A DNA stretch of 33,699 bases, taken from Pyrinomonadaceae bacterium (GTDB taxonomy: Bacteria > Acidobacteriota > Blastocatellia > Pyrinomonadales > Pyrinomonadaceae). Positions 1 to 33,699 of this stretch are shown piece after piece. The notes under the pieces are model-generated. The model saw only the letters and a list, made by a program, of their open reading frames with translations. It was not told the DNA's origin and ran no database searches. The number at the start of each line of letters is the position of its first letter. Within the stretch, counting starts at the first letter, position 1. The stretch spans positions 1-33,699 of the forward strand of contig JAICGZ010000027.1 in NCBI GenBank assembly GCA_025922875.1. The letters are read 5' to 3'. Position numbers and translations under genes: made by a program.

Positions 1-417
1 ATGACGCCGCTCAGCCAGATGGCGTCAGTGCATGCGCCAGAGCCGCAGATGCTCACCGTGCAGCCCTGGGACCAAACTCAGATTGGCGCGGTTGAGAAAG
101 CGATTCGCGCTGCCGATCTCGGTCTGAACCCTTCGAATGACGGCAAGCTCGTACGCATTCCCATTCCGCCGTTAACAGAAGAACGTCGCAAACAGCTCGC
201 CAAGCAGGTGCACGACATCGCCGAAGATCATCGTACCGCCGTTCGCAACGTCCGCCGCGACGGCAACGATCGTCTAAAGAAGATGCTGAAAGACAAGCTC
301 ATCTCCGAAGACGCCGAACGTGACGCCCTCGACGAGATCCAAAAACTCACCAACAGCTACATCGGAAAGATCGACGAACTGACGAAGAGCAAAGAACAGG
401 AGATCATGAGCGTTTAG
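1..417 (+). CDS. frr: Ribosome recycling factor, 5'-truncated by window edge
   Basis: Ribosome recycling factor acts in the cytoplasm with EF-G to split the post-termination 70S complex. The visible 138 residues match the C-terminal three quarters of the family (about 185 residues normally): the VQPWD segment, then GLNPSNDG, then [12 protein letters not shown], then the long charged helices that form the three-helix bundle and a C-terminal EQEIMSV. The first codon happens to be ATG, but it aligns inside the protein, so roughly 45-50 N-terminal residues lie upstream of the window and this is not the true start. The usual neighbours (tsf, pyrH) would be expected further upstream. The family assignment is very secure. 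Confidence 0.96.
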
Positions 418-727
418 TTCGCCGCACATGGGTAGAGACGCGAGACCGCCCACTCGCCTTCACCATTATTCCGCCCACCCTCAAAGGTTATTTCACGTCT
501 GACCTTCTAACCAGCTTTGCCCGAACGTGCTCGACTGCATTCGGGCACTGATGCGGAGAAATAATCTCGCGCAAAGGCGCAAAGAAAACCTTTAGAAACC
601 CGGATCGGCCGCCTTTTCGCGCGCGAGATCTCCTCCTAGAGGACTTTCGGTAAAGCCTCGTTCTCCCTTCGAAATGAAAACTTCAATTCTGACATAAATA
701 GTTGAAATCAAGGTGAGGAGGCAACGT
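418..727. other. Intergenic region with hairpin and degraded repeat
   Basis: No credible gene is seen in these 310 bases. An 8-bp inverted repeat (TGCCCGAA at 518-525, TTCGGGCA at 540-547, 14-base loop) lies about 100 bases after the frr stop. It lacks a T-tract, so it is only a weak terminator candidate. Around 571-598 a CGCAAAGGCGCAAAG stretch resembles one arm of the perfect inverted repeat at 9426-9495 and looks like a degraded copy of the same intergenic repeat family. No convincing sigma-70 promoter for the downstream gene was identified. Confidence 0.5.
715..721 (+). promoter_or_regulatory. Ribosome binding site deciding the start at 728
   Basis: GAGGAGG lies six bases before the ATG at 728. 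The frame is open upstream with a possible GTG at 713, but that codon overlaps this Shine-Dalgarno sequence, so 728 is the more likely start. Confidence 0.75.
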
Positions 728-1939
728 ATGTCACAAACCATAAAGTCGGTTACCGACGAACAGACTGGACAAGTGTTTGAGATGGTACCGGAGCAGAAAA
801 TTGACGTAATTGCGGCCTGGATCAGCGTTGTTTATTCGCTCGCTGTGATTGCCTACCTGGCTTGGCTCGTACTCGATACGTGGTCAGGACAATACAAAAC
901 ATGGCCGGCATCACTTACCGATCAGTTTAACCAAACAGTATCTGGTAACGTTTTCAAGCTAATAATCTACACCGCCGTTGGCGGCGGCATGGGCGCCGCA
1001 ATCAACAACATCCGCGGCTTCGTAAGCTGGCACGCCGAGCGACGAGCTTTTGGCTGGCGCTTTGTGTGGAAGTACATTTCACTACCACCTCTCGGCGCAG
1101 CACTCGCCGTACTCGTGTACGGGATTCTTCAAAGTGGCATGGCTGTTTTTAATGGCGGCGCAGCAGTTAGCACGCCGACCGCGATCACTTCTTTCTCTGC
1201 CTGGGCCACTGGAACCCTAGCCGGCTATGGCTCACACAAGGTGTTCATCTGGCTGGATGACAAGGTGAACACCCTGTTCAAGGTAGAAGCGAAGAAAGTG
1301 AACGTACCTGATGTGATAGGCAAGTCGCCTGAAGAAGCCAAAAAGATCCTGATTGACACCCAGCTATCTGTTGAGACCACAGAAGCGGCAACCAGCGTTG
1401 ACAAGGTTGGCCAGGTAATTGGGCAGAGGCCTGCCGCCGGAACCGAAATCACCTGCGACAGCAAAGTCGTGATCACGGTCGGCGTGCGCAGCGATGAGCT
1501 AGACGCAGGTACCCCCGCGAGACCGGATGTGATGGGTAAGACCCAAGAGCAAACCCAACAAATCCTGCAAGAGGGCAAGCCAGTTCAACCAGTCACCGAG
1601 AAGTCCGAAGTCGTAACCAACGGGCAAAAGGCAAGCACAAACGGAGGGCAAACTGCAACAGCGGCTACTGAAACCGCGGGTGTCGGTGCAGCAGCTGTCG
1701 AACCTGCCGGTGTTGGTGCAGCGGCCGGAGAAACTGCCGGTCTCGGTGCGGCGGCCGGAGAAACTGCCGGTCTCGGTGCGGCGGCACTGGACAGCACAAC
1801 AAGCACCACGGAACCTTCAGAGACGGTTCTCATCGGCACTCAGGATGAAACTAGCGAGAGTATGCAAGAAGATGAGACCGGGGCAGAAGAGAACGCGGCA
1901 CTCAAGTCAGACGAGCAAAAAGACAACGGGCAGCAGTAG
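728..1939 (+). CDS. Multi-pass membrane protein with PASTA domain and Ala/Gly repeat tail
   Basis: A 403-residue protein of no family I recognise as a whole. The first half has about three to four hydrophobic segments (roughly residues 28-53, 76-98, 115-140 and a weaker one near 155-175), so it should be an inner-membrane protein. Near residues 195-265 is a PASTA-like domain (VPDVIGKSPEEAKKIL followed by a VGQVIGQRPAAG motif), and a second, shorter PASTA-like start (RPDVMGKTQEQTQQIL) follows. PASTA domains usually bind peptidoglycan fragments or mediate dimerisation, often in Ser/Thr kinases and penicillin-binding proteins; no kinase or transpeptidase domain is present here. The tail holds a four-copy ten-residue repeat and an acidic, Gln/Glu-rich end, probably disordered. 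The start at 728 has a strong ribosome binding site. It appears to be transcribed alone and converges on the gene at 2015-2755. Confidence 0.8.
   Translation: MSQTIKSVTDEQTGQVFEMVPEQKIDVIAAWISVVYSLAVIAYLAWLVLDTWSGQYKTWPASLTDQFNQTVSGNVFKLIIYTAVGGGMGAAINNIRGFVSWHAERRAFGWRFVWKYISLPPLGAALAVLVYGILQSGMAVFNGGAAVSTPTAITSFSAWATGTLAGYGSHKVFIWLDDKVNTLFKVEAKKVNVPDVIGKSPEEAKKILIDTQLSVETTEAATSVDKVGQVIGQRPAAGTEITCDSKVVITVGVRSDELDAGTPARPDVMGKTQEQTQQILQEGKPVQPVTEKSEVVTNGQKASTNGGQTATAATETAGVGAAAVEPAGVGAAAGETAGLGAAAGETAGLGAAALDSTTSTTEPSETVLIGTQDETSESMQEDETGAEENAALKSDEQKDNGQQ
1670..1789 (+). repeat. Four 30-bp in-frame tandem repeats
   Basis: Four consecutive 30-base units encode ten-residue repeats of the form E-T/P-AG-V/L-GAAA-x-x. 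Units start at 1670, 1700, 1730 and 1760. The last two are identical over their first 26 bases, while the first two have diverged by point changes, which suggests recent duplication at the 3' end. Because the unit is a multiple of three, copy-number change would leave the frame intact. Confidence 0.9.
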
Positions 1940-1957
1940 ATACGTTCGCATTAGACG

Positions 1958-2007
1958 GCCACAAAGAAGCACCAAATGCTTCTCTATCTTTTGTGCTTCT
2001 TTGTGGC
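1958..2007. repeat. Inverted repeat between convergent genes, candidate bidirectional terminator
   Basis: Perfect 15-bp arms (GCCACAAAGAAGCAC at 1958-1972 and its complement at 1993-2007) flank a 20-base loop. The element nearly fills the 75-base gap between two convergent genes, so it could stop transcription from both sides. Its AAAG-rich arms resemble the elements at 9426-9495 and 11554-11601. Confidence 0.75.
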
Positions 2008-2014
2008 TTGAAAA

Positions 2015-2755
2015 TTACCGCGGGATGGCGAAGGCGTCGTCGGGGAGTTGCTGGTTGAGTTTTACTTCCTTCACACTGAATTCCGCAAAAAAGGCGCCCA
2101 TCGTCATCTCGAACTTCTGAGAAAAACTGGTTGGTACCAGCACGCCCTCGACCTCTTTGAACTTGCTGTTCTCAGTTCCGAGTGTCACGCCCGCGTAGTA
2201 GATGAAAAAACTCATCACTCTGCCAGTCTTCGGATCGACGTAATAGTCGGTCGTGTAGCCTTCGGGATCAATCAAACGAAAGCCTCGCTGCTTTTTCTTG
2301 TCAGGAATTGCCTCGATCTTATATCCGGCCTGATCGAATCGCGCGAGCGCGCCTAGTCCAAACTTCGTCAGCGGCGGCATCTGAACATTGGGCATCGAGC
2401 TGAAAGATTGCTCGCCATCGTAGATCTGTTTGAAGACGATCGCCGGACGAGCATCGATTTCCATTCGCAGCTTCGGTCCCGCAGTCACGAGCGAGAACCC
2501 GCCGGGGATCGACTGCACGCTGTTGGGAGGATAAAGCTGGACCGAGCCCCTCATGATCATGTTCTGCACGTTGCGGAACTTTTCTCCACCCTGAGCCGTG
2601 AACGCCGCCCGCGCAAGATCCATTGACGAAGTTTCAGCAGTGATCGCGACCGCAGGCGCAGCGCCATTGCTCGCGGGAGTGGTCTTCGCTTCCTGTGCGC
2701 AGATCGACGCACTAACACCCAGACAAACAGCTATGGCAAGGATAAAGCTCTTCAT
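2015..2755 (-). CDS. Exported LolA-like hypothetical protein
   Basis: A 246-residue protein with a clear Sec signal peptide (MKSFILAIAVCLGVSASICAQ), so it is exported to the periplasm. After a short linker the body begins with a helix (LARAAFTAQGGEKFRNVQNM) followed by beta-rich sequence with pieces such as GSVQLYPPNS, LRMEIDARP, IYDGEQSF and GRVMSFFIYYAGV. This layout recalls the LolA/LppX-like lipoprotein-binding fold common in acidobacterial proteins of unknown role, but no catalytic or signature motif is seen, so the assignment rests on pattern only. An AGAAGGG ribosome binding site lies eight bases before the ATG. It starts 16 bases after the end of the TonB-dependent receptor gene and is almost certainly co-transcribed, so it may help with assembly or substrate handling for that receptor. 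Confidence 0.7.
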   Translation of the reverse strand: MKSFILAIAVCLGVSASICAQEAKTTPASNGAAPAVAITAETSSMDLARAAFTAQGGEKFRNVQNMIMRGSVQLYPPNSVQSIPGGFSLVTAGPKLRMEIDARPAIVFKQIYDGEQSFSSMPNVQMPPLTKFGLGALARFDQAGYKIEAIPDKKKQRGFRLIDPEGYTTDYYVDPKTGRVMSFFIYYAGVTLGTENSKFKEVEGVLVPTSFSQKFEMTMGAFFAEFSVKEVKLNQQLPDDAFAIPR

Positions 2756-2771
2756 TTCTGAAACCCTTCTA

Positions 2772-5700
2772 CTAAAAGTTCAATCGTACCTGCGCATAAA
2801 TGCGACGGTTACCGGCGCCGGTGCTGCCGGGAGCACCAAACCCGCCAAACGCGCCGCCCAATGCGAGTGACTCTCCAAAACTCGGCGACGACAGGTTGCC
2901 AACAGGCGTCGAAAGATTCACGTGGTTGAGCAGGTTCTGGAAGTTGATCGAAACGTTGAGGTTGAAACGTTTCTCGCCGGGCGCTGCGCCTCCGCCACCC
3001 TGCGGCGCTAATCCCACGGCCGCCACTCTTGCACCACCACCGGCAACTGCCGGGCTGCCTGGTCCACCTGCACGCTGACCACCTGCACCGCCTGGTCCAC
3101 TTGATTGAGCAGCAGCGTTGCCCTTGTCGATGAAAGCAAATGCACGGCTGACACGCAGGTTAACGACAAAGGCACCCGGCGCCTGGCCGAAGTTCCTCGG
3201 AATGATCGTCTCACCCGGCAACGGGTCGAGATTGAAATTGCCAAAACGCGTACACCTGATGTTGGGCGCGGAACAATCGGCGTTCGGAGCAGCAAAGCTG
3301 GGCCGCTCGTTGAACTGCCGATCGAGATTTCGATCCTGGCCGGTCGTGATATTGAAGCCTGGTCCAGTGTTGGCCACGATGAACGGATTCAGCACCACCC
3401 TCCACGGCATGTTTATAGTTCCGAAGACCGTAAACCGGTGCCGGATATCAAACGAGCTGCGTCCGAATTCACCCGATGCGTCGTACGAATTCATTGGAAA
3501 CAATGCGCCACCCTGGCCATCCGTGTCGTTCGTTGTCTTGCTCAGCGAATAGTTGCCGTTGAGCTGGAACGTTCTACTCAGACGACTATTGAAGCCGATA
3601 AACATCTGTCGCTGATTGAACTGCCCACTCGCTTCGTAGCGATTGATCTCGCCTTGCGTCGGATCCGGTCGCAGTCCATTAGGCGTCAGTTGTGTAATCG
3701 TAGCGGGCAGCGGCGCGTTAATGTCGCGTGCGCGAATGACGTGCACGATGCGAACGTTGTAGAAGCCGACAAACATCGTGATGTTGCGTGGCAGTTGTCG
3801 TTCGACCTGCGTGCCCAGCACAAACACTGTCGGAATTTGCAGGTTGGGATCTACCTGCCACACCGTTTGCTGCGTAGCTGGTATGCCGGCGACTGAAGGA
3901 ACAGCCGTCGGACTCCATTGATTGAGTATCGAATAGATTCGTTCGACGTTGGGTAGTTGCTGCTCGTCCTCGGACGGAGGTTTCAGACGATCGATCGGTT
4001 CGGTAACGATAGTTTGCAACACCTTCACGCCATTGAAACGGTTCGTCTGCAACGTCGAGTTTTCGTTGAAACGGTTGTAGAAGAAACCGGCGCCAAAGCG
4101 AATCACCATCTTCGGCGGGCGCGCGCTGTTCGCCGCACCCGGCGACCATGCGACTGCGATCCGTGGTGCAAAATCGTATTTACTGTGGGCGTTCGTCTGG
4201 ATCTCGTAACGCAGACCGTAACTCAACGTGATGTTTGGTCTCACCCGCCAGTCGTCCTGCACGAACACACCATAATCCGTTTGACTCACCTCGGCGAAAG
4301 GATCACCCGCGTTGATGCGGAACGTGGTCGCACCACCACCCGCTGCGCGAATCTCAGCCGGTGTGAATCCCTCGTCCTGCATCCGCAACGTCAACTGGTA
4401 ACGCTCGATGCTCGTGAGACCAAAGCCGCCACTGAAAATCCACGCGCCGCCGAAAGCGCCCTCGTTCGTGTCCTCGAGCTTAATGTGCCTGACCCGCCCG
4501 CCAAACTTGAACGCATGCGCACCCATCTGCTTCGCAGTAAAATTATTTAGCTCCCACGCCTGCCGCACGTTGAATGAATGGCCCACTTGCGAACCACCCG
4601 AACCGAACGAACCGGAAACATCGAGCGACGGCACCGTATTGTCGCCGATCTGCTCGAAACGATTGCGCGTATATTGAAAACGCGTTTCGTTGATCGTGGT
4701 CGGGTTGAGAATCGCAGTCTCGGTCAACTGCACGTTCTGGTTTGTCGAAACCTGATTGAAGCCACGTTCAGGCAGATTAAATCCGCCGATGCCCTGGTTA
4801 TCCGTGGTGAAACGATGGAAGTTGTAACGAACGACGAGCGTGTGGTTTGAGTTGATCGCGTAGTCAAGTCGCGGGCTGAGAAACATGTTGCGCCGCGGCA
4901 CCACAAACGACTGACCAAACTGCACGATGTTGAAATCGTCGTCGAGCACCGTCGCGCGGACAAGTTCGTTGTCGTCAGTTTCAATGCGTCCGAAGTTGAA
5001 AAAGAACGATGCTTTTTTCGAGACTATTGGACCACTCAGATTCATGTCGTATTGCCGAATCTGAAACGGCGTACGCTTGCTCGAATTGATGGCAAACGGA
5101 TTTCGAGAATTAAAACTCTCGTCGTTGAAGTTGAAAGAAGCGCCGCCACGAAACTTGTCAGTACCCGGCCGCGTGAGAATGTCGATACGCGCCGACGGTT
5201 GATCGTTTTCGGCAGCGAACGGATTTTGATTGATACGAATCTCGCGAATCGCGTCCTTCGAGGGCAGAGAGCCGCCGGTAAATCCGTCGATGAAAATCTG
5301 CCCGCCGTTTGGTCCAACTGACGGTCCGGCCAATGCCTGCAACGCTGCCGCTAATTCGTCGGGGTCGTCGGGCAAAGCGTCGAGGTCCTTTCCGGCAATG
5401 ACCGTTTGATTAGCGTTATTCGTTGCCTCGGTGCTCACAGCAGTGTCAGCGACTGTGACCCTTTCTTCGATCGTCACTTTCAAAGTGAGATCGACCGACT
5501 GCCGTGCGCCGGTGAAATCCACTTCTTTAGTCTCAGACAACGCAAAACCCGGTGCGGCCGCCTGAAGCGAATACTTGCCGGGCGCTAGTCCGGCGAAAGT
5601 GTAGACACCTTCACCATTGGTGGTGGTCTTCTTCTCAGTGCCGGTTGAGTCGGTCAGAGTTACGCTGGCGCCGACGATCGCTGCGCCGAGTTCGTCAGTG

Positions 5701-5813
5701 ATCAGACCGCGCAGCGTGCCGCGTGTTTGTTGAGCCACAGCAAGTTCAGCGCCCATGATGAGGATCAAAATAGCGTAGAAAAACTTGCGGGGGAGATTTT
5801 GTATCAAACTCAT
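2772..5813 (-). CDS. Oar-like TonB-dependent outer-membrane receptor
   Basis: A 1013-residue outer-membrane protein. Residues 1-27 are a signal peptide ending VAQQ. Residues about 30-112 form a carboxypeptidase-regulatory-like (SusC/Oar-type) beta-sandwich (GTLRGLITDELGAAIVGASV). Next comes a TonB plug region (about 140-225, including DALPDDPDELAAALQALAG), then a long 22-stranded-barrel type C-terminal region ending in a typical aromatic-terminated strand (RRIYAQVRLNF). Near 905-955 is a Gly/Ala/Pro-rich loop absent from most relatives. Oar-like receptors are abundant in Acidobacteria and import or export large substrates using TonB/ExbBD energy; the substrate cannot be predicted here. AAGGA lies seven bases before the ATG. 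It is preceded by a DUF5666-type gene (42-base gap) and followed by the LolA-like gene, likely one transcript. Confidence 0.92.
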   Translation of the reverse strand: MSLIQNLPRKFFYAILILIMGAELAVAQQTRGTLRGLITDELGAAIVGASVTLTDSTGTEKKTTTNGEGVYTFAGLAPGKYSLQAAAPGFALSETKEVDFTGARQSVDLTLKVTIEERVTVADTAVSTEATNNANQTVIAGKDLDALPDDPDELAAALQALAGPSVGPNGGQIFIDGFTGGSLPSKDAIREIRINQNPFAAENDQPSARIDILTRPGTDKFRGGASFNFNDESFNSRNPFAINSSKRTPFQIRQYDMNLSGPIVSKKASFFFNFGRIETDDNELVRATVLDDDFNIVQFGQSFVVPRRNMFLSPRLDYAINSNHTLVVRYNFHRFTTDNQGIGGFNLPERGFNQVSTNQNVQLTETAILNPTTINETRFQYTRNRFEQIGDNTVPSLDVSGSFGSGGSQVGHSFNVRQAWELNNFTAKQMGAHAFKFGGRVRHIKLEDTNEGAFGGAWIFSGGFGLTSIERYQLTLRMQDEGFTPAEIRAAGGGATTFRINAGDPFAEVSQTDYGVFVQDDWRVRPNITLSYGLRYEIQTNAHSKYDFAPRIAVAWSPGAANSARPPKMVIRFGAGFFYNRFNENSTLQTNRFNGVKVLQTIVTEPIDRLKPPSEDEQQLPNVERIYSILNQWSPTAVPSVAGIPATQQTVWQVDPNLQIPTVFVLGTQVERQLPRNITMFVGFYNVRIVHVIRARDINAPLPATITQLTPNGLRPDPTQGEINRYEASGQFNQRQMFIGFNSRLSRTFQLNGNYSLSKTTNDTDGQGGALFPMNSYDASGEFGRSSFDIRHRFTVFGTINMPWRVVLNPFIVANTGPGFNITTGQDRNLDRQFNERPSFAAPNADCSAPNIRCTRFGNFNLDPLPGETIIPRNFGQAPGAFVVNLRVSRAFAFIDKGNAAAQSSGPGGAGGQRAGGPGSPAVAGGGARVAAVGLAPQGGGGAAPGEKRFNLNVSINFQNLLNHVNLSTPVGNLSSPSFGESLALGGAFGGFGAPGSTGAGNRRIYAQVRLNF

Positions 5814-5855
5814 TTTGAGATCCTTCGGATGGGCGCCCCAAATTCAGAGAGCGAG

Positions 5856-7064
5856 TTAAGGCAAGCCGATGCCAAACGAAATGCCGCTCCCTAAACCGGC
5901 GGCTGGGTTTGGTGCTGTTTGTCCGGGCTGAGGCCGCGGAGCCAGCATTGCTAGTAGGGTGTCTGCTCCAGTGACCAGGGAAATAGCTGTCAAGCGCGTT
6001 GGATCCACACCCTGCGTACTGGAAACGATGATAGTGTCGCCAACCTTAACATCGGCGATTGAAACTGTCGGCAGTCTCTCGAGCATATCGTTGATATTGA
6101 ATCCGCCGCCTCGTGGACCACCCGGGCCGCCTCCTCCGGGTCCTCCGCCACCCTGAGGCCTTGCGCCTTGCGCCGGCGGACCACCTGCCGGGGGCGGGCC
6201 ACCAGGACCTCCGGGTCCGCGGCCAGCCATCATCGCGCCCATTTCGGATGCCGGTGGAAACTTGCGCAACACTGCGTCCTGCTTAATCACGATCGTGAGC
6301 GGCTTTTTCTTCTCCAGGTCGTTGATCTTGATCTCGCCCGTAGCCGCATCAACCGCAGTGACCACTCCGCCCACGGTTCGAAAACTTCCCGTCACGATTT
6401 TCTGCGGATTGAAACGAAGAGGATCTTCGCCGCGATCTCCAAGGGCGCGTAACTGGTCCCCGACTTTCAGCTCACTAAAATCACTCGGCTTTGCATCACC
6501 GAACTTGATCGAATCGGGCGCGTAACGGCGCATTTCAGTCTTATCAGTAACGGGGATGACTACTGTTTGCATTCCCGCCATCGTTCGATTCGAAATCGTG
6601 ATCTCTTTGGTCTCGGGCTTGAGCGCCGTGATCACGCCGAGGATTCCACGCCGCCGCCATTCAGCACGTTCCGCATCCTGCTTCTTCGCGAGGTCCCCCT
6701 TGGTCATGACTATAACCATGGCCGCGGGCACAGATTTCCGATCCTCCGAAACGTTTCCTCTCGCCATGACGCGGTCGCCTTCAGCAAGATCGGCTAGCGT
6801 AAGGTCAGTCGCGTTGGTCAACGATGTCTCGCCCGGAGCGAGTTTCTTGTACGTTGTCTTATCACCAAGAGAAACGATGACGACTGAACCCGCGTCGGTT
6901 TTTATGGTCAACTGTTTCGCCGCCGCGTCGATTGCTTTAACCTCGCCAATTGCATACTTGGGCGTAATGTTGGCATCAGTGCCCTGAGCACCCTGACCAA
7001 AGGAGGCGAGGCTCGAAGCGAACAGTGTGATTAGTCCTATCGCGGCCGCGAAAAAGAACCTCAT
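5856..7064 (-). CDS. Exported DUF5666-repeat protein with Gly/Pro-rich insert
   Basis: A 402-residue exported protein with signal peptide MRFFFAAAIGLITLFASSLASFGQ. It contains about three repeats of a small beta domain resembling DUF5666: residues about 38-120 (GEVKAIDAAAKQLTIKTDAG), about 137-230 (GVITALKPETKEITISN), and about 233-290 (GGVVTAVDAATGEIKIND). Each has the pattern of a V-x-A-V-D start, a charged turn and a later VGD/EGD segment. A Gly/Pro-rich disordered block (about 295-340) follows, and a final similar unit (VKVGDTIIVSSTQG) near the end. Function unknown; such domains are usually periplasmic. The start at 7064 is preferred over an upstream in-frame option at 7166 because it begins a clean signal peptide and has AAAGGGA upstream. 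It lies directly upstream of the Oar-like receptor gene. Confidence 0.8.
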   Translation of the reverse strand: MRFFFAAAIGLITLFASSLASFGQGAQGTDANITPKYAIGEVKAIDAAAKQLTIKTDAGSVVIVSLGDKTTYKKLAPGETSLTNATDLTLADLAEGDRVMARGNVSEDRKSVPAAMVIVMTKGDLAKKQDAERAEWRRRGILGVITALKPETKEITISNRTMAGMQTVVIPVTDKTEMRRYAPDSIKFGDAKPSDFSELKVGDQLRALGDRGEDPLRFNPQKIVTGSFRTVGGVVTAVDAATGEIKINDLEKKKPLTIVIKQDAVLRKFPPASEMGAMMAGRGPGGPGGPPPAGGPPAQGARPQGGGGPGGGGPGGPRGGGFNINDMLERLPTVSIADVKVGDTIIVSSTQGVDPTRLTAISLVTGADTLLAMLAPRPQPGQTAPNPAAGLGSGISFGIGLP

Positions 7065-7175
7065 GACTTGTCCCTTTCTATTTCTGTGAACACCGCTAGA
7101 TGCGGATTTATGACTGGTAAGTACCGATTTTTGGTTACGCAATAAACCTGAGAATGTTCTCAGCATTTACTCAGA

Positions 7176-8156
7176 TTAAGCCGCGTAACCCGAGGATGCT
7201 CGCCAATTCACGCGGTAGCGAGCAGTTAGAGCTAATCCGAAACTGATGATCAATATAAAGGTCGCCATAAAGGGCCAGACATAGGGCAGCGAGGTTAGCA
7301 GCACCCAAAAACTTGTCCCCAGTAATAACGCCACAGCTTCTGAGTTTTTACCAAACGGAACATATTTCCGCTGCAGCCAACGGCCCGTGGCGGCGTACAG
7401 GATTACTCTTCCGAACAAGCTTGCCACGAGCCAGAGAAGCAGCGCGAGCAGTCCGACCAGTACGCGAATCGGTTCCGGCATGACCCAAAGACACAACAGC
7501 ACGCCGACGAAAAGGACCACGACGCCAATGAGACCGATGGCAGCCACGCGCACACTGGTTAACTGCAATCGCGCGACGCCGCGACTGATGGTGCCCGGCA
7601 TTGCGGCGGTAAATCCCAACGACACCAGAAACCAAAACAGCACCACCAGCAATCTCGTGCCGAAGTAGCTCGGTGTCCAGCGCGGGGTGAACAGACCGCC
7701 TGGGTTTCTCATGAGGTCGCGGAGTTCCTGCTGGTAGCCCGCATACATCATCGTCTTGGCTGCCGGGTTGCGATTCGGAGGCGTATCGTCAGCGTGGTAA
7801 ATGCCGCCGAGTACGATCACGTCGCCGCCAATACGCGAGCCCGGTCTTTGAATCACCGAGCCGCCGATCGTGGCGACGTCGCCTTCGACTACGCCTTCAA
7901 CGATCACGTCACCGCCGAAAGACATTGCTCCCTGTTTCACAGTGCCGGTGACACGTACGGAGTTTCCCACACCGAAAACGGTACTGTCGTTCGTGCCCTC
8001 GATGAGGACTACCTTTTCGTCGCCAGAGCTTTGAGCACATGCAACACCCACGAACACCAGGAACCACAGCAGTAATACAAAGATGCGATTCAAGTCGACT
8101 TTCGAGAGAGAGGTTCTGGGAAGAGCGAGTTGTGAGTGAGTAATAACCATCGCCAC
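7176..8156 (-). CDS. Bactofilin-like/polymer-forming domain protein with membrane segments
   Basis: A 326-residue protein. After an N-terminal hydrophobic signal (about 25-42, ending ACAQ) is a short beta-helical region with glycine-spaced hydrophobic rungs (VRVTGTVKQGAMSFGGDVIVEGVVEGDV), typical of polymer-forming (bactofilin-like) repeats. Four to five membrane segments follow (about 165-190, 205-232, 235-262, 280-310). This arrangement is common beside ECF sigma/anti-sigma pairs in Acidobacteria, where the protein may act in the envelope, but its job is unknown. It begins with GTG at 8156 (AGGGGG about six bases upstream) or with ATG at 8150. The spacing favours GTG. Only 11 bases separate it from the anti-sigma stop, so the genes are probably translationally coupled. 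Confidence 0.75.
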   Translation of the reverse strand: MAMVITHSQLALPRTSLSKVDLNRIFVLLLWFLVFVGVACAQSSGDEKVVLIEGTNDSTVFGVGNSVRVTGTVKQGAMSFGGDVIVEGVVEGDVATIGGSVIQRPGSRIGGDVIVLGGIYHADDTPPNRNPAAKTMMYAGYQQELRDLMRNPGGLFTPRWTPSYFGTRLLVVLFWFLVSLGFTAAMPGTISRGVARLQLTSVRVAAIGLIGVVVLFVGVLLCLWVMPEPIRVLVGLLALLLWLVASLFGRVILYAATGRWLQRKYVPFGKNSEAVALLLGTSFWVLLTSLPYVWPFMATFILIISFGLALTARYRVNWRASSGYAA

Positions 8157-8167
8157 CGGCAGCCCCC

Positions 8168-8752
8168 TTACTCGGTTGCACCCGTACGATGATAGTTTGA
8201 GATCAATCGGGAGAGTATGAGAACAGCGAAAGCGAGCAGGATCAGTACGGGGACGAGCGAACCACTTTCGATAATGATCTTTCTGCTCAGCACTCTAAAA
8301 ATCACCGCCAGCCCGGCAACGGTGTCGTACACAGCAGTCGCTAAAAAACCGGCAACGCCGAGGCTGGTCGTAACGAATTTCTCCGCGAGGAGGAATATCG
8401 CACCACTGGCCCTGGCGCCGAGGAGGGCAAACCCGGCCAGCGCGAGGATTACACAAATACCCAACGCCTTTCGGTTTTCAGAACGCGTCCGCACCCCGCT
8501 CATGTCGCTGCTTGCGCGCGCGGCAATCATGCGTGAAAAGTCTTCCGGGACAGGGATCTCACCAGTGTCTGTCAAAGCCGCGTCCAACTCGCAGACAAAG
8601 AGACGATGAGCTCTCAATTCTGCGCGGCACGGGGCGCAACTCTGCAAGTGATCTTCAAAGAGCAGAGTCACACGCTCGTCCAATTCACCATCGATGTACG
8701 CGGCGATTAGATTTTTCTGGCAGAGTTCTTCTTGACCAATTGGCGAGCTCAT
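8168..8752 (-). CDS. Zinc-finger anti-sigma factor, membrane-anchored
   Basis: A 194-residue anti-sigma factor. The N-terminal cytoplasmic part carries the zinc-binding anti-sigma motif H-x3-C-x2-C (H35, C39, C42; DHLQSCAPC), preceded by the usual AYIDGELDE helix that grips the sigma factor. Hydrophobic segments at about 95-117, 121-145 and 165-185 anchor it in the inner membrane. By family knowledge it should hold the adjacent ECF sigma factor inactive until an envelope signal arrives. Its ATG overlaps the sigma stop by one base (TGATG), indicating tight translational coupling and near-stoichiometric synthesis. No protease-cleavage motif can be named from sequence alone. Confidence 0.9.
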   Translation of the reverse strand: MSSPIGQEELCQKNLIAAYIDGELDERVTLLFEDHLQSCAPCRAELRAHRLFVCELDAALTDTGEIPVPEDFSRMIAARASSDMSGVRTRSENRKALGICVILALAGFALLGARASGAIFLLAEKFVTTSLGVAGFLATAVYDTVAGLAVIFRVLSRKIIIESGSLVPVLILLAFAVLILSRLISNYHRTGATE

Positions 8753-9372
8753 CAAATGCCCGTGATCCCCTTTTCGACAAACTGCTGCCGCATCATCTCG
8801 CGTGCGCGAAATAGACGGTTCTTGACGGTGCCCAGCGGCAATCCCGTTACTTCGACAATCTCTTCATAGCTGAGGTCTTGTGAGTGGCGGAGAATAATCA
8901 GCTCGCGGTAATTGGCTGGGAGTGCCCTCACGACGGATTCGATCTCGACTCGCCGTTCCTTGCGTTCGCTTTCCTGTTCCGGACTCAAACGGCCGCTTTC
9001 AACCGGCAGATCGTACTGATCGCCTTCCGGCCCCATCACCAGCGACTGCTCTCGAGTCGCATTGCGGCGTAGGTGATCGACGGCTGAGTTATGGGCGATC
9101 TTGTAGATCCAGGTTGAAAACTTAAACTCCTCGCGATAGCGCCTGAGGGAACTGTAGACTTTGATGAAGATCTCCTGGGTTAGATCGAGAGCGGATTCGT
9201 AGTTGCCGACCATGCGGTAGACGTAGGCTGAGATAGGGCGCTGGTAACGGCGAACGAGTTCTTCGAAACTTCCTTCAACACCACTGACCGCAGTGGCAAC
9301 GAGCTCGCGGTCGGTGGCCGCGGTCAAATCGCGAGTAAAAGCACGGGAAACGGACGAGGCAGCAAGATTCAT
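8752..9372 (-). CDS. ECF-family RNA polymerase sigma factor (RpoE-like)
   Basis: A 206-residue extracytoplasmic-function sigma factor. Region 2 is at about 40-105 (RYQRPISAYVYRMVGNYESA, then LTQEIFIKVY and FSTWIYKIAHNSAVDHLRR), the part that melts the -10 element. Region 4 is at about 145-198 (LPANYRELIILRHSQDLSYE, then GLPLGTVKNRLFRAR), the -35-binding helix-turn-helix. No region 3 is present, as expected for the ECF class. It is the first gene of the cluster with the anti-sigma factor and probably directs RNA polymerase to envelope genes, perhaps including the downstream receptor cluster. No clear Shine-Dalgarno is visible upstream of the ATG. The promoter region contains a GAAAC/GTCGA pair with spacing too short for a standard ECF site. 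Confidence 0.94.
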   Translation of the reverse strand: MNLAASSVSRAFTRDLTAATDRELVATAVSGVEGSFEELVRRYQRPISAYVYRMVGNYESALDLTQEIFIKVYSSLRRYREEFKFSTWIYKIAHNSAVDHLRRNATREQSLVMGPEGDQYDLPVESGRLSPEQESERKERRVEIESVVRALPANYRELIILRHSQDLSYEEIVEVTGLPLGTVKNRLFRAREMMRQQFVEKGITGI

Positions 9373-9425
9373 AATAAAGGGGTGTTACGTTCGACTAAAA
9401 CGGATTGTTTCAGGCTCTTAGGTCA

Positions 9426-9495
9426 GTTTCCCGCAAAGGCGCAAAGATGCAAAGAAAGGCTTTAACTTGGCGTCCTTTGCGCCTTTGCGGGAAAC
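9426..9495. repeat. Perfect 21-bp inverted repeat, CAAAGGCGCAAAG family
   Basis: Arms GTTTCCCGCAAAGGCGCAAA (plus one further G; 9426-9446) and its exact complement (9475-9495) surround a 28-base loop that itself contains more CAAAG/CTTTG sequence. It sits between the PilM-like gene end (9498) and the sigma factor start, both minus strand, so it could terminate the secretion operon. A degenerate arm is present near 571-598. Confidence 0.9.
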
Positions 9496-9497
9496 TC

Positions 9498-10448
9498 TCA
9501 CCAAGAGAGCGTCGCTAAGCCGGCTGGGGCGGCGATCGAATCAAAATTGAAGTCGCGACTCGGCAACTGTAATCCTAAGTCCTCGGCTTCGAGAGGCCGC
9601 AAGTCTCCGCCGGTCGTTTCGTTAACGATCTCGCTCGCTCGTTGCTTAGTGATGCCCTCGCCAATAATCATCAGGCGCGTCAAGCCCCGGGGGTCCGATC
9701 CCCCTTCGGAAGTCGCGCTGCGGTCACGGTAAAACAGTAGCAGTCGATAAAACTCGTCCTCAAACTCCTCGTGGGTGCACGTAACCGTGCGCACGATCAG
9801 CGGATGCTTGTCGCGAAAGATCACGCCGGTGAAACCCTGACTCGACCCGCTCAGCAACAACGAATCGCCTGCCGTGCCGTTTCGCACCAGCCACTGAGCT
9901 TCACCCAGATGCCGCGGCAGGATCAACCCCGCTCGCCATCCCAACGACTCGAGCACCTTCTCGTATTCGGCGAGGATTGCTTTCTTGACGGCAATGACCA
10001 GATAACGGTCACGCCCCTGCGCATCCCTTTGCAAGCGCTCTTTGGAAATAGAGAGCTCTTCAAGCGTGGCTCCGAAACCTCGCTCCACTTTCCATTTCAG
10101 TACTTCCTGAAGTTCGGCAGCCGATTGCGACTGGCTCTCCATCGTCAACACGAGCGTTCTGGTGGTCGCTTCGGGCAAACTCAAGGACCAGCGTTTTTGT
10201 CGCAGTAGACCCGCGCTCGTTGCCAGTTCAGCAAGCACGCTTGCGAGTTCAGCGGTATTCTCGATGTTCGGCTCGTCAAAGCCCGGCCGGATCAGGGACT
10301 CAGCGATGTTGAAGGTGGCGGCGCGTCGCAGCTTGCAAACCGAACCTTTGACAGGCTCGAGTTGAACTACGGAAGCAACACCCTTTTCCAGTCCGATAGC
10401 TGTTGCGGGATACCAGGGATCGATGAGTCGTGAAAGAAGGTTAGGCAT
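9498..10448 (-). CDS. PilM/GspL-like cytoplasmic assembly protein
   Basis: A 316-residue protein that resembles the actin-fold PilM/GspL cytoplasmic module of type IV pilus and type II secretion systems. Visible features are an N-terminal AIGLEKGVASVVQL strand-turn-strand (first phosphate-binding loop position), LLRQKRWSLSLPEATTRTLVL, LQEVLKWKVERGFG (the helix pairing segment seen in PilM), and a later nucleotide-fold strand (LLLSGSSQGFTGVIFRD). PilM links the ATPase to the inner-membrane PilN/PilO pair; neither partner is found in the window, so they may be missing, elsewhere or replaced. It is the last gene of the minus-strand secretion cluster, 84 bases after the pseudopilin pair, with repeat sequence between. 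The Shine-Dalgarno is weak. The assignment is by pattern and context. Confidence 0.75.
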   Translation of the reverse strand: MPNLLSRLIDPWYPATAIGLEKGVASVVQLEPVKGSVCKLRRAATFNIAESLIRPGFDEPNIENTAELASVLAELATSAGLLRQKRWSLSLPEATTRTLVLTMESQSQSAAELQEVLKWKVERGFGATLEELSISKERLQRDAQGRDRYLVIAVKKAILAEYEKVLESLGWRAGLILPRHLGEAQWLVRNGTAGDSLLLSGSSQGFTGVIFRDKHPLIVRTVTCTHEEFEDEFYRLLLFYRDRSATSEGGSDPRGLTRLMIIGEGITKQRASEIVNETTGGDLRPLEAEDLGLQLPSRDFNFDSIAAPAGLATLSW

Positions 10449-10450
10449 TA

Positions 10451-10530
10451 CCGATTTTCAATTGCCGATTGCCGATTTTGAGTATCTACGCGAAACACCA
10501 ATTGGCAACCGGCAATTGGCAATTGGCAAT
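10451..10530. repeat. Heptamer-type repeat, ATTGGCA/ATTGCCG family
   Basis: The gap between pseudopilin and PilM-like genes is made of head-to-tail 7-base units: ATTGCCG-type on the left (10459-10477) and ATTGGCA-type on the right (10501-10530). The two halves are largely complementary and could fold into a long stem. The units are imperfect. This differs from the CAAAG family nearby. Confidence 0.8.
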
Positions 10531-10532
10531 AT

Positions 10533-10940
10533 TTACCACTCGCTGTACGGCGTTCCCTCAGTTGATACTTCTGCGGAGCTGCTGTGAACGTCGGTTATGC
10601 CTTGTTCGCCTTGCAGCGAGTTGGGATCCTCTCCAGTGGTAAGGGCCCAGTCCTTTTGTCCGGTGAAGGGATCGACCGGAATTTCGCGCATGTAACCCCC
10701 ACTGACAAGGTCATCAAGCGATTGCGGCAAGCGACCTTTGTCAGCCGCAAACTGATCGATCAACGAACGCATTTTGCGCAGATCGTCTTTCAGCACCGTC
10801 TCGCGCGTGTGCATGATCGTCTTCTGGTACTGCGGCAAGGTGATAGCGGCGAGGATGATGATGATCGAAATCACGATCATCAACTCCAGCAACGTAAACC
10901 CTGCAGTCTTCACTCTACCAATCACTGTACTTCTCTCCAT
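10533..10940 (-). CDS. GspG-like major pseudopilin 2
   Basis: A 135-residue type II pseudopilin. A short leader precedes the prepilin peptidase site G-FTLLELMIVISIIIILAAI: glycine, methylated phenylalanine and Glu5. A GspG-like globular domain follows, with the signature PVDPFTGQKDWAL and a C-terminal YSEW. The protein should be cleaved by a prepilin peptidase and assemble into a short periplasmic pilus. The reading frame overlaps the preceding pseudopilin by 26 bases. ATG at 10940 has no clear Shine-Dalgarno, but GTG at 10925 has GGAGAG seven bases upstream, so the true start may be 10925, giving a very short leader. It appears to be a paralogue of the upstream pseudopilin, since both share the PVDP-x-TG-x-x-DW motif. 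Confidence 0.9.
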   Translation of the reverse strand: MERSTVIGRVKTAGFTLLELMIVISIIIILAAITLPQYQKTIMHTRETVLKDDLRKMRSLIDQFAADKGRLPQSLDDLVSGGYMREIPVDPFTGQKDWALTTGEDPNSLQGEQGITDVHSSSAEVSTEGTPYSEW

Positions 10941-11523
10941 TCAAAGCTGTTTCTTTCGACTTCGACCGCACGTCGAAAACATTTTCACCGCCCCAGGATC
11001 CCGCGTCGTGTGTGTCGTACGACGATCGCAGTTCCCAATCCGCCTTGCCCGTCATCGGATCGACGGGCAAGCCGCGCAAGTAAACCTTCTGTTTAGTCGA
11101 TAACTCGCCGCCAACTTCCGTTGCATTCACGCCCTGCTGGCCACGACCACCCATCGAACCTCTCGGCATCACGTTGACTCCGTTGACGAGCGTTTCCAGA
11201 TCCGGTGGATAGTGATCCGGATTGTCGACTCCAAACATCGTGCAATCACTGATGACTACCTTGCTGCGCGGATCGATGAACGAGTTCTGCTGTTGTTGTG
11301 CCTGCTGCTGCGGCGTCAGCGCGACTCCGGTACAAACCATTCCGACCGTATCACGATGAAACTCGTCGATCGCCGTGCGTATCTGGCGCAACGTATCTCG
11401 CAGTTGCTGTTCCTTTTGCCGCTTGACCGAAACCTTCACGAGCGGCAGCACACCCATCGTCAGGATAGTCAACACGGTGATCGTGATCACCAGTTCGATT
11501 AATGTGAAACCTTTCTGCTGCAT
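10915..11523 (-). CDS. GspG-like pseudopilin 1, with Gln-rich insert
   Basis: A 202-residue pseudopilin. A six-residue leader (MQQKG) precedes the cleavage site G-FTLIELVITITVLTILTMG, with Glu5 present. The globular part has the helix QKEQQLRDTLRQIRTAID, then an unusual Gln-rich and Gly-rich insert (about 65-130; QQQAQQQQ and GGRGQQG), then the GspG signature LPVDPMTGKADWE and an end YSDW, the same as in its neighbour. It is longer than usual for GspG (about 140-150), mainly because of the insert. The start at 11523 is chosen because AGGAAG lies upstream and the leader is short; an open frame upstream to 11568 is not needed. It follows the secretin and precedes pseudopilin 2. Confidence 0.9.
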   Translation of the reverse strand: MQQKGFTLIELVITITVLTILTMGVLPLVKVSVKRQKEQQLRDTLRQIRTAIDEFHRDTVGMVCTGVALTPQQQAQQQQNSFIDPRSKVVISDCTMFGVDNPDHYPPDLETLVNGVNVMPRGSMGGRGQQGVNATEVGGELSTKQKVYLRGLPVDPMTGKADWELRSSYDTHDAGSWGGENVFDVRSKSKETALNGEKYSDW

Positions 11524-11553
11524 TTGCTTCCTACGTTCGCAACCCGCAAAAAA

Positions 11554-11601
11554 GCACAAAAAGCACAAATCAGAAAAGCCAAACTGTTGCGCTTTTTGTG
11601 C
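11554..11601. repeat. Inverted repeat GCACAAAAAGC between pseudopilin and secretin genes
   Basis: Perfect 11-bp arms at 11554-11564 and 11591-11601 with a 26-base spacer, extended by further AAAGCACAAA sequence. It belongs with the other AAAG-rich intergenic elements. It sits inside an apparent operon, so it may attenuate or process the transcript. Confidence 0.7.
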
Positions 11602-11620
11602 CTCTTCGTTGCCGAACCGT

Positions 11621-14311
11621 CTACTGCTTGACGGTTGCTGTTCCCTGAACCACCTGCGACGTCACATCGCGCGCGTCGGTGGCGACAAGGTGTAACGTCT
11701 CCTTCACGAACATCAGCGAGGCATCGCCTGCACCAATCGCTTCGACATCGATAAAGAGCAATGGTCCGGCTCCTTTGAACGACGCCTTGCCATTCAGACT
11801 CGAGATCGATATCAAGCAGGTGCCTGATGCATCGATGGACGGTGTAAAGAGCGGCGCAGTTTCTCCCGATGTCGGGAGGATGCTCCCCGCCGTCAATCCA
11901 TGGACCTTCACCACTTTAGGATTAAACTTCAAAGCCAGCAATGCAAGGCTTAGAGACACATCCGAGTTCAACTGAATTGCATAACGCCGTTTCTCGCCGA
12001 CCTTCATCACGTCGCCTTGAGGCAACAGGCTCAGTTGCGCTACACGCGTGCCGCTCAGTTTAGTTTCAAGTGACTTAGTAGCATCGAGTGACGTTTCGGC
12101 TGCTTTTGGCAGCGCAGTCAAGACTGCATTCTGAGTTCCCGCAGTACCGGTGTTCACTGCAGCCACAGCCGCGGCGGCCTGGTCGGTAATCAGCGATTTC
12201 GGAGCAGGAACGAACGAAGGCAGCTCTTCCACCGTCGCGGGCTTATTGTTCGCAGCAGTCAACGCCGCGGGCTTGTTTTCAGCCGTCGCGGGTTTGGCCG
12301 CAGTCGATTGGGCCGGCGCCGGTGCAGGTGTGAATGTTAGTGGCGCCCCCGCAGGTGGAGGCAGATTAACCGGTGTTGTGTTCTGTGCCGTTGTCTCACC
12401 CGCTGCTTTCACCAATGGCGCATCGGGAAGTTGCAACGCGACGTTTCGCGGCAGCGTGCGCGCGGCGGCAATCTGTTCTTCACGATCGGCTTCACGAATC
12501 ATTTCAGCGAGCGATCCAGTCGTCGGCGATTGCAACGTTCCGCTGGGCCGCATCTCTTCGTCTCGCGGAGTCACTGCAGGAGCACGGAGCACGCGTGGCG
12601 TCACCGAGATCACGATATCGATCTGTCGATTGTCACGCGTTGGCGAAGTGAACAAACGACCAAGGATTGGCAGGCCGCCGAGGATCGGCAGGCCTTGCCG
12701 GCCATGGGTCTCAACATCCTGAGAAACGCTGGCCAGCATCATGGTCCGATTGTTTTGCACGCGCGCGGTGCCGGTGATGGTGCGTTCAGTGAAGGTCGGC
12801 GTTAAGGTACTCGCGCCGAGAACATCTTTCGATTCGATGTTCATCTTCACCTGCACGTCGAGATTCGGAAACACCTGCGGCGTAAACTTCAACGTGAGAC
12901 CCGTTGGCTCGTAGTTGATGACCGGAAAGCCGCCACTCGGAAAAGGATTCCCCGAGTTGGGCACTGGCGTTCCGGTTTGTATACCGAACGGAAAGGCCTG
13001 CGCAGTTTGAACGGGCACGCGCTGACCGATACGAGCGGTCGATTCTTCACCGTTGAAAGCATGCACCTGGGTCGAAGCGATCAGTTTCGTGTTGTTCTTG
13101 CTTTGAAAAGCGGTCAGGACTGACTGCGGTATCACGAGCGCAGCGGCGAGCGCGGTTGGAGTTAAGACACCGAGATTGACGCCGCGACCTTGCGAACTAT
13201 TCACTACGGCGTTATCAGTCAACAGCGCGAAACCAGGTGAACCTCCAATACTGAACACACCGTTAGAGCCCGGTGTTCCAATCTGGTTACCAAACTGAAG
13301 CAGATCATTTTTCGAGACTTCATAGATGCTGACGTCCATCACGACTTCAGCGCGATCCTTGTCGATACTCTGAAGCAGGTCGCCAATCAGGCGCACGTTT
13401 TCAGCAGTGTCGCGCACAGTCAAACTGTTGGTGGCATCGTCAGGAACGACGATCGTCTGCGGACGACCAACCGACGGCGGAATTGCTTGTTGGACCAACG
13501 TACGGGCGTCAGCCGGTTTCATATTTGAAAGGAAGAACGTGCGCAGGACCAGTTGCTGGTATTGTGGACGACGAGCCTGGTCGGCGACGAGGATCGTCCT
13601 GCGGCTGAGTTTCTGGAAGAAGAGTCCTTCCTGCAGAAACACATAATCGAGCGCCTGCGCCGTCGTGACGTCTTTCAAACTGATATCGACCGGACGTGAT
13701 TGCGCGAACGATTGGCGGTCGAAGATCACGTTGAGATTGAGCTGCTCCGCAAGACTGCGAATCAGCGTCTTGAGATCGCCTTTGACGTCAATGACACGAA
13801 GCTGTTGTTCGCGAGGAGTGACGAACTCCTGCCCCTGGCCGTTTGCAGTCGAGCCGTTTGAAGGTGTGCCGGTGCCTTCAGACAAGTCACCGTTCTTCGC
13901 TCCATTGGGAGCCGATCGACCTTCCTTCACGGCCTGCATTCGCAGCATGCGCTCCATCTCCGAAACCGCGAGCTCATTCACCGGATCGTACCCGTAGGCC
14001 TGGCGGAAGGCGTTGTAAGCGCCGACGAAATCCCCCCGCTCAGCGAGCGACCTCCCTTGTTGCATGTAGGTTTGCGAGGCGTTGAAACTCGCGCGCCGGA
14101 AATGGAGTTGATACTCCATGTTCGACGGGTCGGCAGCCACTGCGAGCGTAAACTCCTGGGCCGCTTTGTCCCACTGCTGCGCCTCTTCGTACTGCATGCC
14201 GCGCTTGAAGTTCTTTTCCCCTTTTTTGCCAAAGGCGGTCACTGGCAGCGACAACAAGCTAATGGCAAGAACAAGAGAGATGAGTGTTCGGATTCTATTG
14301 TTGTTTTTCAT
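11621..14311 (-). CDS. Type II/IV secretin with N-terminal TPR-like and C-terminal cohesin-like domains
   Basis: An 896-residue outer-membrane secretin (GspD/PilQ class). A signal peptide (about 1-27) is followed by TPR-like helices (33-125; GMQYEEAQQWDKAAQEF). An STN/N0-type domain is at about 170-245 (LRVIDVKGDLKTLIRSLAEQ), an N1-like domain at about 255-320 (LSNMKPADARTLVQQAIPPS), and the secretin core at about 405-575 with the typical GLPILGGLPILGRLF loop and VISVTPRVLRAP end. After a long Ala/Pro/Thr-rich linker (580-750) comes a beta-rich cohesin-like domain (about 755-896; ALLALKFNPKVVKVHGL), a fusion seen in some secretins of this phylum as far as I recall. It forms the outer-membrane exit channel for the secretion or pilus machine whose other parts are encoded beside it. 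Confidence 0.92.
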   Translation of the reverse strand: MKNNNRIRTLISLVLAISLLSLPVTAFGKKGEKNFKRGMQYEEAQQWDKAAQEFTLAVAADPSNMEYQLHFRRASFNASQTYMQQGRSLAERGDFVGAYNAFRQAYGYDPVNELAVSEMERMLRMQAVKEGRSAPNGAKNGDLSEGTGTPSNGSTANGQGQEFVTPREQQLRVIDVKGDLKTLIRSLAEQLNLNVIFDRQSFAQSRPVDISLKDVTTAQALDYVFLQEGLFFQKLSRRTILVADQARRPQYQQLVLRTFFLSNMKPADARTLVQQAIPPSVGRPQTIVVPDDATNSLTVRDTAENVRLIGDLLQSIDKDRAEVVMDVSIYEVSKNDLLQFGNQIGTPGSNGVFSIGGSPGFALLTDNAVVNSSQGRGVNLGVLTPTALAAALVIPQSVLTAFQSKNNTKLIASTQVHAFNGEESTARIGQRVPVQTAQAFPFGIQTGTPVPNSGNPFPSGGFPVINYEPTGLTLKFTPQVFPNLDVQVKMNIESKDVLGASTLTPTFTERTITGTARVQNNRTMMLASVSQDVETHGRQGLPILGGLPILGRLFTSPTRDNRQIDIVISVTPRVLRAPAVTPRDEEMRPSGTLQSPTTGSLAEMIREADREEQIAAARTLPRNVALQLPDAPLVKAAGETTAQNTTPVNLPPPAGAPLTFTPAPAPAQSTAAKPATAENKPAALTAANNKPATVEELPSFVPAPKSLITDQAAAAVAAVNTGTAGTQNAVLTALPKAAETSLDATKSLETKLSGTRVAQLSLLPQGDVMKVGEKRRYAIQLNSDVSLSLALLALKFNPKVVKVHGLTAGSILPTSGETAPLFTPSIDASGTCLISISSLNGKASFKGAGPLLFIDVEAIGAGDASLMFVKETLHLVATDARDVTSQVVQGTATVKQ

Positions 14312-14443
14312 GACTTCTACTCGGTTCGGGAGGTGGAAAGTTTAGCGGCCTAATAATGCCGCCGCGACGCCTAAAGTGCAAGATCAGAACAGCCAATTTC
14401 TGTACACGCCGGGTGGATTTTTTGGTTCCGCTGAGAATCTGAA

Positions 14444-14472
14444 ATAAGTCCTATCGGACGTATAGGACTTAT
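14444..14472. repeat. Inverted repeat ATAAGTCCTAT, TAGGTCCTAT-like family
   Basis: Perfect 11-bp arms (14444-14454 and 14462-14472) around a 7-base loop, in the 210-base gap between gspE and the secretin gene. Another member of the same sequence family lies at 22237-22265. The rest of the gap shows no gene. Confidence 0.75.
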
Positions 14473-14521
14473 ATGACCTATTAACTGCCGGGAAACTGCT
14501 GCCGAGAAAAGGCAGACCTTG

Positions 14522-16219
14522 CTATTTGCCTGCGCTGAGCTCTTCGACAAATGTGACGCGATTGATTTCGTGCAAGGTCGAAATCCCGCTGAAAACCTTC
14601 TGCAGGGCCGACTCTCTCAAACTCGTTAACCCTTCGGCCTCCGCCGCGCGCCGGACTTCGGAACCCGGCCGCCGTTCTACAATCATTTCGCGGATATTAT
14701 CCGACAAATCCAGTAATTCGTGAATAGCAGTTCGACCGCGGTAACCAGTGTGGTTACAGGCGTCGCAACCGACGTTCATGTAGAAAGGATTGTGACGGAA
14801 AGTATCCGGTTCAAGTCCCGATTCGGCCAGTTCAACGTCGCTTGGATGATAGAGCCGCTTACAATAAGGACACAGCATCCGGATCAGGCGCTGAGCCAGA
14901 ACGCAATTGAGCGACGACACGAAATTGTAAGGCTCGACACCCATGTTCAAAAACCTGCCAATCACGTCGATCACATTGTTGGCGTGAACAGTCGTGAAGA
15001 CGAGGTGCCCCGTCAACGCCGATTGAATCGCGATCTGCGCTGTTTCGGTGTCGCGAATCTCACCCACCATGATCTTGTCCGGATCGTGACGGAGAATTGA
15101 ACGCAGACCACGATCGAACGTGAGTCCTTTTTTCTCGTTGACCGGAATCTGTGTGATGCCGTGCAACTGATACTCAACCGGATCTTCGATCGTCACGATC
15201 TTGTCTTCTTCATTCCGGATCTCGTTCAACGCGGCGTAAAGAGTGGTCGTCTTGCCTGATCCGGTTGGACCAGTGACGAGCACCATGCCGTAAGGCTCCG
15301 CGATGTAACGGCGGAACTTGCGCAAGTCCTCTTCCGCGAAACCCACAACGTTCAAATTCAGGTTTTTGAACTCTTCGTTGATCTGTTCTTTATCGAGAAT
15401 ACGAATGACCGCGTCTTCACCATGGATCGTCGGCATGATCGAGACACGGAAATCGACGTTGCGTCCTTTGTAACGAACTCTGAACCTGCCGTCCTGCGGC
15501 ACGCGACGCTCGGCGATGTCGAGCTCAGACATGACCTTGATACGCGAGATCAGCGTCTGGTGATAAGCAAGATCGATTGGATCGACTTTGGCGTAGAGCG
15601 CTCCGTCGATTCGGTACTTGACCTGGACCTCTGTGTCGCGAGTTTCAATATGAATATCTGACGCGCGCGATTCCATCGCGTTGTAAATGATCGTGTCGAC
15701 GAGTTTGATGATCGGCGACATGTCGGCGTCAGTCGCCAGACGATCGAGATCGAGTACTTCCTCGCCATGCTCGGTTTCTTTTACCAGCGAGATGCGAAAA
15801 CCTGAGGCCGCTTCCTGTAGCACGCGCTGCGTGGTGTCGCCTTTTCGCAGGACGACTTCCACCGCGCCTGCTGTGGCGACATGCGGAATAATGCGAGTGC
15901 GAAGCGTGCTGGAAAGTTCGTCCAAACGCTCGAGATCAGTGGGATCTGCCATCGCAATGTGCAGACCTTTTTTATCGCGCTTGAGCGGTACGAACTGATG
16001 CCGGACCATTAAATCGACAGGCACTTCCGCAAACAGGTCATAGTCGATGGGCGACTCGCGATCGGGCGGCAGCAGATCGACAAACGGCAAGCGGTAACGG
16101 CGCGCCAGTTCTTTCGCCGCTTTCATCTCGGGGGGCACATGCTCTTCGGCGTGGCCGTTTTCACCAACCGGCGGCACGGGCCTGACAACCGGTTCTTCGT
16201 TTTCTGAAATCTGTTTCAT
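14522..16219 (-). CDS. gspE: Secretion/pilus assembly ATPase GspE/PilB
   Basis: A 565-residue hexameric cytoplasmic ATPase that powers pseudopilus extension. An N-terminal GspE/MshEN-type domain (about 30-145) is followed by the N2 domain (about 165-290, with ESRASDIHIE) and the RecA-like core. Walker A is GPTGSGKT at 317-324, the Asp box VTIEDPVEY at 342-350, Walker B and flanks at 375-391 (ILRHDPDKIMVGEIRD), and the His box TGHLVFTTVHAN at 403-414. A tetracysteine zinc site (CPYC at 450-453, CDAC at 485-488) supports the GspE/PilB rather than PilT branch. The stop is followed by 210 bases before the secretin start. No Shine-Dalgarno is obvious at 16219. gspF ends 18 bases upstream. Confidence 0.96.
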   Translation of the reverse strand: MKQISENEEPVVRPVPPVGENGHAEEHVPPEMKAAKELARRYRLPFVDLLPPDRESPIDYDLFAEVPVDLMVRHQFVPLKRDKKGLHIAMADPTDLERLDELSSTLRTRIIPHVATAGAVEVVLRKGDTTQRVLQEAASGFRISLVKETEHGEEVLDLDRLATDADMSPIIKLVDTIIYNAMESRASDIHIETRDTEVQVKYRIDGALYAKVDPIDLAYHQTLISRIKVMSELDIAERRVPQDGRFRVRYKGRNVDFRVSIMPTIHGEDAVIRILDKEQINEEFKNLNLNVVGFAEEDLRKFRRYIAEPYGMVLVTGPTGSGKTTTLYAALNEIRNEEDKIVTIEDPVEYQLHGITQIPVNEKKGLTFDRGLRSILRHDPDKIMVGEIRDTETAQIAIQSALTGHLVFTTVHANNVIDVIGRFLNMGVEPYNFVSSLNCVLAQRLIRMLCPYCKRLYHPSDVELAESGLEPDTFRHNPFYMNVGCDACNHTGYRGRTAIHELLDLSDNIREMIVERRPGSEVRRAAEAEGLTSLRESALQKVFSGISTLHEINRVTFVEELSAGK

Positions 16220-16237
16220 AAAAACGTAACGACTTAA

Positions 16238-17479
16238 TCAGCGAGCGCCGGTAACACCTGCTCCGCTCGAGATTGATTGGATGATCGGGAGGTAAATTGC
16301 CAGCAGGATCGTCACTACGACGCCACCCATGACGACAAGAATCGCAGGCTCAAGCGTGGTCGTCAACTGCTCCAGGCGCACCTCGGATTCCGCATCGTAG
16401 AACACCGCCACTTCGTCGAGCATCTCACGCAAACTGCCGGATCGTTCGCCAATGCCAATCATGTCGATGGCGAGCGGCGGCATCCAGCCTGCTGTCTCCA
16501 GACTTTCAGTAAATGATCGACCCTCACGAATCATCGGCAGAATCGAGGAGCTGCGGCGCCGCAGTTCGAGATTCGTGATCGACTCGGAAGCGATTTCCCA
16601 CGACTCGACTAAGGTGATACCACCGGCCAGCAACGTTGCCAACGATCGAGTTGCCTGGGCGACGGATAATTGCACGGCGAGACTTCCGGCCAGCGGGATC
16701 TTTAATATTAACTTGCTGATCTGAAGTTTCCCGGCCGGCGTGCGCGACCAGACGAACAACAGCACAGACCCGCCGATTATCAGTGGACCAAACCAAAGCA
16801 CGTTTGTCGACAACCAACGCGAGATGCCAACGACGATCTGAGTCACTGTCGGCAGTTCGTTGCCGAATCCTGCGAAAAGCTCCGACATTCGCGGCACAAC
16901 GTAAATAGTCAAAAACGTGACCATGCACGCCGAAGCGAAAAGCAAAAACATCGGATACGCTAACGCTCCGCGAATTTTTCGACGCAACGCGACGTTGCGC
17001 CTCATGTACAGCACATAGCGACTCAATACTTCGTCGAGCGCGCCCGAGCGTTCCCCCGCGAGAATCGATGCCGTGTAGATTCGTGGAAAGATCCCGCCCT
17101 GCGAAGCAAAGGCTTGCGATAGTGCTGCACCGCCGCGGATCTGATCCTCGACGTCGCCCAGCACAGCTCGCAGTCGTGAAGACGCTGCTCGTTTTCGCAG
17201 CATCGAGATCGCCTGGAGAATAGGAATACCCGCGCGTACCAGTGCCGCAAGTTGTTGATTGAAAAGTAAAAAATCGTTTGCTTTGACGCGCGGATGACCA
17301 CCCGGACGGCCAAATTGCGTCAGGGCGGAGACGCCGGAAGTTCGCGGCGGAGTGACGTTAAAGACGCGAAAACCTTCGCGCTCGAGCCGTGCTCTTGCTT
17401 CCTGCACACCTGTGGCTTCGACGGTGCGAGTCACAACCTCGCCAGCAGGGGTTCCTAATCTACAGATAAACTCAGCCAT
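16238..17479 (-). CDS. gspF: Inner-membrane platform protein GspF/PilC
   Basis: A 413-residue platform protein of the type II secretion/type IV pilus machine. An N-terminal soluble region (EFICRLGTPAGEVV, then ARARLEREGFRVF) precedes two tandem GspF domains: about 70-195 (LLFNQQLAALVRAGIPILQA) and about 270-395 (SVAQATRSLATLLAGGITLV). Hydrophobic segments are at about 175-195, 220-245 and 375-400. It docks with GspE and the pseudopilins and is thought to rotate subunits into the pilus. It is the first gene of the minus-strand secretion cluster, starting about 125 bases from the divergent O-methyltransferase. The Shine-Dalgarno is poor. Confidence 0.94.
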   Translation of the reverse strand: MAEFICRLGTPAGEVVTRTVEATGVQEARARLEREGFRVFNVTPPRTSGVSALTQFGRPGGHPRVKANDFLLFNQQLAALVRAGIPILQAISMLRKRAASSRLRAVLGDVEDQIRGGAALSQAFASQGGIFPRIYTASILAGERSGALDEVLSRYVLYMRRNVALRRKIRGALAYPMFLLFASACMVTFLTIYVVPRMSELFAGFGNELPTVTQIVVGISRWLSTNVLWFGPLIIGGSVLLFVWSRTPAGKLQISKLILKIPLAGSLAVQLSVAQATRSLATLLAGGITLVESWEIASESITNLELRRRSSSILPMIREGRSFTESLETAGWMPPLAIDMIGIGERSGSLREMLDEVAVFYDAESEVRLEQLTTTLEPAILVVMGGVVVTILLAIYLPIIQSISSGAGVTGAR

Positions 17480-17521
17480 GGCAGCCGATTCTATATCACG
17501 CGCCCCGTAAGCAGAAGTTGC

Positions 17522-17552
17522 AATCCGTGTATTTAATCCGTGTAATCCGTGG
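17522..17552. repeat. Dispersed repeat ATCCGTGTAATCCGTGG family
   Basis: AATCCGTGT is found twice, followed by AATCCGTGG, in the gap between divergent gspF and the O-methyltransferase. Related sequence occurs at 21377-21417, 26597-26614, 29289-29316, 30462-30500 and 32367-32386, some of it on the opposite strand. Confidence 0.8.
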
Positions 17553-17604
17553 CTTTGTCCCTTTTTGAATTGAGATTGCGCGTTTTATTCTGGAGGACTC
17601 ATAC

Positions 17605-18645
17605 GTGACTACACCCGCAGTAGAACAGACAAATCAAACACCTGAACAACCCGCTCAGGTCCAAATGCTGCAAATCATCAGCGGTTTTTGGATCTCTCGA
17701 GCCGTTTACGTTATTGCCAGGTTAGGCATCCCCGACCTGCTGAAATCAGGACCCAAGACCGCGGAAGAGTTAGCGTCCGCAACCAAAATGCACGCACCGT
17801 CGCTTTATCGCATTCTGCGCGCGCTCGCGAGTGTCGGTGTCGTCACCCAGGAAGACAAACGCTTTGCTCTAACACCCTTGTCAGAAACCCTCGTTACCAG
17901 TGCGCCCGGCTCGCTGCGCTGGTTCGCAGTGTCGGAATTAGGACAGGAACACTATCCCGCGTGGGGCAACCTGATGCACAGCGTCAAGACTGGTGAAATC
18001 GCTTTCGATAACTTATTCGGCGTGGATATCTGGAAATATTTTCAACAGAATCCGGAAGACGGCGCGGTCTTTAACGATTCGATGAGCAGCGTGACTGCCG
18101 CCACAAATGAAGCTATCACTTCGCTCTACGACTTTTCGGGCTTCAAGAAACTTGTAGACGTCGGCGGAGGCCATGGCGGTCTCATCACGTCAATTCTCAA
18201 GTCAAATCCGCAACTAAAAGGCATCCTCTTTGACGCTTCTGAAGTCATCGAGGGCGCACGCGCCAAAATCGAAGCCGCGGGAGTCGCGGATCGCTGCGAA
18301 ACCGTTGCCGGCGACTTCTTCAAGGCGGTACCAGAGGGTGGCGATGCGTACATCATGAAGTGGATCATTCATGACTGGGACGACGAACGCGCCATCAGAA
18401 TTTTGAACAATGTTCGCAATCAGATGCCGTCAAACGGGCGTGTCATCCTGGTCGATTGCGTCGTGCCGGAGACTGATGAGCCGCACTTCTCGAAGTTCAT
18501 CGATCTCAACATGCTGGTTATGACGGGCGGAAAAGAAAGGACGGCAAAGGAGTTCCAGGAACTTCTCGCGGCCGCTGGGCTCAAACTCCTCCGCGTTATC
18601 CCCACGGATCTCCCCACCAGCATTGTCGAAGGAGAACCTTTGTAG
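17605..18645 (+). CDS. SAM-dependent O-methyltransferase (COMT/dimerisation-domain type)
   Basis: A 346-residue enzyme of the small-molecule O-methyltransferase family (Methyltransf_2). An N-terminal winged-helix dimerisation domain (about 20-100; AEELASATKMHAPSLYRILR) precedes the catalytic Rossmann domain. The SAM-binding glycine loop is VDVGGGHGG at 184-192, an acidic residue for the SAM ribose follows in ILFDASE, and the conserved KWIIHDWDD block at 252-260 contains the catalytic-base histidine (H256). It probably methylates a hydroxyl on a phenolic, polyketide or carotenoid-like metabolite; the substrate is unknown. The start is GTG at 17605 with TGGAGGA seven bases upstream. No partner biosynthetic gene lies nearby. 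The stop codon falls inside the left arm of a large inverted repeat. Confidence 0.9.
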   Translation: MTTPAVEQTNQTPEQPAQVQMLQIISGFWISRAVYVIARLGIPDLLKSGPKTAEELASATKMHAPSLYRILRALASVGVVTQEDKRFALTPLSETLVTSAPGSLRWFAVSELGQEHYPAWGNLMHSVKTGEIAFDNLFGVDIWKYFQQNPEDGAVFNDSMSSVTAATNEAITSLYDFSGFKKLVDVGGGHGGLITSILKSNPQLKGILFDASEVIEGARAKIEAAGVADRCETVAGDFFKAVPEGGDAYIMKWIIHDWDDERAIRILNNVRNQMPSNGRVILVDCVVPETDEPHFSKFIDLNMLVMTGGKERTAKEFQELLAAAGLKLLRVIPTDLPTSIVEGEPL

Positions 18646-18738
18646 GGGCGGTCCTCCGTGGCCGGCCCTTTCGGGCAAACACAAAACATTGGATTGAGTC
18701 GCATTGGAAGGGGCGGCCACGGAGGGCCGCCCCTACAA
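18640..18738. repeat. Large GC-rich inverted repeat, GGGGCGGCCACGGAGG family
   Basis: Arms of 29 bases (18640-18668 and 18710-18738) are complementary except at two positions, with a 41-base loop. The left arm begins with TTGTAGG and includes the TAG stop of the O-methyltransferase. It could fold into a very stable hairpin at the transcript end, so a terminator or transcript-stabilising role is plausible. Confidence 0.9.
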
Positions 18739-18964
18739 TCACACCCGTGTATTCTGCATCTTGCGCCGAGTCACACGCCTGTCCTAGAATGGCCGTGCCA
18801 ACACAGGAACAACTGAAACGCGCGCGGCCGTCTCCCCGTGAACTTTTCATGGTCTGGTTTTGAAAACGTCGGGCATCACTCGTTCCCTAACGAGCATCTG
18901 TGTTGACAGTTCCCTTTCGAGCCCTGAACTAAAAACTGAATCGTCGAATGTAGTCGGGGGTGAC
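18739..18964. other. Gene-free stretch before VWA gene
   Basis: This is the rest of the 319-base gap after the O-methyltransferase. No conserved gene is visible. A TTGACA at 18903-18908 is a possible -35 element, but the -10 at proper spacing (GAACTA or AACTAA) is poor, so any promoter here is uncertain. Confidence 0.4.
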
Positions 18965-19993
18965 ATGCATTTGCCCACTCGTTACGCAACTAAGTTCACA
19001 GCGGCTTTCATCTCGCTGCTAGCAGTTACATTGCTCTTTTCGCTAGCGGTTCATAGTCAGGAACCTGCTCAGGACAAACCTGCGTCTGCCGCTCCATCGC
19101 AAAGTCCGGCGCCGGCGCCCAAAAAATTGGGCACTGAACTCGATGACCGGTCGCTAATCACCAACACCGACCTGATCACGCTGACCGTTACCGTCACCGA
19201 CACCTACGGACGTTATGTATCAGGATTGAGCAAGGGCGCATTTGCCGTTTTCGATAACAAGCAGCAGCAGGAGATCACGTTCTTTAGCGACGACGATTCA
19301 CCAGTCTCCGTCGGAGTTATCTTTGACGTTTCCGGTTCCATGAGCGGCGACAAGGTCAAGCGCGCCCGCGATGCTCTGAGCAAATTCATTCAAACCAGCC
19401 ACGATTCCGACGAGTATTTCCTGATTGCCTTCAACTCCCGAGCGCAGTTACTGCTCGATAGAACACGCGACGGCGATTCCATTCTGAATAAGCTCACGTT
19501 CGTCGAAACGAAGAGCCAGACCGCGCTCTACGACGCCTGTTATCTTGGTGTGGAAAAAGTGCAGCGCGGCTCTCACTCGAAACGCGCCCTTCTCCTCATC
19601 AGCGACGGACAGGACAACGATTCGCGGTATACCTTCAATGAACTTCGGAAACTGCTGAAGGAATCGGACGTCACGCTTTACGCTATCGGAATCCTCAGCG
19701 GCAGCGATGCGGGCAGCGCCATGGGCATGGAAGGACAGGGCGTTCTCGACGAACTCTCAGGTGTTTCCGGTGGCAAGGCATTCTTCCCGCGTTCAGCCGC
19801 TGAAATGGACGACATTTTTGAGCAGATTGCCCTGGAGTTGCGGCACCAGTACTCGATCGGCTACAAACCGGATTCGTTCCAAAACGACGGCAAATGGCAC
19901 CGGGTCAAGGTAAAAGTGACTCCGCCTCGCGGCCTCCCCCGACTATTTGTTAGATCTAGAGAAGGCTACTACGCCACGGCCGGGGCCCGCTGA
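18965..19993 (+). CDS. Exported VWA-domain protein, acidobacterial VWFA-related type (1)
   Basis: A 342-residue protein with a signal peptide (about 1-32, ending AVHSQ), then a Pro/Ala-rich linker, then a short beta domain (about 65-110; TVTVTDTYGRYVSGLSKGAF) and a VWA domain. The MIDAS metal motif DVSGS is at 121-125, with the later threonine and aspartate supplied around SQTALYDACY and LLISDGQDND. These features match the VWFA-related family common in Acidobacteria. Function unknown; such proteins are presumed surface or periplasmic binding proteins. The start at 18965 is preferred over an upstream in-frame option at 18860 because it begins the signal peptide and has GGGGG five bases upstream. 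A similar gene follows. Confidence 0.85.
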   Translation: MHLPTRYATKFTAAFISLLAVTLLFSLAVHSQEPAQDKPASAAPSQSPAPAPKKLGTELDDRSLITNTDLITLTVTVTDTYGRYVSGLSKGAFAVFDNKQQQEITFFSDDDSPVSVGVIFDVSGSMSGDKVKRARDALSKFIQTSHDSDEYFLIAFNSRAQLLLDRTRDGDSILNKLTFVETKSQTALYDACYLGVEKVQRGSHSKRALLLISDGQDNDSRYTFNELRKLLKESDVTLYAIGILSGSDAGSAMGMEGQGVLDELSGVSGGKAFFPRSAAEMDDIFEQIALELRHQYSIGYKPDSFQNDGKWHRVKVKVTPPRGLPRLFVRSREGYYATAGAR

Positions 19994-20046
19994 GCAACCT
20001 TGTAAATCCTCGGATCGGCAACGCAGGATTGGTTACCCTGCATCTT

Positions 20047-20062
20047 TGGACGTGTGCGTCCA
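20047..20062. repeat. Short hairpin between the two VWA genes
   Basis: TGGACG (20047-20052) and CGTCCA (20057-20062) form a 6-bp stem with a TGTG loop. GGTTA and TAACC sequences flank it further out and could extend the fold. It has no T-tract, so it is not a standard terminator. Confidence 0.5.
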
Positions 20063-20104
20063 GTGGCTTAACCAGCGACGCTGTTGCCCCAGCCCCGCGC
20101 TTTT

Positions 20105-20111
20105 AGAGGAG
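20105..20111 (+). promoter_or_regulatory. Ribosome binding site supporting TTG start at 20119
   Basis: AGAGGAG ends seven bases before the TTG at 20119. An alternative in-frame TTG at 20113 lies only one base away from the site and is therefore unlikely. No ATG is available in frame before the signal peptide. Confidence 0.65.
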
Positions 20112-20118
20112 TTTGCCG

Positions 20119-21366
20119 TTGTTTAGTGAACAGAATGTGAGACGGACCGGGATACTTCTGATCTGCGGCCTGATCGTTTCGACACTGATTTTTGGCTCGA
20201 ATGTTGTCGCAGGTAACGGCCAGGATCGGCCGCGGAGTACGCAGACCCCGACCCCAACTCCGGCACCCGCAGCCCCGGCTGCAACACCCACTCCGACTCC
20301 ACAAACGCCGCGTCCGTCCGGAACCGATCGCATTGCTCCAACACTGGGCGAGCCACCACCGCCACCGCGTCTGAAACCGACGCCGACGCCGACACCGCCT
20401 CCTGAGATCGACCCCGGCGACAGAATCACAATCGACGCCGATCTGGTCCAACTACACGTGCGCGTGATCGATCGAAACAATCGACCAATCAACAACGTGA
20501 CGCAGAATGAATTTCATGTTTTTGAGGACGGCGTGCCGCAAAAAATCGAATCATTCACGCGTGAGGATGTGCCGATTAGCTACGGGCTCGCTGTTGATAC
20601 GTCAGGTTCACTGCGCTCACAGTTACAGAGCGTAATCGACGCCGGCAAGTCGATCATCAATAGCAACAAGCCGGGTGACGAAACGTTTCTCGTTCGATTC
20701 ATCAGCAGCGATAAGATCGAGACGGTCCAGGATTTCACGTCCAACAAAGAGTTGCTGATGGATGGTCTCGACAGCTTTTACGTCGAGGGCGGCCAGACAG
20801 CGATCATCGATGCGGTCTATCTTTCAGCCGAGCACGTTTCGGAATATCGCAAGGGCGACGAAGGCGACAGGCGACGTCGCGCGCTGATCGTGATCACCGA
20901 CGGTGAAGACCGGAACAGTTTCTACAAGCAGGAACAGCTCTTTGCGCGTCTGCGCGAGGAAGACGTTCAGATCTTCGTGATCGGCTTCGTGAATGAGTTG
21001 GACAAAGAAGCTGGTCTGATTCGCAAGAGTCCGCGTGAAAAAGCAGTCAATCTAATCAAAAAGCTTGCCTCCGAAACTGGTGGCCGGGCTTTCTTTCCTG
21101 ACTCGATCGCCGAACTACCGCAAATCGCAAATGAGATCATCAGGGATCTGCGTACGCAATACGTTATTGCCTACAATCCCACCAACAAGACTCCTGATGG
21201 CACATTTCGCGCAATTAAGGTAACGGTGGACCAACCTTCAGATTCTTCTGAGAAACGGATCGCACTGACGAGAACGGGACGCCTCGCGCGTAAGGAAGGA
21301 CAAACCGCGCCGCGGCCCCCCGCAGTGAGAATGCCGGGGACGTCCACTCCCAATAAAAAACCATAA
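20119..21366 (+). CDS. Exported VWA-domain protein, acidobacterial VWFA-related type (2)
   Basis: A 415-residue protein. The N-terminus has a signal peptide (about 1-31), then a Pro/Thr-rich low-complexity linker (about 41-98, with TPTPTP runs), then the beta domain (about 105-148; VQLHVRVIDRNNRPINNVTQ) and a VWA domain. The MIDAS motif DTSGS is at 160-164, with GGQTAIIDAVY and LIVITDGEDRN later. A basic, Pro-rich tail follows. It is similar in layout to the protein just upstream and probably a paralogue, differing in its long linker and tail. It uses TTG as start. Role unknown; the long linker suggests cell-surface display, though no anchor motif is seen. It converges on the iron permease-like gene. 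Confidence 0.85.
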   Translation: MFSEQNVRRTGILLICGLIVSTLIFGSNVVAGNGQDRPRSTQTPTPTPAPAAPAATPTPTPQTPRPSGTDRIAPTLGEPPPPPRLKPTPTPTPPPEIDPGDRITIDADLVQLHVRVIDRNNRPINNVTQNEFHVFEDGVPQKIESFTREDVPISYGLAVDTSGSLRSQLQSVIDAGKSIINSNKPGDETFLVRFISSDKIETVQDFTSNKELLMDGLDSFYVEGGQTAIIDAVYLSAEHVSEYRKGDEGDRRRRALIVITDGEDRNSFYKQEQLFARLREEDVQIFVIGFVNELDKEAGLIRKSPREKAVNLIKKLASETGGRAFFPDSIAELPQIANEIIRDLRTQYVIAYNPTNKTPDGTFRAIKVTVDQPSDSSEKRIALTRTGRLARKEGQTAPRPPAVRMPGTSTPNKKP

Positions 21367-21376
21367 ACCACAGATG

Positions 21377-21417
21377 AACACGGATGAAAACAGATCAATC
21401 TGTCTTCATCCGAGTTT
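21377..21417. repeat. Inverted repeat of the ACACGGAT family between convergent genes
   Basis: Arms AACACGGATGAAAACAGAT (21377-21395) and ATCTGTCTTCATCCGAGTTT (21398-21417) pair over about 18 positions with a two-base loop. The right arm overlaps the end of the convergent permease gene (stop at 21406-21408). It may terminate transcription in both directions. Confidence 0.8.
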
Positions 21418-21882
21418 ATCCGCGAGCTTCTTTTTGTATTTATAGCCGTGACGCGTTGCCGCTTCCTCGATAGAGTGCGTCGCGGTAAGAACATCATCTT
21501 CTTTCGCGAGGTCAATCAACCGCTTGTAATACGCACGCAGTGCATTGATCTCCGGTTCGCTCAAATCCTCGACGTCGATCAAGCGATTACTCGCGCCCTC
21601 CATTGCCGCCACGATCTCGTTCAGTTTGAGATGTATCGCGAGGGCGTCTTTGTTCTGCGCGCGTTGAATTAAGAACACCATCAGGAATGTGACGATGGTA
21701 GTGCCGGTATTGATCACCAGTTGCCAGGTGTCAGAAAAATTAAAGAGCGGTCCAGTAACGGCCCAAATAAAGATGGCTGCCAGGGCCAAAACAAAAGCGA
21801 GGGATGTGCCCGTGGCCCTGGTGGCCTGATAAGAAAGCCTCTCGAGCAGATAACCCATTAGATTTCTTCTTTTTCGCCGCAT
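21406..21882 (-). CDS. Low-affinity iron permease family protein
   Basis: A 158-residue membrane protein that fits the low-affinity iron permease family (PF04120). Two hydrophobic segments (about 25-47 and 57-78) include the family's characteristic FSDTWQLVINTGTTIVTFLM stretch, followed by IQRAQNKDALAIHLKLNEIV and a C-terminal helix. Function in bacteria is poorly established; iron transport is inferred from a distant yeast relation. ATG at 21882 has AAGAGG seven bases upstream; a TTG at 21885 is less likely. It begins four bases after the BMC-H stop and is therefore probably the last gene of the microcompartment operon, although the functional link is unknown. Confidence 0.85.
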   Translation of the reverse strand: MRRKRRNLMGYLLERLSYQATRATGTSLAFVLALAAIFIWAVTGPLFNFSDTWQLVINTGTTIVTFLMVFLIQRAQNKDALAIHLKLNEIVAAMEGASNRLIDVEDLSEPEINALRAYYKRLIDLAKEDDVLTATHSIEEAATRHGYKYKKKLADKLG

Positions 21883-21885
21883 CAA

Positions 21886-22212
21886 TCAACCTCTTGATCT
21901 AACAGAACCACTGATCTTCTTGCGCGTCGTTTCGCCAGTATGCAAAACGGGCAAACCAAGATCCACATCTGAATGGGGCTGAGGGATCACATGCGTGGCG
22001 ACGACCTCGCCGACTCGCTTCCCGGCCGCAGCGCCGGCATCCACGGCGCTACGCACAGCGGCCACATCACCACGCACAATCGCGGTCACCAGGCCGGCAT
22101 CGATCTTTTCCCACCCGACGAGGCGGACATTCGCGGCTTTCACCATCGCGTCGGCAGCTTCAATCATCGCCACCAGGCCGCGACATTCGACCATTCCGAG
22201 TGCTTCCGGCAT
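21886..22212 (-). CDS. BMC-H hexameric microcompartment shell protein (2)
   Basis: A 108-residue BMC-domain protein (PF00936; PduA/EutM/CsoS1 class) that forms hexameric tiles of a microcompartment shell. The family hallmark runs from [20 protein letters not shown] through [20 protein letters not shown] to [20 protein letters not shown], ending with [13 protein letters not shown]. The region after GDV corresponds to the pore-lining and edge helices. Length is close to the usual 90-110. GGAGG lies eight bases before the ATG at 22212. It is the second BMC-H of the locus and differs from BMC-H 1 in the pore-side segment ([11 protein letters not shown] rather than [11 protein letters not shown]) and in lacking a long tail. 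Confidence 0.95.
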
Positions 22213-22236
22213 CAGCGTCCCTCCGTGATCAGTGTT

Positions 22237-22265
22237 ATAGGTCCTATATGTCCTATAGGACCTAT
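22237..22265. repeat. Inverted repeat ATAGGTCCTAT/ATAGGACCTAT
   Basis: Perfect 11-bp arms (22237-22247 and 22255-22265) with a 7-base loop; GTTA and TAAC flank the outside. It lies in the 63-base gap between UPF0210 and BMC-H 2, within the BMC operon, and resembles the element at 14444-14472. Confidence 0.8.
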
Positions 22266-22275
22266 ATTAACAGCC

Positions 22276-23637
22276 TCAATTTCGCAGGGAATGGATCGGC
22301 GCCGGTATTCTGCCGCCCCGGCGGATAAATACCGCGGGTGAAAAGGTGCTCACGGGCATGATCGGCGCACTCCCTAACAATCCACCATACTCGACCATCT
22401 CGCCGACATCGCGCCCGGGCACTGGAATGATTCGCACTGCCGTGGTCTTGTTGTTCATAACCCCGACAGCCATCTCGTCGGCGATTATCGCGGCGATAGT
22501 TTCAGCAGAAGTCGAACCAGGAACAGCAACCATATCGATGCCCACCGAACAGACACTGGTCCATGCTTCGAGTTTCGCGAGCGACAATGCGCCCATTTGC
22601 GTGGCCTCGATCATGCCGGCATCCTCCGATACCGGAATGAAGGCTCCACTCATACCGCCAACGGAGCCGCTGGCCATCGCGCCACCCTTCTTGACAGCAT
22701 CAGTCAGCATTGCGAGCGCCGCGGTTGTTCCGTGAGTGCCCGCACGCTCGAAGCCCATCGCCTCGATGATGTTCGCAACCGAGTCGCCGATAACGGGAGT
22801 CGGCGCCAGCGACAGATCGATGATACCGAACGGAATACCTAATCGTCGTGCTGCTTCCCGGCCGACCAGCTCACCCGCACGCGCCAGTTTGAACGAAAGC
22901 TTCTTTATCGTTTCGGCCAGGTCCTGCAAGGGAAGATTTCGATCGGCATGCCTGACCGCGTGATGGACCACGCCCGGCCCCGAGACGCCAATGTTGATTA
23001 CAGCTTCAGCTTCGCTCACACCGTGAAACGCGCCGGCCATAAATGGATTGTCTTCGACCGCATTCGCAAAGCAAACAAACTTCGCGCACGCCAACCCGCC
23101 CTGATCGCGAGTTCGCTCGGCCGCGTCCTTCACGATTCTGCCGACCTGGCCCACCACGTCCATGTTGATGCCGGCCCGAGTTGTTGCCGCGTTTATGGAG
23201 GAACACAAACGTCTGGTCGCCGCGAGAGCTTCGGGAATGGAATCGAGAAATTTAGTTTCGGAACGTGTGGTTCCTTTTTGGACGAGCGCGGAATATCCGC
23301 CAATGAAATCGACACCGACGGATCCCGCGGCATCGTCGATTGCTCGTGCGAGTTGGGTCAGATCGCCTCGCAGGCCTTCAGTGATCAGGGAAACGGGTGT
23401 TATCGAAATGCGTTTATTTGCGACCCTGATGCCAAACTCGTCGCCAATCTCGTCAACTGTCTGTACGAGTCGAGCAGCAACAGCGCGGATCTTGTCACCC
23501 GCCTTTTGCGCCACTCCGTCCATCGAGTCGCTGCTGCAATCGAGCAAGCTCAGACCGAGCGTAACCGTGCGTACGTCGAGATGCTCCATCTCAGTCATCG
23601 CGACGGTTTGAAGTATCTCGGCCTGGGTGTATTCCAT
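22276..23637 (-). CDS. UPF0210/DUF711 (PFL-like) family protein in BMC locus
   Basis: A 453-residue protein of the UPF0210/DUF711 family, normal in length for that family. Recognisable blocks are [20 protein letters not shown] at the start, [119 protein letters not shown] and the end [17 protein letters not shown]. Its biochemistry is unknown. From memory, the solved family structure was grouped with pyruvate formate-lyase-like folds, hence the database name PFL family. In Streptococcus and others its gene pairs with a UPF0237 ACT-domain gene, and the same partner is present here. No standard glycyl-radical motif was found. It starts at ATG 23637, abutting the stop of the zinc-ribbon gene. 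It is a candidate for the missing signature enzyme. Confidence 0.92.
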
Positions 23638-23952
23638 CTATCCGATCACTTTGCTGAGAATGAGTAGCACAAGAAATAGTAAAAAGAGCGCAGCAGCGAC
23701 GAGCAGGAAGCGCAAGCTCGGATCGTAGCCGGCTTGATCGATAACGACGCTGGAAAATTTCTGCAACTTCTCTACACGAGCTCGCACGCCGTCCTCAGAA
23801 GGTCGAGGAGTTGGTGGCCGCGGAACGGAGTCGAGCGCCTGGGTCGGAGCGGTATCGGCGATCGGATTACCACACTGTGGACAGAACATTGCGTGCTGGC
23901 GCACGGATACACCACAGGCGGTACAACGACGAGCTATTTCAGGTTCAGACAT
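23638..23952 (-). CDS. Small zinc-ribbon membrane protein in BMC operon
   Basis: A 104-residue protein. The N-terminus has a double zinc ribbon half-pair (CTACG at about 10-14 and CPQCG at about 24-28) that should bind one zinc. A Pro-rich linker (about 35-55) is followed by a basic helix and a single C-terminal membrane segment (about 83-102; LVAAALFLLFLVLLILSKVI). It is likely tail-anchored in the inner membrane with the zinc ribbon in the cytoplasm. Function unknown. AAGG lies five bases before the ATG. Its stop codon directly abuts the UPF0210 start, implying translational coupling. It could tether or regulate the compartment, but this is only inference. Confidence 0.8.
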   Translation of the reverse strand: MSEPEIARRCTACGVSVRQHAMFCPQCGNPIADTAPTQALDSVPRPPTPRPSEDGVRARVEKLQKFSSVVIDQAGYDPSLRFLLVAAALFLLFLVLLILSKVIG

Positions 23953-23962
23953 AAAAACCTTG

Positions 23963-23994
23963 GACAGGATTTACAACATCCTGGTAATCCTGTC
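23963..23994. repeat. Short inverted repeat GACAGGATT/AATCCTGTC
   Basis: Nine-bp arms (23963-23971 and 23986-23994) in the 47-base gap between the ACT and zinc-ribbon genes, which it nearly fills. It represents another intergenic repeat type. Confidence 0.7.
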
Positions 23995-23999
23995 TAAAC

Positions 24000-24443
24000 T
24001 TAGATCCGGTGCATCGCGTTGAAGAGATCCTCTCGCTGCGCGTAAATCCGTACCCCAAGCTTCTGCCCCTCGTTCTTCAATCTCTCCTTCAACTCGGCCG
24101 TGCTTTCACGCGCGCGCGACGTGTCCGCAATGATCACCATCGCGAATTTACCCTGGACGACTGTCTGGTTGATGTCGATGATGCTGCAACCCGCCTCCGC
24201 GAGGATTTGCGAAACGCCTGCAACGATACCCGGATGGTCCAATCCAAAGACTGAAATCACCATTCGGCCGGAGGAGCCTTCCGTCGAACTCAGTTGCACG
24301 GCGCTTCGATCTCCAGTCGCGGAAGAGCCAACCTGATTGTAAATATCGGTGACCAATTGCTCCACCGTCGAATCATCAACCGCACTCCCTAAGCGTTCGT
24401 AAACCGCTCGAGTGATTCGGTAGATCAAGTCTTCATTGGCCAT
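24000..24443 (-). CDS. ACT-domain protein (UPF0237-like) with encapsulation-peptide-like N-terminus
   Basis: A 147-residue protein. Residues about 61-147 are a UPF0237-type ACT domain: MVISVFGLDHPGIVAGVSQI with the ligand-loop DHPG, INQTVVQGKFAMVIIAD, and the family end EDLFNAMHRI. ACT domains usually bind small metabolites such as amino acids and regulate a partner. The usual UPF0237 protein is about 90 residues; this one has a 57-residue N-terminal addition with two amphipathic helices (about 4-18, EDLIYRITRAVYERL; about 26-38, TVEQLVTDIYNQV) joined to the ACT domain by a Ser/Thr/Gly linker. Such helices are typical of peptides that direct cargo into microcompartments. It precedes the zinc-ribbon and UPF0210 genes and follows the EutN gene. 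No clear Shine-Dalgarno is present. Confidence 0.9.
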   Translation of the reverse strand: MANEDLIYRITRAVYERLGSAVDDSTVEQLVTDIYNQVGSSATGDRSAVQLSSTEGSSGRMVISVFGLDHPGIVAGVSQILAEAGCSIIDINQTVVQGKFAMVIIADTSRARESTAELKERLKNEGQKLGVRIYAQREDLFNAMHRI

Positions 24444-24450
24444 TAGGAAA

Positions 24451-24477
24451 GTGATGAGTGATTAGGCGTGATTAGTA
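24451..24477. repeat. Short direct repeats GTGATTAG type
   Basis: GTGATGAGTGATTAGGCGTG then ATTAGTA: units of GTGATTAG-like sequence are repeated imperfectly in the 39-base gap between the vertex gene and the ACT gene. Weak evidence. Confidence 0.4.
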
Positions 24478-24482
24478 GTTTT

Positions 24483-24812
24483 TCACGGTCTGCCATTCTC
24501 GTGCACAAGCCTGCGCGCTGCTTCGCGCATCTCGTCGGACAGAGTTTCGTGGATATCGACACGATCGACGATACCCACGACCGCTGCTTCAATCGACATG
24601 TCCTGGTTGCCGATCGCGGATCGCGCTGCTTTGCCGAAGGCGCACAATACCATTTCGCCTGTCCCTGCACCCAATCGATCGGCAACCACAACGATGTTGC
24701 GCGTGGGTTCCTTGTCGAGATCGTAAGGATGAACAATCAAAAACCTGACGCCCTCGAGATCGGGCGTCTTCTTCGTCGACCAAACTGTGCCTACTACTTT
24801 TGCTAAGAACAT
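24483..24812 (-). CDS. EutN/CcmL-family pentameric microcompartment vertex protein (BMC-P)
   Basis: A 109-residue protein of the EutN/CcmL family (PF03319), which forms the pentameric caps at shell vertices. The family start is intact (MFLAKVVGTVWSTKKTPDLE), followed by RFLIVHPYD, then NIVVVADRLGAGTGEMVLCA (the conserved DxxGAGxGExVL core), SAIGNQDMSIEAAVVGIVD, and a C-terminal basic tail slightly longer than usual. Its ATG at 24812 lies seven bases beyond the aldehyde dehydrogenase stop at 24820, so the two are translationally linked; AAGG is twelve bases upstream. Presence of a vertex protein argues for a closed compartment rather than stray BMC-H sheets. Confidence 0.95.
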   Translation of the reverse strand: MFLAKVVGTVWSTKKTPDLEGVRFLIVHPYDLDKEPTRNIVVVADRLGAGTGEMVLCAFGKAARSAIGNQDMSIEAAVVGIVDRVDIHETLSDEMREAARRLVHENGRP

Positions 24813-24819
24813 CTACTCG

Positions 24820-26577
24820 TTAAACCTTCGCAAAGACTTCCGCGGGTTCGCCAATATCACGTGCGGCGGGCGTGATTATCGTCTTCCCATTGATGTAGAT
24901 CTTGTCACCCTTTTGTATCGCACGCCGCACGTCTTCTTCACTTACGAACTCGACCGCTTTCGACCCATTGGTTGCTGGAGGCGCCGGCTTGCTGACGGGC
25001 GACGGCGGCGCCGGTTGAGGCGGTGGCGCGGAGTACATGCTACCTGCCTCGGTCTCGATCACCGGCGGCGGCAGCGGCGAACCAGATGGCTCGAGACGCT
25101 TGTCCGCAAGAAAACGATCGACGATCGCTGCAATCTCCTGCCGATCGATCTTGCCACCAGCCACGACCGATTCCCTCGCTGCTACCGGTTGAGAAACTTG
25201 CTGAGTAGTAACTGCCGGGCGAGCGCTCTTGACTGGTCGAGTCTCAAACGCGACGCGCTTGATATCCATCAGGTGCAGTGGCGACACGTTGTCCGACGTG
25301 ACATTGCCGCCCCACGATCCGCAACCAAGCGTCATCGAAGGCGGCAACGCGGTCGAGAACCCAATCGCGCCGTGCGTCGTCGGCGTATTAACCGTAATGC
25401 GCGAAGCGGGCATCTCTGCGCCAAACTTCACTGCTGCTTCACGCGAGCGTGTGTGAATACCGGCCGTGTGGCCCATACCGCCGTAGCCAAGCACTTCCCT
25501 GCTCCGCTCGGCGCACGCAGCCAAACCATCAACGACGTAAAACGCCAGGATCGGCGACAACTTTTCCATGGACAACGGATGATCGCGCCCGACACCCGCC
25601 ACGTCCGCGATCAAACAACGCGTTCCAGGCGGCACGTTCAGGCCTGCCATCTTCGCGATCACTTCAACCGATTTCCCGACGATCGCTGGATTCAGTGAAC
25701 GCTGCGGTGTCGCCACGACCTTTCCGAGTTGATCCGCTTCGGCCGCCGAGAGGAAATGCGCGCCCTGAAGTTTGAACTGCTCGCGCACGGCCTGTTCGAT
25801 CGGCGCGTCACAAACCACTGCCTGCTCGGATGCGCAGATTGTGCCGTTGTCAAAACACTTCCCTGTCAAAATGTCCTGGACCGCCTTCGGCACGTCGGCA
25901 GTTCTCTCGACACAAACCGGTACATTACCTGGTCCAACTCCAAAGGCCGGCTTGCCTGACGAGTAAGCAGCACGCACGAGCCCGATTCCACCAGTCGCGA
26001 GAATCACGGCCGTCTGCTTGTGCTTCATCAGCGATTCAGTACCTTCGATCGTCGCCGTCGTCATGCAGCCGACCGCGTCCGCAGGCAATCCTTCTTTCAC
26101 ACCCGCTTCGCGCATGACGCGCGCCGTTTCGTTGATGCACTTGGCGGCCGATGGATGCGGCGACAGAACGACTGTGTTTCGCGACTTAATTGCGATCAGG
26201 ATCTTGAAAATTGCAGTTGAGGTCGGGTTAGTGGAAGGAATAATGCCAGCGACAACTCCGCGCGGGCTCGCAATCTCTACAACGTCTTTCGACTCAGAAA
26301 CAACTCCTTTGGTACGCAAGCCGCGAAAGTAGTTCCAAACATCTTCAGCAGCGAAGCGGTTCTTTTCCTGCTTGTCTGCGGGAATACCATATCCGGTTTC
26401 TTCAACAGCAATCGCGCCGAGGCGCGCCGCCTCACTCAGCGCCGCACGCGCCATCGCTTCGCAGATGCGATCGATCTTCGCCTGATCGAACTGGGCCACC
26501 TGGGCCTGCGCTCGATGCGCCGCCTCAACGAGGTCGCGCGCCTGTTGCACTGAAACTAGATCCTTATCGACAGACAT
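24820..26577 (-). CDS. CoA-acylating aldehyde dehydrogenase with internal encapsulation peptide and ITPAARD module
   Basis: A 585-residue enzyme of the CoA-acylating aldehyde dehydrogenase class (PduP/EutE/AdhE-like), oxidising an aldehyde to acyl-CoA with NAD+. The catalytic cysteine is C248 in [16 protein letters not shown]. The coenzyme region includes [14 protein letters not shown] and [15 protein letters not shown], and a [13 protein letters not shown] motif lies near 364-376. The catalytic body ends near 445. Beyond it come an amphipathic helix (about 476-495; [20 protein letters not shown]) like an encapsulation peptide, a Pro-rich linker (about 498-536), and a C-terminal module (541-585) with [14 protein letters not shown] and [13 protein letters not shown], a pattern also found in other microcompartment proteins such as the EutT N-terminus. 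ATG at 26577 has GGAG eight bases upstream. The substrate aldehyde is unknown. Confidence 0.95.
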
Positions 26578-26596
26578 GGCTAACTCCAAATCTTAG

Positions 26597-26614
26597 CCAC
26601 AGATTACTCGGATC
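26597..26614. repeat. CCACAGATTACTCGGATC repeat copy
   Basis: A single degenerate member of the CCACAGAT/ACGGAT family in the gap between BMC-H 1 and the aldehyde dehydrogenase. AGCCA (26595-26599) and TGGCT (26617-26621) flank it as a short inverted repeat. Confidence 0.6.
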
Positions 26615-26623
26615 AATGGCTGA

Positions 26624-27025
26624 TTATCTCGCCCTCTCTTTATTACCCTCACGCGTTCCGGCACCGAGCGATCGTCCCTGATCGCCCTGACCCAACTGCC
26701 CTCGCGCGCCGCCTTGCAAAGCAGCCTCGTCCGGACTCAGACCGGTGCGTCCATCGACTGGAAGCACGCGCTCGACTTCGGCATGCGGTCTCGGAATAAC
26801 GTGGACGCTGATCAATTCGCCAACTCTTCGCGCCGCAGCCGCGCCTGCGTCGGTCGCCGCCTTAACCGCGCCAACGTCGCCGCGCACAAAGATCGTCACG
26901 TAGCCCGCACCGATGTACTCCTTCCCGAGTAGTTGTACATTCGCTGCTTTGACCATCGCATCGGCGGCCTCAACTGCACCCACGAATCCTTTTGTCTCAA
27001 CCATTCCGAGTGCTTCCAGGGGCAT
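26624..27025 (-). CDS. BMC-H hexameric microcompartment shell protein (1), with C-terminal tail
   Basis: A 133-residue BMC-domain protein. Residues 1-92 match the shell hexamer family ([20 protein letters not shown], then [40 protein letters not shown], and [11 protein letters not shown]). The last 40 or so residues form a Gly/Gln/Arg-rich tail beyond the usual end, probably disordered. AGGAC lies about seven bases before the ATG. It is the first gene of the BMC operon and is transcribed divergently from the rodZ-like/guaB pair. A weak -10-like TACAAT (complement at 27046-27051) precedes it without a good -35. Confidence 0.95.
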
Positions 27026-27145
27026 CTCTTTGTCCTCACTTGTCTATTGTAGAAATTAAAAGCGATTACCGGGTCACTGTTGGCGTCAACGTACCACCGT
27101 GCGCGGCAAGAAGCAAGAGACGCAGATCTTTTCAGATGTAAAAGT

Positions 27146-27175
27146 TTGACACCGTTTAGCAGCGCGAGCTATAGT
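27146..27175 (+). promoter_or_regulatory. Candidate sigma-70 promoter for rodZ-like gene and guaB
   Basis: TTGACA at 27146-27151 and TATAGT at 27170-27175 are spaced by 18 bases, close to the sigma-70 consensus. Transcription would start near 27182, leaving a leader of about 130 bases before the rodZ-like gene. No known riboswitch was recognised in the leader. Confidence 0.7.
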
Positions 27176-27315
27176 GCAGAAAAAGTGGGAGTTGTAGGCG
27201 TTCATACAAGCGGCGCGGCGATAGACTTGGGGTTCAGCAAGCTCATGCAATAATTGCCTCCCGACGATTTCGTGAGGAGTTAGTCCAACCAACGCCAGGG
27301 ATCGAGCGATTGGAG

Positions 27316-27843
27316 ATGGCAGCGAGCATCGGCGAACAATTGCGACTCGCACGCGAGGAGCGAGGCATGGGCCTGCGCGAGATCTGCGATCAAACCCGAA
27401 TTTCCGTCCACTATCTCGAAGCCATCGAAGCCAACGACTACAAACGCCTGCCCGGCGGCGTCTTTAATCGCAGCTTCATCAAGGCTTATGCAAAATGCGT
27501 CGGCTACGACGAGCGCGAAGCGATCGAAGGATACACTCGTTACCTGCGTGAACACGGCGAGGCGGCGGACGAAGTCAACACTCATCCGCACTACTCCAAG
27601 GTTTACACCGATACGCCCGCTACACGATCGCCAGTACTGACAGTGGCCCTGGCTATTTTAATTCTCGCGCTGCTGACCGCCGCTGCCTTGGCAGCGTTGT
27701 ATTGGTTTCAAAAACGAGCAGATGCAGCGCCCGCCGGCGTCGAATCCTCTTTGGCGCTGAGCCAAACTAACGCACCTATGTATAATGGCCTCACATCAGC
27801 AATAATCGAGTTAGGCACACATGATCACATCAGATATTTTTGA
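27316..27843 (+). CDS. RodZ-like helix-turn-helix membrane protein
   Basis: A 175-residue protein. The N-terminus (about 3-72) is a RodZ/HTH_25-type helix-turn-helix ([20 protein letters not shown], then [20 protein letters not shown] and [14 protein letters not shown]). A single membrane segment follows at about 107-130 ([20 protein letters not shown]), with a short outside tail. RodZ links MreB to the membrane in rod-shaped cells, but shorter proteins like this lack the C-terminal periplasmic domain, so a pure shape role is uncertain. ATG at 27316 is given; TTG at 27310 has a better-placed AGGGA upstream and may be the real start. The 3' end overlaps guaB by 23 bases, indicating co-translation. 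Confidence 0.8.
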
Positions 27844-29287
27844 AGGACTTACTTTCGACGACGTACTCTTAATCCCCGACCGTTCCGACGTTTTACCTTC
27901 GCAGACCGACACCGCCACTCGCTTCACGCGAAACATTCAACTCCAGATTCCATTGTGCTCGGCGGCGATGGACACCGTAACTGAAGCAGCTCTCGCGATT
28001 GGACTCGCGCAGCAAGGCGGCATCGGCGTCATTCATAAAAACCTGAGCATTGAGAGACAAGCGGAGGAAGTCGATAAAGTAAAGCGATCGGAATCGGGAA
28101 TGATTGTTGACCCGGTGACGATTCGACCCGATCGTCCAGTGCGTGAAGCGCTGCAAGTGATGGAGCGTTTTCACATCAGCGGTGTTCCGGTCGTCGACGA
28201 GAGCGGCCACCTGGTTGGCATAATCACGAATCGCGATCTCCGTTTCGAAACAAGGTTCGACATACCGGTCGCGGAAGTGATGACGAAGCAACCGCTGGTC
28301 ACTGTTCCCGTGGGCACGACGCTGGAACAGGCCAAGACAGTGCTGCAAAAACATCGCATCGAAAAGTTGTTAGTGATCGATGACGACAAACATATAAAAG
28401 GACTCATCACGGTAAAAGACATTCAGAAGGCCATCAAATATCCGTCAGCAGCAAAAGATAATCTCGGACGTTTGCGAGTTGCTGCCGCAATCGGGGCGAC
28501 CGGCGATTATCGCGAACGCGCCGACGAGCTCGTGAAAGCTCGCGTGGATTGTCTCGTGATCGATACTGCGCACGGCCATTCGTCACGCGTCATCGATGCG
28601 GTCACGGAGATCAAGAAGCGTCACGGCCAAACGGACTTGATCGCCGGAAATGTCGGAACAACGGAAGGCGCACAGGAACTGATAGATGCTGGAGTCGATG
28701 CGATCAAAGTGGGTATTGGTCCGGGATCGATCTGTACTACGCGAGTTGTTACCGGCGCCGGTGTTCCGCAAATCACGGCTATCTCCAGTTGTGTAAAAGC
28801 TGCGAGAGGCAAGAACGTTCCGGTTATTTCAGACGGTGGCGTGAAGTTTTCCGGCGACGTAGCAAAGGCAATCGCGGCAGGCGCGGATGTGGTCATGATC
28901 GGCTCGCTGTTTGCGGGAACAGAAGAAGCGCCGGGCGAAGTGATTTTATTTCAAGGTCGGTCCTTCAAGACTTATCGCGGCATGGGATCGATCGGCGCGA
29001 TGCGCGAGGGCTCGCGCGATCGATACGCGCAGGACATGACGGAGACTGAATCGAAACTCGTACCGGAAGGCATCGAGGGCCGAGTGCCTTACAAAGGCAC
29101 GCTGGCGGATATGGTGACGCAACTTGTCGGTGGCTTGCGATCGGGAATGGGTTACACAGGCTGCCGTACGATACCGGAGTTTCAAGAGCGCACACGCTTC
29201 TTGCGCATCACGTCGGCGGGCCTGAAGGAATCGCACGTCCACGACGTCATCATCACTAAGGAAGCGCCCAACTACAGATTAGAATAA
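27821..29287 (+). CDS. guaB: Inosine-5'-monophosphate dehydrogenase
   Basis: A 488-residue enzyme converting IMP to XMP with NAD+, the committed step of GMP synthesis. The N-terminal part of the TIM barrel starts at [17 protein letters not shown]. Two CBS domains are inserted at about 95-205 ([20 protein letters not shown], then [20 protein letters not shown]). The catalytic loop [11 protein letters not shown] carries Cys305, at the same number as in E. coli. [20 protein letters not shown] and the mobile flap (GSRDRYAQ, then [11 protein letters not shown]) complete the set. Length is exactly typical. It shares a transcript with the rodZ-like gene. Confidence 0.98.
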
Positions 29288-29288
29288 G

Positions 29289-29316
29289 CCACAGATAAAC
29301 ACGGATTTACGCAGAT
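29289..29316. repeat. CCACAGATAAACACGGAT repeat copy after guaB
   Basis: A member of the CCACAGAT/ACACGGAT family directly after the guaB stop codon. It lies immediately before the pseudogene remnant. Confidence 0.75.
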
Positions 29317-29323
29317 AAGAATT

Positions 29324-29533
29324 TTTCTTATCGAGATCGCACAGTCGCAGAAGGCGAAGTTGTGGCAGCTCCGCACCGCGATGAGCCTCGCACGCCTTTA
29401 TAGCGTTCCGATAAACTCCAGGAAGTCTACGACTCCTTTACCGAAGGCTTCGACACCTGCGCGAAGCGAATGCTCTGATCAAAGCCACCCAACTTCAAAG
29501 CGAAGGTTGAACTGTTGCTCCACGAGTTGTACT
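29324..29533 (+). pseudogene. Decayed C-terminal fragment of an ATPase/adenylate-cyclase-type TPR protein
   Basis: Three short stretches in different frames match, in order, the C-terminal TPR region of large AAA-ATPase or adenylate-cyclase-like regulators as I know the family. First is FLIEIAQSQKAKLWQLRTAM and SLARLY (about 29324-29402). Second, in another frame, is LQEVYDSFTEGFDT (about 29415-29456), matching the common LxxVYxxFTEGFDT. Third is a weak FKAKVELLLHEL (about 29490-29527), resembling LKEAKALLDEL. Frameshifts and stops separate the pieces. No start or intact domain remains. The fragment lies between guaB and the lipid kinase, whose start codon follows 13 bases later. Confidence 0.65.
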
Positions 29534-29546
29534 GTGTTTTCCGTCC

Positions 29547-30443
29547 ATGTCTATTCGCAAGGCAACTCTGATCTCTAATCCGAAGACTGGCCGCTACGCG
29601 TCACGACGACTCCGGCCCGTTCAAGAGCTTGCCTCACGCCTGGAGTCACTTGGTGTCAAAGTCGATTTAAAACTAACCGCTGGACCAGGTGAGGCGACGG
29701 AGATTGCGGCGCGCGCGGCTCGCAATGGCGCGTCTGACGTAATTGTCGCCGGCGGCGACGGAACCATCAACGAAGCGGTTCAGGGAATAGCCGGAACTGC
29801 TGCGCGTCTCGCGATTATTCCTCGCGGTACGGCAAACGTCCTCGCGCGTGAACTTGGTCTGCCGCTCAATGATGAACAGGCGATTGAAGTCGCTGCGCGA
29901 GGCAAGTCGCGCAAGATCTATCTTGGCCTCGCGATTGATGAAAAGACGAACGAAAGTCGCTACTTTGTGTTGATGGCTGGAATCGGACTAGACGCTTCAG
30001 TGGTCAGGCGTGTGCAGCCTTCGCTGAAAAAAAGAATCGGCAAAGGCGCGTTTTGGATTTCCGGGCTGAGTCATTTGGCAACCTGGAACCCACACCCTTT
30101 CACACTCGAGATCGAGGGTCAAACCTACACTGCCACGTTTGCGGCCATCGGAAATGGAGGGAGGTATGGCGGCGATCTCGCGATAACGCCCGGTGCGCGT
30201 TTGGACCAGGGCCAGTTTGAGGTCTGCATCATCGAAACGACGAGCCGGCTTCGCTACTTGCATCTGCTTTCTTATGCGATGCGCAACGGCATGCCTCGTG
30301 ACACCCCCGAGGTAAGGTTTGTAAACGCAGTGAGTGTCAGGGCGTTCGGCGATGCTCAAGTGCAAGTTGACGGCGAGTTAATCGGCCATTTGCCGATGCG
30401 ATTCGAGATCGCGCCACACTCTTTGGAGGTTATTGTTCCGTAA
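29547..30443 (+). CDS. Diacylglycerol kinase family lipid kinase (YegS/DagK-like)
   Basis: A 298-residue lipid kinase of the DAGK catalytic family (PF00781). The N-terminal domain carries the SNPKTG motif and the nucleotide loop VAGGDGTINEAVQGIAG (GGDGT at 69-73), then IPRGTANVLARELGLP. The C-terminal beta-sandwich has GIGLDASVVRR, AAIGNGGRYGGDLAITPGAR and a final VQVDGELIGHLP motif. It phosphorylates diacylglycerol or a related lipid at the inner membrane, perhaps recycling diacylglycerol. No Shine-Dalgarno is visible before ATG 29547; the upstream sequence is pseudogene residue. It converges with the M61 peptidase gene. Confidence 0.93.
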   Translation: MSIRKATLISNPKTGRYASRRLRPVQELASRLESLGVKVDLKLTAGPGEATEIAARAARNGASDVIVAGGDGTINEAVQGIAGTAARLAIIPRGTANVLARELGLPLNDEQAIEVAARGKSRKIYLGLAIDEKTNESRYFVLMAGIGLDASVVRRVQPSLKKRIGKGAFWISGLSHLATWNPHPFTLEIEGQTYTATFAAIGNGGRYGGDLAITPGARLDQGQFEVCIIETTSRLRYLHLLSYAMRNGMPRDTPEVRFVNAVSVRAFGDAQVQVDGELIGHLPMRFEIAPHSLEVIVP

Positions 30444-30461
30444 GAAACCGAACCAAGGATG

Positions 30462-30500
30462 ACACGGATCAATCCGTAAAAGATCCGTGTAATCCGTGGT
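30462..30500. repeat. ACACGGAT/ATCCGTGT inverted repeat between convergent genes
   Basis: ACACGGAT (30462-30469) pairs with ATCCGTGT (30483-30490), and a shorter GGAT/ATCC pairing lies inside. The 57-base gap between convergent genes ends in an AATCCGTGG copy of the same family. A bidirectional terminator is plausible. Confidence 0.75.
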
Positions 30501-32348
30501 TTACTTCCCACTCAACCACGCGGCGCGCAGTGCTTTTTGATCCGCTGTGGCATCACTTCTCTCTTCAATCCTGTACCCAAACCTGTCCGGCTGACCCAAA
30601 ACTATATTTGTCTTGATCGTGCGGCGATCGCGTTTGACTGTCACCGGCACCGAATCACCTGGCTTGAAACGCGCGAGCGTCTTGAGCCACGAATCCTCCG
30701 TCACATTTGTTCCGCCGAGCGAAATGATCTGATCGCCTCGTTGCAACCCCGCATCTTCAGCCGGAGAGTTATTGCGCACGTTTTCAATAGACCCGTGGCG
30801 AGGATGCTCAAACTCAATCGACATCCCGGCACTAAACGGTTCTTTGGCCTGCGTCTTAACGAGACGTAGACCAGCGTACGCGAAAGCTTCATCGTAAGGC
30901 AGCACGTCAACGTCACGAATGTGTCGCTTGAAGAAGTCGCTAAGGTCAAAGCCCGCGCGGCGCGAAGCAACCCGCTCGAGATCTTCCGTTTGATAGCCAC
31001 GACCTCGCAGGTAGTAACTATCGTTGGAACTCTTCACATAAAACTCGTCGTACATGTCGCGCATCACGTCGTCGAGCGATGCCTTCCCTTTCGTGCGTCC
31101 GCGCAACAGCAGATCCATCACCATTCCGATAAGCTCACCTTTCGGGTAGTAGCTAATCGTCGTGTTCTGGAGATTGGTCGACTGCGCGTGAGTTGCGCGA
31201 TCCATAAACGGCGCTGACAACGACGATTCTTCCGCGCTCATCAAGCGACTTCCCGGCGCGCTCTCGATACGCATGATTGTCTCAGCCTGTCGATCCAGGA
31301 ATATCTTGTCGTTCCAGAGGCCTGCACGGCGCATCATCAAATGACCGTAGTAGGTTGTGAAGCCCTCGGCGATCCACAGAGCGCGCGTGCTCAACGGGCG
31401 CGTGAAATCCCATGGTCCAAGTTCCTGCGGGCGCAATCGCTTCACATTCCAAACGTGGAAAAACTCGTGTGAGACAGTTCCTAAAGTTTCTTCGTAAGTG
31501 CCTGGATCAGCGAGCGCGCCCGGTTCGATGATCTGAGTTGAAGTCAGATGTTCCATTCCGTCTCCGGAACGATCGTCGGCGGCAAAGTGCAACAGGAATG
31601 TGTACTCTTGAAACTCCGGAGCACCCCACATCGCCACCTGTGCGCGCACAATCCGCTCGATGTCTTTCACGAGGGCAGCACGCTTGCCGCCTTCCGGACC
31701 GAACGAATGGACCACAACGTGATACTTCTTGCCGTCAACTTCAAAAGTGTCCTGCGTCCAATCTGGCGCCATTTCGGTAGGCGTGTCGATCAGAACGTCC
31801 CAGTTTGGAAACTGCCATTCGGTTTGACCCGGACGTTCGGTGCGGCCATTCACGATCTTCCACCCGACAGGAGCTTGAATCGTCAGCTTCACGGGATCCG
31901 GTTTATGGCCCACGATGTACATGAAAATGGAAGCACCGTTGTAATTGGCGTGCCTGCTGTCGAGCTGTGAAAAAGTGCCGGAAAGATCGTTGGCAAAAAC
32001 TTTGTAGGAGATGTTCAGCGTTGCTGCTCCGCGTGGCGCGACGCTCCACGTTTGATCGTCAATGCGTTTGACTGGACCACTCGCTCGAAACTCCTGAACG
32101 TTCTTTGCGAAGTCAAATACTCCATAACGTCCGGGCGACCACTTCGCCATCTGAAACTCGAGCGGCTTGTCTTTTAGTTGTTCGGGAAGTTCAACTATGA
32201 TGGCGACTTCGAAAAGATGCGACACCGGCCGCGACATCGAGAGGCGGTAGGTTATCGATTTCAGTGGCGGTTCCTGCGCAACAGCGAGGCCGCTCGAGAT
32301 CGTAATGACGGCTAGTGCAATGAGCACTTTACGTGAAAATATTTTCAT
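30501..32348 (-). CDS. Exported M61 family metallopeptidase with PDZ domain
   Basis: A 615-residue peptidase of the M61 (glycyl aminopeptidase-like) family. Residues 1-24 are a signal peptide. An N-terminal M61 beta domain (about 30-200) precedes the catalytic domain. The zinc motif HEFFHVWN is at 294-301 (H294, E295, H298), preceded by GMEHLTS and followed by the third ligand glutamate in LWIAEGFTTYY (E328). A C-terminal PDZ domain (about 515-590; GSIENVRNNSPAEDAGLQRG) likely binds substrate ends. Family members cleave acidic or glycine N-termini; the substrate here is unknown, and location is probably periplasmic. The Shine-Dalgarno is weak. It is transcribed divergently from the alanyl-tRNA editing gene with a 40-base gap. 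Confidence 0.95.
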   Translation of the reverse strand: MKIFSRKVLIALAVITISSGLAVAQEPPLKSITYRLSMSRPVSHLFEVAIIVELPEQLKDKPLEFQMAKWSPGRYGVFDFAKNVQEFRASGPVKRIDDQTWSVAPRGAATLNISYKVFANDLSGTFSQLDSRHANYNGASIFMYIVGHKPDPVKLTIQAPVGWKIVNGRTERPGQTEWQFPNWDVLIDTPTEMAPDWTQDTFEVDGKKYHVVVHSFGPEGGKRAALVKDIERIVRAQVAMWGAPEFQEYTFLLHFAADDRSGDGMEHLTSTQIIEPGALADPGTYEETLGTVSHEFFHVWNVKRLRPQELGPWDFTRPLSTRALWIAEGFTTYYGHLMMRRAGLWNDKIFLDRQAETIMRIESAPGSRLMSAEESSLSAPFMDRATHAQSTNLQNTTISYYPKGELIGMVMDLLLRGRTKGKASLDDVMRDMYDEFYVKSSNDSYYLRGRGYQTEDLERVASRRAGFDLSDFFKRHIRDVDVLPYDEAFAYAGLRLVKTQAKEPFSAGMSIEFEHPRHGSIENVRNNSPAEDAGLQRGDQIISLGGTNVTEDSWLKTLARFKPGDSVPVTVKRDRRTIKTNIVLGQPDRFGYRIEERSDATADQKALRAAWLSGK

Positions 32349-32366
32349 GGGCGGGTATCTTACAAA

Positions 32367-32386
32367 AATCCGTGTAATCTGTGGAT
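32367..32386. repeat. AATCCGTGTAATCTGTGGAT repeat in divergent gap
   Basis: A copy of the CCACAGAT/ATCCGTGT family fills half of the 40-base gap between two divergent genes and ends two bases before the ATG of the editing protein. GCGTGTAAC continues the pattern into the coding region. Confidence 0.7.
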
Positions 32387-32388
32387 AA

Positions 32389-33585
32389 ATGCGTGTAACT
32401 GAACGTCTTTATTATTCTGATTCTCATCTGATCGAGTTTGAGGCTCGCGTGGTTGATGTTACCGATCGCGTCAGTGGTTGGGCGGCGGTCGTTCTTAACC
32501 GCACGGCGTTCTATCCGACTGGCGGCGGCCAACCGAGTGACACCGGAACACTCAATGGCTCGCGCGTGGTCGAGTGCATTGACGACGGCGAACAAGGTGT
32601 ACTTCACGTGGTCCAGGGCGCTGCTCCGGCGCGAGATGCGATCGTGAAGGGGCGAGTCGATTGGCCGCGCCGGCTCGATCACATACAACAGCACACGGGC
32701 CAGCACATCCTCTCGCAGGCTTTCGTCACACTCTTTAACGCACCGACGCGGAGCTTCCGCGTCCTTGAAGCTTCATGTGAAATCGACGTTGAGTTGAGCA
32801 ACCCGGCGACAGACATAATCGAACGCGCGGTTGAGTTAGCCAATAACGTTATTTGGGAGGATCGCTCGATCACGATCCGCAACGTCACGCCGGACGAAGC
32901 CGCCGGGATGGCTTTGCGAAAAGAGCCGGCGCGTGAGGGTGAGTTGCGTGTGATTGAGATCGAGGGTTTCGATCTGACGCCGTGTGGCGGCACACACGCG
33001 TATCGCACCGGAGAAGTGGGGATGATCGCAGTGCGATCGTGGGAACGTGCAAAAGGACTGACGCGAATCGAGTTTGTAGCGGGCATGCGGGCGCTGGCGG
33101 ATTATCGAAAGGCAAACAAGAGCGCGCGTGAAATCGCAGCGTTGTTTAGTACAGGAAGAGAGGACGCGCCGCACCTCGCAACGCAGCTGATTGAAGAGAA
33201 CAAAGAATTACATCGCCGCATTCGCGTGCTTGAAGAGTTGGCGGCACGTGTCGAGGCGGAAAAGTTGCTGGTTGATGCTCGAGAGGGCGTCGTCACGCAG
33301 ATATTCGAGGGACGCGATGCGGAATCGTTGAAGAAACTCGCGCACGCGCTTATAGACAATCCCCAAACGATCGCCCTGCTCGGCTCACGTGATAAGGACA
33401 CTGCGCGTCTGGTGTTTGCACGATCCGCCGATGCTCACGGCGACATGGGCGCACTGATGCGCACAGCCTGCATTCTGCTCGACGGTCGTGGCGGCGGCAA
33501 ACCCGACATGGCGCAAGGCGGCGGCAAAAACATCTCGAAGCTTGACGAGGCAATCGCCGCAGCGACTCGCGCACTCCGCGAGTAA
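32389..33585 (+). CDS. alaX: Alanyl-tRNA editing protein (AlaX-L type)
   Basis: A 398-residue free-standing editing protein that hydrolyses Ser- or Gly-mischarged tRNA-Ala. The N-terminal beta barrel (about 1-95; AFYPTGGGQPSDTG) resembles the AlaRS editing module. The zinc/catalytic site has H102 and H106 in QQHTGQHILSQ, and C199 and H203 in PCGGTH. A coiled-coil-like stretch (about 235-300; LIEENKELHRRIRVLEELAA) precedes a DHHA1-type C-terminus (about 300-398; GRGGGKPDMAQGGGKN). The length and DHHA1 place it in the long AlaX class. No AlaRS catalytic domain is present. ATG 32389 has only a weak TGGA upstream. A tRNA-Ala gene follows 55 bases downstream of its stop. Confidence 0.93.
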   Translation: MRVTERLYYSDSHLIEFEARVVDVTDRVSGWAAVVLNRTAFYPTGGGQPSDTGTLNGSRVVECIDDGEQGVLHVVQGAAPARDAIVKGRVDWPRRLDHIQQHTGQHILSQAFVTLFNAPTRSFRVLEASCEIDVELSNPATDIIERAVELANNVIWEDRSITIRNVTPDEAAGMALRKEPAREGELRVIEIEGFDLTPCGGTHAYRTGEVGMIAVRSWERAKGLTRIEFVAGMRALADYRKANKSAREIAALFSTGREDAPHLATQLIEENKELHRRIRVLEELAARVEAEKLLVDAREGVVTQIFEGRDAESLKKLAHALIDNPQTIALLGSRDKDTARLVFARSADAHGDMGALMRTACILLDGRGGGKPDMAQGGGKNISKLDEAIAAATRALRE

Positions 33586-33599
33586 TTACACTCCACAAG

Positions 33600-33628
33600 T
33601 TGACAGGCTGTTAGCAGCTACCTAATAT
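33600..33628 (+). promoter_or_regulatory. Near-consensus sigma-70 promoter for tRNA-Ala
   Basis: TTGACA at 33600-33605 and TAATAT at 33623-33628 are separated by exactly 17 bases. The tRNA starts 12 bases after the -10, so transcription would begin a few bases before the mature 5' end. Confidence 0.85.
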
Positions 33629-33640
33629 GCTAGTCCGCGT

Positions 33641-33699
<59 letters not shown>

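Follow-up and report, generated by a model that had tools for sequence, protein, structure and literature searches.

Why would an ACT-domain protein of the UPF0237 family, encoded among the shell genes of a bacterial microcompartment (BMC), carry a long N-terminal extension in front of its ACT domain, and could that extension attach the protein to the compartment? ACT domains are commonly regulatory. The question arises from a 33,699-nt stretch of DNA from a Pyrinomonadaceae bacterium (GCA_025922875.1, contig JAICGZ010000027.1, positions 1 to 33,699, forward strand), the whole of which is called the window below. On its minus strand, the genes of interest lie in the order BMC-H, CoA-acylating aldehyde dehydrogenase (AldDH), BMC-P, ACT protein, zinc-ribbon protein, UPF0210/DUF711 protein and BMC-H (Table 1).

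Table 1. Features of the window discussed in the text, with residue numbers referring to the encoded protein (EP, encapsulation peptide)
Feature	Position	Strand	Evidence
BMC-H shell protein	26624..27025	-	Profile matches
CoA-acylating AldDH of BMC (EutE-like)	24820..26589	-	Profile matches
EP-like helix in AldDH linker, residues 484-498	25096..25140	-	Pattern score only
BMC-P (EutN/CcmL) shell vertex protein	24483..24812	-	Profile matches
UPF0237 ACT-domain protein with N-terminal helical hairpin, 147 aa	24000..24443	-	ORF and profile matches
Extension helix 1, residues 2-18, ANEDLIYRITRAVYERL, EP-like	24390..24440	-	AlphaFold2, conservation, pattern score
Extension helix 2, residues 24-42, includes VEQLVTDIYNQV	24318..24374	-	AlphaFold2, conservation
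Variable disordered linker, residues 43-59	24267..24317	-	pLDDT <50 at residues 44-55; 26% identity
ACT domain, residues 60-147	24003..24266	-	NF001220, ACT_6; closest solved structure 1zpv (SP0238)
Zinc-ribbon protein with hydrophobic C-terminal helix, between ACT and UPF0210	23638..23952	-	ORF and domain search
UPF0210/DUF711 partner protein, 453 aa, without extension	22276..23637	-	Profile matches
Second BMC-H shell protein	21886..22212	-	Profile matches

Identity and anatomy of the extended protein

The ACT protein is a variant within the UPF0237 family and not a protein outside it. The NCBIfam model NF001220/PRK00194 (UPF0237; 90 positions, curated cut-off 74 bits) matches residues 60-147 with 98.7 bits over model positions 3-90, the Pfam ACT_6 match spans residues 61-133, and the nearest solved structure both by sequence and by fold (the top Foldseek match) is 1zpv, SP0238 of S. 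pneumoniae. Because the UPF0237 match begins only at residue 60, about 57-59 N-terminal residues are extra, in keeping with the 57 counted by the first-pass annotation. Ordinary UPF0237 proteins are about 89-100 aa long and consist of the ACT domain from the start, whereas the window protein adds a 59-residue hairpin and linker and is encoded in a BMC locus. A mis-called start was ruled out as the source of the extension, since an in-frame stop lies just 6 codons upstream of the ATG and both the start and the helices are conserved among homologues.

The first-pass annotation had also described the extra residues as two short amphipathic helices with a flexible linker and had called for structure prediction; AlphaFold2, run with 62 homologues, bore this description out. 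Two N-terminal helices (block pLDDT 77-88) are followed by the disordered linker and then by the ACT fold, most of which reaches a pLDDT of 93 or more. The overall pTM of 0.59 leaves the position of the hairpin relative to the ACT body uncertain, as would be expected if no rigid contact fixed the two parts; together with the low-confidence linker it suggests a free hairpin. The same layout was predicted for a distant orthologue from another class (L030), which is 30% identical to the window protein. Across 43 aligned homologues the extension is conserved and the linker is not. In 19 Pyrinomonadaceae proteins the helices (mean identity 79% for helix 1 and 65% for helix 2) are about as well conserved as the ACT domain (80%), in contrast to the linker (26%). 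Hydrophobic positions are kept in helix 1 (6, 7, 10, 13, 14 and 18) and in helix 2 (27, 30, 31, 34, 35 and 38), and polar positions of the hairpin mostly vary, with T11, E28 and D33 among those that are kept. For the helices, the linker and the ACT domain, median dN comes to 0.25, 1.05 and 0.15, respectively. These rates are rough, since dS is about 1.5 in all three parts and thus near saturation. As judged from the identities within the Pyrinomonadaceae, the hairpin helices are under purifying selection.

A satellite locus of an ACI-type microcompartment

The main text of Sutter et al. (2021; PMC8217296) describes the ACI-type BMC as restricted to Acidobacteria and as combining a class II aldolase that bears a C-terminal EP-like helix, a BMC-P triplet and an AldDH on a satellite locus. 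A hydroxyacid dehydrogenase (PF00389/PF02826) in the locus is a further mark of this type. The aldolase, the triplet and the satellite AldDH recur here. Contig C5 of the same genome encodes a Rex-like regulator, a class II aldolase with an EP-like end, a BMC-H protein and three BMC-P proteins. The aldolase gene (L031:8817-9581; PF00596, E = 1.6e-46; C-terminus KISLTREELVELLSQAVNGK) adjoins the BMC-H gene, and the BMC-P triplet (L031:9923-10735) consists of three EutN-like ORFs, one of which was checked against Pfam. The window is the AldDH satellite locus of an ACI-type BMC with its main locus on contig C5, because the AldDH lies in the window (contig C27) and the aldolase, BMC-H and BMC-P triplet lie on C5, as that main text would have it. 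Several proteins of unknown function are mentioned in the same main text, neither extended UPF0237 nor UPF0210 being among them. Six genomes from other Acidobacteriota families that encode extended UPF0237 also contain an ACI-like aldolase, BMC-P cluster or AldDH. Many Pyrinomonadaceae (G038, G105 and kin; loci L048 and L049) keep the satellite as BMC-H, AldDH, zinc ribbon and BMC-H, without ACT, UPF0210 and that locus's BMC-P, and the ACT/UPF0210 pair is therefore optional in the ACI BMC.

Several other features of the locus were recorded. The C-terminal tail of the AldDH (window 24823-24957, minus strand) is conserved in the AldDHs of the other ACI-like loci (L163, L166 and L168) and is not recognised by Pfam. 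Genes similar to the zinc-ribbon gene of the window occur at L048:9342-9716 and L049:8687-9091, in relatives from which ACT, UPF0210 and the satellite BMC-P have been lost. Directly after the last BMC-H gene lies a PF04120 'low affinity iron permease'-like gene (21406-21885, minus strand), and a similar ORF also follows the BMC-H gene in the related genome G075 (L032:15934-16404).

Distribution of the extension

Among the 396 Acidobacteriota genomes that make up the phylum sample, 173 contain BMC shell genes and 30 contain UPF0237, counted over the curated cut-off. UPF0237 was found in 28 of the 173 genomes with BMC genes compared to 2 of the 223 without (Fisher p = 4e-9, kinship ignored). By the first-pass annotation's own standard, its reading would fail if the same extension were common in genomes lacking BMC genes, and it had proposed a comparison with homologues outside BMC loci. 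The outcome favours the reading: all 28 extended proteins come from genomes with BMC genes, and the two remaining UPF0237 genomes (G316 and G340) have neither hairpin nor BMC genes. A scan of a genome collection gave a second sample of 80 UPF0237 loci. All 18 loci from Acidobacteria combine the extension with BMC genes, and the hairpin is absent from all 62 loci from outside the Acidobacteriota. The two Acidobacteriota samples overlap, with locus L100 and G219 representing one genome.

It is also important to note that 17 of the 62 non-Acidobacteriota genomes encode other BMC shell proteins. No shell genes were detected near their UPF0237 genes in flanks of up to 8 kb per side, with the window shell proteins as queries. 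Because the UPF0237 proteins of these 17 genomes are short, the extension is tied to the ACI-bearing clade and its BMC, not to BMCs generally.

Within the sample the hairpin was not found in any BMC-free lineage, the extensions of two Bacillota proteins being different and without resemblance to it. These two UPF0237 proteins (L063:8001-8381 and L072:1797-2165), whose genomes have no BMC shell genes, carry, ahead of their ACT match, an extension of about 54-60 residues that contains the motif AGSVVTRSAREL. This AGSVVTRSAREL-type extension shows weak similarity to the C-terminus of the Pfam PDU_like family (E = 0.0099), and visual comparison also suggests a likeness to the C-terminal tail of the window AldDH.

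Comparison with encapsulation peptides

The targeting tags of the Pdu BMC are recognised as N-terminal extensions that non-BMC homologues lack (PMC12108088). The window protein resembles the Pdu EPs (PduP 1-18, PduD 1-18 and PduL 1-20) in several respects, including an N-terminal amphipathic helix of close to the usual length of about 18-20 residues (residues 2-18), a flexible linker that is poorly conserved (26% identity vs 79% and 65% in the helices) and the absence of the extension from non-BMC homologues, here those of 2 BMC-free Acidobacteriota genomes and 62 non-Acidobacteriota loci. The hydrophobic moment of the first helix is 0.45, compared to 0.35 for PduP, 0.40 for PduL and 0.61 for PduD. 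Additionally, MANEDLIYRITRAVYERL aligns without gaps to PduP residues 1-18, MNTSELETLIRTILSEQL (PduP sequence from PMC5405515), and helix 1 keeps the hydrophobic register of the PduP, PduD and PduL tags (sequences from PMC5405515 and PMC7221423).

An EP-like score was built from the three Pdu tags, with 960 neighbouring N-termini as background. Helix 1 falls in the top 0.9% of these, though several unrelated DUF711 N-termini equal it, and shuffles of its own residues reach its score with p = 0.0006. Because those DUF711 N-termini score as high and the C-terminal EP-like helix of the ACI aldolase scores low, the score is only weak evidence. A profile of the extension run on 13 genomes recovered UPF0237 orthologues only, with the remaining matches at noise level; this speaks against a module common to other cargo in these genomes and also weighs against the EP reading. 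Against the PDB, the same profile gave chance matches only (best E = 0.066).

The extension also differs from the Pdu EPs. A classic tag has 18-20 residues, whereas the window protein has a conserved two-helix hairpin of about 42 residues, and the candidate cargo, for which targeting is putative, is an ACT-domain protein and not an enzyme. Since the hairpin is both longer and better conserved than the usual EP, a specific docking domain fits equally well as two tags. We consider it probable that the 59 extra residues serve as a module for docking to the BMC or for encapsulation, specific to the lineage of Acidobacteriota that bear ACI BMCs.

Signal-like helices are also present on the structural BMC proteins PduB and PduM (PMC12108088). 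The window protein is similar in that its N-terminal helices sit on a non-enzyme BMC protein, but PduB and PduM are structural proteins of the Pdu BMC and the carrier here is a widespread regulatory-type domain. This precedent, like the commonly regulatory nature of ACT domains, is in line with a reading in which the ACT protein attaches to the outside of the shell or controls the expression of BMC genes, the hairpin being a shell-surface or regulator-docking element and not an EP. Such a role is very improbable, given that the helix pattern resembles luminal cargo tags and that a domain search identified no DNA-binding domain in the ACT protein.

Origin and persistence of the hairpin

A phylogeny of 87 partner DUF711 proteins places those accompanying extended UPF0237 in one clade with 100/100 support, and the hairpin was therefore gained once. 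The partners of the two short forms (G316 and G340, loci L042 and L043; one genus, no BMC) nest among Bacillota, which suggests that this short UPF0237-UPF0210 pair was acquired laterally and separately. A single gain also means that the 28 of 28 association is close to one evolutionary event that was long kept, which weakens the statistics. The hairpin persists in five genomes where the UPF0237-UPF0210 pair lies apart from the shell genes, and two of these (G032 and G045) have ACI-like shell, aldolase or AldDH genes elsewhere in the genome.

The single origin is compatible with a role of the hairpin in homo-oligomerisation or structure, whereby it would join ACT dimers into larger assemblies through a four-helix bundle or cap the ACT domain, and its tie to the BMC would be inherited and not functional. 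The hairpin is indeed a conserved two-helix unit with polar positions partly kept, and the N-terminal extension of PduE offers a precedent, as a tag look-alike that is needed for the enzyme and not for targeting (PMC12108088). However, short UPF0237 proteins elsewhere manage without a hairpin, a disordered linker of variable length is ill-suited to rigid capping, and every extended form in the genomes sampled is accompanied by BMC genes. On balance, a purely structural role is rather unlikely, and docking to the BMC is preferred.

The UPF0210 partner

UPF0210/DUF711 was identified in all 30 Acidobacteriota genomes with UPF0237, the two genes being separate in five of them (G051, G219, G235, G267 and G346). 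Those Pyrinomonadaceae without UPF0237 that were tested are also without UPF0210. In genus g14 of family f3, three genomes have no BMC, no UPF0237 over the cut-off occurs in the sample, and DUF711 is absent from the one genome tested. The S. pneumoniae protein SP0238 and the window protein share both the ACT fold, over residues 60-147 of the latter, and a UPF0210/DUF711 partner, which in S. pneumoniae is SP0239, a solved member of the family (2ha9). DUF711 has been placed in a superfamily of ten-stranded barrels together with pyruvate formate-lyase and ribonucleotide reductase (PMC4390871). The UPF0210 protein of the window has no tag of its own, as model NF003700 covers residues 4-453 of 453. 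Co-recruitment of UPF0210 is possible, because UPF0237 and UPF0210 occur together in 30 of 30 genomes and UPF0210 is untagged.

The strict co-occurrence of the two families could also be read to mean that the hairpin serves to hold the ACT protein on a specific cytosolic partner outside the shell, either UPF0210 or the zinc-ribbon membrane protein, whose gene, encoding a hydrophobic C-terminus, sits between ACT and UPF0210 in the window. This is improbable, as Bacillota UPF0237 pairs with UPF0210 without any hairpin, and in the loci of f20, f10 and f36, which keep the hairpin, no zinc-ribbon gene was detected next to ACT.

Proposed role in the microcompartment

If the extension is a BMC docking or encapsulation module, the hydrophobic faces of the hairpin may, in the manner of an EP, hold the ACT protein at the enzyme core or the inner shell of the BMC, and the disordered linker would leave the ACT domain free to work. 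The ACT protein would then end up inside the BMC, the untagged UPF0210 might ride with it, and the pair could tune or serve the aldehyde pathway of the compartment. The more specific proposal, that the two-helix tag packages the ACT protein in the lumen of the ACI BMC and brings UPF0210 along as an internal ligand-responsive module, is tentative, being possible but less likely than docking as such. A role of the ACT protein as a 'metabolite sensor' is a guess from its fold.

EP tags and ACI BMCs are already known, but the literature searched yielded no ACT protein whose tag is restricted to BMCs; subscription papers and the BMC-catalogue supplement excepted, no paper was found that links UPF0237, UPF0210/DUF711 or ACT domains to microcompartments. 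ACI BMCs, which occur in abundant soil Acidobacteria, have a largely undefined cargo, and the metabolosome tags known so far belong to enzymes or structural proteins. If true, a BMC-specific tag on a domain of regulatory type would suggest small-molecule control inside or at the organelle. In addition, the locus places the widespread and uncharacterised UPF0237/UPF0210 pair in the context of aldehyde/aldolase metabolism, where its function can be studied by experiment.
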